A stretch of DNA of 64,000 nucleotides from Aureimonas flava (GTDB lineage: Bacteria > Pseudomonadota > Alphaproteobacteria > Rhizobiales > Rhizobiaceae), in assembly GCF_003583935.1 (NCBI RefSeq), contig NZ_QYRN01000001.1, positions 434,001 through 498,000 on the forward strand, in the 5' to 3' direction. The position numbers and the translations under genes were made by a program. Positions 1 to 64,000 of the stretch are shown piece by piece. Below the pieces are notes generated by a model. That model did no database searches, had not been told where the DNA came from, and saw only the letters and a list, made by a program, of their open reading frames with translations. Position 1 is the first letter of the stretch, and every line of letters starts with the position of its first letter.

Positions 1-328
1 GCGCGAGGTCTTCAAGCACGCGGTCGGCATGATCACCGACGTGGTCGAGGACTCGCTCGACGCCCTCTCGCTTTCGCCGACGGACATCGACTGGTTCGTC
101 CCGCATCAGGCGAACCGGCGCATCATCGAGGCCTCGGCCAAGAAGCTCGGCATCCCGATCGAGAAGGTGGTGGTCACCGTCGACCGCCACGGCAACACGT
201 CGGCCGCGTCGATTCCTCTCGCCATCGACCATGCGGTCCGCGACGGGCGGATTTCGGCCGGGAATCTCGTGCTCCTCGAGGCGATGGGCGGCGGCTTCAC
301 ATGGGGCGCCGTCGTCGTCCGCTGGTGA
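1..328 (+). CDS. fabH: 3-oxoacyl-ACP synthase III, C-terminal part (partial)
   Basis: Only the last ~109 residues lie in the window; the reading frame enters at base 2. FabH condenses acetyl-CoA with malonyl-ACP to start fatty acid synthesis in the cytoplasm. Two of the three catalytic residues of the family are visible: the His in PHQANR and the Asn in HGNTSAAS. The catalytic Cys would lie upstream of the window. The C-terminus ([17 protein letters not shown]) is the normal end of the family, so the gene is complete at this side. It is followed by ihfA and a MerR-type gene on the same strand, an order usual in rhizobia (plsX-fabH-ihfA-merR). Confidence 0.95.
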
Positions 329-434
329 CGCGCGCGCTTGATTCACCCTGTCTTTTCGGTATTTTCCGATGGCTAGCCGAGGCGCTTCACGGCTCGGGGC
401 GGGGGTTCCGGTTCGGTTTCAGCAGGGGTTTCGA

Positions 435-776
435 ATGGGAGACAGGACGGTCACGCGGGCTGATCTCGCCGAGGCGGTTTTCCGCAAGATCGGGCTTTCC
501 CGGTCCGAATCGGCATATCTGGTCGAGTCGATCCTGGAAGAGATCTGCACCACCATCGCCCGAGGCGAGGCGGTGAAGGTTTCGTCCTTCGGCTCCTTCC
601 TGGTTCGCAGCAAGAACGAGCGCGTGGGGCGCAACCCGAAGACCGGCGAGGAGGTCCCGATCTCTCCGCGTCGTGTCGCCGTGTTCAAGCCGTCCAACGT
701 GATGAAGGACCGCATCCTGGCGGCCCACGAGGCGCGCGTCGCGGCCGACCGGCCGGCCCTGAAGGCGGCCGAGTGA
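435..776 (+). CDS. ihfA: integration host factor subunit alpha
   Basis: A 113-residue protein of the HU/IHF family, which binds and sharply bends DNA as a heterodimer with IHF-beta. The DNA-inserting beta-arm is visible as [10 protein letters not shown] (about residues 65-74), followed by the typical [13 protein letters not shown] strand. The ATG at 435 is chosen because [15 protein letters not shown] matches the usual alphaproteobacterial N-terminus; an in-frame ATG at 369 would add 22 residues unlike the family. It sits about 100 bp after fabH and 16 bp before the MerR-type gene, so all three may be co-transcribed. Confidence 0.95.
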
Positions 777-792
777 CGGCCTCGGACCTGTG

Positions 793-1338
793 ATGACCGA
801 GAAAAGCGCCAACGCGTTCCGCACCATCAGCGAGGCGGCGGAAGAGCTCGACCTTCCCGCCCACGTCCTGCGTTTCTGGGAAACGCGCTTTCCCCAGATC
901 AAGCCGATGAAGCGCGGCGGCGGGCGGCGGTACTACCGGCCGGACGACGTCGAGCTGCTGAAGGGCATCCGCTATCTCCTCTACGTGCGCGGCTTCACGA
1001 TTCGCGGGGTTCAGCGAATCTTGAAGGAAAGCGGCCACCGGGCCGTGATGGCGATCGGCGCAGGCGATCTGTCGGGTCTCGACCGCCTTCAGGCCGGCCG
1101 CGCGCAGCGCACCGACCCCGAGTCCGTGGCGGACGACGCCGAGGACATCGAGGCGGACGGCGAGGACCAGCCGGTGCCCGAGCAGCGGCGCGGCGGCCTG
1201 TCCAATCTCCTGCGCCGGGACCGCGACGCCCATGGCAGTTCCGCAGGGGCCGGCCTCTCGCGCGACGGGGTGGACCGGCTCAACGGCGTGATCCTGGAGC
1301 TTCTGGAACTCAAGCGGCTCCTCGATCAGGTACGCTGA
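793..1338 (+). CDS. MerR-family transcriptional regulator
   Basis: A 181-residue protein with an N-terminal MerR winged helix: the [19 protein letters not shown] helix-turn-helix, then [31 protein letters not shown]. The rest (after about residue 85) is polar and low in complexity, and ends in a short leucine-rich helix ([17 protein letters not shown]) that may dimerise. No metal-binding Cys cluster is seen, so this is not a classical metal sensor. The gene follows ihfA directly, as in many rhizobia, where its target is not known to me. An in-frame GTG lies at 790; the ATG at 793 is preferred. Confidence 0.85.
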
Positions 1339-1399
1339 AGGCCGCCGGGCCGCCTTCGCGCTTGCATCGCGGGCGCGCATTGATTAGGGAAGCTCTCGT

Positions 1400-1476
1400 C
1401 GGAGCGTAGCGCAGCCTGGTAGCGCACCTGAATGGGGTTCAGGGGGTCGGAGGTTCGAATCCTCTCGCTCCGACCA
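1400..1476 (+). tRNA. tRNA-Pro(GGG)
   Basis: A 77-nt cloverleaf can be folded by eye. The acceptor stem is CGGAGCG/CGCTCCG followed by A and an encoded CCA (1474-1476). The anticodon stem is CCTGA/TCAGG around the loop ATGGGGT, giving anticodon GGG, which reads CCC and CCT. The T-arm GGAGG-TTCGAAT-CCTCT is regular. It lies between the merR-type gene and uxaA. Confidence 0.95.
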
Positions 1477-1642
1477 CTCGCCAAGCATCGAATGTGCATG
1501 CGATCCTCGCCACGCAGCGCGTCGCGAGGGCGCCGTTCGACATGCCGGCCACCTCTTCAAGCTGATCGACCTCTACCTCTCCTTGTCGCGCGCGTATTCC
1601 ACGCGCGGACCTCGGCGCATGCGAGCGCGTCGCCGGTTCGAC

Positions 1643-1671
1643 TTGACGCCGCACAGCCAAAAATGTTCATT
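1643..1671 (+). promoter_or_regulatory. possible promoter of the altronate dehydratase gene
   Basis: TTGACG at 1643-1648 (within CTTGAC) lies 17 nt from TTCATT at 1666-1671, in a stretch clearly lower in GC than its surroundings, 37 bp before the start of uxaA. The -10 match is weak (3 of 6). The heptamer ATTGCCG occurs twice here (1669-1675 and 1691-1697), 22 bp apart, and could be part of an operator for the adjacent GntR regulator. This is inference from position only. Confidence 0.4.
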
Positions 1672-1707
1672 GCCGACAATAACCATTCCAATTGCCGGAA
1701 CCGTCCC

Positions 1708-3246
1708 ATGTCGGCTGTCCTCGACGTCTCGCCCACCATCCGCCTGAACGAAAGCGACAACGTCGTGGTCGCGCGCCGCACCATCGCCGCCGGCGAGCCG
1801 GTGGGAATCGGCGAAATCCGGGCTGCGGCCGAGATCCCGAGCGGCCATAAGGTGGCGATCGATGCGGTGGCGGAAGGCGGACGGGTCCTGAAATACGGGC
1901 AGGTGATCGGCTACGCGACGAAGCCGATCGCGCCCGGCGACCATGTGCATCTCCACAATCTCGGCATGCTGGACAGCGAGGTCCATCACGACTTCGCCGC
2001 CGAAGGCCGCCCCACGCCGCTGCTGCCCGAGGCCGAGCGCCGCACCTTCCAGGGCTATGCCCGGGCCGACGGCCAGGTCGGCACGCGCAACTACATCGGC
2101 ATCGTCTCGTCGGTGAACTGCTCGGCGACCGTTTCGCGCGCCATCGCCGATCACTTCAACCGCAAGGGCGGGTTGGACGGCTTTCCCAACGTCGACGGCG
2201 TGGTGGCGCTGACGCATGGCCAGGGCTGCGCCATCAACCTGAAGACCGAGGGCTACACCTATCTTGCGCGCACGCTGAGCGGCTATGCCCGCAACCCGAA
2301 CTTCGGCGGCATCCTGATGATCGGGCTCGGCTGCGAGACCAACCAGATCTCCTTCATCACCGAGAAGTACGGGCTGGAGGAAGGGCCGCTCCTGCGCACC
2401 ATGACGATTCAGCAGCTCGGCGGAACGCGGCGGACGGTCGAGGAGGCGAGCGCGATCATCAACGAGATGCTGCCGGCCATCAATGCGGCGGAGCGCACGG
2501 AGCAGCCGCTGTCCAAGCTCAAGCTCGCGCTCGAATGCGGCGGGTCCGACGGGTATTCCGGCATCTCGGCCAATCCCGCGCTGGGCTTCGCGTCCGACCT
2601 CCTGGTTCGCAACGGCGGAACCGCCTGCCTCGCGGAGACCCCGGAGATCTACGGCGCCGAGCATCTCCTGACGCGCCGTGCCACCACGCCGGCCGTGGCG
2701 CAGAAGCTGATGGATCGTATCGACTGGTGGCGTGACTACACCGCCCGGCACGGGGCTGAGCTCAACAACAACCCCTCACACGGCAACAAGGCGGGTGGCC
2801 TGACCACCATCCTGGAGAAGTCGCTCGGCGCCGTGGCCAAGGGCGGTTCGATGCCGCTCGAGGCGGTCTACGAGTATGCCGAGCCGATCGACCGGACGGG
2901 CTTCGTGTTCATGGACACGCCGGGCTACGATCCGGTGGCGGTGACCGGCCAGATCGCCGGCGGCTGCAACATGCTCGTGTTCACCACCGGTCGCGGCTCG
3001 GTCTCGGGTTGGAAGCCGGTGCCGACGATCAAGGTGGCGACCAACAACGCCATGTACGAGCACATGAGCGACGACATGGACGTGAACTGCGGCGGCATCG
3101 TCACCGGCGAGGAGACGATCAAGGAATCGGGCACCCGCATGTTCGAGACCATTCTCGCGGTGGCTTCGGGGAAGCGCACGCAGAGCGAGATCTACGACTA
3201 CGGCGACAACGAGTTCGTGCCCTGGCAGCTCGGCGCGATCACCTGA
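1708..3246 (+). CDS. uxaA: altronate dehydratase family protein (UxaA)
   Basis: A 512-residue protein of the UxaA/GarD family of sugar-acid dehydratases, which remove water from altronate (or a related aldarate) to give a 2-keto-3-deoxy acid for hexuronate catabolism. It has an N-terminal SAF-like domain (about 1-95) and the long catalytic domain with GYARADGQVGTRNYIGI, VNCSAT and HGQGC motifs and the C-terminal DVNCGGIVTGEETI. Length is normal for the fused two-domain form. The ATG at 1708 gives the usual N-terminus; the upstream open frame overlaps tRNA-Pro and is not used. The next gene is a GntR regulator with FCD domain, a class that often controls hexuronate genes. Altronate itself as substrate is inferred from family naming; galactarate or another sugar acid is possible. 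Confidence 0.85.
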   Translation: MSAVLDVSPTIRLNESDNVVVARRTIAAGEPVGIGEIRAAAEIPSGHKVAIDAVAEGGRVLKYGQVIGYATKPIAPGDHVHLHNLGMLDSEVHHDFAAEGRPTPLLPEAERRTFQGYARADGQVGTRNYIGIVSSVNCSATVSRAIADHFNRKGGLDGFPNVDGVVALTHGQGCAINLKTEGYTYLARTLSGYARNPNFGGILMIGLGCETNQISFITEKYGLEEGPLLRTMTIQQLGGTRRTVEEASAIINEMLPAINAAERTEQPLSKLKLALECGGSDGYSGISANPALGFASDLLVRNGGTACLAETPEIYGAEHLLTRRATTPAVAQKLMDRIDWWRDYTARHGAELNNNPSHGNKAGGLTTILEKSLGAVAKGGSMPLEAVYEYAEPIDRTGFVFMDTPGYDPVAVTGQIAGGCNMLVFTTGRGSVSGWKPVPTIKVATNNAMYEHMSDDMDVNCGGIVTGEETIKESGTRMFETILAVASGKRTQSEIYDYGDNEFVPWQLGAIT

Positions 3247-4235
3247 GCGCCGCGCCGCAGGGGGAGGCGGGCGACCGGCGGCCGACCTACGAGCGCATCG
3301 CAGCACTTCTGCGCGGCGCGGTGGATGCGGGCCGGCTTCCGCCCGGCCTCGTCCTGTCCGAAGTGCCGCTGGCACGCCTCTTCGGCGCCAGCCGCTCGCC
3401 GATCCGGCAGGCGCTGGCGCAATTGGAGGCGGACGGGCTGGTACGGCGGTTCGACGGGCGCGGCCTCGTCGTAGGCGATTGCGCGCCGAATCGCGCGGCC
3501 GTCACGCCGGCGATGCTCGGCCTGTCCGCCGGTGCGCTCGGGTCGATCCACGAACGGACGGCGGACGCGCTCTACTACCGCGTCGAGCGGGAGCTCATCC
3601 TCCATTCGCTTCGGGGCGCCTTTCGCGTCAGCGAACTGGCCCTGTCGCGTCATCTCGACGTCGGCCGGAGCGTCGCGCGCGACGTGCTCGTCCGGGCGCA
3701 GGGCGCAGGCCTGATCGACAAGGGCGACAACTCGCGCTGGACGGTGGTGCCGCTCGGCCCGGAGCGGATCGACCAGTTCTACGAGCTGCGCATCCTGCTG
3801 GAGCCGGTGGCGCTCGGCCAGGCGGCCCCGCGCATCCCGCCGGATCTTCTTGCCGCGGTCGCGGCGGGACACCGCGAGGCGGGGGCGGCGTGGCCAGATC
3901 TCGACGCCGCCACGCTGGACCGGCTGGAAACGGACCTTCATGTGCACTGCCTCGACTTCGCGACCAACCCGGAGATCGGCGAGGCACTCCGCCGCAGCCG
4001 GATGGTGATGCTGTCGGGCAAGCACGTCCAGCGCGCGCTCGGCGCGACGGCGGCGCTCGACCGCTTCATGGACGAGCATCTCGAGGTGATCGAGGCCCTG
4101 CGGCTCGGCCGGACGGCAGCGGCACAGGACGGCCTCGCCCGTCACCTTGCGTCCTCCCGCGCCAAGGCTCTGGAACGTCTCGCCGCGTTCCGGCGGCTGC
4201 CGCAGCCCGAACCCGCCCCCTATATCGACGCTTGA
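3243..4235 (+). CDS. GntR-family regulator with two winged-helix domains and an FCD domain
   Basis: About 330 residues. A first GntR winged helix covers about 14-79 (TYERIAALLRGAV...SRSPIRQALAQLEADGLV). A second winged-helix-like segment covers about 108-171 (FRVSELALSRHLDVGRSVAR...GLIDKGDNSRWTVVPL). An all-helical FCD ligand domain follows (YELRILLEP onward). FCD regulators usually sense sugar acids or other carboxylates, which fits uxaA just upstream. No ATG, GTG or TTG exists in frame between 3009 (deep inside uxaA) and the first helix; the start given is a CTG that overlaps the uxaA stop as CTGA, and is tentative. The tandem DNA-binding domains are unusual. No inserted or remnant gene is seen. 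Confidence 0.75.
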   Translation: MSAAPQGEAGDRRPTYERIAALLRGAVDAGRLPPGLVLSEVPLARLFGASRSPIRQALAQLEADGLVRRFDGRGLVVGDCAPNRAAVTPAMLGLSAGALGSIHERTADALYYRVERELILHSLRGAFRVSELALSRHLDVGRSVARDVLVRAQGAGLIDKGDNSRWTVVPLGPERIDQFYELRILLEPVALGQAAPRIPPDLLAAVAAGHREAGAAWPDLDAATLDRLETDLHVHCLDFATNPEIGEALRRSRMVMLSGKHVQRALGATAALDRFMDEHLEVIEALRLGRTAAAQDGLARHLASSRAKALERLAAFRRLPQPEPAPYIDA

Positions 4236-4377
4236 GCGTCGGCGGTCGCGGCGCGCTCGGCCACCACATGGGTGGAACGGCGCGCCCGAATCGGACTTAA
4301 GCTCCTCCGAAGAGGCCGCGCGCGCCCTTCGCGGCCCCGCTGACCCGGAGACGATCTTGGCCTTGCCCTCGACCAGC

Positions 4378-6456
<2,079 letters not shown>

Positions 6457-6476
6457 GGCCGGGCACGAACGAACCG

Positions 6477-6500
6477 AACGGCGGGATACGTTCCGCCGTT
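6477..6500. terminator. hairpin after nadE (possible weak terminator)
   Basis: Arms AACGGCGGGA (6477-6486) and TTCCGCCGTT (6491-6500) pair over 10 bp with one G-T pair around a TACG loop. It lies 20 bp after the nadE stop and between nadE and the convergent tRNA-Val. There is no clear T-run on either side, so its strength is doubtful. Confidence 0.45.
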
Positions 6501-6528
6501 TAGTCGTACCGTCATGGAAGGGTGGGAA

Positions 6529-6603
6529 TGGTGGGCGATACTGGGATTGAACCAGTGACCCCTGCAGTGTGAATGCAGTGCTCTCCCGCTGAGCTAATCG
6601 CCC
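6529..6603 (-). tRNA. tRNA-Val(CAC)
   Basis: Read on the minus strand: acceptor GGGCGAT/ATCGCCC, D-arm GCTCAGCGGGAGAGC, anticodon stem CTGCA/TGCAG around TTCACAC (anticodon CAC, reads GTG), T-arm ACTGG-TTCAATC-CCAGT, then A and an encoded CCA (6529-6531). Its first ten bases overlap the end of gph: the gph stop codon TAG is tRNA positions 8-10. Confidence 0.95.
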
Positions 6604-7445
6604 GTCGCGCCGGCTCGTGCCGTCTGCGAACGAGACTGCCTATAGTGGGCAATCCGGGGCTCGTCAATCCGCTCCTCGCCCGACAAGCGCGAGCGGACGA
6701 GGCGATCCACGAAGGCGACGTCGATCTCGTCGAAATGCGAGACGATCGCCGTCGCCTTGCGGCGTGCCGCGCGGTCGGCGTCGTAGCCGAAGCCGACGAG
6801 GATCGAGGGGACGTCCAGCCGCAGCGCGGCCTCCATGTCGGTATCGGTGTCGCCCACCATGACGGCGCGGTGGACGTTTCCGCCCGCTCGCGCGATCGTG
6901 CCGGCGAGGTGGGCGGGGTCCGGCTTGCGCGCGACGAACGTGTCCGCGCCGCACACGGCGGCGAAGCGCGCGGCAAGGCCGAGTTCGCGCAGCAGCCGCG
7001 CCGCCAGAGCCTCGGTCTTGTTGGTGCACACGGCGAGGGTCGCACCCGCCTCGGCCATCCGGTCCAGCGATTCCACGGCGCCGGCGAACGGCGTCGAGGC
7101 GACCGCGATGTGTTCGCAGTAGAACGCCAGGAAGCGCCGCGTCTGGCCGGCAAGCTCCTCCTCGTCCGCGGATCGTCCGGCGCGCGCATAGGCCGCTGCG
7201 AGCATGGCGCGCGCGCCGTGCCCGGCCTGCGGGCGCACCGCTTCGAGCGTCGTCTCGGCGATGTCTGCGGCGAGGAGGCAATGGTTGAGCGCGCCGGTCA
7301 GGTCGGGCGCCGTGTCCACAAGGGTGCCGTCGAGGTCGAACACCACCGTCACGCCTTCGAGGGGGCGTTCGCGGACCGCCACGCGTCCGCGAGCCTGGAG
7401 GATCGCGGCGGAACGGGCGAGGGGAACGGGGCGGGTGGCACTCAT
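6594..7445 (-). CDS. gph: phosphoglycolate phosphatase (HAD family)
   Basis: A 283-residue HAD-superfamily phosphatase. Motif I is FDLDGTLVDTAPDL, motif II includes CTNKTE, and motifs III/IV are ARKPDPAHL and MVGDTDTDMEAA. Gph removes phosphate from 2-phosphoglycolate, made during repair of oxidised DNA ends or by rubisco. The ATG at 7445 gives an N-terminal extension of about 30 residues before motif I, and the C-terminal tail is longer than usual, so the true start could be a later GTG. The stop codon lies inside the tRNA-Val gene, so the two are probably co-transcribed and the transcript must be cut there. Other HAD phosphatase substrates are possible. Confidence 0.85.
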   Translation of the reverse strand: MSATRPVPLARSAAILQARGRVAVRERPLEGVTVVFDLDGTLVDTAPDLTGALNHCLLAADIAETTLEAVRPQAGHGARAMLAAAYARAGRSADEEELAGQTRRFLAFYCEHIAVASTPFAGAVESLDRMAEAGATLAVCTNKTEALAARLLRELGLAARFAAVCGADTFVARKPDPAHLAGTIARAGGNVHRAVMVGDTDTDMEAALRLDVPSILVGFGYDADRAARRKATAIVSHFDEIDVAFVDRLVRSRLSGEERIDEPRIAHYRQSRSQTARAGATGD

Positions 7446-7670
7446 CGTTGCGGACTTTGGCGAGCCTTGGTGCGGGGTCAAGCGGAGCGGAGGGACGAAC
7501 GGGCCGGGCTGGCCCGGTGCCGTCGCTTCCACCCCGCGCTGGAGCATTCGGGCCACAGGTTAAGCGGCGATTCACCAACAAAGGGTTGCGTCGCTCCGCG
7601 AGCCCGGGCGCTTTGCCTCGCGGCCGGGATCGACTAGAGGCGTGCGAGGCTTTCGAAAGGGATGCGGGAC

Positions 7671-8366
7671 ATGGACGCGGCTTCGTTGAAGGAAAAGGTC
7701 GGGCAGGCGGCGGCCGCCGAGGTGGAGACGGGGATGCGCCTCGGCATCGGCACGGGCTCCACGGCCGAGGCCTTCGTGCGAGCGCTCGCCGTGCGCGTCG
7801 GCGAGGGTCTGCGGATCGTCGGCGTGCCGACCTCCGAGCGCACCGCCGCGCTATGCCGCGACCTCGGCGTGCCGCTGGCGACCCTGGAGGAGGTGCCCGA
7901 ACTCGACCTCACCGTCGACGGTGCGGATGAGCTGGATTCGCGCCTGCGCCTCGTGAAGGGCGGCGGCGGGGCGCTCCTGCGCGAGAAGATCGTCGCGGCG
8001 GCTTCCGCGCGGATGCTGGTGATCGCCGACGCGTCCAAGCGGGTGGAGAGCCTGGGCGCCTTTCCGCTGCCGATCGAGGTCAACGGCTTCGGCATCGTCG
8101 CCTCGCTCATCGCGATCGAGAAGGCGGGCAGCCTGCTCGGCCTGACCGGCTGCCTCGCGCTGCGCAAGATCGGCGAGAGCCCGTTCGTCACCGACGGCGG
8201 ACACCTCATCGTGGACGCATCTTTTGGCCGTATTCCCGATCCAGAAGCGCTGTCGGCCGCCCTTCATGCGATTCCGGGCGTGGTCGAGCACGGGCTTTTC
8301 CTGGGGCTGGCGAGCGCCGCCCTCCTGGCGGGACCGGACGGGATCGAACACGTCGCGCCGCACTGA
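7671..8366 (+). CDS. rpiA: ribose-5-phosphate isomerase A
   Basis: A 231-residue enzyme that interconverts ribose 5-phosphate and ribulose 5-phosphate in the pentose phosphate pathway. Family motifs are GLGTGSTA-like ([13 protein letters not shown]), TVDGADELD (catalytic Asp), [13 protein letters not shown] and a C-terminal [12 protein letters not shown]. The ATG at 7671 has an AAAGGG about 9 bp upstream and gives the usual length; the in-frame ATG at 7662 leaves no room for a ribosome site. It is divergent from gph and followed about 95 bp later by the DUF2059 gene. Confidence 0.95.
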
Positions 8367-8461
8367 CGAGGCCATGCGAAAGGGCCCGTGGGGCTTGCGG
8401 TGAATTTCAGAGTTTGGCACTTGGGCCGCGAAAGCCCGATCGAGACCAATGGAGTGGGAAC

Positions 8462-8989
8462 TTGAAGCTTCCTAGCGAAACACTGCGCCGCGGACTGTGC
8501 GTTTCCGTCGCGCTGCTCGGCCTGTCCGTGGCTCCGGCCGTCGCGCAGGAGGTGAGCCCCTCGCATCTTTCGGCCGCTCGCACGGCGGTGGACGCGCTCG
8601 ACACGACCGAGCAGTTCGACGCGATCCTTCTCAACGCGGCGACGCAGATCAAGGCCGAGCTGATCGTCAACAACCCGAACCTCCAGTCGGAAATCTCCAA
8701 CATGGTGGACGACGAGGCGCTCAAGCTGGCGCCGCGCCGCGGCGACCTCGAGAGCGAGATCGCCCGCATCTACGCTAAGCTCTTCACCGAGCAGGAGCTG
8801 CGCGAGATCGGCCAGTTCTACCAGACCGAGGCCGGCAAGAAGCTGCTGTCGCAGGGGCCGACCGCCTCGCGCGAGATGATGTCGGCGGCCGACGTCTGGG
8901 CCAGCGGTATCGTGCGCGACCTGCGCAGCGCCTCGATCAACGGCGCCGCCAAGCTCGCCCCGCCGGCGACCGCCTCCACCACGCAGTGA
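8462..8989 (+). CDS. DUF2059 family secreted protein
   Basis: A 175-residue protein with a Sec signal peptide (MKLPSETLRRGLCVSVALLG..., cleavage likely after AVA in PAVAQE) and a helical DUF2059 domain containing FTEQELREIGQFYQTEAGKKLL. Proteins of this family are periplasmic and of unknown function. The start is taken as TTG at 8462, because GTGGGA lies just before it and it puts a clean signal peptide at the N-terminus; a TTG at 8414 gives a polar non-signal extension. It is followed by a strong terminator and gor, so it is probably the last gene after rpiA. Confidence 0.75.
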   Translation: MKLPSETLRRGLCVSVALLGLSVAPAVAQEVSPSHLSAARTAVDALDTTEQFDAILLNAATQIKAELIVNNPNLQSEISNMVDDEALKLAPRRGDLESEIARIYAKLFTEQELREIGQFYQTEAGKKLLSQGPTASREMMSAADVWASGIVRDLRSASINGAAKLAPPATASTTQ

Positions 8990-9023
8990 CGGCCGCGACC
9001 AGGGCCCTATAACCGACTGCAAG

Positions 9024-9047
9024 GGGCGGCCTCTGGCCGCCCTTTTT
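9024..9047 (+). terminator. intrinsic terminator after the DUF2059 gene
   Basis: GGGCGGCC (9024-9031), loop TCT, GGCCGCCC (9035-9042), then five T. It lies only 20 bp before the gor ATG, so gor translation signals overlap the downstream side; gor may be read mainly through it or from a promoter within it. Confidence 0.85.
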
Positions 9048-9066
9048 CCATGCAACAGGAGCGATC

Positions 9067-10467
9067 ATGGCGTCTGGCGGGTACGATTTCGATCTCTTCG
9101 TGATCGGCGGAGGCTCCGGCGGCGTGCGCGCCGCCCGTCGCACGGCGGCGCTCGGCCACAAGGTCGCGATCGCCGAGGAATACCGGTTCGGCGGAACCTG
9201 CGTGATCCGCGGCTGCGTGCCGAAGAAGCTCATGGTCTACGCCGCGCAGTTCTCCGAGGAGTTCGAGGACGCGGCCGGCTTCGGTTGGGCGGTCGGCGAC
9301 AGCCGCTTCGACTGGCCCGCGCTGATCGCCGCCAAGGACCGCGAGATCGCCCGCCTCGAAGCGATCTACGCGCGCAACGTCTCCGGCGCCGGCGCGCAGA
9401 TCATGGACACGCGTGCGGTGCTGGAAGGGCCGCACGAGGTCCGGCTGATCGCCACCGACACGGTGGTGACGGCGGAGCGGATCCTCCTGGCCGCCGGCGG
9501 GCGCGCCGACCCCTTCGACGGCCTGCCGGGCGCCGAACACTGCATCACGTCGAACGAGGCCTTCCATCTGGAGCGGCTGCCGCAGTCCATCGTTATCCTG
9601 GGCGGCGGCTACATCGCCGTCGAGTTCGCCCACATCTTCGCGGGCCTCGGCTCCGAGGTCACGCTGGTCTATCGCGGCGAGAAGATCCTGCGGGGCTTCG
9701 ACGACGACCTGCGCGACGCGCTTCAGGAATCGATGGTCCGCAAGGGCATCCGCGTCCTGTGCGAGGACACGATCGTGGCGGTGGAGCAGACGGCGGAGCA
9801 CCGTTTCCGCGCGCGGCTGAAGAGCGGCGGGGCGCTGGACGCCGACGAGGTGATGCTGGCCATTGGCCGGTTGCCCAACACGCTGAACCTCGGCTGCGAG
9901 AAGGCGGGCGTCGAGCTCGACCGCAAGGGCGCCGTGAAGGTCGATGCCTATTCGCGGACCACGGCGGACAGCATCTGGGCGCTGGGCGACATCACCAACC
10001 GCGTGCAGCTCACGCCGGTGGCGATCCATGAGGCGATGTGCTTCGTCGACACGGTCTATCGCGACAGGCCGACGGAGCCGGACCTCGACGACATTCCGAC
10101 CGCTGTGTTCTCGCGCCCCGAGATCGGCACGGTCGGCATGACGGAGGCCGAGGCGGCCGAGGCCTTCCCCGAGGTCGAGATCTACCGCACCGCCTTCCGC
10201 CCGATGCGCAACACGGTGTCGGGCCGCGAGGACCGCACGCTGATGAAGCTCGTGGTCGACGCGGGCTCGCGCCGGGTCGTCGGTGCCCATATCTTCGGGC
10301 CGGACGCGGCCGAGACGGTCCAGATGATCGGCGTCTGCGTGAAGGGGCGGCTGACCAAGGACGTGTTCGACCGCACCATGGCGCTCCACCCGAGCGCGGC
10401 CGAGGAACTCGTCACCCTGTACGAGCCGAGCTACCGGCTGCGCGAGGGCAAGCGCGTCGATGGCTGA
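9067..10467 (+). CDS. gor: glutathione-disulfide reductase
   Basis: A 466-residue flavoenzyme that reduces oxidised glutathione with NADPH. Seen in order: FAD-binding GGGSGG (about 14-19), redox pair in GGTCVIRGCVPKK (C45 and C50), NAD(P)-binding GGGYIAVEFAHIF, and the C-terminal interface motif MALHPSAAEELVTL with the catalytic His. Length is normal. The last 8 bp overlap the gamma-glutamylcyclotransferase gene, so glutathione reduction and breakdown are encoded as one unit. Confidence 0.95.
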   Translation: MASGGYDFDLFVIGGGSGGVRAARRTAALGHKVAIAEEYRFGGTCVIRGCVPKKLMVYAAQFSEEFEDAAGFGWAVGDSRFDWPALIAAKDREIARLEAIYARNVSGAGAQIMDTRAVLEGPHEVRLIATDTVVTAERILLAAGGRADPFDGLPGAEHCITSNEAFHLERLPQSIVILGGGYIAVEFAHIFAGLGSEVTLVYRGEKILRGFDDDLRDALQESMVRKGIRVLCEDTIVAVEQTAEHRFRARLKSGGALDADEVMLAIGRLPNTLNLGCEKAGVELDRKGAVKVDAYSRTTADSIWALGDITNRVQLTPVAIHEAMCFVDTVYRDRPTEPDLDDIPTAVFSRPEIGTVGMTEAEAAEAFPEVEIYRTAFRPMRNTVSGREDRTLMKLVVDAGSRRVVGAHIFGPDAAETVQMIGVCVKGRLTKDVFDRTMALHPSAAEELVTLYEPSYRLREGKRVDG

Positions 10468-11113
10468 GGCCGGCTCGGACGCCGCGATCCACGCAGACGA
10501 TCCGGAGCTGGCGGCGCTGGCCGCCGAGGGGCGGGTGGTCGCCTATTTCGGATACGGCTCGCTGGTCAACCGGGCGACCCTTCGCACCCGGTTCCTGGGC
10601 ATACGCCGCGCCTCGGTCACGGGGTGGCGGCGGTTCTGGATGCCGCGCGCGGCCCCCATGCCCGCGCTCCTGTCCGTGCGCCCGCACGAAGGGTTCGAGA
10701 CGCGCGGCGTCGTGGTCTACGACCGGGCCGACCACCTGCCGTCCGTGGACGAGCGGGAGGCGGGCTACGCCCGCCGGGTGGTGATGCCGTGCCACGCGCG
10801 GGTCGAGGCCTCGCCCGTGGCCGATGTCCCGCTGTTCATCTACGAGGTTTCGCCGGTCGCGCTCGACGCCGCCGAGGCGGGGGCAACTATCCTGCAGTCC
10901 TATCTCGACGCGGTGCTGCAGGGGTTCCGGTCGCTCTACGGCGACACGGGGGTGGCTCGGTTCGTGGCGGAAACCGAAGGGTTCGAGACCGCGGTGCTCG
11001 CCGATCGGGCCGATCCGCGTTATCCGCGCGCGGTGCGGCTGGCGCCCGAAGAGGCCGAACTCTTCGACCGCCTCGTGACCGAGCGCGGCGCGCGGATCGT
11101 GCCGGCGGGCTGA
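10460..11113 (+). CDS. gamma-glutamylcyclotransferase-like protein
   Basis: A 217-residue protein with the YFGYGSLVN motif that binds the gamma-glutamyl group in this fold, a later KRRFWM-like segment (WRRFWMPR) and YEVSP. Family members cyclise gamma-glutamyl amines or peptides to 5-oxoproline. The overlap with gor supports a role in turnover of glutathione or its conjugates, but the substrate is inferred. The general catalytic acid is probably the Glu in the [11 protein letters not shown] segment. Confidence 0.75.
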
Positions 11114-11259
11114 ACGCGTCCGGCGTCAACCCTTTGGTGACAAACGGCCAGGTTCGTGTCACTAAGCCGCCACCGATCCCTCGGGCGGTCTCGCCGGCCC
11201 GAGCCCTTTCGCCCGAACGAGAAACAGGAACCGGGCCCACGGTCGGTAGAGGAGATGTC

Positions 11260-12639
11260 ATGGCCAAGGATTGGACCCCGTCGAGCTGGCGCGCGAAGCC
11301 CATCGAGCAGGTGCCGGCGTATCCCGACCTCGCGGCGCTGGGCGAAACCGAGAAGCGCCTGGCCTCCTTTCCGCCGCTGGTCTTCGCGGGCGAGGCCCGC
11401 AAGCTGAAGCGGGCGCTGGCCGAGGTGGCCGAGGGCCGCTCCTTCCTGCTCCAGGGCGGCGACTGCGCGGAGAGCTTCGCCGAGCACGGCGCGGACAACA
11501 TCCGCGACTTCTTCCGCGCCTTCCTGCAGATGGCGGTCGTCCTCACCTTCGCGGCGTCCTCGCCGGTGGTGAAGGTCGGGCGCATCGCCGGCCAGTTCGC
11601 CAAGCCCCGCTCGTCGGGCAACGAGACCAAGGACGGTGTGACGCTGCCTTCCTACCGCGGCGACATCATCAACGGCATCGAGTTCGAAGAGAGCCAGCGC
11701 GTGCCGAGCCCCGAGCGGCAGGAGATGGCCTACCGCCAGTCGGCCGCGACGCTGAACCTCCTGCGCGCCTTCGCGCAGGGTGGCTATGCCAACCTCGACA
11801 ACGTCCACCAGTGGATGCTCGGCTTCGTGTCCGGCAGCCCGCAGGCGGAGCGATACGGCCAGCTCGCCGACCGCATCTCCGAGACGATGAACTTCATGCG
11901 GGCGATCGGCATCAACTCCGAGAGCCATCCTTCGCTGCGCGAGACCGATTTCTTCACCAGCCACGAAGCCCTGCTCCTGGGCTACGAGGAGGCGCTGACG
12001 CGCGTCGATTCGACCAGCGGCGAGTGGTACGCCACCTCGGGCCACATGATCTGGATCGGCGACCGCACGCGCCAGCCGGACAATGCGCACGTGGAATACT
12101 GCCGGGGCATCAAGAACCCGATCGGCCTCAAGTGCGGTCCTTCGCTCCAGGCCGACGAGCTGATCCGCCTGATTGACATCCTCAACCCGCAGAACGAGGC
12201 GGGCCGGCTGACGCTCATCACCCGCTTCGGTCACGAGAAGGTGGGCGAGCATCTGCCCCGCCTGATCCGCGCGGTCCAGAAGGAAGGTCGCAAGGTGGTC
12301 TGGTCGTGCGACCCGATGCACGGCAACACGATCACGGTGAACGACTACAAGACCCGGCCCTTCGACCGCATCCTGTCGGAGGTCGAAGCCTTCTTCGACG
12401 TTCACCGCGCCGAGGGCACGCACGCGGGCGGCATCCATGTCGAGATGACCGGCAAGGACGTGACCGAATGCACGGGCGGCGCGCGGCCGGTCCTCGCCGA
12501 GGATCTGTCCGATCGCTACCACACGCATTGCGACCCGCGCCTCAACGCCAACCAGGCGCTGGAGCTCGCCTTCCTGACCGCCGAGCGGATCAAGAAGGAG
12601 CAGGACGCCTATTGCCCGCCGCAGGCGGTCGGCTTCTGA
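11260..12639 (+). CDS. aroG: class II 3-deoxy-7-phosphoheptulonate (DAHP) synthase
   Basis: A 459-residue plant-type (class II) DAHP synthase. It joins phosphoenolpyruvate and erythrose 4-phosphate in the first step of aromatic amino acid synthesis. Class II motifs are [49 protein letters not shown] and CDPMHGNT. The ATG at 11260 follows a GGAG at 11251. It is followed by a strong terminator and faces the DedA gene. Confidence 0.95.
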
Positions 12640-12672
12640 GCGGGAGAGCTCGCAGCTAGGGAAGGATGGTTG

Positions 12673-12698
12673 GGCCGGACGGAAACGTCCGGCCTTTT
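12673..12698 (+). terminator. intrinsic terminator after aroG
   Basis: A perfect 9-bp stem GGCCGGACG/CGTCCGGCC with GAAA loop (12682-12685) followed by TTTT. It sits between the convergent aroG and dedA-type genes. Confidence 0.85.
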
Positions 12699-12717
12699 CG
12701 ATTCCCGGTGTCCCGGA

Positions 12718-13386
12718 TCAATCGCCGGACTTGCGCTCAGCGCCGGGCGGGCGGCGGGAGCGGGCCGGCTCCAGCGCCTCGGCGTCCGCCTCGTCGCGCC
12801 CGCGCGAGAACAGCTTGTCGCGCACCACCGAGCCGCCCTGTTGCCAGGCGAAGAACAGCGCCAGCAGCACGACGACGACGGCCAGACCGACCATCACCCC
12901 GTGCTCCATCATTTCCAGGCGCTGGAACACGGAGGTGATCGAGTAGCCGAAGACGTAGCCGATCGTGGTGAACAGGCCGGCCCAGATGCCGGCGCCGATG
13001 AAGTTCAGGATCAGGAATCGCGGAACGGTGATCGAGGACAGGCCGAGCGCGATCAGCCCCGGCATGCGCAGGCCGTAGACGTAGCGGTTCACGATCACGA
13101 AATAGGCCTGGAACCGGTCCACCAGCCGCAGGGCCTTGGCGAACTTCGGCTTCTTCTTCCAGCGGACCACCCACCGGCTGTCGGAGAAGTAGCGCGAGAA
13201 CAGGAACACCGCGAGGTCGCCGCAGAAGGAGCCCACGAAGGCCAGGCTCGCCATCAGTTCGATCGAATAGGAATTGCGGTAGGCGAGGAAGCCGCCGATG
13301 ATGGCGAAGACCTCACCTTCGAAGAACGTCCCCGCGAAGACGATGCCGGGGCCGAACCGATCGATCAGAGAGAGGATTTCGTACAC
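12718..13386 (-). CDS. DedA family membrane protein
   Basis: A 222-residue integral membrane protein of the DedA/VTT family. Seen: FFEGEVFAIIGGFLAYR near the N-terminus, FSRYFSDSRW, VNRYVYGLRMPGLIALGLS with the conserved Arg and Pro, and membrane segments up to about residue 190. DedA proteins help recycle undecaprenyl phosphate or flip lipids and affect membrane potential; the precise substrate here is unknown. The start is GTG at 13386, with GGAG about 6 bp upstream. A charged tail of about 30 residues ends the protein. Confidence 0.85.
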   Translation of the reverse strand: MYEILSLIDRFGPGIVFAGTFFEGEVFAIIGGFLAYRNSYSIELMASLAFVGSFCGDLAVFLFSRYFSDSRWVVRWKKKPKFAKALRLVDRFQAYFVIVNRYVYGLRMPGLIALGLSSITVPRFLILNFIGAGIWAGLFTTIGYVFGYSITSVFQRLEMMEHGVMVGLAVVVVLLALFFAWQQGGSVVRDKLFSRGRDEADAEALEPARSRRPPGAERKSGD

Positions 13387-13585
13387 GCGGTCTCCGCAGG
13401 CGTCGTCATGCTAGGTTTCCCCGCGCCCTATGTCGGGCGGAATGCGCGATTTGCAAAGGGGAGGCAAGGGCCAAGCGCGCATCACAGAGTTGCGCGCGTT
13501 GGCGTGTCGTGCTGTCACGCATGGGGGTTCGCTCACAGGGCGAAAGGCGCTCGACCCGGTGGCGAGCGCGAGGGGAATTCGACGA

Positions 13586-13912
13586 ATGCATGCGATGGAG
13601 ACGCCCGCGCCGACGGATGTCCTGGCGGCGGTGCTGGCCGTGGGCATCCTGTTTCTCTTGCGCTTCGCGCTGGCGCTGCGCCGGATGCGACACGAACTCG
13701 GCGCGCAGCGGCGCGATCCCGTTCCGGCATGGCGCGACGTCACGCGGCCGATGAGCTTCGGCGCCGCCATGGAGCCGAATCGTCGCCATGCCGTGCGTCA
13801 GCTCGTGACGGGGCTTTTCCTCCTGGCGCTGGCCGCGGTCCTCGGCGCATGGCTCGGCGGCGCCGCCCTGTTCGGCTGGCCGGTGCCCTTCGCACCGCAG
13901 TGGGCGTCGTGA
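13586..13912 (+). CDS. small two-helix membrane protein, unknown
   Basis: A 108-residue protein I do not recognise. Two membrane helices are visible: VLAAVLAVGILFLLRFALAL (about 12-31) and LVTGLFLLALAAVLGAWLGGAALF (about 72-95), separated by a basic cytoplasmic loop. AGGGGA lies 9 bp before the ATG at 13586. Its stop overlaps the start of the MFS gene as GTGA, so the two are translated together; it may be a partner of that transporter. That role is inference. Confidence 0.6.
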   Translation: MHAMETPAPTDVLAAVLAVGILFLLRFALALRRMRHELGAQRRDPVPAWRDVTRPMSFGAAMEPNRRHAVRQLVTGLFLLALAAVLGAWLGGAALFGWPVPFAPQWAS

Positions 13913-15138
13913 GCGTTCGGCACGAGGGCGCGGGGCGTTTCCTCGTCGCCAACGCGCGCTGGCTCGGCGGTGCGTTCCTCCTGTGCCTGTGCTCGTCGTT
14001 CGGGCAGACCTACTTCATCTCGCTGTCGGGCGGCGAGATCCGGCGCGAGCTGCAACTCAGCCACGGCGAGTTCGGCCTCCTCTACATGCTGGCGACGCTC
14101 GCCAGCGCCGCCACCCTGCCGTTTCTCGGGCGGGCCATCGATCGCTTTCCGACGCGCCGCGTCGCGAGCGCGACCGTGGTCGGGCTGGCTGCCGCCTGTG
14201 TCGTCATGGCAACGGTCCCCTCCGTTCCGGTTCTAGTGGTGGCCCTGTATCTCCTCCGCCTCTGCGGGCAGGGCATGATGTCCCAGACCGCCTTCACGGC
14301 GGTGGGGCGCTGGTTCGTCGCCAATCGCGGGCGGGCGGTGTCCTATGCCACGATCGGCTATCAGGCCGGCGAGGCGACGCTGCCGCTCATCTTCGTGGCC
14401 ACGGTCGGTCTCCTGGGCTGGCGCGGAAGCTGGTTCGCCTCCGCCGCGTTCCTGGTCGTGCTGGGCCTTCCGGCGATCTACGCCCTCGTCCGCCGCGAGC
14501 GCGACCCGCAGAGCACCATGGCCCCCGATCTGCGCCGACCGGCGGTGCGCGAGCGCATGCTCGCCGAGGTCGTGCGCATGCCGAGCTTCTACCTCCTGTG
14601 CACCGCCGTGGTGGCGCCGTCCTTCATCGTCACGACGATCTTCTTCCACCAGATCTACCTCGCCGATCTGCGCGGTTGGCCGGTGGAGCTGTTCGCCTCG
14701 GGCTTCGTGCTCATGTCCACGGCGACGGCGGCCTGCGCGCTGACCTGCGGCTGGCTGATCGACCGCTACACGGCGGTGCGCATCCTGCCGTTCTTCCTCC
14801 TCCCGCTGACCTTCGCGTGCCTTGCGATCTCGCAGATCGAATCGTCCGCGGCGATCTTCGTGTTCATGGGGCTCGTCGGCATCTCCAACGGCTTCGCCGC
14901 GACGCTCTTCGGCGCGCTCTGGCCCGAGCTCTACGGTGTGCGCCATCTGGGCGCGATCCGCTCGGTGGTCCTTTCGGCCATCGTCTTCGGCAGCGCGCTG
15001 GGCCCCGGCGTCACCGGCTACCTGATCGATCGCGGCGTCTCCTTTCCGTTGCAGATCGCGGTGATGGGGATCTACTGCCTGTGCGGGGCGGCGATGCTGG
15101 CGTTCTGGTCCCGCTGGCACGCCCGTCAGGCCGACTGA
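13909..15138 (+). CDS. MFS transporter
   Basis: A 409-residue, about 12-helix major facilitator. Between helices 2 and 3 the MFS loop motif appears as [12 protein letters not shown], and the second half carries a similar DRYTAVRIL. The closest general type is the oxalate/formate or nitrate-like MFS group; the substrate cannot be told. The GTG start at 13909 overlaps the stop of the small membrane protein gene. gltX follows after 43 bp. Confidence 0.8.
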
Positions 15139-15181
15139 GCCTCGATTGCCACGAGCGCCGCCGGGGTCTATCGCCAGACGC

Positions 15182-16555
15182 ATGACCGTGCTCGTTCGCT
15201 TCGCCCCGTCGCCCACCGGCTATCTCCATATCGGCAACCTTCGGCCGGCGCTGTTCAACTGGCTCTTCGCCCGGCGGCAGGGCGGCCGGTTCCTCCTTCG
15301 CTACGACGACACCGACCGCGAGCGGTCCCGGGCCGAATATGCGGAAGGCATTGCCGAGGATCTCGCCTGGATCGGCATCCGGCCCGACGCCGTGGCGCGC
15401 CAGTCCGATCGCCTGTCGCACTACGACGCGGCGGCCGACCTCCTGCGCGACAGCGGCCTGCTCTACGCCTGCTACGAGACCGCCGACGAGTTGGAGCGCA
15501 TGCGCAAGCGCCGAATGGGGCGTGGGCAGCCTCCGGTCTACGGCCGCGAGGCCCTACGCCTCTCGGCGGAGGATCGCGCGCGCCTGGAGGCGGACGGTCT
15601 GCGCGCGCACTGGCGCTTCCGCCTGCCGAACTTCGCCGACGACCCGTTCCGGCCGGAACGGACCGAGGTGCACTGGGACGACGTCGTGCGCGGCCGGCAG
15701 ACGGTGGACCTCGCCTCCCTGTCCGATCCCGTGCTGGTACGCGAGGACGGCACCTATCTCTATACGTTCTGCTCGGTGGTGGACGACGGCGAGATGCGTG
15801 TCAGCCACGTGCTGCGCGGCGACGACCACGTGACCAACACCGGCGTCCAGATCGCCCTGTTCGAGACGCTGGGGCACGCCGTGCCGGCCTTCGGGCACTT
15901 CAACCTCCTGACCACGATCGACGGGGAGGGACTGTCCAAGCGCAGCGGCGCCCTGTCGCTCCGCTCGCTGCGCGCCGAAGGGCTGGAGCCGATGGCGGTG
16001 GCCTCGCTCGCAGTGCTCACGGGCCTGTCGGGATCGATCGAGGCGATGCCCGACCTTGATGCCTTAGAGGCGCGGCTCGATTTCCGTCACGTCTCAGCAT
16101 CGAGCTCGAAGTTCGATCCGGCCGAGCTGGCGCGCCTCAACGCCGAACTCGTGCACGCCATGCCCTACGAGCGGGCGGCCGAGAGGCTTCGCGCGCTCGG
16201 GGTGCCCGACGCCGTGGCCGAAGCGTTCTGGCTGGCGGTGCGGCGCAATTGCGGGCGCGTGGCCGACGCCGCCGAATGGCGTGACGTCGTGTTCGGACCG
16301 CCGCCGGCCGCGCCGGCGCTCGGCGACGAGGATCGCGCGTTCGCAGGACGCGCTTTCGACCTCCTGCCGCCCGGCCCCTGGGACCGAACCACGTGGAAGA
16401 CCTGGACGGAGCGCGCGAAGGCCGAGACAGGCCGCAAGGGCCGGTCGCTGTTCATGCCGCTGCGGCTGGCGCTGACGGGGCTGGAGCACGGGCCCGAACT
16501 CGCCGATCTCCTGCCGCTGATCGGGCCGGAGCGCGCGGCCGCCCGCCGCCCCTGA
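15182..16555 (+). CDS. gltX: glutamate-tRNA ligase
   Basis: A 457-residue class I aminoacyl-tRNA synthetase. The HIGH-type motif is [20 protein letters not shown] and the KMSKS-type motif is GEGLSKRSG. The anticodon-binding helical domain covers about 300-457, so this is a full GltX and not a short GluQ-type enzyme. Many alphaproteobacteria have two GltX proteins, one for tRNA-Glu and one charging tRNA-Gln for the amidotransferase route; which one this is cannot be decided here. The ATG at 15182 puts the HIGH region at the normal place. Confidence 0.92.
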
Positions 16556-16585
16556 GGGCGGCGCGCCGACCCGCGCCCGGCGGCC

Positions 16586-18898
16586 TCAGCCTTCCTCGTC
16601 GCGCTGAACCGCCTCGGCCACCGCGATCGCGGCCATGTTCACCACGCCGCGCGAGGTCACCGACGGCGTCAGGATATGCGCGGGCTTTGCGGTGCCGAGG
16701 AGGATCGGCCCGACATGCAGCGCGTCGGTCATCGACTTCACGACGTTCATCGTGATGTTGGCCGCGTCCAGCGTCGGAAACAGCAGGAGGTTGGCGTCCT
16801 CGGTCAGCGTCGAGTTGGGCATCACCCGCTGACGCAGCTCGCGCGAGAGCGCGGCGTCGCCATGCATCTCGCCGTCGATCTCGAGGTTCGGCATCGCCTC
16901 GCGCACCAGCGCGAGCGCGGCGCGCAGCTTGCGGGCGTCCTGCGTATCGGCCGTGCCGAAGTTCGAATGCGACAGCAGCGCGGCGCGCGGCTGGATGCGG
17001 AACCGCTGGATCATGCGTGCCGCGAGCTGCGCGATCTCCGCCAGGTTCTCGGCCGTCGGGCTGTCCTGCACGTAGGTGTCGGCGAAGAAGGTCGTGGCGT
17101 TCTGCGAGATCAGGAGGCTGAGGCCCGACAGACGTCCGACGCCCGGCGCCACGCCGATGATCTGGCGGATGTCACGGATCTGGCGCGAGAATCGGCCTGC
17201 GAGGCCGCAGATCAGGATGTCGGCGTCCCCGCGCGAAACCGAGACCGCGCCGATCACCGTCGTGTTGGTGCGCACCAAGGCGCGCGCCGTATCCGGGTTC
17301 ACGCCGCGACGACCGACCTTGGAGAAGTAGTGGTCCACGTAGTCGCGGTAGCGCGGATCGTCCTCGGGGTTCACCACCTCGAAATCCTGATGCGGGCGGA
17401 TGCGCAGGCCGAAACGTTCGAGCCGCGTCTGGATCACGCTGGGGCGGCCGATCAGGATCGGCCGGCAGACCTTGTCCTCCATCAGGACCTGCGCGGCGCG
17501 AAGGACGCGCTCGTCCTCGCCGTCCGAGAAGATGACCCGCTTCTCCGAGTTCCGCGCGATGGCGAAGATCGGCTTCATCACCAGGCCGGAGCGGTAGACG
17601 AAGCGGTTCAGCCGGTCGAGATAGGCGTCCCAGTCGGCGATCGGTCGCAGCGCGACGCCCGTCGCCTCGGCCGCGCGCGCCACGGCGGGGGCGATTTTCA
17701 GGATGAGCCGAGGGTCGAAGGGCGAGGGGATCAGGTATTCCGGCCCGAAGATCGGCGTCTCGGATCCGTAGGCCTTGGCCGCGACCTCGGACACCTCCTC
17801 GCGCGCCAGCGCGGCGATCGCGTCCACCGCCGCGATCTTCATCTCCTCGTTGATGGACGTCGCGCCGCAGTCCAGCGCGCCGCGGAAGATGTAGGGGAAG
17901 CACAGGACGTTGTTGACCTGGTTGGCGAAATCCGAGCGCCCGGTGCAGATCATCGCGTCCTGGCGCACCTCGCGCGCGAGGTCGGGCATGATCTCCGGCG
18001 TCGGGTTGGCGAGCGCCATCACCAGCGGCTTCTCGGCCATCGATTCGAGAAGCTCGGGCTTGAGCACCCCGCCGGCCGAGAGACCTAGGAAGATGTCGGC
18101 CCCACCGATCACCTCGGGGAGCGTGCGCGCCTCGGTCTTCTTGGCATAGACCGCCATCCAGCGGTCCATTCCCTTCTCGCGCCCCTCGTAGACGACGCCT
18201 TCCTTGTCCGTGCAGGTGATGTTCTCGACCCGAGCGCCGAGCGACACGAGGAGGTTGAGGCAGGCGAGGGCGGCCGCCCCGGCACCGGAGGTGACGATCC
18301 GCACGTCCTCGATGCGCTTGCCCGCGAGCAGCAGCGCGTTGCGCACCGCGGCAGCGACGATGATCGCCGTTCCGTGCTGGTCGTCGTGGAAGACAGGAAT
18401 GCCCATCTTGGCGCGGAGCTGCTCCTCCACCTCGAAGCACTCGGGCGCCTTGATGTCCTCGAGGTTGATGCCGCCGAAGGTCGGCTCCAGCGCCGAGACG
18501 ACGTCCACCATGCGATCGATGCTGGTGGCGTCGATCTCGATGTCGAAGACGTCGATGTCGGCGAACTTCTTGAACAGGACCGCCTTGCCTTCCATCACCG
18601 GCTTAGACGCGAGCGGGCCGATATTGCCGAGCCCGAGCACCGCCGAACCGTTGGACACCACCGCCACGAGGTTCGCCCGGCTGGTGAAGTCGGCGGCGAC
18701 CGCCGGATCGTCGGCGATGGCGAGGCACGGCGCGGCGACGCCCGGCGAGTAGGCGAGCGCGAGGTCGCGCTGGTTGCCGAGGGGCTTGGTGGCGTGGACG
18801 CCGAGTTTCCCGGGCTTGGGATGGCGGTGGTAGAACAGCGCCTGCTCGTCCAGATCCCGCTTGGCGGAGGTGTTTCTGGTCTCGTCGGCGCTCGTCAT
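16586..18898 (-). CDS. maeB: NADP-dependent malic enzyme with phosphotransacetylase-like domain
   Basis: A 770-residue fusion usual in Gram-negatives. The N-terminal half is malic enzyme: [43 protein letters not shown] and a Rossmann [13 protein letters not shown]. The C-terminal half (about 430-770) resembles phosphate acetyltransferase but in known members is regulatory (acetyl-CoA inhibition). The enzyme turns malate into pyruvate, CO2 and NADPH. The ATG at 18898 starts MTSADETRN; the frame stays open upstream without family similarity. It is divergent from the LpxH-like gene. Confidence 0.95.
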
Positions 18899-19083
18899 GC
18901 CTGCGTCTCCCGTGTCTCGGGCGCGGCGCAACGCTGCGCCGGACCCGCATCGATCATGCGTGGACCGACTAATGCCTGCGGCGACCGCGGTAGACAAGCT
19001 CCGGGCGGAACGCGCGGCGTCACATGGATGCAATGCAAAACGGCCAGTTTGCCCCCAATGGCAAGCGAAGGGGGCCGACGCCC

Positions 19084-19920
19084 ATGACGCCGACGAGAAC
19101 GCCTGGTCCGATCCGGCATTTCCGCACGCTCTTCATCTCCGACCTGCATCTGGGCTCCAAGGCGGCGCAGGCCGAACGCCTCCTGGCGTTCCTCGCCGTG
19201 CACGATGCGGAGAAGATCTATCTGGTCGGCGACATCGTGGACGGATGGCGGCTCAAGCGCGCGTGGCACTGGCCGCAGTCCCACAACGACGTGGTGCAGG
19301 CGTTCCTGCGCAAGGCCCGCAAGGGCACGCAGATCGTCTACGTTCCCGGCAATCACGACGAGTTCCTACGCGGCTTCCCCGGCCAGCATTTCGGCGGGAT
19401 CGAGGTGCGGCTGACCGACGTGCACGAGACGGCGGACGGACGGCGCCTCCTGGTGATGCACGGCGACGAGTTCGACGTCGTGGTGCGCAACGCGCGTCTG
19501 ATCGCCTATCTCGGCGACTGGGCCTACGACGCAGCCATCGCGATCAACCTCGTGTTCAACCAGTTCCGCCGCCGCTTCGGCTTCGGCTACTGGTCGTTCT
19601 CGTCCTGGGCCAAGCTCAAGGTGAAGAACGCCGTGTCCTTCATCGGCGCCTTCGAGACCGCGCTCGCCTCCGAGGCCGGGCGCATGGGATGCGACGGCGT
19701 GGTGTGCGGCCATATCCACCACCCGCAGATCGCGGAGCGGGCCGGGATGCTCTACGTCAACAGCGGCGACTGGGTGGAAAGCTGCTCCGCGATCGCCGAG
19801 CGTCACGACGGCTCGCTCGAACTCCTCACCTGGACGGGCCTACCCGCGGCGGCGCCTCAGCTCGTGGACCTGCCGCAGTCCGAGGAGATCAAGCCGCTCG
19901 AGCCCGCCAAGGCCGCCTGA
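19084..19920 (+). CDS. UDP-2,3-diacylglucosamine diphosphatase-like metallophosphoesterase
   Basis: A 278-residue calcineurin-type phosphoesterase with all metal motifs: ISDLHLGS, GDIVDGW, PGNHDE, VMHGDEFD and GHIHHPQ. It belongs to the LpxH/YbbF-like group that cleaves UDP-2,3-diacylglucosamine in lipid A synthesis. Many alphaproteobacteria use LpxI for that step, so this LpxH-like protein may act on another pyrophosphate or phospholipid at the membrane. The ATG at 19084 is preferred over 19024, whose extension is not family-like. It ends 8 bp from the convergent dipeptide epimerase gene. Confidence 0.8.
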   Translation: MTPTRTPGPIRHFRTLFISDLHLGSKAAQAERLLAFLAVHDAEKIYLVGDIVDGWRLKRAWHWPQSHNDVVQAFLRKARKGTQIVYVPGNHDEFLRGFPGQHFGGIEVRLTDVHETADGRRLLVMHGDEFDVVVRNARLIAYLGDWAYDAAIAINLVFNQFRRRFGFGYWSFSSWAKLKVKNAVSFIGAFETALASEAGRMGCDGVVCGHIHHPQIAERAGMLYVNSGDWVESCSAIAERHDGSLELLTWTGLPAAAPQLVDLPQSEEIKPLEPAKAA

Positions 19921-19927
19921 CGCGCCC

Positions 19928-20914
19928 TCAACCCCAGAGCGCCGGGCTCGGCGCGCCCACGGTCGAGCCCTCGTAGGCCAGCCCGTCCGCCCGATCCTCC
20001 GCCAGCAGGAGCGGTCCGTCCAGATCGCAGAGCTCGGCCTCCTGCGCGAGGAGCACGGCCGGCGCCATGGCGAGCGACGAGCCGACCATGCAGCCCGCCA
20101 TCACCCCGAAGCCGAGCCGGCGCGCTTCGCGCAGGAACCTCAGCCCCTCGGTCAGCCCGCCGGTCTTGTCGAGCTTGAGGTTCACGTAGTCGTAGCGGCC
20201 GACGAGGCTCGCAAGGTCGCCGCTGCCGTGCACCGATTCGTCCGCGCAGACCGGCACCGGCCTTGGCATCCGGGCAAGCATCTCGTCCTGCCCCGCCGGC
20301 AGCGGCTGCTCCACCACCGCCGCTCCGACCCCCGCCGCCGCCAGCATCAGCTCACGGATCGTTTCCGGCCGCCAGCCCTCGTTGGCGTCGATGATGAGTC
20401 GCGCACCCGGCGCCGCCGCGCGCACGGCCCGCATCCTTTCCGCATCGCCCTCCGGCCCGCCGACCTTGACCTTGAGGACGCTGCGCCCCCGCACGGCGGC
20501 GGCTGCCCGGTGCATCTCGTCGGCGGTGTCCAAGGAGATGGTGAAGGCCGTGTCCACGGCACGGGGGCGGGCGATGCCGAGCCGCCGGGCCACTCCGTCG
20601 CCGTCGCGCTTGGCCTCGAGGTCCCAGAACGCGCAGTCCAGCGCGTTGCGGGCCGCGCCGGCGGGCAGGAGGTCCTGCAGCTCCTGCCGCGTCGCGCCGG
20701 CCTCGACCGCGGATCGCGCACCCTCGATCGCCGCGCACACGCTCTCGACGCTCTCGCCGTAGCGCGCATAGGGCACGCATTCGCCTCGGCCTCGCGCGGC
20801 GCCTTCGTCGAGGGTGCAGACGACCACCACGGCCTCGGTCTTAGAGCCACGCGCGATGGTGAAGCGGCGCGCCAGCGGGAAGCGGTCCACTGTGACTGAA
20901 AGACGACGCGGCAT
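19928..20914 (-). CDS. dipeptide epimerase (L-Ala-D/L-Glu epimerase family)
   Basis: A 328-residue enolase-superfamily protein. The catalytic and metal residues are visible: KVKVGG (base 1), IIDANEGW and a following VVEQP (metal Asp and Glu), ADESVH (metal ligand), and KLDKTGG (base 2). Relatives epimerise L-Ala-D-Glu from cell-wall peptides so that it can be degraded. The substrate is inferred from the family. A GAGGA lies just before two tandem ATGs (20917 and 20914); the second has the better spacing. It is divergent from the mla operon and shares with it an operator-like region. In this window murI at 57.9 kb is the other D-Glu gene. Confidence 0.85.
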   Translation of the reverse strand: MPRRLSVTVDRFPLARRFTIARGSKTEAVVVVCTLDEGAARGRGECVPYARYGESVESVCAAIEGARSAVEAGATRQELQDLLPAGAARNALDCAFWDLEAKRDGDGVARRLGIARPRAVDTAFTISLDTADEMHRAAAAVRGRSVLKVKVGGPEGDAERMRAVRAAAPGARLIIDANEGWRPETIRELMLAAAGVGAAVVEQPLPAGQDEMLARMPRPVPVCADESVHGSGDLASLVGRYDYVNLKLDKTGGLTEGLRFLREARRLGFGVMAGCMVGSSLAMAPAVLLAQEAELCDLDGPLLLAEDRADGLAYEGSTVGAPSPALWG

Positions 20915-20943
20915 CATATTTCCTCGACAAACTCGGGTGGGCA

Positions 20944-21009
20944 TTGCATCGCACACGATGCAAGCTAACTCTGCCTTCACAAACTTTAGCCGGCGATGCG
21001 AGCGCATCG
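20944..21009. promoter_or_regulatory. operator-like array of four CGATGC/GCATCG half-sites
   Basis: Two inverted repeats lie between dgcA-type and mla genes. The first is TTGCATCG-CACA-CGATGCAA (20944-20963), perfect 8-bp arms with a 4-nt centre. The second is CGATGC-GAGC-GCATCG (20994-21009). The half-sites begin at 20946, 20956, 20994 and 21004, so the members of each pair are 10 bp apart, one helical turn, and pairs are 48 bp apart. This suggests binding of a dimeric or tetrameric regulator to both. The regulator is unknown. Confidence 0.5.
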
Positions 21010-21050
21010 GCGAGATTTTTCGACTGCCAACCTCCGACCCGAGCGATCGC

Positions 21051-22241
21051 ATGCTGGATACTCCGCAACCCGAAAGGGCACCGAAGAAGGATGGTCGCCC
21101 GGACGGCGCCGCCCCTTCGCTCGACGCGGAGAAGGGCAATGGCGGCGTCGTGCTGCATTTCGCCGGCGACTGGCTCGCACGCACCATCGGCGGCGTGGAG
21201 CAGGTCGTCGACGAGACGCGGAAGGCCGACCTCGGCAAGGCCGTGACGTTCGACCTCTCCGGAGTGGGGCGGCTCGACACGTCCGGCGCGCTGCTGATCG
21301 AGAGGCTGGAGCGCGGCCTCGGCGAGAAGGGTGCCGAGATCCGCTCGGAAGGGCTCGGCCATGCCGAGACCATGCTGTTCGAGGCGGTGCGCAAGGCGCT
21401 CGACACGCCTCGGCCGGAGGTCAAGGCGAAGCGGACCTCGAAGGTCGCCGATTTCTTCGCCGCCATCGGTGCCAACGTCTTCGCGGTGGGTCGCGAATCG
21501 ATGATGGGCCTCAACATCGTCGGCGCCTCGCTCTACGGCGCCGGCCGACGCATCACCGGCAAGCAGCGCTGGCGTCCGGCGGCGATCGTCAGCCAGATGG
21601 ACCGGATGGGCGTGCGCGCCGTGCCGATCATCGCGCTGATGAGCTTCCTGATCGGCGCCGTGATCGCGCAGCAGGGCGCCTTCCAGCTTCGCAACTTCGG
21701 CGCGGAGATCTTCGTGGTCGATCTGGTGGGCATCCTCCAGCTCCGCGAGATCGGCGTCCTCCTCACCGCCATCATGATCGCCGGCCGCTCCGGCAGCGCC
21801 ATCACGGCGGAGATCGGCTCGATGCGGATGCGCGAGGAGGTCGACGCGCTTCAGGTCATCGGCCTCAACCCGATCGGCGTCCTGGTGTTTCCGCGCATCG
21901 TGGCGCTGACGCTGGTGCTGCCGCTCCTCGCCTTCATCGCCGACATCGCGGGCCTACTGGGCGCGATCACCGTGACCTGGATCTATTCCGGCATCACGCC
22001 CGACGCCTTCATCACCCGCATGCGCAGCGCCATCGACATCGGAACCGTGTTCGCCGGCCTCATCAAGGCGCCGTTCATGGCCATCGTGATCGGCGTCGTC
22101 GCCTCGCTCGAAGGTCTGAAGGTCGGCGGCAGCGCCGAAAGCCTCGGCCGCCACGTGACCGCCTCGGTGGTCAAGTCCATCTTCCTTGTCATCCTCCTGG
22201 ATGCCGTGTTCGCGATCTTCTATGCCGCCATCGGATACTGA
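21051..22241 (+). CDS. mlaE: MlaE-family ABC permease with N-terminal STAS domain
   Basis: A 396-residue inner-membrane permease of the MCE/Mla lipid transport system. An STAS-like domain (about 28-118, FDLSGVGRLDTSGALLIERL) is fused to the MlaE domain (about 150-396) with FQLRNFGAEIFVVDLVGILQ and the EIGSMRMREEVDALQVIGLNP coupling loop. In E. coli the STAS part is a separate protein, MlaB; fusion is usual in alphaproteobacteria. The ATG at 21051 is chosen; an upstream in-frame ATG at 20958 would run through the operator-like repeats with poor codon bias. It overlaps mlaF by 20 bp. Confidence 0.9.
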   Translation: MLDTPQPERAPKKDGRPDGAAPSLDAEKGNGGVVLHFAGDWLARTIGGVEQVVDETRKADLGKAVTFDLSGVGRLDTSGALLIERLERGLGEKGAEIRSEGLGHAETMLFEAVRKALDTPRPEVKAKRTSKVADFFAAIGANVFAVGRESMMGLNIVGASLYGAGRRITGKQRWRPAAIVSQMDRMGVRAVPIIALMSFLIGAVIAQQGAFQLRNFGAEIFVVDLVGILQLREIGVLLTAIMIAGRSGSAITAEIGSMRMREEVDALQVIGLNPIGVLVFPRIVALTLVLPLLAFIADIAGLLGAITVTWIYSGITPDAFITRMRSAIDIGTVFAGLIKAPFMAIVIGVVASLEGLKVGGSAESLGRHVTASVVKSIFLVILLDAVFAIFYAAIGY

Positions 22242-23052
22242 CACCAAACCCCGCTCCGAGGACCACGACGTCATCATCCGCGCGACGGACGTGACGGTGC
22301 GCTTCGGCTCCAAGACGATCCTCGACGGCCTGTCGCTCGACGTGCGGCGCGGCGAGATCCTTGGATTCGTCGGCGCTTCGGGAACCGGCAAGTCCGTTCT
22401 CCTGCGCACGATCCTCGGCCTCAACGCCAAGCAGGGCGGCACGATCGAGGTCTTCGGCGTCGACTACGAGCGCGCCGACGAGGCCGCGCGCCTCAGCGTC
22501 GAGCAGCGTTGGGGCGTCCTGTTCCAGCAGGGCGCGCTGTTCTCCTCGCTGACGGTGCTCGAGAACATCCAGGTGCCGATGCGCGAGTATCTCGACATCT
22601 CGCCCAAGCTGATGGACGAACTGGCGCGGTTGAAGATCGACCTCGTCGGGCTGGCCGCGGACGCGGCCGACAAATACCCGTCCGAACTTTCGGGCGGCAT
22701 GATCAAGCGCGCCGCGCTCGCCCGCGCGTTGGCCCTGGACCCGGACATCGTGTTCCTGGACGAGCCGACCTCGGGCCTCGACCCGATCGGCGCGGCGGAC
22801 TTCGACGAACTCATCATGACGCTGCGCGATACGCTCGGGCTGACGGTGTACATGGTGACGCACGACCTCGACAGCCTTTTCCAGGCCTGCGACCGAATCG
22901 CGGTGCTGGGCAAGAAGAAGGTCCTCGTGGAAGGGCCGCTCCAGACGATGCTGGACTTCGACGACGACTGGGTTCGGTCGTACTTCCACGGCAAGCGGGC
23001 TCGCTATGTCGTGCCCAAGGACGAGAATCCGTACTACAGCGAGAACGAGTGA
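22222..23052 (+). CDS. mlaF: MlaF-family ABC transporter ATPase
   Basis: A 276-residue ATPase that powers lipid movement by the MlaE permease. Visible: Walker A GASGTGKS, Q-loop FQQGALFSSLTVLEN, signature LSGGM, Walker B IVFLDEPTSGLDP and the switch His in THDLDS. The C-terminal extension ends YVVPKDENPYYSENE, a form usual in rhizobia. The gene overlaps mlaE by 20 bp, and its stop shares one base with the mlaD start (TGATG). Confidence 0.93.
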   Translation: MPPSDTDTKPRSEDHDVIIRATDVTVRFGSKTILDGLSLDVRRGEILGFVGASGTGKSVLLRTILGLNAKQGGTIEVFGVDYERADEAARLSVEQRWGVLFQQGALFSSLTVLENIQVPMREYLDISPKLMDELARLKIDLVGLAADAADKYPSELSGGMIKRAALARALALDPDIVFLDEPTSGLDPIGAADFDELIMTLRDTLGLTVYMVTHDLDSLFQACDRIAVLGKKKVLVEGPLQTMLDFDDDWVRSYFHGKRARYVVPKDENPYYSENE

Positions 23053-24719
23053 TGGAAACCAGAGCCAACTACATCCTCGTCGGTGTGTTCACCGTCGCGG
23101 TGCTTCTGGCGAGCTTCGGCTTCGTCTACTGGTCCGCGAACGTTTCCGATCGCGACTCGCGCATTCCCCTCCTGGTGCGGATCGAGGGCTCGGTGTCCGG
23201 CCTCAGCCAGGGCAGCCAGGTGCTGTTCAACGGCCTTGCGGTCGGTTCGGTCACGAACCTGCGCATCGACCCCAACAATCCGCGCGTCGTGATCGCCACC
23301 ACGCAGATCGACCGCGCCACGCCCGTCACCACCTCGACCACTGCCACGATCGGCTTCCAGGGCCTGACCGGCATCGGCTTCATCGGGCTCACCGGCGGCA
23401 ACGTCAACGATCGCAACATCATCGAATCCGCGATGGAGCAGGGCGCGACGCCGGTCATCACCGCCAATCCGTCCGACGTCACCGACATCCTGGCGACGGC
23501 GCGCGACATCGCCGACCGCGCCAACAACATCCTCGGAGAGTTCGAGCAGATCGTGCAGGCGATCGGGCCGGCGGTGCGCACCACTGCCGACAACGTGGCG
23601 CAGACCTCCACCAACGTGCGCACCTTCACCGACAGCCTCGCCTCCAACGCCGACCAGATCGACGACTTCCTGGCCAGCCTCGCCGAGCTTTCGCGCAGCG
23701 CCAACAACGTGGCGCTCCAGCTTCCCGATCTGATGAGCCGGGCCAGCACCTTCATCGGCGCGCTGGACGTGGCGGCAGTCAACCAGTCGATCCAGAACGT
23801 CGCGGCGATCACGCAGTCGCTGCGCGACCAGACCGGCAACGTGACGCGCGCGATCGAGTCCGTCTCCACGGCCGTCTCCGGCTTCGGCGCCGTCGGCGAC
23901 ACGATCAACCAGAACCTGCCGAGCGTTCAGGACTTCCTGGCGCGTCTCGGCCCGATCTCCGAGACCGCCACCAGCGTGGCGACGCGCCTCGACTCCACGC
24001 TTGCCGACGTGTCTCAGATCACCGCGGCGGTGAACCCGGATCAGGTGCGCTCGACCATCGACAGCGTCAGCGGCTTCACCGGCGCGCTGAACGCCCAGTC
24101 GGGCCGCGTCGGCTCGGTTGTCGCCGGCGCCGACACCGCGCTGCAGACCCTCAACGGCGCGCTGGAAGGGCTGAACGGCACGCGCGCCCGCATCGACACG
24201 CTGCTCGCGGCTGTCAGCGCGTCGACCATCAACCAGGCGGTCAACGACGTGTCGTCGGCCACCAACAACATCGCGGCCGCCGCCGATTCCGTTCGCGGCG
24301 TGGCGGACAACATCAATTCGCGCCGCGAGGACATCAACAGCATCATCACCAATGTCGAGGACACGAGCGCCAGCCTGAAGGTGGCGTCGAACCAGGTCCA
24401 GACGCTGATCAACTCGGTCAACGGGCTGGTGAACAGCCCGGACGGGCAGGGCCTCACCACCGAGGCGCGGGCGACGCTGCAGAGCATCCGCCAGACGGCG
24501 GAGACGATCCAGCGCGCGATCGGCCCGATCTCGGCCAACCTGCAGAACTTCACCGGCCAGGGCCTCCAGGACGCGCGCAACCTCATCCGCGAGACGACGC
24601 AGGCCGTCACCCGGATCGAGCGGGCGATCATCGATCTCGCCAACAACCCGAGCCGCGTGATCTACGGCGGCGACGGCGGCGGCGAGGTGCGTCAGTTCGA
24701 CGGCCGGACGCGGCGCTGA
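23052..24719 (+). CDS. mlaD: MCE/MlaD-family lipid-binding protein with long helical tail
   Basis: A 555-residue protein. One membrane helix (about 7-28) anchors it in the inner membrane; the MCE domain (about 38-118) has VSGLSQGSQVLFNGLAVGSV and the GLTGIGFIGL pore-loop type motif. About 430 residues of Asn-, Thr- and Ser-rich amphipathic helix follow, likely forming a periplasmic barrel or tube as in long MCE proteins such as PqiB or LetB-type needles, though here with a single MCE domain. E. coli MlaD has only about 180 residues. It is translationally coupled to mlaF. Confidence 0.9.
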   Translation: METRANYILVGVFTVAVLLASFGFVYWSANVSDRDSRIPLLVRIEGSVSGLSQGSQVLFNGLAVGSVTNLRIDPNNPRVVIATTQIDRATPVTTSTTATIGFQGLTGIGFIGLTGGNVNDRNIIESAMEQGATPVITANPSDVTDILATARDIADRANNILGEFEQIVQAIGPAVRTTADNVAQTSTNVRTFTDSLASNADQIDDFLASLAELSRSANNVALQLPDLMSRASTFIGALDVAAVNQSIQNVAAITQSLRDQTGNVTRAIESVSTAVSGFGAVGDTINQNLPSVQDFLARLGPISETATSVATRLDSTLADVSQITAAVNPDQVRSTIDSVSGFTGALNAQSGRVGSVVAGADTALQTLNGALEGLNGTRARIDTLLAAVSASTINQAVNDVSSATNNIAAAADSVRGVADNINSRREDINSIITNVEDTSASLKVASNQVQTLINSVNGLVNSPDGQGLTTEARATLQSIRQTAETIQRAIGPISANLQNFTGQGLQDARNLIRETTQAVTRIERAIIDLANNPSRVIYGGDGGGEVRQFDGRTRR

Positions 24720-24859
24720 CCCGCAGCGCCGCCCGCCGGCGGGTGTTCCGCCGGCAACAGTGTCGGGCGAAGCGGCCGGAAGAGGCGCTGCGCCCCTTTG
24801 AAACCCACCGGAAGCGCGCCAGCTTGCGTGTTCCGCCTGTAAATGCGTCGAGGATCCAG

Positions 24860-25456
24860 ATGGCACGAAACGCTGCGGCAAGATGGTCCGGCCTGGTTGT
24901 GGCGGCGCTCGCGCTGTCGGCCTGCGCCTCGCTCAAGACACCGCCGGCGACGTTCGAGCTGTCGCCGCCGCGCGCCGCGGCCGTCGGCTCCGCGTCCACG
25001 CGGGCGCAGATCCTGCTGCCCGAGCCCACGGCGACGCGCACGCTCGACAGCCAACAGATCGTCGTCAAGCCGACGCCGCAGACCATCGAAGGCCTGGCGG
25101 ACAGTCAGTGGAGCGACCGGCTTCCGCGCCTCGTGCAGCTTCGCCTGCTCCAGGCGTTCCAGAACACGGGGCGCATCGGCGCCGCCGGCGTGCCGGGGCA
25201 GGGCCTCGCCATCGACTACCAGGTCGTCACCGAGTTGCGCCGATTCGAGATCGCGTTCCAGCCGAGCGCGACGGCCGTGGTCGAGATTTCGGTCAAGGCG
25301 TTGAACGACCGCACCGGCGTGGTGCGCGGAAGCCGCGTCTTCCAGGCGGCGGTTCCGGTCGCGAACGGAGACCCGTCGGCCTACGTGACGTCGCTCGACG
25401 CGGCCTTCTCGCAGGTGGCCGACGAGATCGTCGGCTGGATGATCCGCCTGATCTGA
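24860..25456 (+). CDS. ABC-type transport auxiliary lipoprotein
   Basis: A 198-residue lipoprotein with lipobox LSACAS (lipidated Cys22) and an ABC_trans_aux-type domain, the PqiC/DUF330 group that partners MCE transporters at the outer membrane. GAGGA lies about 5 bp before the ATG. It is the fourth gene of the mla operon, 140 bp after mlaD, and is followed by a strong terminator. It probably links the MCE tube to the outer membrane; this is inferred from relatives. Confidence 0.85.
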   Translation: MARNAAARWSGLVVAALALSACASLKTPPATFELSPPRAAAVGSASTRAQILLPEPTATRTLDSQQIVVKPTPQTIEGLADSQWSDRLPRLVQLRLLQAFQNTGRIGAAGVPGQGLAIDYQVVTELRRFEIAFQPSATAVVEISVKALNDRTGVVRGSRVFQAAVPVANGDPSAYVTSLDAAFSQVADEIVGWMIRLI

Positions 25457-25490
25457 CCTCCACGACGAGGCCTCTACGCGAACCGATGAA

Positions 25491-25512
25491 AGCCCGCTTC
25501 GGCGGGCTTTTT
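25491..25512 (+). terminator. intrinsic terminator of the mla operon
   Basis: AGCCCGC (25491-25497), TTCG loop, GCGGGCT (25502-25508), then a run of T. It lies 35 bp after the lipoprotein gene stop. Confidence 0.9.
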
Positions 25513-26085
25513 CATGCGCGGCGACACCCCGATCTCCGGTGGAGCTCGGCCGCGCGCGGCGCGTCCCGTCACGATCGTTTCGGCGCGAACGTCCTCATCG
25601 CCATGAAGGGCGCAACGCATCGAAACCCGTTGCAGGGGCGTCGGTCGAATAGCAGGCGCGCCCCACCGGACCCGGACTGGCGCGTAGGCATTGGAACCCC
25701 CATGCGGTGCAGTCCGGAGAACCCTGCGCCCCTCGCTTCCTCATGGCGCGAGCCTGACGCGTCCGGCTCCCACATTTCCGCCCACCTCGTATCGAACGGC
25801 TGGAGGGACCACACGGAGCGTGCCGCGCGAGAGGCGTAATGACCGCTCCAGCTAGCTTCGCCATGCGCGGGCCATCTCGATGACACGCGGCAACCTTTCA
25901 GCGGCTGCATCGGACGTCGTCCCATGCCTCATACGGCTTGTTCGCCCGTGACGAACCCCATCGCCCATGTCGCAGTCGATATGCCTAATCGGGGCCAGGT
26001 GCCACCTACGGTCGTCTTGCGCCGCACGGTGAACCGCCGTCCCCAACCGCGCCGGTGATAGTGGGCGTGTTCAGCTTCGGGGACG
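25513..26085. other. 570-bp spacer without a recognisable gene
   Basis: Lies between the mla terminator and the terminator of the giant rgsE gene. Short open frames occur on both strands (for example 25569-25925 minus, 118 codons), but their translations show no known motif, no ribosome site and a random codon pattern. I see no tRNA, repeat array or insertion sequence. A small RNA cannot be ruled out by eye. Confidence 0.5.
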
Positions 26086-26114
26086 AAAAAGGGCGGAGCC
26101 GCGAGGCTCCGCCC
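26086..26114 (-). terminator. intrinsic terminator of the giant rgsE gene
   Basis: On the minus strand a 10-bp stem GGGCGGAGCC/GGCTCCGCCC (26091-26114) with a four-base loop is followed by TTTTT (plus-strand AAAAA at 26086-26090). It lies 30 bp after the rgsE stop. Confidence 0.85.
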
Positions 26115-26144
26115 TTTCGTTTGTTCTCGATGCACCCTTCGCCG

Positions 26145-29100
26145 TCAGTCGAAGCGTCCGGAGGCGTGGGCCAGCATCGTGTAGACCTTGCCGGTGTCGG
26201 AGGTCAGGTAGGACTTGCTCCGCGTGTTGTCCGGGTCGCGGCGCGAGGCATCCTGGAGGAGCGACTCGAAGTCCGCGATGTAGCGGTCCACCGCGTGGCG
26301 GAAGTCCGCGTCCCGCTGGTACTTGCGGCGGATCTCGTCGAACGTCTGCTGACCCTTCATCGTGTAGAGGCGACGGGTGAAGACGTTCCGTTCGCCGTTG
26401 CGATAGCGGTCCCAGAGTTCCACCGACACGTTGTGGTCGATCGCACGGGCGATATCGACCGACAGCGAGTTGAGCGAGTCCACCACATGCGCCTGACTGC
26501 GCTCGGCCCGCGCCGCCGGCGCGGCCGAGGCGGGCGCCTCGACGTTCGCCTCGGGCTCCTCGTCCTGCGAGGCGCGACGCAGGAGGTCGGACACCCAGCC
26601 GCCCTCGGTCTCGTCCGCGGCGGGACGCGCCGTCGGCGCGTCGCGCGCCACGCGCTCGGCAGGCGCAGCCGGCCGGAGCGGCGAGAACTCGCCCGTGCGG
26701 GCCGGCTGAACCTCGGACGAGGTCTGCTGCGACGACAGCATACGGGCCGCGTCCGGGCCGCCGCGCATATCGTAGGCGAGGTTGCCGCCGACCGCTGGCG
26801 GTGCAGCGCGGCGTTCCGCCTCGGCGGGGGCGGACGGTGCGCGCGCGCCACGGTTGTCCGTGGCAGGCTTGCGCACGTCCATCGCCCGACCGGAGGTCGA
26901 GACGATGTCGCTCAGCTCGCGCAGCGCGCGGATCTGGTCGGACACCGCACGGCGCATCGCACGGGTGCTCTCGCGGGTTTCCTCCGGCAGCTCGAACACG
27001 CCCCGGCGGATCTCCGTGCGTGCCGTCTCCAGCTCGCGGCGCATGTCGCCGGCAGCCCGACGCATCTCAGACGTGGCCCCGGCGAACTTCTCCGAAGCCT
27101 CCTCGATCACCGTGCGCAGGGCCTCGCGGACCTGCTCGGCGGCGGCCTGGGAACGGCGCTCGGTCTCCTCGAGCTGCTGCTCGGCTTCCCCGAGGCTGGT
27201 CCCCAGCTCGCCGGTGACCGTTCCGGCCACCGCGCGGGCACGCGCTTCCGCCTGCGAGAACAGTCGCTCCACGACGCCCTCGAAGGAGTTGAGCATGGCC
27301 GAAATGTCGCGCGAGCGGTCGGCCAGGCTGCCGGCCAGCAGGGTGAGCCCCTCGTGCCGCTCTTCCAGCGTGCCCTGCAGGTTGGTCTGCGTCTCGTCCA
27401 GGAGACGGGCGGCGTCCGACAGGAGACGCCCGTGCTCTGCGAACTTCTCGGTCATCCCGCCGATCTGCGTGAACGCCGTCGAGGTGACGCCGTCCATGCG
27501 CGCGATGGACTGCTCGAGGCGGTCGGAGGAGGAGGTGATCTCGTCCTCGACGCGCATCGCCTCAGTGCGGAAGCGGTCGCGCGTGTCAATCAGCGAGGTC
27601 TCGACGCGGCTGATGGAGCCGCTGGCGTCCTCCAGCATTGTCCGCAGCGTATCGTTGCTGTTGTCCAGGCGGTCGAGGAGCTGCGTGACCTCCTGGCCGA
27701 GTTGGCCACGGGCGCCGGCGACGCGGCTGACCGTTTCCTCGGAGCGCGCGTCCAGGGCCGACAGGAGTTCGGCCGACGAGCGACCGAGGCGCTGAACCGT
27801 CTCCTCCGTGCGCTGGATGAAGTCCGCGACCACGGCCGCGTTCTCCGCGCGCAAGCGCTCGGCCACCTGGTCGGACGTGCCTTCCAGGGCCTCGATCGCG
27901 GCGGAACCGGTCTCGGACAGGCGCTGGACGATCGGTCCGGTGCGGGTCTCGATCAGGTCGGCCAGCTCCGCGTTGCGCTCGGCCAGGAGCTGCGACAGGG
28001 CGCGCGTGCGCTCGGTCATGCGCTCGCCGACACGGTCGGCGCTCTCCGACAGGTCGCGCTCGGACGAGGCGACGCGTTCGGCGATGTCGGTGCCGAACCC
28101 GGCACTGACCTCGACCATCTGGTCGCGGGCGCGCTCGGCTTCGAGACGAAGCGCCGTGGCCGCGGCCGAAAGACCGAGCACCACCTGCGAGCCTTCGCCC
28201 GCCAGCGCGGCCCGCGCCTCCTCCGCCTCGCGCAGGATCTCGCCCGAGACCTGCGCGGTTTCCTCGCGAATGCTGCCGGCGACCGACAGGATCTCGCCGC
28301 GGATGCGCGAGGACGTGCCCTCGATCTCCTCGCGTAGGGCGGCGACGGAGCGCGACAGGTCGTCGTTCAGGCCGACCGACGTGCTGGCGAGCATCGAGGA
28401 CAGGCGATCGGACAGGGCGCCGAGCTCGGCGACGAACCCGTCCGTGCGCTCGCCCAGGAGCGACACGCTCTGGCCGGTCTCGTCGCGGATGAGGCCCGCC
28501 GTCCCGCGAACGCGCTCGGCGAAGCTCTCGGCGTCGGCCAGGAAGCGCTGGCGCGCGCTCTCGGCCTGCTCGGCCATGGACAATGCCACAGCGTCGATCT
28601 CGCCGACGATGCGGGCGGCATCGGTGGCCATGCGCTCGCGCGCATCGCCCGAGCTCGCCTCGAAGCGGTCGGTCGCACCGGTGAGCTCGGCGACGAGCTG
28701 TCCGGCCGTCTCGCCGATCTGCTCGCGGGCACGATCCGTCTCGCCGCGCATAGCGTCCACGACGCGCGCCACTTCGCCGGTGATGCGGCCCGCATCGTCC
28801 AGGAGGTTGCGGCGCGACAGCTCGCCGGCTTCCCGGAGCCTGGTGCTGGCGTTCCCGAACTCGGCACCAATCGCCGCCGTCTGTTCCGCGACCTCGCGAC
28901 GCAGGACGTCGGACTGCTCGCGGACCTGCACGGCCGCGGAGGCGACCTCTTCGCGGATCTGCACGGCGTCGGCCGCGAACTGCTCGCGGGTCTTGTCGCC
29001 GATGAGACGGAGGCGGTCGGAGGCGTGGTCGATGTCCCCGGACAGCGACTCCGCCTGCTGGACCACGATCTGGCGCGCGGCCTCGGCATCCTGGCGCAGG

Positions 29101-32100
29101 CGGTCGGCCATGGCCTCCAACCCGCCCGCGAACTCGCCGGCCACCTCGGACAGGCGCTCGCGCGCCGCTTCGGCTTCGCTGCGCATGGCGAGCGAGGCGC
29201 CGCCGATCTGCGTCGTGAAGGCGTCGCCCTCGAGGGCCAGCGCCTCGCGCAGCTCTTCCGCGTCGGCGCGCATGCGGCCTGCGACGTCGCTGACCTGACG
29301 GCCGAGCTGCTGTGCCTCGGCGGCGAACCGCTCCTGCGCCTCCTGGCCGACGCGCCGGATCGACTCGGCGGAGAGCGAGATGCCCTCGGCGATCTGCGCG
29401 CTCTCGCCGGTCAGCTCGTTGCGCGCCGCCTCGCTGGTCTCCTGGACCGACTGGATCACCGCGCGGATGCGCTCTTCGAAGCGCTCCGCCTCGGCCACGA
29501 ACTCCGACTGTGCCTCCGCCGAGGAGGTGCGGAAGGTCGAGCCCAGCTCGCCGATGATGATGGCGATCTTCTGCGTCTCGGTCTCGAGGCCGGCACGAGC
29601 CCGGTCGGCCTCCTCGCCCATGCGGGCGGAGGCGGCGACGATCGACTCGCGCAGCGTGTCGGCGATCATGGAGGTGCGGCCCGAAAGGGTGCGCTCCACG
29701 TTGCCGAGACCGCGTTCCAGGCTGGCGTTGATGGCGCCGGTGCGCTCGTCCAGCGCCGCCGAGAGGCTCACGGTGCCGGCGGCGAGGGCGGCCGCGATCT
29801 CCTCGCGCTTGGTCTCCAGCGCGGTGGTCACGTTGCCGGCGCTCTGCTCCAGCACGCGGCGCACGTCGTCGGCCCGGTCGCCGAGCGTCGCGGCCAGCGA
29901 GCCGGCGACGTCCTCGATCGCGGACGTGAGGTTGTCGCGGCGCTCGTCCATGGCCGTCGCCAGCAGGCCGTCGGATTCGACCAGCGCCTGACGCAGGGCC
30001 GCGATGCGCGTTTCCAGCGTGGAGAGGATGGTCGCGTTGCCGCTCTCGAGCGTCGAGGCGATGCGGCCCGCGCGATCGTCGAGGTCGGCGATCAGCGAGC
30101 TCTCCGAGGCGTCCACCATGCGGCGCATGGAGACGACGCGCTCGTCCAGACCGTCCAGGATGGCGCTGCGCGCACCCTCCACCGCGTCGCGCAGCGCGGA
30201 GCCGCGGCCGTCGAGGCCCTGGATCAGCAGCGACAGCGCATTCTCCACCGCGGAAAGCACGGTGCCGGCATTGTGGTCGATCTCGCGGGCGAAGCGCGCC
30301 GTGCGCTCGTCGAGGCTTTCCGTCAGCCCGACATGCGAGTTGTCCACCGCTGACGACAGGTCGCGGACCCGAGCCGCGAGCTCGTTGACGACGCGCTCGA
30401 CCGACTGCTCGAAGCTCGCCTCGATGCCCGCCGTGCGGGTCTCGAGCCCGGCCAGGAACTCCTGACGACGGTCGTCGCCGGTCATCAGCGCCGCTTCGAG
30501 GCGACCGATCACGTCGTCTCCGACGCGCGAGGTATAGAGCTCCAGCGAGTGAGACAGCCGCTCGCCGCTGTCGCGCATGAAGGCTTCGCTGGCGGCCAGA
30601 CGGTCCGCGAGGCCGGTGGTCAGCGTCTCGTTGCGCTCGTCGAACTCGGTGACGAAGCGCCGGGTGCGCTGCTCCAGCATGCGATCGAGGGCTTCCAGCC
30701 GCGTCTCGAACTCGCCGGACAGAACCTCGGTGCGCTGGTCGAGCGCGACCTCGATGGCGGATCCGCGCTCGGCAAGAAGCGCGTTCATGCGGTCCATGCG
30801 CGACTGGAAGCGCTGGTCGGCCTGGCTGTCCGCCGCGGAGAGGGCGGCTTCGAGGCGGTCGGCACGGGCATCGACGCCCGACACCATGCGGCCCTCCGCG
30901 CTGCCAATGATCGCCTCCATGCGGGTGACGTTCTGCTCGATCGACTGCGCGAGCGCGGTGCCGCGTTCCTCGAACTGCGCCAGCAGGGTCTGCTGGGCGA
31001 AGGCGAGGGAGGTGTCGATGTCTGCCGCGCGATCGCTCAGCACGGCGCCCAGCGAACCGATCTGCGCGTCGAAGCTCGATCGAACATGCTCGGAATGGGC
31101 GGCGAAGCTCGCGTCGATCCCCTGGCGGGCCGACTCGGCCACGGCGGCGAGGTCGCCGCGTCCGCCGTCGATGGCCTGGCGGATCTCCTGGGTGCGGTCG
31201 GCGACGTCGCGCGAGAAGTTGCCGGACGTTTCGGAAAGCACCACGGCGAAGCGTTCGGCCGACCGATCGATCGCGAGGGCCTGCCCCTCGATCGTCTGAA
31301 CGAGCTGGGCGCCCTTGCCCGACAGAGCGCCCTCGAGCTGCGCGAGGCGCTCGTCGAAGCGGCCGAGCACGTCCTCGTTGCGCGCGCCGAGGAGGGCGGT
31401 CGCGTTCTGGATGCGGGTGTCGAAGGCCTCGTCGAGATTGCGCAACAGGCGCTCGGTCTCCGACGCCAGATGCGAAAGCCGCTGGTCCAGGCCCCCGGTG
31501 AGCGAGGCGATCAGCGTCTCGTTCTCCGCGAGCATGCGGGCGGAACGCTCGTCCAGCGTCTCGCCGAGACGACGGTCGAAACTCTCGGACCCGGCGGCGA
31601 GGCTCTCCGTGCGCTCGGCCAGCGTCCGCAGGACGGTCTCGTTCGAGTCGCGCAGGCGCTCGCCGGCCTGCTCGCCGATCGCCGAAACGCGCTGGACGAG
31701 ATCGTCGGAGCGCGCCTGGAGCTCTTCGGCCTGGGCCCGCAGCGAGCGCGCCAGGTCCTCGCCCGTCTGGGCGAGGCGGCGCGTCGTCTCCTCGGCCGTC
31801 TCGCCGATGCGCTGGATGACGCTGGCGCTGCTGCCGCTCAGCTCGGCCTCGATCTCGCGGCTGCGGTTGTCGAACATGGTGGTCAGCGTCTGGCTACGGT
31901 CCTCGTAGGCCTGCGACAGCGCGGCCCCGCGCTCGTCCAGCAGCGAGTGGAATCGCTGGGTGGCCTCCTCGACCTGCCGGATGATGCGGGTGGAGGCGGT
32001 GTCGACGTCGCCGATCAGCCGGTCGTGCGAGCCGACCACGGAGGACCGGAGACGCTCCGCGTGCGAGAGCATCGCCTCGCGCTCGCTCGACAGGTCGTTG

Positions 32101-33146
32101 ACCAGGGAACGGATCTTCACCTCGTTGTCGGCATAGGCCCGCTCGAGCGAAGACACTTCCGAATGCACGATGCCCTCGAGCTCGCCCATGCGCGACAGAG
32201 CGCGCTCGACGCCCTCGCCGAGCGCGGCGACCTCGCGGCGGATGGCGTTGCCGACGCTGGTCACCTTCTCGGAAGCGATGTTCTCGGGCTCGGCCAGCCG
32301 TAGCGCGACCTCGGCGAGCGAACGGCTCATCAGCCGCAGGTCCTGCGAGCGCCGCACCATCACGGCGAAGGCGAGGATCAGGAGGGCAGGGAGCACCACG
32401 GCAAGGGTCGCGAGCGCCAGCGTCGGCGCGGCGGGGGCGGGCGAGCCGTTGGCGGTCAGGAAGGCGAACGAGGCGGCGCCGGCCAGCACAACCCAGGCGG
32501 CCGCGACCACTCCGCCGATCACCAGCGTCCGGCGGGAGGACCGGCGGGTGAGGAGGGCATCCGCCATCACGGCGGCGGAACGCTGCTCGTCGTTGGCGAC
32601 GGACGACTTGAAGTCACGCGTGCGAGAGGCGCGGATCGGCTCGGGGGCGGCGGCGGGTTCCTGCCGTGCGGCCGGCGGCGGGGTGGCAACGCGCGCGCGA
32701 GGGGCGTCGTGCGCCCCGGTGCTGGCGGTTCCCGCCGCGATGGCGGCCGCCACGGGCGGAACCGCGCTGCCGATCCGGTCGGCGGAGGCGGGGGGGGCGA
32801 TGCGGTCGGAGTCGCCCATGGAGGCGATCAGCTCCTCCTCGGCGAGCTGGAACTCGGGCTCGGGCGGAACGGCGGTCTCGCCGTCGGCGGAAAGGGGGGA
32901 CGCTTCGTGCTGCTCGGCCGCGCTGGCGCTCGTGGCCTCCTCCACCGAGCGGTCGAACTCGGTGAGGGCGAAGTCGATGTTCATTTCGGACGGGGCGAGC
33001 GTGTCGCGCTCCACATGCCCTTCGGCGGTTCCCGAGACGCTGCCTTCCTCGGCCTCCGCTCCGAGAAAATCCGTGTCCTGAAGCGCAGCCTCCAGCTCGG
33101 TGACTGCTTCGTCCGATAGCTGTTCAGCCGTCTTGATCTTCGACAT
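26145..33146 (-). CDS. rgsE: giant growth-pole-ring (GPR/RgsE-type) coiled-coil membrane protein
   Basis: A 2,333-residue protein encoded by 7 kb. The N-terminal ~205 residues are acidic, then Pro/Ala-rich. Two membrane helices follow (about 207-230 and 241-264), so both ends face the cytoplasm. About 1,800 residues of charged helix follow, with 11-residue spacing of [LFY][DE]xR units, for example LDERG/YEDRS/FDNRS near residue 400 and LDQRT/LEQRT/FDERN later, spaced 11 or 22. A Pro-rich linker then leads to a compact C-terminal domain (last ~115 residues, with VELWDRYRNGERNVFTRRLY). Size, two helices, apolipoprotein-like repeats and this C-terminus match the Agrobacterium GROWTH POLE RING protein and Sinorhizobium RgsE, which organise polar wall growth. 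The assignment is by recognition, not by alignment. Confidence 0.8.
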   Translation of the reverse strand: MSKIKTAEQLSDEAVTELEAALQDTDFLGAEAEEGSVSGTAEGHVERDTLAPSEMNIDFALTEFDRSVEEATSASAAEQHEASPLSADGETAVPPEPEFQLAEEELIASMGDSDRIAPPASADRIGSAVPPVAAAIAAGTASTGAHDAPRARVATPPPAARQEPAAAPEPIRASRTRDFKSSVANDEQRSAAVMADALLTRRSSRRTLVIGGVVAAAWVVLAGAASFAFLTANGSPAPAAPTLALATLAVVLPALLILAFAVMVRRSQDLRLMSRSLAEVALRLAEPENIASEKVTSVGNAIRREVAALGEGVERALSRMGELEGIVHSEVSSLERAYADNEVKIRSLVNDLSSEREAMLSHAERLRSSVVGSHDRLIGDVDTASTRIIRQVEEATQRFHSLLDERGAALSQAYEDRSQTLTTMFDNRSREIEAELSGSSASVIQRIGETAEETTRRLAQTGEDLARSLRAQAEELQARSDDLVQRVSAIGEQAGERLRDSNETVLRTLAERTESLAAGSESFDRRLGETLDERSARMLAENETLIASLTGGLDQRLSHLASETERLLRNLDEAFDTRIQNATALLGARNEDVLGRFDERLAQLEGALSGKGAQLVQTIEGQALAIDRSAERFAVVLSETSGNFSRDVADRTQEIRQAIDGGRGDLAAVAESARQGIDASFAAHSEHVRSSFDAQIGSLGAVLSDRAADIDTSLAFAQQTLLAQFEERGTALAQSIEQNVTRMEAIIGSAEGRMVSGVDARADRLEAALSAADSQADQRFQSRMDRMNALLAERGSAIEVALDQRTEVLSGEFETRLEALDRMLEQRTRRFVTEFDERNETLTTGLADRLAASEAFMRDSGERLSHSLELYTSRVGDDVIGRLEAALMTGDDRRQEFLAGLETRTAGIEASFEQSVERVVNELAARVRDLSSAVDNSHVGLTESLDERTARFAREIDHNAGTVLSAVENALSLLIQGLDGRGSALRDAVEGARSAILDGLDERVVSMRRMVDASESSLIADLDDRAGRIASTLESGNATILSTLETRIAALRQALVESDGLLATAMDERRDNLTSAIEDVAGSLAATLGDRADDVRRVLEQSAGNVTTALETKREEIAAALAAGTVSLSAALDERTGAINASLERGLGNVERTLSGRTSMIADTLRESIVAASARMGEEADRARAGLETETQKIAIIIGELGSTFRTSSAEAQSEFVAEAERFEERIRAVIQSVQETSEAARNELTGESAQIAEGISLSAESIRRVGQEAQERFAAEAQQLGRQVSDVAGRMRADAEELREALALEGDAFTTQIGGASLAMRSEAEAARERLSEVAGEFAGGLEAMADRLRQDAEAARQIVVQQAESLSGDIDHASDRLRLIGDKTREQFAADAVQIREEVASAAVQVREQSDVLRREVAEQTAAIGAEFGNASTRLREAGELSRRNLLDDAGRITGEVARVVDAMRGETDRAREQIGETAGQLVAELTGATDRFEASSGDARERMATDAARIVGEIDAVALSMAEQAESARQRFLADAESFAERVRGTAGLIRDETGQSVSLLGERTDGFVAELGALSDRLSSMLASTSVGLNDDLSRSVAALREEIEGTSSRIRGEILSVAGSIREETAQVSGEILREAEEARAALAGEGSQVVLGLSAAATALRLEAERARDQMVEVSAGFGTDIAERVASSERDLSESADRVGERMTERTRALSQLLAERNAELADLIETRTGPIVQRLSETGSAAIEALEGTSDQVAERLRAENAAVVADFIQRTEETVQRLGRSSAELLSALDARSEETVSRVAGARGQLGQEVTQLLDRLDNSNDTLRTMLEDASGSISRVETSLIDTRDRFRTEAMRVEDEITSSSDRLEQSIARMDGVTSTAFTQIGGMTEKFAEHGRLLSDAARLLDETQTNLQGTLEERHEGLTLLAGSLADRSRDISAMLNSFEGVVERLFSQAEARARAVAGTVTGELGTSLGEAEQQLEETERRSQAAAEQVREALRTVIEEASEKFAGATSEMRRAAGDMRRELETARTEIRRGVFELPEETRESTRAMRRAVSDQIRALRELSDIVSTSGRAMDVRKPATDNRGARAPSAPAEAERRAAPPAVGGNLAYDMRGGPDAARMLSSQQTSSEVQPARTGEFSPLRPAAPAERVARDAPTARPAADETEGGWVSDLLRRASQDEEPEANVEAPASAAPAARAERSQAHVVDSLNSLSVDIARAIDHNVSVELWDRYRNGERNVFTRRLYTMKGQQTFDEIRRKYQRDADFRHAVDRYIADFESLLQDASRRDPDNTRSKSYLTSDTGKVYTMLAHASGRFD

Positions 33147-33631
33147 GACCCGCCGCCCCGTACTCGTTTACTCGTGGGGTGAACGAAGGGTCGCTGCCGC
33201 ATGACAGGCCGAGCTCCGTTCCACCGCTACCACCCCGCCCTCCGAAACGCGGATTGCGGGCCTTCTACACGCCATCAAACTAGAGGGCACGGAGGCGGAA
33301 GGAAACCCGCAATTCCGGGCTTCGATACAAGTTTAAACATTTGGTTAACGTCAAAATCGAAATGCCGCGCGACGCGGTATCGATCTCTTGACCGAACGCG
33401 GCGGGCGACCCGTTCCAAAGCTGAACGCACCTGACGTAGGGGCCGCCGCGCCTTCGCCGCCGATTCCGCGTCTGAAGCCGCGAATCGGCGTCGGCACGTT
33501 AAGGATAGCCCGCGGCGCACGGCCTCGGTCGCGGGCCCTTCCTTTTCGCCGACGCATCTGTTGATAACCCGCGAGGCGCGCCGCCGCCGCCGGACGGTTG
33601 ACCCCCGCGCGCCACCGTTCTAACCGCAGGC
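33147..33631. other. 485-bp divergent spacer between rgsE and the ferredoxin gene
   Basis: No gene is supported here. It holds an AT-rich island around 33330-33355, with TTAA at 33333-33336 and 33345-33348 (8-nt gap), and a hairpin-forming repeat at 33458-33490. The promoters of both rgsE (minus) and the ferredoxin gene (plus) must lie here, but I cannot place them with confidence. Confidence 0.55.
33458..33490. promoter_or_regulatory. bulged inverted repeat with two GANTC sites
   Basis: CGCCGATTC(C)GCG and CGCGAATCGGCG pair over 12 bp with a one-base bulge and an 8-nt loop. Each arm carries a GANTC site (GATTC at 33462, GAATC at 33482), the target of the CcrM methylase that times gene expression in alphaproteobacteria. 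No T-run follows, so it is not a clear terminator. A role in the divergent rgsE/ferredoxin control region is inferred. Confidence 0.4.
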
Positions 33632-33952
33632 ATGACCGCGATCATCTTCCTCGCCCCCGACGGCACCCGCTACGAAATCGACGCGCCCGACGGCTCCAGC
33701 GTGATGCAGGCGGCGATCCGCAACGACGTGCCGGGGATCGACGCCGATTGCGGCGGCGCCTGCGCCTGCGCGACGTGCCACGTCTATGTGGACGAGGCGC
33801 AGATCGGACAGCTGGCGCCAATGGAGGCGATGGAGGAGGACATGCTGGACTTCGCGCTGGACGTGCGTGCGAACTCGCGCCTGTCTTGTCAGATCCGGGT
33901 ACGGCCCGAGTTGCGCGGGCTCACGCTCACGGTGCCCCCGCGCCAGGCGTGA
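33632..33952 (+). CDS. 2Fe-2S ferredoxin (adrenodoxin type)
   Basis: A 106-residue ferredoxin. Four cluster ligands fit C-x5-C-x2-C-x36-C: C40, C46, C49 and C86 (DCGGACACATC and LSC), the adrenodoxin/Isc pattern. It passes electrons in the cytoplasm, for example to iron-sulfur assembly or a P450-type oxygenase; its partner is not in the window. It stands alone between the giant rgsE gene and a convergent DUF922 gene that ends 17 bp away. Confidence 0.9.
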   Translation: MTAIIFLAPDGTRYEIDAPDGSSVMQAAIRNDVPGIDADCGGACACATCHVYVDEAQIGQLAPMEAMEEDMLDFALDVRANSRLSCQIRVRPELRGLTLTVPPRQA

Positions 33953-33969
33953 GGGGCTATTCGTCCAAT

Positions 33970-34569
33970 CTAGCGGATCGCCTTGCCGGTGGCGGCGGCG
34001 AGCTTGCCGTTGAGCCGGGAGTCGACCACGCGGGCTTCCGCCCGGTCGAACCCGACCTGCGCATTCGCGTGGTCGAGTTGCAGTTCGTGGACGCGCCGCG
34101 TGGCGACGAGTTCCATTCGGGCGCACGTGGGCTCGGCCGGAAGCGCCAGAAGCTCGCGGTTCATCCGGTCGAGCCAGGTCTTGGCGATCTTCGAGTGATG
34201 CGCCTCGTGCTCGGCGATGTCGCGCTGCAGGATCTTCCACTTCGTGCGCGTCTGCGGGTCGGCCCGGCCCGGCGCGTTCCAGCGGGGCAGGGTGGTGACG
34301 AGATCGAGGCGCAGATTGGTGCGGCTGACCTGGCAGCCCATCTTGCGCGACGCGAATTCGAGATCGCGCGAGAAGGTGACCTTGGTCGAGCCCGCGTGGC
34401 GCTCGCCGCCCGACAGGAGCGGCCCGGTCATCCCGAGCGCGCGGTCGAGTTCCGCGAAGGTCGCGCCCTGGACCATGAAATAGGTGGTTCGTTCCGTGAT
34501 CTCGGCGCCGTGCGCCACGCCGGTGGCCATCCATCCCGCCGCAAGGCCGGAGATCAGAAGTCGCCGCAT
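33970..34569 (-). CDS. secreted DUF922 protein with HExxH motif
   Basis: A 199-residue protein with a signal peptide (MRRLLISGLAAGWMATGVAHG, cleavage before AEI) and a DUF922 domain. HEAHH at about the middle fits the zinc-protease HExxH motif, and two Cys may form a disulfide. DUF922 proteins are predicted periplasmic Zn-dependent proteases; no substrate is known to me. The ATG at 34569 is chosen because the signal peptide begins there; the frame stays open for nine further codons. Divergent from folP. Confidence 0.75.
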   Translation of the reverse strand: MRRLLISGLAAGWMATGVAHGAEITERTTYFMVQGATFAELDRALGMTGPLLSGGERHAGSTKVTFSRDLEFASRKMGCQVSRTNLRLDLVTTLPRWNAPGRADPQTRTKWKILQRDIAEHEAHHSKIAKTWLDRMNRELLALPAEPTCARMELVATRRVHELQLDHANAQVGFDRAEARVVDSRLNGKLAAATGKAIR

Positions 34570-34703
34570 CGTCGCAAGCCTCGACCCTTGAAACACCCAA
34601 CCCCTACGCTACGCGGGTTCGAAGCAGATACAAGGGACGATTGCGGATTAATTGGGGTGGCGCGGACCATGGGTCTCGCTGCGCCGCCCGCGCGGGGAGC
34701 GGC

Positions 34704-35546
34704 ATGAACGTCGAGCGCATCTGGCGCCTTGGGCACCGGCGCGAGCTGCGGCTGGGTCCGCGCGCGGTCATCATGGGCGTCTTGAACGTCACGCCCGACA
34801 GCTTCTCCGACGGCGGCCTGTACGACGGCAGCGTGGCGCGCGCGGTGGAGGCCGCCCTCGCGATGGTGTCGGAGGGCGCGTCGATCGTCGATGTGGGTGG
34901 CGAATCCACCCGCCCGGGCGCCGAGCCGGTGGATGCCGCCGAAGAGCAGCGCCGCGTGCTGCCGGTGATCCGGGCGCTTCGCGCGCGCTGCGAGGTGGCG
35001 ATCTCGATCGACACCTATCGCGCCGAGACGGCCGCGCTGGCCGTGGAGGCGGGCGCGTCGATCGTCAACGACGTGTGGGGCGCCCAGAAGGACCGGCGCA
35101 TCGCCGAGGTGGCCGCCCGTACCGGCGCTGGGCTCTGCCTGATGCACACCGGCCGCGAACGCGAGAAGCTTCCCGACGTGATCGAGGACCAGCGGGCCTT
35201 CCTTGGCCGTTCGATCGAGATCGCCCGCGCCGCCGGGGTGGCGGACGAGAGCATCGTGATCGATCCGGGGTTCGGTTTCGCCAAGGCGCCGGAGGAGAAT
35301 CTCGAGCTGATGATGCGTGTGGGCGAGCTGGCCGATCTCGGCTTTCCGATCCTCGCCGGCACCTCGCGCAAGCGTTTCGTGCGCGGCGTTCTCGACCGCG
35401 ACACGGGCGACGCCGACGTCGCCACGGCCGCGACGGGCGTCCTCCTGCGCGAGCGGGGGGTCTCCATCCTGCGCGTCCATGCCGTGGCGCCGACGCGCGA
35501 CGCCCTCGCCGTCGTGGATGCGGCGCTGGCCGGGAGGCAGGCATGA
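34704..35546 (+). CDS. folP: dihydropteroate synthase
   Basis: A 280-residue TIM-barrel enzyme that joins p-aminobenzoate to hydroxymethyl-dihydropterin pyrophosphate in folate synthesis; it is the sulfonamide target. Motifs are MGVLNVTPDSFSDGG, DVGGESTRPGA, VNDVWG, DPGFGFAK and GTSRKRFV. GGGAGC lies just before the ATG at 34704. Its stop overlaps the folK start as ATGA. folB, often between or beside these genes, is not seen here. Confidence 0.95.
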   Translation: MNVERIWRLGHRRELRLGPRAVIMGVLNVTPDSFSDGGLYDGSVARAVEAALAMVSEGASIVDVGGESTRPGAEPVDAAEEQRRVLPVIRALRARCEVAISIDTYRAETAALAVEAGASIVNDVWGAQKDRRIAEVAARTGAGLCLMHTGREREKLPDVIEDQRAFLGRSIEIARAAGVADESIVIDPGFGFAKAPEENLELMMRVGELADLGFPILAGTSRKRFVRGVLDRDTGDADVATAATGVLLRERGVSILRVHAVAPTRDALAVVDAALAGRQA

Positions 35547-36046
35547 CCGTCGCGTTCCTGGGGCTGGGCGGCAACCTCGGCGATCCGGTCCGGGCCATGG
35601 CGACGGCGTTGCGCGCGCTGGATGCGGCGCCGGGCACGCGCGTCGCAGAGGTGTCGTCGGTCTACAGGACGCCGCCCTGGGGCCCCGTGGAGCAGCCGCC
35701 CTTCCTCAACGCCTGCGCCAGGGTGGAGGCCGAAATCGATGCCGAGGCGCTCCTCGCGCGATGCCTGGGGATCGAGCTTTCGCTGCACCGGGACCGAAGC
35801 GTGCGTTGGGGGCCGCGCACCGTGGACCTCGACGTCCTCGACTTCGGCGGCGTCGTGATGCGCGGCGACCGACTGACGCTGCCGCACCCGCGCATGGCCG
35901 AGCGGGCCTTCGTGATGGTGCCGCTGGCCGAGATCGCGCCGGACCTGTCGGTCGCGGGCGCGACGGCGGCCGAGTGTCTGGCGCGGCTTGATACCAGCGG
36001 CATCGTGCGTCTGGAGGCGTCGCCCGACTGGTGGTGCGCCGGCTGA
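35543..36046 (+). CDS. folK: 2-amino-4-hydroxy-6-hydroxymethyldihydropteridine pyrophosphokinase
   Basis: A 167-residue kinase that moves pyrophosphate from ATP to the pterin, giving the FolP substrate. Motifs are LGLGGNLGDP, SSVYRTPPWGPVEQPPFLN, RWGPRTVDLDVL and LPHPRMAERAFV. ATGA overlap with folP shows coupled translation. The convergent gene downstream ends 3 bp away. Confidence 0.95.
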   Translation: MTVAFLGLGGNLGDPVRAMATALRALDAAPGTRVAEVSSVYRTPPWGPVEQPPFLNACARVEAEIDAEALLARCLGIELSLHRDRSVRWGPRTVDLDVLDFGGVVMRGDRLTLPHPRMAERAFVMVPLAEIAPDLSVAGATAAECLARLDTSGIVRLEASPDWWCAG

Positions 36047-36049
36047 TCC

Positions 36050-36583
36050 TCAGTCGGCCAGCGACGCCTTCCGCACGGTCTCGTCGCGCTTCAGCGTCAT
36101 GCCGATCACGGGAACGAGCTCGCCCGCGACCTGCACCGAGATCGTGATCATCAGCTTGTTCTTCTCCTCGAGCCGGGCGACCATCGCGCCCTTGAGCTGC
36201 TTGCGGTCGAGGCCGACCACGACCCGGTTGCCCGAGACGTCGCCCGACACGATGTCGAGGCCCTTGCCGCCCGATCCGTCCAGGAAGGTGCCCTTGTAGG
36301 AGGAGCCGCCCTTGGTGAAGGTGGCGTTCATCGGCTGCGAGAACATGCCGACGCGGCAGCTTCCGTCTAGCGACATGCCCACGGCCTTGTCGGGCTGGAG
36401 GCCGGACAGGTCGCACACGAACTTGGTGCCCTTGTACTTGCCCGCGACGATCTCGCCCGGTCCGGTCCAGCGCCCGAAAACGGTCTTGAAGAAGGCCTCG
36501 TCCACGTCCGCTGCGCGTGCCGGGAGGGCCGCCGTGCAGGCGAGGGACAGAAGCGAGAAACCGGCGACGATGGGGCGGAGCAT
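36050..36583 (-). CDS. secreted protein of unknown function
   Basis: A 177-residue protein with a clear signal peptide (MLRPIVAGFSLLSLACTAAL..., cleavage likely after ARA). The mature part is rich in beta strands and has two Cys (KFVCDLSG and GSCRV) that may pair. I do not recognise a named family. Its pattern FGRWTGPGEI, CDLSG, LDGSCRV, YKGTFLDGSGG is echoed by the secreted protein at 58680-59186, so the two may be distant paralogs. The ATG at 36583 is chosen for the signal peptide. Confidence 0.65.
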   Translation of the reverse strand: MLRPIVAGFSLLSLACTAALPARAADVDEAFFKTVFGRWTGPGEIVAGKYKGTKFVCDLSGLQPDKAVGMSLDGSCRVGMFSQPMNATFTKGGSSYKGTFLDGSGGKGLDIVSGDVSGNRVVVGLDRKQLKGAMVARLEEKNKLMITISVQVAGELVPVIGMTLKRDETVRKASLAD

Positions 36584-36681
36584 GGCGGGCCTTCGGAGCG
36601 GCAAGGACATGCGCCTATCTATCGCTCGGAACGGTTAACCGAACCTTTCACGATGCGGTGTCAGGTCGGCCCCCTAGCCGC

Positions 36682-37716
36682 TCAGTCGCTTCCCATCGGT
36701 TTGAGATCGCTCAGGAAATCGCCGATGCGCGGTCGCTGGACGCTGAGAAACGGCAGCGGGCGGCACAGGTCCATCGCCGCGATGCCGATGCGCGCCGTCA
36801 AGAGCCCGTTGACGATGCCCTCGCCGAGCTTGGCCGACAGGCGGGCGGCAAGCCCGTGGCCGACCACCTGGCCCACCATCCCGTCGCCCACCGCGATGGA
36901 GCCGGTGACGGCCAGATGCGCCAGGACGTCGCGAACGAGGCGCAGGAGGCCGAGCGCGCCCGGCCGCGCGCCGTAGAGCGTCGACACCGCGCGGATCAGG
37001 CGTACCGTCTCGAACAGCACGAAGGCGAGGTCCATGAAGGCGCGGGGACTGACGGCCGTCACCACCGACACGCGCTTGGACGAGGCGAGCACCAGCGCGC
37101 GCGCCCGCGCGTCGAGCGGCAGCAGCAGCTCGCGCTCGGCGAGCGTCAGCAGGTCGCGACCGTCGATCACGTCGTCGCGCAGCGCGTGGAGCCGCTCGCG
37201 TCCCGCCGCGGTCTCCGGCCGGGCCGACACCAGCTTGGCGAGCCTGGCCACGACCTCGGCCGCGTCGGCGGCGGAGTCCGTCTCGAAGGCGCGCCGCGCG
37301 TCGGCGCGTTCGCGCTCCACGTGGTTCAGCCGCATGATGCCGATCGCCTCGCGCCCGACGACGCCGACGAGACCGAGCACGAGGAGCAGGGCGAGCACGA
37401 GCGCCGTCCAGCCGAGCCAGTCCGATCGTTGGAAGAGGTCGCGCACGAAGGCGTCGAGCGCGAGGCCGAAGGCGAGCGAGACCAGGGCGCCGAGCGCCCC
37501 CAGCGCCAGCCGGCCGAAGGAGAAGCTGCGCCGCCGGCCCGCGGCGGGTTCCGCGTCCAGTGCCGCCGCCGCTTCCGCCTCCAGCGCGTCGTCCGGCTCG
37601 ATCCGCACCCGCTCCAGATCGGAGAAGCTGCGCGGCTCGCGCGCGGCGCGCGGCATTGGCGCCGATGGCGGATCCACGGCGAAGGCGGACGGGCGGCGCG
37701 GCGGCAGGTCGCTCAT
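36682..37716 (-). CDS. ycjF: YcjF-type membrane protein (TIGR01620/DUF697)
   Basis: A 344-residue protein: a polar N-terminal ~75 residues, two membrane helices (ALGALGALVSLAFGLAL and ALVLALLLVLGLVGV), and a C-terminal DUF697 domain with GDGMVGQVVGHGLAARLSAKLGEGIVNGLLTARIG. Partners in E. coli are stress-induced with ycjX. The gene overlaps ycjX by 4 bp (ATGA), so the GTPase-like YcjX and this membrane protein are made together. Cellular role is unknown. Confidence 0.85.
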   Translation of the reverse strand: MSDLPPRRPSAFAVDPPSAPMPRAAREPRSFSDLERVRIEPDDALEAEAAAALDAEPAAGRRRSFSFGRLALGALGALVSLAFGLALDAFVRDLFQRSDWLGWTALVLALLLVLGLVGVVGREAIGIMRLNHVERERADARRAFETDSAADAAEVVARLAKLVSARPETAAGRERLHALRDDVIDGRDLLTLAERELLLPLDARARALVLASSKRVSVVTAVSPRAFMDLAFVLFETVRLIRAVSTLYGARPGALGLLRLVRDVLAHLAVTGSIAVGDGMVGQVVGHGLAARLSAKLGEGIVNGLLTARIGIAAMDLCRPLPFLSVQRPRIGDFLSDLKPMGSD

Positions 37717-39170
37717 GCGAGGCGGTCTCCCAGCAGGAACTGGAGCGCACGGTCGAGCCGGATCTGCGGCAGCGAGAGCGTCAGCCCCTCGGCGGTCCGC
37801 TCCAGCCGGGGCGGGCGGAAGCGCACGAAGGTGAGCGGATCGAGAGCCCCCGTGCCGTCGGCGCGCCCGCGCAGGATCCGCGAGGCATCCTCCGGCAGGT
37901 CTCCGGGGAACACGGCGGTCTCGGTGCGCCCGTCGAAGCGCTGCCCGCCGATCTCCTCGCCCTCGATGGGCGTGCCGACGATCACCGGCAGCGTCTCGCC
38001 GCGGTCCGAGACGGTCGCCTCGTGCGTGGCGCGAACGGCCGCCATGGCGGCCACCTCGGTCTCGGCGCCGGATAGCTTCGCCCGGCTCACGGCGCCATCG
38101 ACCAGGCGGCGCACGATGTTCTCCAGCCGCTGGTGGCTCGTCCGGTGCAGGTGGTCCGCCTTGGTGGCCGCCACCAGGATGCGGTCGATGCGGGGGGTGA
38201 ACAGGGAGCCCAGCCAGGAGGCTCGGCCGGGCCGGAAGCAGGCCAGGATGTCCGCCAGCGCGGTTTCGAGATCCTGCACCGCTTCCGGTCCGGCGTTGAT
38301 CGCCTGGAGTGCGTCGACCAACAGGATCTGCCGGTCGAGCCGGGCGAAGTGATCGCGGAAGAAGGGCCGCACCACCACGGTCTTGTAGGCCTCGTAGCGC
38401 CGCGCGTGCACCGCGCCGTAGCTGCCCTTGGGGTAGGTGCGGCCCGGCTCCACGGGAAGCGGCGCGAAGGTGAGCGCCGGCGACCCTTCGAGGTCGCCCG
38501 GCATCAGGAACCGGCCCGGCGGGAGTGTGGAGAGCGCCGTGCGGTCCTCGCGGCATGCGCGAAGATAGTCCGCGAACGTCGCGCTCAGCCGCTGGCTCGC
38601 GCCCTCGTCGGCGGGCGAGGCCGGATCGATCGCCGCGAGCGCATCAAGGAACGGCCGCGCCATCCGCTCGCGCGAGGGGAGGCGCGCGCGCTCCAGAGAC
38701 TCGCCCGAGAAGGCCGCGAAGTCTTTTTCCAGAAGCGGCAGGTCGAGCAGCCATTCGCCGGGATAGTCGACGATGTCGATCGAGAGCTTGCCGGGCGACA
38801 GAAACCGCATCCAGCCAGACGCCGACTCGTATTCGATGGTGAGCCGCAGCTCCGAGATCGCCCGCGTCGACTGCGGCCAGACGCGATCTTCCAGCATCGC
38901 GCGCAGATGCTCCTCGTACTGGAAGCGCGGAACCGCGTCGTCGGGCTGCTCCTCCAGATACGTCCGCGAGATTCGGCCGGAGCTATGCGCTTCGAACACG
39001 GGCAGGCGCCCGCCGTGCAGGAGGTTGTGCACCAGCGCGGTGATGAACACCGTCTTTCCGGCGCGAGAGAGCCCGGCGACGCCGAGCCGCAACGTCGGGT
39101 GGAACAGTCCCGCGCCCCGATCCGAGAGATTGTCGAAGACGATACGCGCTTCGTCGGCGATGGAGGGCAT
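37713..39170 (-). CDS. ycjX: YcjX-family P-loop NTPase
   Basis: A 485-residue nucleotide-binding protein with P-loop GLSRAGKTVF near residue 33, a DYPGEW switch-type motif and VAATKADHLH as the base-specificity loop. The YcjX/DUF463 family is linked to phage-shock and envelope stress in enterobacteria and is an unusual GTPase. It precedes ycjF with ATGA overlap. The start at 39170 has GGAGGG directly upstream. Confidence 0.88.
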   Translation of the reverse strand: MPSIADEARIVFDNLSDRGAGLFHPTLRLGVAGLSRAGKTVFITALVHNLLHGGRLPVFEAHSSGRISRTYLEEQPDDAVPRFQYEEHLRAMLEDRVWPQSTRAISELRLTIEYESASGWMRFLSPGKLSIDIVDYPGEWLLDLPLLEKDFAAFSGESLERARLPSRERMARPFLDALAAIDPASPADEGASQRLSATFADYLRACREDRTALSTLPPGRFLMPGDLEGSPALTFAPLPVEPGRTYPKGSYGAVHARRYEAYKTVVVRPFFRDHFARLDRQILLVDALQAINAGPEAVQDLETALADILACFRPGRASWLGSLFTPRIDRILVAATKADHLHRTSHQRLENIVRRLVDGAVSRAKLSGAETEVAAMAAVRATHEATVSDRGETLPVIVGTPIEGEEIGGQRFDGRTETAVFPGDLPEDASRILRGRADGTGALDPLTFVRFRPPRLERTAEGLTLSLPQIRLDRALQFLLGDRLA

Positions 39171-39255
39171 GGAAAACCGATCGGATCTCGAATGTGCGGG
39201 CGGGTGCCTCGCATATAGTCGGCCCGCACCGCTCCCGACAGGCCGCGCGGCCGTC

Positions 39256-39756
39256 TTATGGCCTAACGATGTCCTGCAGCGTGGCGCGCATCGCGCCGTC
39301 GAGCGCGTCGCCCTCGATCTCGAGGGTCAGCCAATGAGCCGTGCCGATCCCCGGTCGCGCGAGTCGAAGTGCCGGGGTTTCGCGCGTGCAGAGGGCGAAG
39401 ACGAGCTGTTCGATCGTCGGGTTGTGGCCCACGAGCAGCAGGTCACCCGGTCCGCCGAAGGCCCGGATCTGCGCTTCGTAGGCGGCGGGACCGAGTGCGT
39501 AGAGATCGTCGTCGAAGCGGATGTCCAGCGCATCCGGCAGGGCCCCGCGCACGATGTCGAGCGTCTGGCGCGCCCGCACGGCGGTGGAGCAGGCGACCCG
39601 CGCCACCGACGCCCCGCGCCCACCGAGGTGTGCGGCGAGCCGCGCCGCGTCCTCGCGGCCCCGATCGTCCAGCGCGCGCTGGTGATCCCGCTGCCCGGGC
39701 ACGGCCCACGAGGAATGCGCGTGCCGCAGGATATGAACCGTTCGAACCACCGTCAT
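39256..39756 (-). CDS. SixA-like histidine phosphatase
   Basis: A 166-residue member of the histidine phosphatase (phosphoglycerate mutase-like) superfamily. The catalytic site is in LRHAHSSW, where RHA replaces the usual RHG, and the second His is in LLVGHNPTIEQL. SixA proteins remove phosphate from phosphohistidine in phosphorelay proteins. Here the target is unknown, though the nearby CckA phosphorelay makes it worth noting. The start at 39756 is chosen because the 34 codons upstream are unlike the family. Confidence 0.8.
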   Translation of the reverse strand: MTVVRTVHILRHAHSSWAVPGQRDHQRALDDRGREDAARLAAHLGGRGASVARVACSTAVRARQTLDIVRGALPDALDIRFDDDLYALGPAAYEAQIRAFGGPGDLLLVGHNPTIEQLVFALCTRETPALRLARPGIGTAHWLTLEIEGDALDGAMRATLQDIVRP

Positions 39757-39979
39757 GAGTCCTCGATAGGATATGGGCGCGGCGCGGTCGAGATTCGTTC
39801 GCCGGCTGGCACGTACTGGCTGCAACCCGTGCGGGTGTGCGGCGCTGTTCCGTCGCACCGCCTTCGCGCAGACGCATGCCAGGCGCCTGCCGCGGCGTGT
39901 TCAGCGGCATGTCACAAATCCGCTGCGTTTATCGCAGTTTAGCGTTCCGCATGTCGGTGGGGAATGCTGGACACCCAAC

Positions 39980-40008
39980 TTGTCCGGCTCTTCAACGCTC
40001 GCTATAAG
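39980..40008 (+). promoter_or_regulatory. likely sigma-70 promoter of dksA
   Basis: TTGTCC (39980-39985) and TATAAG (40003-40008) are separated by exactly 17 nt, 30 bp before the dksA start. It is among the best matches to a housekeeping promoter in the window. Confidence 0.7.
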
Positions 40009-40037
40009 CCCGCCCAAGGCGAAGATGGAGGATCCGC

Positions 40038-40454
40038 ATGAGTGAAACCCTTCCGTTGGGAACCGGCTTGCCGGAAGACGGGGCCTTCATGAACGACCGC
40101 CAGAAGGAGTACTTCCGCAAGAAGCTCTTGACCTGGAAGGCCGACATTCTGCGCGAATCGCGCGAGACCCTCGAGGCTCTGGCGAGCGAGAACGCCAATC
40201 TGGCGGACGCGGCCGACCGCGCCTCGTCGGAGACGGACCGGGCGATCGAGCTTCGGGCACGCGACCGGCAGCGCAAGCTGATCGCCAAGATCGACGCCGC
40301 GATCGAGCGCATCGACGAGGGGACCTACGGCTATTGCGAGGAGACCGGCGAGCCGATCAGCCTACGCCGCCTCGACGCCCGACCGATCGCCACGATGTCG
40401 CTCGAGGCGCAGGAGCGCCATGAACGTCGCGAAAAAGTGTACCGCGACGAATAG
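40038..40454 (+). CDS. dksA: DksA/TraR family RNA polymerase-binding regulator
   Basis: A 138-residue protein that binds the secondary channel of RNA polymerase and, with ppGpp, resets transcription under starvation. The coiled-coil finger has the acidic tip (ENANLADAADRAS) and the C-terminal region reads YGYCEETGEPISLRRLDARPIA. Of the four zinc Cys found in E. coli DksA, only the first remains; the others are Thr, Ser and Ala, so it probably folds without zinc, as Cys-poor DksA paralogs do. It has its own promoter and terminator. Confidence 0.92.
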   Translation: MSETLPLGTGLPEDGAFMNDRQKEYFRKKLLTWKADILRESRETLEALASENANLADAADRASSETDRAIELRARDRQRKLIAKIDAAIERIDEGTYGYCEETGEPISLRRLDARPIATMSLEAQERHERREKVYRDE

Positions 40455-40485
40455 GCCGGTCGAGGTCGATCACGCGAAACGAAAT

Positions 40486-40509
40486 CGGGCCGCTGATGCG
40501 GCCCGTTTT
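40486..40509 (+). terminator. intrinsic terminator of dksA
   Basis: CGGGCCGC (40486-40493), loop TGAT, GCGGCCCG (40498-40505), then TTTT and a further T-rich tail. It starts 32 bp after the dksA stop. Confidence 0.9.
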
Positions 40510-40640
40510 CGTTTGCGCGGATCGTTGCCGCGCTTCGTCCATCGCGATCCCGGAACGCGGTGACCTTCGCGGCCGACCGGCGGCCCATCGGGCCGCCGCA
40601 CACCTGTCGGCGCTGTGCGATCGCGTCGGCCGTCCTGGCC

Positions 40641-42368
40641 TCAGCGCCGCTCGGACACGTCGATCGTGAAGTCGTGAAGGAGGCGCTCCATCTCCTCCTC
40701 GAGCGTCAACGGTGTGCGCTCCTGCTCCTCCGGCGGCAGGTCGAGTTCCGGCTCGCGTCGAGCGGCGGGAGCGACAGGCGCGGCGACGGGAGTGGGCGCA
40801 TTTTCCGCTGGCGTCGCCTGCGGCGGCCGGGGAGGCTGCACGGGCATGTCCACCGGAGGCGGTGCGCGCCGCTCCTGGATCGTGGTGGCGAAGCTCTTAA
40901 CAGAAAGCGGCGGCGGAGCCGGCTCCGGCGCGTCGGCGGAAGGGCCTGCGAAACCGACTTCCGCCTTTGCGGATTCATCCGAGCGAGGCGCAAGAGGCGC
41001 CGACGGCCAGCGGACCGGAACGCGGTCCGGCAGCGAAACCGACGGGGCCGTGTTGGCCGAGGGCGCGTCGCGTTCAGGGCGCGGGGTGTCGCCGCCGGGT
41101 GACCCGGCCAGCGAGGGCGCGCCGGTTGCGTTCGGCGTCGGCGACCAGAGCGACCGGGCCGACGTCGCCTCGGGTTCGGTGCGGGAGGGCGCCGGCGGAG
41201 GCGGCGCGACAGGCGTCGCGCGCGACGGTTGCGGAAGCGTCGGGGTGGCCATGGAGCGCGGTGCCGCAGGCGGCTGAACCGGCGGCGCGGCGGAAGGCGG
41301 CGGCGTGGCCGGGCGAGGGGCCGCGGCAGCGGAGGCGGGCGCGGCCGGCGGCGGCGCGGAGATTGGCGGGGTCACCACGGGCGCCGCAGGAGGCGCGGGC
41401 GGGCGCGGAGCCGCCACGACCGGGGCCACCGGAGGGGCGACGGGCGTAGCGCGGGGCAGTTCCAGCGCCGCACGAGCCGGCTCGACGCGGTCTTCGTTCG
41501 ACGGCGCGGGCTCCGGTCGCCGGGGCGCGGCCTGTGCGGCAGCCGCCGATGGGGAAGCCGGGCGGGAAACGGCAGCCGGCATCAGCGGCACGTCCGTGGC
41601 AGGCGGATCCACGCGGAGCGGATTGGCCGAAACCTCGGGCGCGGGCGCGGCCTCCACACGGCGCGGCATCGGCGGTTCCTCCGCCACGCGCGCCTGGGGG
41701 GCAATGGGAGGCGCCACGATGGGCGCGGACGGCGCGGGTGCGGCCATCGGTGGCTCGGATCGCGTGTCCTGAACGGCGGGTCCGACGGACGGCGCGGCGA
41801 CCGGCACGCGATCGTCCATCGACGGGCCGCGATCGGCCGTCACGGCCGGCGCGCGGACGGCGGGCTCGGTCCGTCGTTCGGGCAGGGGCTCCGAGGTGCG
41901 GCTTTCCGCCACCGGCGCGAGCGGCGGGTGGGCGCCTGGCGCCTGGCTCTCCGTCGGCACGGGCTGGACGCTGGGGCGCGGCGTGCGCCGATGCGGCAGG
42001 GCCTGCTGCGGCGCGGCCGGGCGCTGTTCCGGCTCGGCGAAGCCCGGCTCCTGGCGCACGCGGCGCGTCTGGCCGCGCACGATGCCCGGCTCCACCACGA
42101 GGTCGTTCTGGCCGCCGATCAGGATCAGGTGCTCCACGTCGTCGCGGCGCACCAGCACGAGCTTGCGCTTCGGATCCACCGGCGCCATATCGAGCACCGC
42201 GAGGCGGGGCGCCCGCGCGCGCCCGCCGATGCCGCCGCTGCCGGCGAAAACCCGCTTGGCCAGCCCGATCAGCACCAGCGCCAGCAAAATGACGAGCGCA
42301 GCCGCGAGAATCACCGTCATGATGGGAGCCAGGCCTTCGCCGACGACGCTCGCGAGCCACTCACGCAT
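40641..42368 (-). CDS. FliO-like membrane protein with long proline/alanine-rich tail
   Basis: A 575-residue protein: one membrane helix (about 15-37), a short FliO-like cytoplasmic segment (about 54-98, LAVLDMAPVDPKRKLVLVRR, then HLILIGGQNDLVVE), about 400 residues of Pro- and Ala-rich low complexity, and a conserved-looking C-terminal helix with LEEEMERLLHDF. FliO proteins help assemble the flagellar export gate, but there is no other flagellar gene in the window, and this gene is divergent from cckA. A role in localising a partner at the membrane is possible. The export role is therefore uncertain. Confidence 0.7.
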   Translation of the reverse strand: MREWLASVVGEGLAPIMTVILAAALVILLALVLIGLAKRVFAGSGGIGGRARAPRLAVLDMAPVDPKRKLVLVRRDDVEHLILIGGQNDLVVEPGIVRGQTRRVRQEPGFAEPEQRPAAPQQALPHRRTPRPSVQPVPTESQAPGAHPPLAPVAESRTSEPLPERRTEPAVRAPAVTADRGPSMDDRVPVAAPSVGPAVQDTRSEPPMAAPAPSAPIVAPPIAPQARVAEEPPMPRRVEAAPAPEVSANPLRVDPPATDVPLMPAAVSRPASPSAAAAQAAPRRPEPAPSNEDRVEPARAALELPRATPVAPPVAPVVAAPRPPAPPAAPVVTPPISAPPPAAPASAAAAPRPATPPPSAAPPVQPPAAPRSMATPTLPQPSRATPVAPPPPAPSRTEPEATSARSLWSPTPNATGAPSLAGSPGGDTPRPERDAPSANTAPSVSLPDRVPVRWPSAPLAPRSDESAKAEVGFAGPSADAPEPAPPPLSVKSFATTIQERRAPPPVDMPVQPPRPPQATPAENAPTPVAAPVAPAARREPELDLPPEEQERTPLTLEEEMERLLHDFTIDVSERR

Positions 42369-42538
42369 TTACCATATCCTCCTGAGCCGCCGAACGCGAA
42401 AGGGACAACGAGCCCAATCGGATGGCGGCTTACCTGCAATCTAGCGTCCGACCGGCCGGGCTCCAGCGCCGCGTCAGCTTCGGTACATAGTGCCGTGGCA
42501 TCATGTCGGACGATTGCGTATGGCGCAAATTCGACAGA

Positions 42539-42567
42539 TTCTCGTGCCCGTGCCGTTCTGCTCTAAT
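42539..42567 (+). promoter_or_regulatory. possible cckA promoter
   Basis: TTCTCG (42539-42544), 17 nt, then TCTAAT (42562-42567; 5 of 6 to the -10 consensus), about 80 bp before the chosen cckA ATG and in an AT-richer stretch. A GATTC (GANTC) site overlaps the -35 side at 42537-42541. The -35 is weak. Confidence 0.4.
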
Positions 42568-42649
42568 CTGTTCGGCTTTGCCTCGGAAGGGTCGATCGTT
42601 CGCATATGGAACTTCTGCTGTGGACCAGACGCCCGCTTCCGCGCCGCCC

Positions 42650-45166
<2,517 letters not shown>

Positions 45167-46094
45167 TCTCCCGACGCGCCGCGGCCGCCACCGCGATGCG
45201 CGCGGCCAGCCGCGCGTTGGAGCGGACCAGGGCGATGTTGGCCTCGAGCGATCGGCCGCCGCTCAGCTCGAAGATCCGGCGCAGCAGGAAGGGCGTGACG
45301 TCCTTCCCCCTCGTTCCGGCGCCTTCCGCGTCGGCGAGCGCCGCCTCGATCCAGCCCGCCACGGTGGACCGGTCGATCTCCAGCTCGGGCGGCAGCGGAT
45401 TGGCCACCAGCACGCCGCCGCCGAGGGATAGCGCGTCCCGCATGCGCCCGAAATCCGCGATGGCCTCCGGCGTGTCGAGGCGCAGCGGCGACGGGATGCC
45501 GGATCCGCGCGACCAGAAGGACGGCAGTTCGTCCACGCCGTAGCCGATCACCGGAACGCCCTTAGTCTCCAGCACTTCGAACGTCTTCTTCAGATCGAGG
45601 ATCGCCTTGGCGCCGGCGCAGACCACGGTGACGGGTGTCCGCGCCAGCTCGTCGAGGTCCGCCGAGACGTCGAAGCTCGTTTCCGCGCCCCGGTGGACCC
45701 CGCCAATGCCGCCGGTGGCGAAGGTGCCGATACCCGCGAGCGCCGCCGCGATCATCGTCGCCGCCACGGTGGTGGAGCCGGTGCGACCCGTCGCCATCGC
45801 AAAGGGCAGGTCGGCGCGCGACAGCTTCATCGCGCCCTGCGTCTGCCCGAGGGCGAGCAGCTCATGATCCGAAAGGCCGATCCTCAGCACCCCGTCGAGC
45901 ACCGCGACGGTCGCCGGCTCGGGACCTTCCGCGCGGATCAGTCCCTCGACGCCCCGCGCCATCTCGACGTTCTGGGGCCAGGGCATGCCGTGGGTGATGA
46001 TGGTGGACTCCAGCGCCACCACGGGGCGGCCCGCGTCCAGCGCGGTCTGGACGGGCGGGGAGCAGAGAAAGGGTTGCGGCACGGCGGGTCTCCG

Positions 46095-47063
46095 TCAGGC
46101 GGACAAGGGGCGGGGAGCGGGAAGGGCGTCGGCGGCGTCTTCGGCCGCGGCGGCGGACGCGGCATCGAGGCCGGGGCCGATGCGCAGGGCGGCCGCCACG
46201 AGGCCGGTGCGCACCGCGGCGGCGAAGGGGCGATTGCGGAGGAACGTGCCGAACGTCGCGCCCGCCAGCGTGTCGCCGGCTCCGACGACGTCGGAGATCT
46301 GCGGCACCTGCGGCGGCGTCTGGCGCCAGGCGGCCTCGCCGTCGATCACCAGCACGTCGCGCGGGCCATCGGTCGCCACGGCCCGGCGCAGCCCGGCACG
46401 TGTCGCCGCACTCACGAAGTCCGTATCCGTCGCTTCCGCCGCAAGCCCCAGCAGGCTCGCCATCTCGGCGCGCGAGGCGAAGAGCACGGCGAGGCGCGAC
46501 AGCGCGTCGGCGAGACGCGGCGCCTTGGCGGGCGAGACGGCAATGGCGGCGACGGGAAGGTCCCGCTGTTGGTGCGCCAAATGCCGCAGCGAAGCGGCGG
46601 AGAGGTTGGCGTCGATCAGGAGCCCGTCGGCGGCAGCCAAACGGTCCGCCAGATGGCGGCGGGCGAGCGTGCGCGGCAGCAGCCGGTCGTAGATCTCCAT
46701 ATCCGCCACGCCGCCGATCAGCTCGCCGGACGCGTCCACCATCGCCGTGAAGGTCGCCGAGCGTCGATCGAGCCAGGCGATCCGCCCGTCCCCGATCCCG
46801 GCGCGATCCAGCGCGTCGCCGATGCGCTCGGCCACCGCGTCGCCGCCGCAGGCGCTGACCAGATGGGCCCGGGCGCCGAACGCGCGCAGCGCCAGCGCCG
46901 CGTTGAACGCGGCCCCGCCGAGGCGTTCCGTGAGCCGGCCCGGGTTCGAGCAACCCGGTCGGAACGGGCCGAGGCTCGCGGCCACGCGATCGAGATGCGC
47001 CGCGCCGACAAGCACCACCGAGGGGCCGTCGGCGACGGAAGGCGTTAACCCGCCGTCAACCAT
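46095..47063 (-). CDS. psuK: pseudouridine kinase (PfkB family)
   Basis: A 322-residue sugar/nucleoside kinase. Seen: N-terminal GGAAFNAALALRAFGA substrate region and the C-terminal DVVGAGDTLAG with catalytic Asp. It phosphorylates pseudouridine, giving the PsuG substrate, so the pair salvages modified bases from RNA turnover. The ATG at 47063 is chosen; the frame is open further upstream. It is divergent from recA, with 148 bp between the starts. Confidence 0.88.
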   Translation of the reverse strand: MVDGGLTPSVADGPSVVLVGAAHLDRVAASLGPFRPGCSNPGRLTERLGGAAFNAALALRAFGARAHLVSACGGDAVAERIGDALDRAGIGDGRIAWLDRRSATFTAMVDASGELIGGVADMEIYDRLLPRTLARRHLADRLAAADGLLIDANLSAASLRHLAHQQRDLPVAAIAVSPAKAPRLADALSRLAVLFASRAEMASLLGLAAEATDTDFVSAATRAGLRRAVATDGPRDVLVIDGEAAWRQTPPQVPQISDVVGAGDTLAGATFGTFLRNRPFAAAVRTGLVAAALRIGPGLDAASAAAAEDAADALPAPRPLSA

Positions 47064-47124
47064 CGTGCCGCGCCTCGCGGGCGCGAATCGGGCCGCCGGC
47101 ATGAGAACAAATCGCGATCATCGC

Positions 47125-47141
47125 TTGCAAAATGAGAACAA
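47125..47141 (+). promoter_or_regulatory. LexA-type operator of recA, overlapping the promoter
   Basis: TTG-N11-CAA, exactly the gapped palindrome I recall as the Rhizobium recA operator. The TTG is also part of a -35-like TTGCAA (47125-47130), 17 nt from TACATG (47148-47153, weak -10). ATGAGAACAAA occurs twice, at 47101-47111 and 47132-47142, 31 bp apart; the second copy overlaps the operator. Damage-induced release of LexA would raise recA expression. Confidence 0.65.
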
Positions 47142-47211
47142 AAGAGGTACATGAAGGCACGCGGCATCGACGTTGCACCCCAACAGTCCTCATGGAATAA
47201 GGTCCTGCCCC

Positions 47212-48285
47212 ATGGCCCAGAATTCACTCCGTCTCGTTGAGGATACATCGGTGGACAAAACAAAGGCGCTCGACGCAGCCCTGTCGCAGATCGAGCGGGC
47301 TTTCGGCAAGGGCTCCATCATGCGCCTCGGCGCGACCGAGAAGCTCGATATCGAGACGGTGTCCACCGGCTCCCTCGGTCTCGACATCGCGCTCGGCGTC
47401 GGCGGCTTGCCCAAGGGTCGCATCGTCGAGATCTACGGCCCGGAATCGTCTGGCAAGACGACGCTGGCGTTGCACACGGTGGCCGAGGCGCAGAAGGCCG
47501 GCGGCATCTGCGCCTTCGTCGACGCGGAGCATGCACTCGACCCGGTCTATGCCCGCAAGCTCGGCGTCGACCTCGACAACCTCCTGATCTCGCAGCCCGA
47601 CACGGGCGAGCAGGCGCTGGAGATCGTGGACACGCTGGTGCGCTCGGGCGCGATCGACGTGCTGGTGGTGGACTCGGTCGCCGCGCTCACGCCGCGCGCG
47701 GAGATCGAGGGCGAGATGGGCGACTCGCTGCCGGGCATGCAGGCGCGCCTGATGAGTCAGGCGCTGCGCAAGCTCACCGGCTCGATCTCGCGCTCCAAGT
47801 GCATGGTCGTCTTCATCAACCAGATCCGCATGAAGATCGGCGTCATGTTCGGCTCGCCGGAGACCACCACGGGCGGCAACGCGCTGAAGTTCTATGCCTC
47901 CGTGCGTCTCGACATCCGCCGCATCGGCTCCATCAAGGAGCGCGAGGAGGTGACGGGCAACCAGACCCGCGTGAAGGTGGTGAAGAACAAGCTCGCGCCG
48001 CCGTTCAAGCAGGTGGAGTTCGACATCATGTACGGCGAGGGCGTGTCGAAGGTCGGCGAGCTGGTCGATCTCGGCGTGAAGTCCGGCATCGTCGAGAAGT
48101 CGGGAGCCTGGTTCTCCTACAATTCGCAGCGCCTCGGCCAGGGCCGCGAGAACGCCAAGCAGTTCCTGCGCGACAACCCGGCCGTTTCCGCCGAGGTGGA
48201 GGCCGCCATCCGGCAGAACGCCGGGCTGATCGCCGAGCAGCTCCTCCAGAACGGCGGGCCGGAGCCCGGCGAGGACGCCGAGTGA
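47212..48285 (+). CDS. recA: recombinase RecA
   Basis: A 357-residue recombinase that coats single-stranded DNA, drives strand exchange and triggers LexA cleavage. Walker A is GPESSGKTT, followed by [20 protein letters not shown], the L2-type [16 protein letters not shown] and the C-terminal DNA-binding region. The ATG at 47212 gives [16 protein letters not shown], a usual rhizobial start. It has an SOS-type operator upstream and an intrinsic terminator downstream. Confidence 0.97.
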
Positions 48286-48297
48286 GACGAACGAAGA

Positions 48298-48322
48298 GGG
48301 CGCCGCGAGGCGCCCGTTTTTT
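48298..48322 (+). terminator. intrinsic terminator of recA
   Basis: GGGCGCC (48298-48304), loop GCGA, GGCGCCC (48309-48315), then G and six T. The 18-nt hairpin is identical to the one after alaS. Confidence 0.92.
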
Positions 48323-48344
48323 CTGCGCCGCTCCCTTCGGTGCG

Positions 48345-49388
48345 TCAGAGGCGCGGATCGATCATGGCGATGCCGTCCGGCGCCGTGGTGCCCATGGCCG
48401 TCAGCACCGGCACCGCCGCTTCCAGCGAATAGGTCTCGCCGAGAAGGCGTTCAGGATGAAGCCGTCCGGCCAGGATCATGTCCAGCATCGCGCCGTAGCG
48501 CCAGGACTGCATGCCGTGGCTGCCGTAGATCTCGAGCTCGTGCGCGATCACCTGCGCCATCGGGACCGACGCCTGCGCATTCTCCGCCAGCATCAGCCCG
48601 ACCTGCACGTGGCGACCGCGCCGCCGAAGATTGGCAACCGAATTGAAGCAGGTTTCGGGATGGCCGAGCGCGTCGAGCGACAGGTGCGCGCCGCCGCCGG
48701 TGATCTCGCGCACGGCTTCCACCACCGACGGGACGGCGCGGGCGTCGACGCAGGCTTCCGCGCCCATGGCGCGGGCGAACGCCAGCTTCGCGGGCGCGAC
48801 GTCCACCGCCACCACGCGGGCGCCCATCGCGGCGGCGATCATGATCGCCGAAAGACCGACGCCGCCGGCGCCGTGCACGGCCACCCATTCGCCTCCGCGC
48901 ACGCGCCCCTGGTCCACCACCGCACGGAACGACGTCGCGAAGCGGCAGCCGAGGCTCGCGGCCGTCGCGAAATCCATCACGTCCGGCAGGCGCACCAGGT
49001 TGTGGTCGGCGCGGTCTATGGCGACGAACTCGGCGAAGGAGCCCCAATGGGTGAAGCCGGGCTGGAACTGGGCTTCGCAGACCTGCTGCTGCCCGGACCG
49101 GCACTCGCCGCAATGTCCGCAGGCCGCGATGAACGGCACGGTCACCCGGTCGCCCCGGCGAAAGCTCCGCACCTGTGCGCCGACTGCCGACACGACGCCG
49201 GCGAACTCGTGGCCCGGCACGTGCGGCAGGCGGATATCGGGATCATGCCCGATCCAGCCGTGCCAGTCGCTGCGGCAGAGGCCCGTCGCCATCACCTCGA
49301 TCACCACGCCGTCGGGCGCCGGCGTCGGGTCGGGCACCCGGCGGATGGCGGGCTCCGCTCCGAACCTTTCGAAGATCATGGCCTTCAT
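48345..49388 (-). CDS. zinc-dependent alcohol dehydrogenase family protein
   Basis: A 347-residue medium-chain dehydrogenase. Catalytic zinc ligands are in [10 protein letters not shown] and GHEFAG, the four structural Cys in [15 protein letters not shown], and the cofactor loop is [10 protein letters not shown]. It would oxidise an alcohol or reduce an aldehyde with NAD(P); the substrate is unknown. It is the last of four minus-strand genes (DUF1045, phnM, phnN, this), 85 bp after phnN, so it may belong to the same unit. The start is the first of two ATGs in MKAMIFE. Confidence 0.9.
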
Positions 49389-49473
49389 GGACGCGCTCCC
49401 TCGGTCGATCCGTCCTGTCGATCCGATGCCTGCCCGACCGTCAAGCGTCGAGGATCGCCGTCCGCGCTTTGGC

Positions 49474-50109
49474 TCACGATTCCTCATGCCTGTCGGGGCC
49501 GACGTGCCCCTCGGGATCTGCATGACCGGCGAGTTCTGCGGCGAAGGACAGGAGGTGCCGCCGCAGGCGCTCGGCGCCCGCGGCGGCAGGTCCGCCGTTG
49601 TCGATCCGCACCAAGCCGCGTGCGACCTCCGGCATCCGTAGTCCGACCTGCCGTGCGAGGCGCGCCTCGATCTCGTCCGGCGTTTCGCGTCCGCGCGCGG
49701 CGATCCGCTCCACCAACACGGCGCGGGGTGCCGTGATCTCGACCGCCGCGATGCCGCCGAACCGCGCGTCCGCCTCGCGCAGAGAGCGGCGCGACAGGTT
49801 GGCGACCACGATCCGGCCGGTGCGGATCTCGTCCTCCACCGCGCGGGGCAGCCCGTAGGCGAGGCCGTGCGCCCGCCAGCTGAGGCAGAACCCGCCCTCC
49901 GCTTCCGTCGCTGCGAAGGCGTCCGGCGAGAGACAGTCATGCTCCTCCGTTTCGCCGTCGCAGGGCCGAGTGATGACGCGCCGCGCAAGGCGGATGCGCG
50001 GCTCGCCGTCGAGGCGCTCGAAGGCCAGGCGGATCAGCGTATCCTTGCCCGCGCCGCTCGGCCCGACCACCGCCACCAGGAGGCCCGGGCATCGCCCTTC
50101 GTCACGCAA
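49474..50109 (-). CDS. phnN: ribose 1,5-bisphosphate phosphokinase PhnN
   Basis: A 211-residue guanylate-kinase-like protein with Walker [15 protein letters not shown] and the [13 protein letters not shown] motif. PhnN turns ribose 1,5-bisphosphate into PRPP, the last step that recycles ribose after C-P bond cleavage. No ATG fits; the TTG at 50109 overlaps the phnM stop by 8 bp and leaves 11 residues before the P-loop strand. The C-terminus runs beyond the usual ~190 residues and is Gly/His/Glu-rich. Confidence 0.85.
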
Positions 50110-51250
50110 CGCGGCGGCCCTCGCGCCAGACGCTGCGCACCACTGGCGGCGTCGCGGCGCCGGGTTGCGCGCGCACGCGGATGAGGTCGGCCCGCAGGCC
50201 GGGCGCGATGACGCCGCGATCGGCGAGCCCAGCGACGCGCGCCGGCGTGCTGCTGACCATGGCGACCGCCTCCGGTAGGCCGATCGTTCCCGCCATGAGG
50301 AACGCCGCCTGAACGAGGCTGAACGGCACGTAGTCCGAGGACAGGACGTCGAGCACACCGATCTCGACGAGTTCCGCGGCCGAGACGTTGCCCGAGTGCG
50401 AGCCGCCCCGCACCACGTTGGGCGCGCCCATCAGCACCGAGAGGCCCGCCTCGCGCGACAGCCGCGCCGCCTCCAGCGTGGTCGGGAACTCGGCCAGCGC
50501 GATGCCGAGCTCGCGGCTCTCCTCGACATGCGCGGCGGTGGCGTCGTCGTGGCTGGCGAGGGTGATGCCGGCCCGGCGGCAGCGGTCGGCGATGGCGCGG
50601 CGGTTGCCGGCCGAGTTCGCCTCCGATTCGCCGATCCGCCGGGCGCAGAAGGCATCGAACGCGGCGTCCGACATCCGCATCTTGCCCTGGTAGTAGGCGC
50701 GATAGGTCGCAAGGTCCACGAACTGCCGCTGGCCGGGCGCGTGGTCCATCAGCGAAGCAAGGCGAACCCGATCGTTGCCCACCAGCGCCGCGAAGCTCGG
50801 CAGCACGTCGGGCGCCGAAACCTCGCATCGCAGGTGGATGAAGTGCTCGGCGCGCAGGCGGTCGTCGCGGACCGCCTCGTCGATCGCCGTCGCCATGGCG
50901 ATCATGTCGGCGGAGCCGAGCGCGGCGTCCTCGTCCATGCCGACGCGCAGCGCATCGAAGACGGTGGTGATGCCGGACGCCGAGACCTGCGCATCGTGCG
51001 CCTGGAGCGCCGCGTGCATGTTCCAGCGCACCTTGGGCCGGGGCAGGTAGTGCCCTTCCAGGTGGTCGGTGTGCAGCTCCACGAGGCCGGGCAGCAGATG
51101 GTCGCCGTCGCAGTCGGTGCCCGCGCGCGAGGCGCCGGTGGAGATGTCGGCAATGCGCCCGCCGCGCACCAGGACGCTGCCGTGCACGATCTCGTCCGCC
51201 AGGACGATCCGGGCGTTTGTGAACGCCTCTTCGGGGGAATGGCTGCTCAT
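50102..51250 (-). CDS. phnM: alpha-D-ribose 1-methylphosphonate 5-triphosphate diphosphatase PhnM
   Basis: A 382-residue amidohydrolase-fold enzyme that removes diphosphate from ribose 1-phosphonate 5-triphosphate, preparing it for the C-P lyase PhnJ. Metal motifs are VELHTDHLEGHY, FDALRVG, FIHLRCEVS and LASHDDAT. It is coupled to the DUF1045 gene upstream (ATGA) and to phnN downstream. No phnGHIJKL core gene is in the window, so the substrate must come from genes elsewhere. Confidence 0.93.
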   Translation of the reverse strand: MSSHSPEEAFTNARIVLADEIVHGSVLVRGGRIADISTGASRAGTDCDGDHLLPGLVELHTDHLEGHYLPRPKVRWNMHAALQAHDAQVSASGITTVFDALRVGMDEDAALGSADMIAMATAIDEAVRDDRLRAEHFIHLRCEVSAPDVLPSFAALVGNDRVRLASLMDHAPGQRQFVDLATYRAYYQGKMRMSDAAFDAFCARRIGESEANSAGNRRAIADRCRRAGITLASHDDATAAHVEESRELGIALAEFPTTLEAARLSREAGLSVLMGAPNVVRGGSHSGNVSAAELVEIGVLDVLSSDYVPFSLVQAAFLMAGTIGLPEAVAMVSSTPARVAGLADRGVIAPGLRADLIRVRAQPGAATPPVVRSVWREGRRVA

Positions 51251-51924
51251 GTCTGTCTCGTTCGCGATTCGGTCGAAAGCGGATGGAGGGCACGGACGCG
51301 GAAGGGGGCGCCGGGCTCGTCCTCGACGAAGAGGGCAAGCCCGTCGACCGGCAGCGGGCAACCGAGCACCGGGGCGAAGTGGCGGCGAAGCCGAGCGTCC
51401 ACCGCTGCCGCATCCGGCTCGTCCACCGGGCCGGTCAGCGTCATGTGGAAGCGGAATTCCTCGAACACGTAGGGATAGCCCCACGCGTCCAGAAGGGCGC
51501 GCTGCCGTTCCGTGAGCCGGTCCGGAGCCCGGCGCGCCCGCTCGGCGTCGCTGAGGGGCGCTCGGAACCGCTCGAACTGCCGCACGGTTTCGCCGGCTAG
51601 CGCGTCGAGGTCGGGCAGGGCCTCGTCGGGCACGAGGGCGAAGAAGCGCCCGATGCGACGGAGCGCCAGGCGCGGGATCTCCGTCGCGGCCCGCGCGGCG
51701 CAGAAGGCGGCAAGGCCTCGGTCGATCTCCTCCGGCGTGTGGCCGTCGCGAAGGCGCATCGGCGGCTTCATCGTGGCGTGGAACCCGTAGCGAGCGGGCT
51801 CGGCCACCAGCGCGTCGGCGACGCTCGCGCCACCGGTCGCGAAGGCGTCGCGTCCCAGCCACTCGGCTGCGAGCCGGGTGACCGGCGCATCGCGCGGCGG
51901 CGTGAAGTAGAGGGCGACACGCAT
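51247..51924 (-). CDS. DUF1045 phosphonate-operon protein, 2H phosphoesterase type
   Basis: A 225-residue protein. Two HxT motifs are seen, in YGFHATMKPP and FRFHMTLTGP, which define the 2H phosphoesterase fold that opens cyclic phosphates. This family is often found with phosphonate genes. PhnM-PhnJ chemistry ends in a 1,2-cyclic ribose phosphate that PhnP normally opens before PhnN; this protein could do that step (inference). GGAG about 6 bp before the ATG at 51924 supports the start, although the same frame stays open upstream with coding-like codons. ATGA overlap with phnM. Confidence 0.75.
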   Translation of the reverse strand: MRVALYFTPPRDAPVTRLAAEWLGRDAFATGGASVADALVAEPARYGFHATMKPPMRLRDGHTPEEIDRGLAAFCAARAATEIPRLALRRIGRFFALVPDEALPDLDALAGETVRQFERFRAPLSDAERARRAPDRLTERQRALLDAWGYPYVFEEFRFHMTLTGPVDEPDAAAVDARLRRHFAPVLGCPLPVDGLALFVEDEPGAPFRVRALHPLSTESRTRQT

Positions 51925-52489
51925 CAGGTGCTCCGTTTCCCGACGATTCGCCGCGATCGAGTTCCCCGCCGGAACGTGCTGGTCGACCGCGACCGGCAAG
52001 GTCCTCGGATGATAGGGCCGGACGCGCGCCACGAACAGCGTTCCCGCGGCATCGTCTCCTGCCGCCGGAGCGATCGCCACGTCGCTGCGCGGCGGAAGGA
52101 CGACCACCGCGAGGCCGACCCGATCCATTCCGGCTGCGTGTATCCGTAGATCATTCATTCGAAGATCCGGTCGTGTCCGCGCCGAAACGTGGGGGCCAGG
52201 GTCGAATACCGTCGGCACCCGCTGCCTTGATCGCGGGATTCCCGTGCGACAACCGCTCGTAGCCACGGCATCCATATGGGGCATAGCCAAGGTGGGAGGC
52301 GATCGGTCCCATCCGACGACGCATGATCGAGACCCAGCGACCCGCCCGCATTTCCCGCGGAGCGGAGGCTTCCGTGCGTCCGCTTCCGGAGCCGGCTCGG
52401 CGGCATGGACAGGGTTCCGGCCCGTCGCTAAAAGGCTGGCGCTGCGGCGTATTCGCGCCGCGATCCTATCCGAGACTTAAGGGTTTCCC
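51925..52489. other. 565-bp spacer before alaS, partly coding-like
   Basis: From 52158 down to 51925 the minus strand continues the DUF1045 frame without a stop for 78 codons, mostly with G or C at the third position, beginning with an ATG (MNDLRIH). I do not recognise the peptide; it may be an N-terminal extension or a gene remnant. From 52159 to 52489 I see no gene. The alaS promoter must be in the second part but is not clear. Confidence 0.5.
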
Positions 52490-55144
52490 ATGAGCGGCGT
52501 GAACGAGATCCGGTCGACGTTCCTCCAGTACTTCGCGAAGAACGGCCACGAACCGGTCGCCTCCTCGCCGCTGGTGCCGCGCAACGACCCGACGCTGATG
52601 TTCACCAACGCCGGCATGGTGCAGTTCAAGAACGTCTTCACCGGTCTCGAGAAGCGCCCCTACAGCCGCGCCACCACGGCGCAGAAGGTGGTTCGCGCCG
52701 GCGGCAAGCACAACGACCTCGACAACGTCGGCTACACCGCGCGCCACCACACCTTCTTCGAGATGCTCGGCAACTTCTCGTTCGGCGACTATTTCAAGGA
52801 GGAGGCGATCGGCCTCGCCTGGAACCTCGTCACCCGGGAGTTCGGCCTCGACAAGTCGCGCCTGCTGGTCACCGTCTACTCCGAGGACGAGGAGGCGGCC
52901 CGCCTCTGGAAGTCGATCGCCGGCTTCTCCGACGATCGCATCATCCGGATCCCGACCTCGGACAACTTCTGGACCATGGGCGAGACGGGGCCCTGCGGCC
53001 CGTGCTCCGAGATCTTCTACGACCAGGGCGAGAGCGTCTGGGGTGGACCTCCGGGCTCGGCCGAGGAAGACGGCGACCGCTTCCTCGAATTCTGGAACCT
53101 CGTCTTCATGCAGTTCGAGCAGGTCTCGCCCGGCGAGCGCCTCGACCTGCCGCGCCCGTCGATCGACACCGGCATGGGCCTGGAGCGCATGGCCGCGATC
53201 CTCCAGGGCGTGACCTCGAACTACGAGACGGACCTGTTCCGACGCCTCATCGCCGCTGTCGAGGAAGCGATCGGCTCGCGCGCCGAAGGCGGCGCGCTGG
53301 CGTCACACCGCGTGATCGCCGACCACCTGCGCGCCACCGCCTTCCTGATCGCCGACGGCGTGCTGCCCTCCAACGAGGGCCGCGGCTACGTCCTGCGCCG
53401 TATCATGCGCCGGGCCATGCGCCACGCGAAGCTGCTGGGCGCGCGCGAGCCGGTGATCTATAAGGTGCTGCCGACGCTGGTGGCCGAGATGGGCCGGGCA
53501 TATCCCGAGCTGGTGCGGGCCGAAGCCCTGATTTCGGAGACGCTGGAGCTCGAGGAGCGGCGCTTCCTGACGACCCTCGACCGGGGCCTGTCGCTGCTCA
53601 ACGACGCGTCGACCTCGCTCGGCCAGGGCGACATGCTGGACGGCGAGACCGCCTTCAAGCTCTACGACACCTACGGCTTCCCGCTCGACCTGACTCAGGA
53701 CGCGCTACGTGCGCGCGGCGTCGGCGTCGATCTTGCCGGTTTCGATTCCGCCATGCAGCGGCAGAAGGCCGAGGCGCGGGCAAGCTGGACCGGCTCGGGC
53801 GAGGCGGCGGCGGAGACCGTCTGGTTCGCCATCCGCGAGCGCGAGGGCGCGACCGAGTTCCTGGGCTACGACACCGAGACCGCCGAGGGCCAGGTGCGCG
53901 CGCTGGTGCGCGACGGCGCCGAGGTGCAGAGCGTTTCGGCGGGCGAGGAGGCGGCGGTGGTCCTGAACCAGACGCCTTTCTACGCCGAATCGGGCGGCCA
54001 GGTCGGCGACACCGGGACGCTGCGCGGCGAGGGCGTCCGCTTCGTGGTGACCGACACGCAGAAGGTCGCCGACGGGCTGTTCATCCATCGCGGCAAGGTG
54101 GCCGAGGGCGTTCTGAAGACGGGCGCGCCGCTCGAGCTCACGGTCGACCACGTCCGTCGCTCGCGCGTGCGCGCCAACCATTCGGCGACCCATCTCCTGC
54201 ACGAGGGCCTGCGCGAGGTGCTGGGCACCCATGTCGCCCAGAAGGGCTCCATGGTCTCACCCGACCGCCTGCGCTTCGACTTCTCGCACCCGAAGCCGGT
54301 TGAGGCCGAGGAGCTGGCGCGCATCGAGGCGCTCGCCAACGAGGTGATCCGCGAGAACGCGCCGGTGGAGACGCGCCTGATGGCGGTGGACGACGCGATC
54401 GCGCTCGGCGCCATGGCGCTGTTCGGCGAGAAGTACGGCGACGAGGTTCGCGTCGTGTCGATGGGCGGACCCAAGGACGGCAGCGCCAAGGCGGCCTATT
54501 CCATCGAGCTCTGCGGCGGAACGCATGCGCGCGCCACCGGCGACATAGGGCTGGTGCATGTCGTCTCGGAAAGCGCGGTGGGCGCCGGCGTTCGCCGCGT
54601 CGAGGCGCTGACGGGCGAGGCGGCGCGCGACCATTTCCTGGAGCAGGACGCCCGCGTGCGCCGCATCGCCGCCTCTCTCAAGGTCGGCCCGGCCGAAATC
54701 GCCGATCGCGTCGAGGCGCTGGTCGAGGAGCGCCGCCGCCTGGAGCGCGAGCTCACCGAGGCGCGCAAGAAGCTGGCGCTGGCCGGCGACGGCTCGTCCT
54801 CGTCCTCGGCGCCGAAGGAGATCGGCGGCGTGGCCTTCGTCGGACGCGTCCTCGACGGCGTGTCGGCGAAGGATCTGAAGGGCCTGGTGGACGAGGTGAA
54901 GGCCGGGCTCGGCTCCGGCGTCGTCGCCTTCGTCGGCGTGGCGGACGGGAAGGCAAGTGTCGTGGTGGGTGTCACCGCCGACCTCACGGCGCGCTTCAGC
55001 GCGGTGGATCTCGTGCGCGCCGCGTCCGAGGCCATCGGCGGCAAGGGCGGCGGCGGGCGGCCGGACATGGCGCAGGCCGGCGGCCCGGACGCCGATCGAG
55101 CCGACGCGGCGATCGCCGCGATCGAGGCACGGCTCGCCGCCTGA
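52490..55144 (+). CDS. alaS: alanine-tRNA ligase
   Basis: An 884-residue class II synthetase. Seen in order: catalytic core with [19 protein letters not shown] and [12 protein letters not shown], the tRNA-recognition region, the editing domain with its zinc HxxxH in [12 protein letters not shown] and CGGTHA, and a coiled-coil plus C-Ala domain ([22 protein letters not shown]). It charges tRNA-Ala and clears mischarged Ser. Length is normal. An intrinsic terminator follows. Confidence 0.97.
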
Positions 55145-55177
55145 TCCCGCGCGAACGCGGCCGGGAAACGAGATGGG

Positions 55178-55201
55178 AAAGGGCGCCGCGAGGCGCCCTT
55201 T
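55178..55201 (+). terminator. intrinsic terminator of alaS
   Basis: AAAGGGCGCC, loop GCGA, GGCGCCCTTT. It is symmetric, with A-run before and T-run after, so it can also end transcription of the convergent PRC-barrel gene whose stop is 10 bp away. The core matches the recA terminator base for base. Confidence 0.85.
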
Positions 55202-55210
55202 CTCATGGGA

Positions 55211-55576
55211 TCAGTCGTCGTAGGTCGGGAACGACGCGACCTCGGCGGCCGAGGTGCTGAGCGTCAGCCGGTTTCCGTCCGGCATGAAGCGGTCGATCGG
55301 GATCACGCGGTCGCCGGTGAAGCCGGTGGTGCTCCCGTTGAAGTCGACCACCAGGGCGGTGGGCGTGTTGGCGTCCGTGCCGAGCACTTCCTCGACCTCG
55401 CCGAGCTCGACGCCCGCCGGGTTCAGGACCCTAGCATCCTCGACCGCGTCCGCGGTCATGTTCCAGGGCATCAGCATCACGCTGTCCTCGACCTCGACGA
55501 GGGAAGCGGTCTGAGCCTGGGCGGCCGATGCCGAAATCAGCGCGGCGCCGGCGGCGGCAAGAAGCATACGGTGCAT
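55211..55576 (-). CDS. secreted PRC-barrel domain protein
   Basis: A 121-residue protein with a signal peptide (MHRMLLAAAGAALISASAAQ, cleavage near AQA) and one PRC-barrel-like domain (ARVLNPAGVELGEVEEVLGT, then LVVDFNG). PRC barrels bind proteins or RNA; exported versions are common in rhizobia and of unknown function. It lies between alaS and icd, both of which have strong terminators around it. Confidence 0.75.
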   Translation of the reverse strand: MHRMLLAAAGAALISASAAQAQTASLVEVEDSVMLMPWNMTADAVEDARVLNPAGVELGEVEEVLGTDANTPTALVVDFNGSTTGFTGDRVIPIDRFMPDGNRLTLSTSAAEVASFPTYDD

Positions 55577-55658
55577 TGGAAATTCTCCCGTGCGGTTCGA
55601 TAGGCCGCTAACGGTGCCCTCCGAGGACGGTTCCTCGACAAGTTCGTGATCCGAAACG

Positions 55659-55684
55659 AAAAAACCCGGCCTCGCGGCCGGGTT
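55659..55684 (-). terminator. intrinsic terminator of icd
   Basis: On the minus strand AACCCGGCC, GCGA loop, GGCCGGGTT (55663-55684), then a run of T (plus-strand A at 55659-55664). It is 28 bp after the icd stop. Confidence 0.88.
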
Positions 55685-55711
55685 TCCGTGGGGATTCTAG
55701 GGGCAGCCCTA

Positions 55712-56926
55712 TCAGGCCGCCATCGCCTTCTTGAGGTTCTCGTCGATCTTGTCGAGGAAGCCGGTGGTCGACAGCCACGGCTGATCCGGGCCGATCAGGA
55801 GCGCGAGGTCCTTGGTCATGTGGCCGGCCTCAACCGTGTCGATGCAGACGCGCTCCAGCGTGTCGGCGAAGCGCTTCAGCTCGGCGTTGTCGTCGAGCTT
55901 GGCGCGATGCGCGAGGCCGCGCGTCCAGGCGAAGATCGAAGCGATGGAGTTCGTGGAGGTCTCCTGCCCCTTTTGGTGCTGGCGGAAGTGGCGCGTCACC
56001 GTGCCGTGGGCCGCCTCGGCCTCGACCGTCTTGCCGTCCGGCGTCATCAGCACCGAGGTCATCAGGCCGAGCGAGCCGAAGCCCTGCGCCACGATGTCGG
56101 ACTGCACGTCGCCGTCGTAGTTCTTGCACGCCCAGACGTAGCCGCCCGACCACTTCAGCGCGGAGGCCACCATGTCGTCGATCAGGCGGTGCTCGTAGGT
56201 CAGCTTGCGCTTGTCGAACTCGGCCTTGAACTCGGCGTCGAACACCGCCTGGAAGATGTCTTTGAAGCGGCCGTCATACGCCTTGAGGATCGTGTTCTTG
56301 GTGGACAGGTAGACCGGGTAGCCGCGCAGCAGGCCATAGTTGAACGAGGCGCGGGCGAACTCGCGGATCGAGTCGTCGAGATTGTACATCGCCATCGCGA
56401 CACCGGACGACGGCGCCTGATAGACCTCGTGCTCGATCGTCTCGCCGTCCTCGCCGACGAACTTGATCGAGAGCGTGCCCTTGCCGGGGAACTTGAAGTC
56501 GGTCGCGCGGTACTGGTCGCCGAAGGCGTGGCGGCCGACGATGATCGGCTGGGTCCAGCCGGGCACGAGGCGCGGCACGTTCTCCATGATGATCGGCTCG
56601 CGGAAGATCACGCCGCCGAGGATGTTGCGGATCGTGCCGTTCGGCGACTTCCACATCTTCTTGAGCTTGAACTCCTCGACGCGCTGCTCGTCGGGGGTGA
56701 TCGTGGCGCACTTCACGCCGACGCCGTGCCGCTTGATCGCGTTGGCGGAATCGATCGTCACCTGGTCGCTCGTGGCGTCGCGGTTCTCGACCGACAGGTC
56801 GTAGTACTCGAGATCGATGTCGAGATAGGGGTGGATCAGCTTGTCCTTGATGTACTGCCAGATGATCCGGGTCATCTCGTCGCCGTCGAGCTCCACGACC
56901 GGATTCTGGACCTTGATCTTCGCCAT
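55712..56926 (-). CDS. icd: isocitrate dehydrogenase (NADP+)
   Basis: A 404-residue enzyme of the eukaryotic-like homodimeric NADP-IDH type, which turns isocitrate into 2-oxoglutarate in the TCA cycle. Motifs are [37 protein letters not shown] with the substrate Ser, [15 protein letters not shown] ([11 protein letters not shown]) and [10 protein letters not shown]. Length is normal. It is alone on its transcript, with promoter-like and terminator signals on both sides. Confidence 0.97.
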
Positions 56927-57012
56927 CGATGCTTTCCCCTGGGATTGCGCCCGGCCGGACGGCGCGCGCGCTTTCGGATGATGGGGGCGGGCGCCCCCGA
57001 CATGATGGCGCG

Positions 57013-57041
57013 GCTATAGCATCGCCCCCCAGCCGCGCAAA
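57013..57041 (-). promoter_or_regulatory. possible icd promoter
   Basis: On the minus strand TTTGCG (57036-57041) is 17 nt from TATAGC (57013-57018), 87 bp upstream of the icd start. The -10 is good and the -35 is weak. Confidence 0.4.
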
Positions 57042-57121
57042 GCCGCGGCGGCCTTTGCGCCGCCCGCCGGCATCGGATAATCGTGCGCGGCATTCGCGGG
57101 AACAGGCAGGGGCGAGCACAC

Positions 57122-57895
57122 GTGGCCGGCACCAACAGAAACGACGAGAACCGGACGGGCGGTCCCGCCATCATCCTCGTCGAACCCCAGCTCGGCGAGA
57201 ACATCGGCATGGTGGCGCGCGCCATGGCCAATTTCGGGCTGGACGACCTGCGTCTCGTCAATCCGCGCGACGGCTGGCCCAACGAGAAGGCGCGGGCCAG
57301 CGCCTCGCGCGCCGACCACGTGATCGACGCCGTGCGCCTGTTCGACACGGTGGAGGCTGCGGCGGCGGACCTGACCTATCTCCTCGCCACCACAGCGCGG
57401 CCGCGATACTCGGTGAAGGCCGTGCGCGGGCCGGAGGAGGCCGGCGCCGAACTGCGCGCCCGCATCCACGCCGACCAGCCGGCCGGCATCCTGTTCGGGC
57501 GGGAGCGATTCGGATTGTCGAACGAGGAGATCGACCTCGCCGACGAGATCGTCACCTTTCCGGTCAACCCGGCCTTCGCCTCGCTCAACATCGCCCAGGC
57601 GGTGCTCCTGATGAGCTACGAGTGGATGAAGTCCGGGCTGGAGGAGGGTGCCGCGCCCCGCTTCACCGCCCCCGAGCTCGTCCCCGCGCCCAAGGACGAC
57701 CTCTACCGCTTCTTCGACCACCTCGAAACCTCGCTCGACACCACCAACTTCTTCTTCCCGCCCGAGAAGCGCGAGGCGATGGTCCATAACCTGCGGGTCA
57801 TGATGACGCGCGCGGGCTTCTCCGAACCCGAGCTGCGTATGCTTCGCGGCGTCTTGCGCGCCTTCGACCATCGGATCGAGAGGGGCACGAAATGA
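57122..57895 (+). CDS. trmJ: tRNA (cytidine/uridine-2'-O-)-methyltransferase TrmJ
   Basis: A 257-residue SPOUT methyltransferase that methylates the ribose of position 32 in several tRNAs. Motifs are [41 protein letters not shown] and [16 protein letters not shown], which form the trefoil knot. The GTG at 57122 gives [17 protein letters not shown], like relatives; GTG at 57083 is upstream in frame. It overlaps murI by 4 bp (ATGA). Confidence 0.9.
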
Positions 57896-58674
57896 CGGAG
57901 CGTCCGGTTCTCCTGTTCGATTCCGGCATCGGCGGGCTGACGGTGCTGCGCGAGGCGCGCGTGCTGATGCCCGAGCGGCGCTTCGTCTACGTCGCGGACG
58001 ACGCCGCCTTTCCCTACGGCGATTGGGAGGAGGAGGCGCTTCGGGAGCGCATCGTCGGCCTGTTCGGCGGCCTGATCGAAGAGCACGACCCGGCGCTCTG
58101 CATGATCCCGTGCAACACGGCCTCGACGCTCGTGCTGGCGGATCTTCGCGCCGCCTTTCCGCAGATGCAGTTCGTGGGCACCGTGCCGGCCATCAAGCCG
58201 GCGGCGGAGCGAACGCGCTCCGGCCTCGTGTCCGTGCTGGCGACGCCGGGCACGGTGAAGCGGCAGTACACGCGCGACCTCGTCACCCAATGGGCCGCCA
58301 AATGCGAGGTCGAGCTCGTCGGCAGCGTCCGCCTCGCCGCGCTGGCCGAGACCTACATGCGGCACGGTTTCGTGGAGGAGGAGGCGGTGGCCGCCGAGAC
58401 CGCGCCGTGCTTCGTGGAACGCGAAGGGCGGCGCACCGACATCGTGGTGCTGGCCTGCACGCACTATCCGTTCCTCGCCAACCGCATGCGCAAGACCGCA
58501 CCCTGGCCGGTGGACTGGCTCGATCCCGCTGAGGCCATCGCGCGCCGCGCGCTGTCGCTGCTCGCGCCGGCGAAGGGGGAGATGCCGTCGGGGCCCGACC
58601 GCGCGATCTTCACGGGTGGCGGGCCGGACGCGGCGACGCGCTCGCTGATCCGCGGGTTCGGCCTCGTCGCCTGA
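57892..58674 (+). CDS. murI: glutamate racemase
   Basis: A 260-residue enzyme that makes D-glutamate for peptidoglycan. The two catalytic Cys are in IPCNTAS and LACTHYP, and the N-terminus has the [10 protein letters not shown] motif. Coupled to trmJ by ATGA. The convergent secreted-protein gene ends 5 bp away. Confidence 0.95.
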
Positions 58675-58679
58675 CCGGC

Positions 58680-59186
58680 TCAGATCCGGCCGAGCGAGAT
58701 GTCGGAGGTGCGTCGGCTCGCGCCGTCGACCTGGTCGGTCACCGACAGCGAGAAGGCGCCACCCCCTTCGTTGCGGATGGTCATCACCGCCGTGCGGTCG
58801 CCGTGGACAACCACGGGATAGGTCAGCGTGAAGGTCAGCGTGTCGCCCCGCAGCCGCCCGTTCGAGAGCTGCGACACGCCACGCGTCGAGCCTGTATAGG
58901 AGCCGGAGAAGCGGCCGCTGCCTGGATCGAACCGGATGTCCGCGCCGATCTCGCGTCGCACGATCACCGCCGCGCGACACGTGCCGGCGATACGCAGGCG
59001 GTTCTCCCCCGCCAGGGTGCCGTCCACCGTGCAGGACACGCGACGGGGCGAACTGTCCTGTTCGCGCTGCACCGAGCCCGAGCCGCGAAACGAGCCCTCG
59101 AAGCGGGAGAGGAACTGCGGGTCGGCGTGCGCGGGCGTGGAACAGAGGAGGGCGCCCAGCAGGAGGGCGCTAGAAATTCTCGTCAT
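58680..59186 (-). CDS. secreted protein of unknown function
   Basis: A 168-residue protein with a signal peptide (MTRISSALLLGALLCSTPAH, cleavage near AHA). The mature part is beta-rich with two Cys (VSCTVDG and AGTCRA). The order FEGSFRGSGSV, CTVDG, AGTCRA, FSGSYTGSTRG resembles the protein at 36050-36583, suggesting distant paralogs with a lipocalin- or barrel-like fold. I do not know a function. The ATG at 59186 is chosen for the signal peptide. Confidence 0.65.
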   Translation of the reverse strand: MTRISSALLLGALLCSTPAHADPQFLSRFEGSFRGSGSVQREQDSSPRRVSCTVDGTLAGENRLRIAGTCRAAVIVRREIGADIRFDPGSGRFSGSYTGSTRGVSQLSNGRLRGDTLTFTLTYPVVVHGDRTAVMTIRNEGGGAFSLSVTDQVDGASRRTSDISLGRI

Positions 59187-59309
59187 CGGATGGGCTCCGG
59201 ATCTGGCCGGCACGGATCGGTTCGCCGACGGCGCCGCTTGAGTGTCGAGAACGGAACGGATGGGGTGCCATATCGTTCGTCACACGGACGAAAAACCAAC
59301 GGGCTGACC

Positions 59310-59468
59310 ATGGACCTCATCAAGATCATCTTCGCCATCCTGCTGCCGCCGCTCGGCGTGTTCCTGGAAGTCGGGCTCGGCAAGCATTTCTGGATCAACA
59401 TCATCCTGACGCTCCTCGGCTACATTCCCGGCATCGTCCACGCGGTCTGGGTGATCGCCCGCAAGTGA
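59310..59468 (+). CDS. YqaE/Pmp3 family small membrane protein
   Basis: A 52-residue hydrophobic peptide with the full Pmp3 pattern: two helices and the middle PPLGVFLEVGLGKHFWINI, LTLLGYIPGIVHAVW. These stress-linked proteins help keep membrane potential in yeast and plants; in bacteria the role is unclear. It stands alone before rpsD. Confidence 0.9.
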   Translation: MDLIKIIFAILLPPLGVFLEVGLGKHFWINIILTLLGYIPGIVHAVWVIARK

Positions 59469-59478
59469 CCGCAACGGC

Positions 59479-59507
59479 TTGACTTCCGGCCCCCCGGCCA
59501 ATAGGGA
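59479..59507 (+). promoter_or_regulatory. likely rpsD promoter
   Basis: CTTGAC-type -35 (TTGACT, 59479-59484), 17 nt, then TAGGGA (59502-59507). The -35 matches the alphaproteobacterial consensus well and the -10 is weak. The transcript would begin near 59514, just before the leader hairpin. Confidence 0.55.
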
Positions 59508-59515
59508 CTGCGCGT

Positions 59516-59549
59516 CGGCGGATCGAAAGGTCCGCCGGTTTCATTTTTA
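59516..59549 (+). promoter_or_regulatory. hairpin with T-run in the rpsD leader
   Basis: CGGCGGA (59516-59522) and TCCGCCG (59531-59537) pair around TCGAAAGG, and a T-rich run ends in TTTTT (59545-59549). It lies just after the likely start point, about 130 nt before the rpsD ATG. It could act as an attenuator or S4-binding leader, or simply end Pmp3 transcription. Confidence 0.45.
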
Positions 59550-59677
59550 CGTGTCCCGTGGGCTGTCGTGCGCTTCGTTCGGCGGCCCTGTCGGTCCGGC
59601 CCCGGTGCCGGACAAAGGAGGGCGCGTTTCCTGGCGTCGCGGATGGTCCGCGCGCGCCTCACATTCTGGGAAATGCG

Positions 59678-60295
59678 ATGTCAAAGCGCGAGTCTTCCAA
59701 GTACAAAATCGATCGCCGCATGGGCGAGAACATCTGGGGCCGTCCGAAGTCCCCGGTGAACCGCCGCCAGTACGGCCCGGGCCAGCACGGCCAGCGCCGC
59801 AAGGGCAAGATGTCCGACTTCGGCACGCAGCTCCGTGCGAAGCAGAAGCTCAAGGGCTACTACGGCGACATTTCCGAGAAGCAGTTCCGCAAGACCTACG
59901 AGGAAGCCGCCCGTCGTCGTGGCGACACCTCGGAGAACCTGGTCGGCCTGCTCGAGTCGCGCCTCGACGCGATCGTGTATCGCGCCAAGTTCGTGCCGAC
60001 GATCTGGGCCGCGCGCCAGTTCGTCAACCACGGCCACGTGAACGTCAACGGCGTGCGCACCAACATCGGCTCGTACCGCTGCAAGGCGGGCGATGTGATC
60101 GAGGTCCGTCAGAAGTCCAAGCAGCTCACCGTGCTGATCGAGGCGACCCAGCTCGCCGAGCGCGACGTGCCGGACTACATCGAGGCCGATCACTCCAAGA
60201 TGGTCGCGACCTTCCAGCGCGTTCCGAACCTCGGCGACGTGCCGTATCCGGTCGTGATGGAGCCGAACCTGGTCGTCGAGTTCTACTCGCGCTGA
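59678..60295 (+). CDS. rpsD: 30S ribosomal protein S4
   Basis: A 205-residue primary 16S rRNA-binding protein of the small subunit. Motifs are the N-terminal [12 protein letters not shown] region, [16 protein letters not shown] and the S4 RNA-binding domain [16 protein letters not shown]. It is not next to the other ribosomal genes, as usual in alphaproteobacteria. It has its own promoter, leader and terminator. Confidence 0.97.
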
Positions 60296-60323
60296 TCGGT
60301 TCGCACGACGCGACACCCACCAG

Positions 60324-60353
60324 AAGGCCGCCTCCGGGCGGCCTTTTGTTTTT
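60324..60353 (+). terminator. intrinsic terminator of rpsD
   Basis: AAGGCCGCC (60324-60332), loop TCCG, GGCGGCCTT (60337-60345), then a T-rich tail. It is 28 bp after the rpsD stop. Confidence 0.9.
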
Positions 60354-60396
60354 CAGCCCGCTTTGTTAAGCGGAGCGCGAGACCGGAACCGAGACC

Positions 60397-61278
60397 ATGC
60401 TGGACGACGCGCCGAACCTGCCGGCCGACGAGGCCCCGGACGCTGCCGACGCAGGCGGCGCGCATTCCCTGTTCCGCGACGTGCCCGACACCGTTTCCTT
60501 CAAGAAGCTGCGCAAGCGCCTGCTGCGCGAGATGCGGGAGACGATCGAGATCCATGCGATGGCGCGGCCCGGCACGCGCTGGCTGGTGGCGATCTCGGGC
60601 GGCAAGGATTCCTACTCGCTGCTCGCGCTGCTGCTGGACCTCAAGTGGCGCGGGCTTCTGCCGGTCGATCTCCTGGCCTGCAACCTCGACCAGGGGCAGC
60701 CGAACTTTCCGAAGCACGTCCTGCCCGAATGGCTGGCCGCCCACGGCATCGCGCACCGGATCGAGTATCGGGACACCTATTCCGTGGTGAAGGCGAAGGT
60801 GCCGGCCGGGGCGACCTACTGCTCGCTCTGCTCGCGCCTGCGCCGGGGCAACCTCTACCGCATCGCCCGCGAGGAGGGCTGCGAGGCCCTGGTGCTCGGG
60901 CACCACCGCGACGACAGCCTCGAGACGTTCTTCCTGAACATGGTCCATGGCGGCAAGCTCTCGGCGATGCCGGCCAAGCTCCTGAACGACGACGGCGATC
61001 TTCTGGTCCTGCGCCCGCTGATCCGCTCGGCCGAGGACGACATCGCGCGCTTCGCCGCCGCCATGCGCTTTCCCATCATCCCCTGCGATCTGTGCGGCAG
61101 TCAGGACGGGCTCCAGCGCAACGCCATGAAGACGTTCCTCTCCGACATGGAGACGCGCTTTCCCGGGCGTCGCGAGACGATCGCCCGCGCGCTCGCCAAC
61201 GTCCGGCCGAGCCATCTCCTCGACCCCGCGCTCTTCGACTTCGCCAGCCTTCAGACCCGATCGGACCGAGACACGTGA
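60397..61278 (+). CDS. ttcA: tRNA 2-thiocytidine(32) biosynthesis protein TtcA
   Basis: A 293-residue ATP-pyrophosphatase that thiolates cytidine 32 of several tRNAs. The PP-loop is ISGGKDSYS, and the iron-sulfur/catalytic Cys pairs are YCSLCSR and PCDLCGSQ. Another HRDD motif lies in [14 protein letters not shown]. The stop overlaps the next gene's start as GTGA. Confidence 0.95.
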
Positions 61279-62102
61279 CATTCGACATCGATACGCTCGC
61301 CACCATTCTGCGCGACGCCGCGAAGGCGGAGATCATGCCCCGCTTCCGCCGGCTGGACGCGGGAGACATCCGCGAGAAGACCTCCGCGATCGACCTCGTG
61401 ACCGAGGCGGACGAGAGCGCCGAGCGGTTCATCAAGGACGCCTGCGCCGGCGCCTTCCCGGACGCGCTGTTCGTGGGCGAGGAGAGCGTGGCGGCGGACC
61501 CGGCGCTGCTGCCGAGGATCGGCGAGGCCGAGCTCTCGATCGTCGTGGATCCGATCGACGGAACCGCGAACTACGCGATGGGCGCGCCGATGTTCGGCGT
61601 GATGGCGGCCGTGGTGTCCAAGGAGCGCACCGTCGGCGGCATCATCTACGACCCGCTGGGCGACGACTTCATGATCGCGGAGCGCGGAGCCGGCTCCTTC
61701 CTCGTGCGCCCGGACGGCGAGCGCCAGCGCCTGCGCGTGGCGGCGCCCGCGCCGGTCGAGGAACTGTTCGGCGTCGCCTCCTCGAGCTTCCTACCGCGCG
61801 AACAGCGCAGGCTGCTGCTCCAGCGCCTCGCCGACATCCGCGTCTTCGCCAACTACCGGACGGCGGCGCACGAGTATCGCCTGATGGCCTCGGGCCACGT
61901 CCACTTCCAGTTCTACCTGAAGCTCATGCCCTGGGACCATCTGGCCGGCTCGCTCCTGATCGAGGAGGCGGGCGGTCACGTGCGCAAGCTGGATGGCTCG
62001 CCCTACCTGCCGACCGACGTGGACGGCGGCCTCCTGACCGCGCCGGACGCCGAGACCTGGCAGGCGGTGCGCACCCTGATCGGGACCGACATCACCGCCT
62101 GA
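61275..62102 (+). CDS. inositol monophosphatase family protein
   Basis: A 275-residue phosphatase of the IMPase/CysQ/HisN group. Metal motifs are [13 protein letters not shown] and [10 protein letters not shown]. Substrates in this group include inositol phosphate, PAP or histidinol phosphate, and the right one cannot be told. The GTG at 61275 shares two bases with the ttcA stop. Confidence 0.88.
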
Positions 62103-62124
62103 CGGATCGACGGTGACCGGCGGC

Positions 62125-63399
62125 CTATTCGGCGGCCGCCGGTTCCACCACGCGCGGCCCGCCGTCGGGCGGGCTCCGGCGCTCGTTGAAGAGCTTGCCC
62201 TTCTCGGCCGCCAGCGTGCAGGCGATGGCGCCGAGCGACAGGAGGACGTATCCGGTCAGCAGCGGGATCAGCGTTCCGTCGTACATGTAGCCGATGATGC
62301 CGCCGAGCACGCCGCCGCCGAAGGTCTGCATGAAGCCGAGCACGGACGACGCCGTTCCGGCGACATGGCCGAGCGGGTCCATCGCCAGCGCGTTGAAGTT
62401 CGTGCCGATGAAGCCGAACATGCACAGGGACACGATCGTCATCGGCAGGTAGACCGCGAAGGGCGGCACGCCGCCGTTCATGAGCGCGATGGCCAAGTGC
62501 AGCAGGTTGAGCGCCAGGAAGATGCACAGGGCCGCGTGCGACAGGTGCCGCATGCCGAACCGCTCCACCAGACGCGAGTTGCTGAACGAGGCCACCGCCA
62601 TGAAGATGGCGCCCGCCGAGAAGTAGAGCGTGAACTCGGGGCCGAGGCCGTAGACCGAAACGTAGACCTGCTCCGCCTGGTTGACGAAGGCGAACAGGAC
62701 GCCGAACACCAGCGCCGTCGCCAGCGTGTAGCCGAAGGCCATGCGGTTGGTGACGACAACCCGGAAGGCCTGGAGCACGCGTGTCGCGGTCAGCGGCAGG
62801 CGGTCCTCCGGGTGCTGCGTCTCCGGCAGGCGGATCAGAGTCCAGAGCATCACGAAGGCGCCGAAGGCCGCCACGGCGATGAAGATCTCGTGCCAGTCGC
62901 CGAACAGCAGAACCACCTGGCCGAGATTGGGCGCGATCACCGGGATCGCCATGAAGATCATCATCACCAGCGACATGACGCTGGCCATCCGCGCGCCGCC
63001 GAAGCAGTCGCGCACCACCGAAACGGCGATGACGCGCGTCGCCGCGGCCCCGACGCCCTGGATGGCGCGCAGGGCCAGGAGCATGCCGAAGGTCGTGGAG
63101 AACACCGCCGCCACCGAGGCCAGCACGTAGACGCCGAGGCCGAACAGGAGCACCGGCCGCCGTCCGAAGCGGTCCGACAGCGTGCCGTAGAGGATCTGCG
63201 AGGCGCCGAACCCGAGGACGTAGGAGGTGATGACGAACTGCGCATGGTTCGGATTGGCCAGTTGCAGCGTCTGCGTGATGTTCGTCAGCGCCGGAATGAA
63301 GATGTCGATCGCCGCGGCATTCAGCGCCATGATGCAGGCGATCAGGGTCACGAGCTCCCAATATGGGATCCCGCGCACGGTCTTGGGCGCGCTCGACAT
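62125..63399 (-). CDS. Bcr/CflA family drug efflux MFS transporter
   Basis: A 424-residue, 12-helix transporter with the family's N-terminal AIDIFIPAL and the loop motif GTLSDRFGRRPVLL, followed by LRAIQGVGAA and a conserved Arg in VVRDCFG. Relatives export bicyclomycin, sulfonamides or chloramphenicol-like drugs by proton antiport. The substrate here is unknown. The ATG at 63399 is chosen. Confidence 0.88.
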   Translation of the reverse strand: MSSAPKTVRGIPYWELVTLIACIMALNAAAIDIFIPALTNITQTLQLANPNHAQFVITSYVLGFGASQILYGTLSDRFGRRPVLLFGLGVYVLASVAAVFSTTFGMLLALRAIQGVGAAATRVIAVSVVRDCFGGARMASVMSLVMMIFMAIPVIAPNLGQVVLLFGDWHEIFIAVAAFGAFVMLWTLIRLPETQHPEDRLPLTATRVLQAFRVVVTNRMAFGYTLATALVFGVLFAFVNQAEQVYVSVYGLGPEFTLYFSAGAIFMAVASFSNSRLVERFGMRHLSHAALCIFLALNLLHLAIALMNGGVPPFAVYLPMTIVSLCMFGFIGTNFNALAMDPLGHVAGTASSVLGFMQTFGGGVLGGIIGYMYDGTLIPLLTGYVLLSLGAIACTLAAEKGKLFNERRSPPDGGPRVVEPAAAE

Positions 63400-63491
63400 G
63401 AGGTCCGATCTTTCGTTGGTCGAACTGGTTCTAGGCGGAACAGCCTGCAATGCAAGGAATACTGACGAACGGTCCGTCTTCGGCTCAAACG

Positions 63492-63520
63492 AAAACGGCC
63501 CGCTCGGGGGAGCGGGCCGT
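63492..63520 (-). terminator. intrinsic terminator of grxD
   Basis: On the minus strand an 11-bp stem ACGGCCCGCTC/GAGCGGGCCGT (63495-63520) with a four-base loop precedes TTTT (plus-strand A at 63492-63495). It is 18 bp after the grxD stop. Confidence 0.88.
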
Positions 63521-63538
63521 TGCAGGACGCCGGGCCGG

Positions 63539-63883
63539 TCAGGCCGCCGGCGAGGGGGCGTTCAGGGCGATGCCCTTGTCCCCGAAGAAATCCTGCAGCT
63601 CGCCCGCCTGGAACATCTCGCGAAGGATGTCGCAGCCGCCGACGAACTCGCCCTTCACGTAGACCTGCGGAATGGTCGGCCAAGAGCCGTATTCCTTGAT
63701 CCCGTTGCGCAGATCGTCGGACGACAGGACGTTGACGCCCTTATAGGGCACGCCGAGATAGTTCAGGATCTGGACCACCTGGCCGGAAAAGCCGCATTGC
63801 GGGAAGTCCGGCGTTCCCTTCATGAAGACGATCACGTCGTTCGTCTTCACCTCGTTGTCGATCCAGTCGATGATGCCGGCCAT
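63539..63883 (-). CDS. grxD: monothiol glutaredoxin (Grx4 type)
   Basis: A 114-residue CGFS glutaredoxin: KGTPDFPQCGFSGQ, WPTIPQVYVKGEFVGGCDI. It carries a [2Fe-2S] cluster shared with glutathione and delivers iron-sulfur clusters, often with BolA, whose gene usually lies upstream (outside the window here). The ATG at 63883 gives MAGIIDWIDNEV, the usual start. The last ~115 bp of the window (63884-64000) hold its leader and no visible gene. Confidence 0.95.
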   Translation of the reverse strand: MAGIIDWIDNEVKTNDVIVFMKGTPDFPQCGFSGQVVQILNYLGVPYKGVNVLSSDDLRNGIKEYGSWPTIPQVYVKGEFVGGCDILREMFQAGELQDFFGDKGIALNAPSPAA

Positions 63884-64000
63884 GGCGAAATCCCGTGCTG
63901 TGGGCCCGCGAGCGCATCGCGGGCGGGGTGCGTCCCGGCTCACATACGATGTCGGGGCGCCGCTTTAAAGATGATGCCGTCGTTCCTACTTCGGCGCGCT

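What the first reader, a model, noticed from the sequence alone, without database searches (positions are those of the whole stretch)
26145..33146. Giant rgsE/GPR gene with visible 11-residue repeats
The longest gene by far (2,333 residues). The helix-rich part repeats an [LFY][DE]xR unit at 11- and 22-residue spacing (for example LDERG, YEDRS, FDNRS, each 11 apart), the hendecad pattern of apolipoprotein-like amphipathic helices. With two N-terminal membrane helices it should form a long cytoplasmic ring or rod at the growing pole. Recognition as GPR/RgsE is from memory of the family. The repeat pattern itself is read here.
Basis: partly seen in the sequence, partly recalled or inferred. Interest (0 to 1): 0.75.

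Follow-up and report, generated by a model that had tools for sequence, protein, structure and literature searches.

The report
Giant pole-organising scaffold, TipN's relative
This giant gene is the Aureimonas version of the protein that organises tip growth in Agrobacterium and its kin, and its two conserved ends indicate that it belongs to the same family as TipN, the protein that marks the new cell pole in Caulobacter.

Summary
26145-33146 (-) encodes 2,333 aa with two N-terminal membrane helices and a nearly proline-free helical rod. The [LFY][DE]xR motif occurs 24 times, at 11- and 22-residue spacings far above chance. Refinement: the pure 11-residue register dominates residues ~400-1250; the second half is mostly a 29-residue unit (11+11+7).

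Identity: the single-copy ortholog of S. meliloti RgsE / Agrobacterium GPR, in a genome without a recognisable MreB. So: a new member of a known kind.

What I add: the conserved parts are the two ends, a membrane hairpin with juxtamembrane region and a ~110-residue helical C-terminal domain without a Pfam model here. Both match the ends of Caulobacteraceae TipN (profile-profile E 1.4e-15 and 2.3e-9; controls). The domain occurs in 155 of 385 sampled alphaproteobacterial genomes, 143 of them with MreB. In four genomes of one family it sits on 330-377-aa proteins almost without a rod. Print calls TipN Caulobacter-specific (PMC4460556) or absent from most Alphaproteobacteria (PMC5182065), though PMC8546619 notes GPR's similarity to TipN. 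Likely mechanism: a membrane-anchored pole landmark with a lengthened rod.

The parts
26145..33146 (-). gpr/rgsE-type gene, 2,333 aa, single copy
   Evidence: Pfam PF01442 2.3e-50
32031..32546 (-). N-terminal module (about residues 201-372): two membrane helices (207-225, 246-264) plus juxtamembrane helix; homologous to TipN N-terminal module
   Evidence: hydropathy; hhalign vs TipN 172 columns, Prob 98.6, E 1.4e-15; reversed control Prob 0.8
29397..31949 (-). rod zone 1 (residues 400-1250): pure 11-residue repeats with most of the [LFY][DE]xR units
26967..29396 (-). rod zone 2 (residues 1251-2060): mainly 29-residue repeats (11+11+7), with an 11-residue stretch at about 1560-1800
26487..26966 (-). 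Pro/Ala-rich, probably disordered linker (residues 2061-2220; 9.4% Pro)
   Evidence: composition
26148..26486 (-). conserved all-helical C-terminal domain (residues 2221-2333), not covered by any Pfam match found here
   Evidence: alignments A1, A2; profile searches; models; vs TipN E 2.3e-9

Best explanation
The gene encodes the GPR/RgsE polar-growth organiser of an Aureimonas species (Hyphomicrobiales). It is one form of a class-wide alphaproteobacterial family that also contains TipN. Shown here: a membrane hairpin with juxtamembrane helix at the N-end; a coherent hendecad rod of about 1,800 residues; a conserved C-terminal domain (helical in the models) behind a Pro-rich linker; homology of both ends to TipN; no MreB found in the genome at E<=1e-40. 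Inferred: the hairpin anchors the protein in the inner membrane at the newest pole; the rods bundle into a ring or platform that sets the size and spacing of the growth zone; and the C-terminal domain docks partners (candidates are Tol-Pal, RgsA and the FtsN-like RgsS) that bring wall synthesis to the pole. In MreB-containing relatives such as Caulobacter the same two-ended scaffold is a pole landmark. In the MreB-less order the rod was lengthened, largely by whole 11-, 18- and 29-residue quanta, and the protein organises tip growth.
For: Collinear homology with S. meliloti RgsE. 43 genomes of the order (own included) match; none of the 20 no-match rows shown is from the order (256 rows not shown). 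No MreB at E<=1e-40 in the own genome and the four same-order genomes of the class sample, all five of which have the domain. GPR vs TipN: N-end E 1.4e-15 (172 columns), C-end E 2.3e-9 (114 columns); the best of 30 column shuffles scored 18.9 and 20.6 against 100.6 and 59.7; reversed TipN profiles give Prob 0.8 and 1.2 against GPR, and GPR coil segments at most 3.7 against TipN. The TipN set is anchored by a Caulobacteraceae protein 84-95% identical to 15 of 120 listed records named tipN; relatives were found in 24 of 25 Caulobacteraceae genomes. Gene order: MlaE permease and ABC ATPase homologs near the gene in 6 of 17 loci read outside the order (L113, L114, L115, L125, L126, L127). An MFS_1_like transporter gene lies downstream of both tipN loci read and of 22 of 83 GPR-type loci (weak, and absent from the window). 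Rod indels: 51 of 146 gap lengths are multiples of 11 (about 13 expected if uniform) and 19 are exactly 29. Published: GPR forms a polar ring and its C-terminal deletions lose function (PMC8262873); RgsE interacts with TolQ (PMC7327166); TipN interacts with Tol-Pal and passes from division plane to new pole (PMC7403779).
Against: No localisation or binding was tested. In S. meliloti RgsE is not seen at the septum (PMC7327166), unlike TipN. TipN's C-end is only 15-26% identical to the window's (14 rows of A2), so common function cannot be read from sequence; the A1 profile did not report the tipN of G356. Long (about 2,000 aa) members also occur in MreB-containing genomes outside the order (for example G037, G263, G340, G281), so rod length is not tied to MreB loss. 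In GPR the C-terminal 332 residues are dispensable for ring foci (PMC8262873), so the C-end is not the ring-former. The Mla and ferredoxin neighbours of gpr were not found near the two tipN loci read. The own genome has three hits over the Pfam MreB_Mbl cut-off (9.5e-16, 3.0e-7, 3.3e-7); their ORFs (660, 586, 501 aa) are too long for MreB and I take them for other actin-like ATPases.
Confidence: 0.75

Rival explanations
1. Apolipoprotein model (published view): the rod binds or sequesters lipid through its amphipathic helices, so the protein organises membrane lipid supply at the growing pole.
For: Pfam Apolipoprotein 2.3e-50 and ApoLp-III 2.7e-12; the only two PDB sequence matches at E<=0.001 are apolipoprotein A-IV; rod hydrophobic fraction 0.247 vs 0.256 in the matched apoA-IV stretch; the gene lies beside an MlaE-type lipid-transporter operon; PMC8262873 favours it.
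Against: 3 prolines in 1,795 rod residues vs 3.6% proline in the apoA-IV stretch; only two of eleven positions are strongly hydrophobic (0.82 and 0.71), a narrow stripe; a hendecad helix of any function could match this Pfam model (inference); the rod is the least conserved part.
Confidence: 0.2
2. The likeness of GPR and TipN is convergent: two membrane helices followed by coil look alike in any profile comparison, and TipN is a separate family.
For: Pairwise identity of the C-ends is only 15-26%; helical, compositionally biased proteins give false matches; an intended control with another membrane-plus-coil family failed technically.
Against: Both ends match independently and in order; column-shuffled, reversed and coil-segment controls do not match; intermediate families link them (GPR-OTH C-end E 4.6e-46, OTH-TIP C-end E 7.9e-16); one match per genome in 144 of 155 positives.
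Confidence: 0.05
3. Polar role is lineage-specific: the family is old, but the ancestral function was something other than pole marking (for example general envelope tethering), and pole organisation arose separately in Caulobacterales and Hyphomicrobiales.
For: Many members sit in genomes with MreB and are uncharacterised; the 330-377-aa forms of family f25 almost lack a rod; TipN is dispensable while GPR/RgsE loss is severe (PMC5182065, PMC8262873, PMC7327166).
Against: The two characterised branches share polar localisation, Tol-Pal contact and effects on where wall growth occurs (PMC7403779, PMC7327166, PMC8262873, PMC4460556).
Confidence: 0.2

Closest known systems
RgsE (SMc00190) of Sinorhizobium meliloti and GPR (Atu1348) of Agrobacterium tumefaciens
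   Same: Architecture, size (2,089 / 2,115 aa in print), PF01442 repeats, two membrane helices, collinear C-terminal domain (77% identity to the S. meliloti 4H41 copy), MreB-less order
   Different: Longer (2,333 aa); rod sequence diverged (35% global identity vs 29-32% with the coil shuffled); ring formation untested here; GPR sequence itself not compared
TipN of Caulobacteraceae (new-pole landmark)
   Same: Homologous membrane hairpin/juxtamembrane module and homologous C-terminal domain in the same order; helical rod between
   Different: Rod about 400 residues, most often a 25-residue repeat and period ~3.60 rather than 11/29 and 3.65-3.67; host has MreB; C-ends 15-26% identical
Unnamed 330-377-aa hairpin proteins of family f25 (L137, L140, L142, L143)
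   Same: Both ends homologous (hhalign to GPR: N Prob 92.1, C Prob 83.7; to the other members: C Prob 96.2)
   Different: Almost no rod; function unknown
Human apolipoprotein A-IV
   Same: 11/22-residue amphipathic repeats (recalled); PDB sequence match E 1.9e-4
   Different: Secreted, proline-punctuated, single small domain; no membrane hairpin and no C-terminal domain of this kind (recalled)

Membership tests
GPR/RgsE | Two N-terminal transmembrane helices, bulk cytoplasmic | tested here: met
   Residues 207-225 and 246-264; topology itself inferred
GPR/RgsE | Very long continuous helical region made of PF01442-like repeats | tested here: met
   PF01442 2.3e-50 with 14 stretches; 3 prolines in 1,795 residues; period 3.66
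GPR/RgsE | Collinear sequence homology to a named RgsE, including the C-terminus | tested here: met
   L098 (S. meliloti 4H41):
GPR/RgsE | Host belongs to the MreB-less, polar-growing order | tested here: met
   Aureimonas relatives best; no MreB at E<=1e-40. Three PF06723 hits over the cut-off (best 9.5e-16) lie in ORFs of 501-660 aa, too long for MreB. Polar growth of this host is inferred
[quoted passage not shown]
   needs microscopy
TipN family (by common ancestry) | Homologous N-terminal hairpin/juxtamembrane module | tested here: met
   hhalign Prob 98.6, E 1.4e-15; shuffled and reversed controls do not match
TipN family (by common ancestry) | Homologous C-terminal domain | tested here: met
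   hhalign Prob 96.2, E 2.3e-9; the A1 profile, without any TipN, finds TipN of G278 at 2.3e-6 and of G063 at 1.1e-4, but not that of G356
TipN family (by common ancestry) | Marks division plane and new pole, needed for polarity | not testable with these tools
   needs localisation and complementation
Apolipoprotein (lipid-binding) family PF01442 | Profile score above the curated cut-off | tested here: met
   171.4 bits vs cut-off 90
Apolipoprotein (lipid-binding) family PF01442 | Lipid binding by proline-punctuated amphipathic helices | tested here: inconclusive
   Proline punctuation absent; lipid binding not testable
A known fold for the C-terminal domain | Confident match to a solved structure | tested here: inconclusive

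The most novel reading that the evidence does not exclude
GPR, RgsE, TipN and the short hairpin proteins are one orthologous, Alphaproteobacteria-wide pole-landmark family. It is defined by two conserved ends, a membrane hairpin with juxtamembrane helix and a helical C-terminal domain, around a rod whose length (nearly 0 to about 2,400 residues) and repeat (25 residues in TipN and most outside members, 11/29 in the window's order) are free to evolve, often in whole-repeat quanta. The polar-growth ring of the MreB-less order would then be an enlarged TipN: a landmark that once steered the MreB machine became the organiser itself when MreB was lost. TipN would be neither Caulobacter-specific nor absent from most Alphaproteobacteria.
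Probability: 0.7. Interest if true: 0.68.

Novelty: new member of a known kind. Interest (0 to 1): 0.57.

Why it matters
How MreB-less bacteria focus wall growth at one pole is an open question, and GPR has been studied through its apolipoprotein-like rod. Placing it in one family with TipN, with two defined conserved ends, says where to look for its function (ends, not rod), gives TipN relatives across the class, and makes the idea that polar growth was built on an older pole landmark testable by end-swaps. It also runs against printed statements that TipN is Caulobacter-specific or missing from most Alphaproteobacteria. The rod's different repeat in the window's order (11/29 against 25) is a concrete structural prediction: a different supercoil twist.

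Tried and rejected

Naming the domain: no Pfam or NCBIfam match over a cut-off falls on it. NCBIfam gave only weak coil-type hits for the whole protein (best antiphage ZorA, 0.0003, 19.2 bits against a cut-off of 190), taken as chance. PF28217 and PF28175 stand on some relatives in the protein database, but my scan of such a protein (P0005) did not report PF28217; what they cover is unknown to me.

Rod length as a consequence of MreB loss: rejected, since ~2,000-aa forms occur with MreB. Repeat type as a simple function of rod length: not borne out, since L131 (1,635 aa) keeps 3.565.

Shared flanking genes between gpr and tipN: the Mla and ferredoxin genes are not near the two Caulobacteraceae loci read (one genus). 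An MFS_1_like gene is downstream of both, and of 22 of 83 GPR-type loci at 25-34% identity, but no ORF of the window matched it; MFS is a large family, so I count this as a hint only.

The chemoreceptor control for the hairpin-plus-coil comparison failed. In one search no sequences were extracted and a stale result was printed; at least three of the four ORFs taken look like wrong frames. I do not use it; the reversed, shuffled and coil-segment controls stand instead.

The first ORF pick for some loci was wrong (for example L141, L144, L145) and was replaced. In one search I left out 6 relative loci with truncated or unclear ORFs (L044, L051, L078, L091, L100, L104) and 10 TipN loci that were partial or duplicates (L168, L169, L179-L186). 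One search left out the same six GPR loci, the TipN entries without both stop codons, and L168 and L185. The indel pairs share sequences and are not independent.

Prior print: searches for TipN with RgsE (0 papers), TipN with 'growth pole ring' (3), TipN with GPR and polar growth (3), TipN with Agrobacterium (13), TipN with apolipoprotein (97; by title the 20 listed look unrelated), TipN with Rhizobiales (8), Atu1348 (2). None of the passages I read defines shared domains; not every listed paper was opened. The first GPR paper (2019, PMC6561148) is not held, so I cannot say that it does not.

Full report
1. The observation. The ORF 26145..33146 (-) is 2,333 aa from ATG, the longest listed in the window (next 887 and 884 aa), with one match in its genome, a 4.09-Mb assembly of 26 contigs in which the window is G000:C11:434001-498000. 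Its nearest named relatives are Aureimonas species (C-terminal 151 aa up to 93% identical), so the host is an Aureimonas or very close to it (inference). Two membrane helices lie at 207-225 and 246-264. The motif [LFY][DE]xR occurs 24 times; 5 pairs lie at lag 11 and 9 at lag 22, and none of 5,000 random placements reached either number. Hydrophobic residues over 1,795 rod residues give one peak at 3.66 residues with power 87.2 (maximum of 100 shuffles 12.0), so the hendecad register runs coherently through much of the rod.

2. A refinement. The two halves differ. Residues 400-1250 carry the pure 11-residue pattern (strongest lags 44, 33, 55, 66, 22, 11), while 1250-2060 is led by lag 29, that is 11+11+7, with an 11-residue stretch at 1560-1800. 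Folded on 11 in zone 1, two positions are strongly hydrophobic (0.82 and 0.71) and two weakly (0.38 and 0.29). The rod has 3 prolines in 1,795 residues. Among relatives the rod often changes length by repeats: of 146 alignment gaps in 53 nearest-neighbour pairs, 51 are multiples of 11 (about 13 expected if uniform), 19 are exactly 29, 8 exactly 18 and 6 exactly 58 (pairs share sequences).

3. Identity. Pfam: Apolipoprotein 2.3e-50 and ApoLp-III 2.7e-12. The S. meliloti 4H41 locus L098 has a collinear ORF of 2,094 aa from its first Met (RgsE is 2,089 aa in PMC7327166). blastp gives E 2.5e-129 over 1,886 columns; global identity is 35% (682 of 1,936), against 29-32% when the L098 coil is shuffled (10 shuffles). 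The C-terminal domain is 77% identical. RgsE is the published GPR homolog (PMC7327166, passages). Own genome: no MreB at E<=1e-40 with the Caulobacter sequence. The Pfam MreB_Mbl model has three hits over its cut-off (9.5e-16, 3.0e-7, 3.3e-7) in ORFs of 660, 586 and 501 aa; MreB is about 350 aa, so these are probably other actin-like ATPases such as DnaK (inference).

4. The conserved ends. The last ~110 residues form a domain conserved at 57-77% identity in the 120 database hits listed and 22-84% across alignment A1 (35 rows), with D11, G31, F36, F62, F73 and G99 invariant in A1. No Pfam or NCBIfam match over a cut-off falls on it in the proteins scanned. With A1 it is found in 150 of 385 genomes drawn from the class; with the wider profile A2 (43 rows), in 155 of 385, 108 of 277 genera, 144 of the 155 with one match. 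In a draw of 378 genomes from the phylum, 102 match, and all 102 rows are own, same family, same order or same class. These include 16 same-family (own included) and 27 same-order genomes; the 20 no-match rows shown are all 'same class' and seem sorted by kinship, so no genome of the order appears to lack it, but 256 no-match rows are not shown. First-look limits make such counts lower bounds: G063 and G356 were missed and found.

5. MreB. The Caulobacter MreB sequence (PDB 4czf; that its organism is C. crescentus is recalled) matches 354 of the same 385 genomes at E<=1e-40. By comparing the two lists, 143 of the 155 domain-bearing genomes have MreB. The 12 without are the five of the window's order (G000, G070, G189, G283, G361) and G043, G074, G099, G166, G171, G188 and G216; four of these seven are under 90% complete. 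(20 of the 31 MreB-negative genomes are named in the output; the other 11 I inferred from handles missing in the match list.) So the family is not tied to MreB loss and is probably older.

6. TipN. Only three genomes of the sample, all family f66, have MreB 93-96% identical to the Caulobacter query; the next highest shown is 78%. In f66 the A1 profile, built without any TipN, hits the C-terminus of an 838-aa ORF in G278 (2.3e-6) and an 863-aa ORF in G063 (1.1e-4), but did not report the tipN of G356. The G278 protein is identical to a record named 'hypothetical protein [unclassified Brevundimonas]' and 84-95% identical to the 15 of 120 listed records named tipN, all Brevundimonas; relatives occur in 24 of 25 Caulobacteraceae genomes. 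Profile-profile comparison of independent alignments (78 GPR-type, 17 other, 20 TipN sequences; after redundancy removal 33/17/19 for the N-end, 19/17/19 for the C-end): GPR vs TipN N-end 172 columns, Prob 98.6, E 1.4e-15, score 100.6 (best of 30 column shuffles 18.9); C-end 114 columns, Prob 96.2, E 2.3e-9, score 59.7 (best shuffle 20.6); both also through the other members. E-values are for single comparisons. Reversed profiles: Prob 0.8 and 1.2 for GPR vs TipN, at most 18.2 for any pair; GPR coil segments against TipN ends: Prob at most 3.7. Four proteins of family f25 (330-377 aa; unnamed) carry both ends with hardly any rod: N Prob 92-94, C Prob 82-96, scores 38-59 against at most 19.1 in 20 shuffles each. 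f25 ORFs run from 329 to 481 aa.

7. Twist. Dominant hydrophobic period: GPR-type 78 sequences, median 3.645 (10-90% 3.625-3.665), leading lags 22, 29, 11; TipN 20 sequences, median 3.597, leading lag 25; others 17 sequences, median 3.575, leading lag 25. Two ~2,000-aa outside members (L119, L123) lie at 3.625, but L131 (1,635 aa) stays at 3.565, so lineage counts for more than length. By standard coiled-coil geometry (recalled) values above ~3.6 mean right-handed supercoils, so the rods of the order should twist differently from the others.

8. Neighbours. Tail-to-tail with the gene lies an MlaE permease (PF02405, 1.1e-70), an ABC ATPase and an ABC_trans_aux protein. Homologs of permease and ATPase lie within ~5 kb of the gene in 6 of 17 loci read outside the order (L113, L114, L115, L125, L126, L127), and a divergent Fer2 ferredoxin gene in L116, L117, L118 (same order), L125 and L130. 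This supports orthology between GPR and the 700-1,000-aa forms. Near tipN neither was found in the two loci read (L148, L149). An MFS_1_like transporter gene (PF12832) lies ~0.7 kb downstream of tipN in both and ~5-9 kb (2 kb in L117) downstream of the gene in 22 of 83 GPR-type loci, mostly convergent (25-34% identity), but not in the window: a hint of shared ancestry of the region, no more.

9. Mechanism. From print: GPR forms six foci in a 200-nm ring near the growth pole; loss gives round cells; slight excess gives multiple poles; removal of 10 or 221 C-terminal residues impairs or abolishes complementation, while foci form without the last 332 (PMC8262873, parts 1-4 of 6 read). RgsE overproduction branches cells; RgsE interacts with RgsA, RgsS and TolQ (PMC7327166, passages). 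TipN goes from division plane to new pole and interacts with Tol-Pal (PMC7403779, passages), and regulates MreB at the division plane (PMC4460556, passages). I therefore read the protein as a membrane-anchored landmark/scaffold: hairpin as anchor, rod as spacer and self-assembly element, C-terminal domain as docking module. That the 221-residue deletion removes this domain and its Pro-rich linker is inferred, since the relatives aligned end with the domain and the A. tumefaciens sequence was not fetched. A fully extended 1,795-residue helix would be about 270 nm (1.5 A per residue, textbook), so the rods must fold or bundle to fit 50-nm foci.

10. Known or new. As a gene it is a new member of a known kind. 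PMC8546619 already writes that GPR has 'similarity to' TipN and PMC13170164 calls them 'analogous' (passages). Against that, PMC4460556 calls TipN Caulobacter-specific, PMC5182065 says most alphaproteobacterial genomes lack TipN, and PMC7327166 reports distant RgsE homologs in Emcibacterales and Rhodospirillales and does not contain the word TipN (passages).

Noticed in passing
window 20814-25456 (+): MlaE permease, ABC ATPase and an 816-aa ABC_trans_aux protein tail-to-tail with the gene; permease and ATPase linkage kept in 6 of 17 loci outside the order. A possible lipid-transport link to the pole organiser.
   Followed up: partly
L148 10068-11279 (-) and L149 1723-2937 (+): MFS_1_like transporter gene downstream of tipN, with relatives downstream of the gene in 22 of 83 GPR-type loci, not in the window.
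   Followed up: partly
window 33632-33952 (+): Divergent Fer2 ferredoxin gene, also near the gene in L116, L117, L118, L125 and L130.
   Followed up: partly
L137, L140, L142, L143 (family f25): 330-377-aa proteins with two membrane helices and a diverged copy of the C-terminal domain, almost without a rod.
   Followed up: partly
G043 (L156): A 3.4-Mb, 100% complete genome outside the order with a 986-aa member and no MreB at E<=1e-40: a possible second MreB-less lineage.
   Followed up: no
L044 and L051: In Jiella pelagia and Aurantimonas manganoxydans the ORF at this place is only 725 and 533 codons; frameshift, assembly error or real break not examined.
   Followed up: no
window 14257-14334 (+) and 40458-40541 (+): ARAGORN reports a tRNA-SeC and an undetermined tRNA; either may be a false call.
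   Followed up: no
G344 and ten other genomes: 11 of 155 positive genomes hold more than one match to the domain; some second matches are in 330-440-aa ORFs, hinting at a short paralogue.
   Followed up: no
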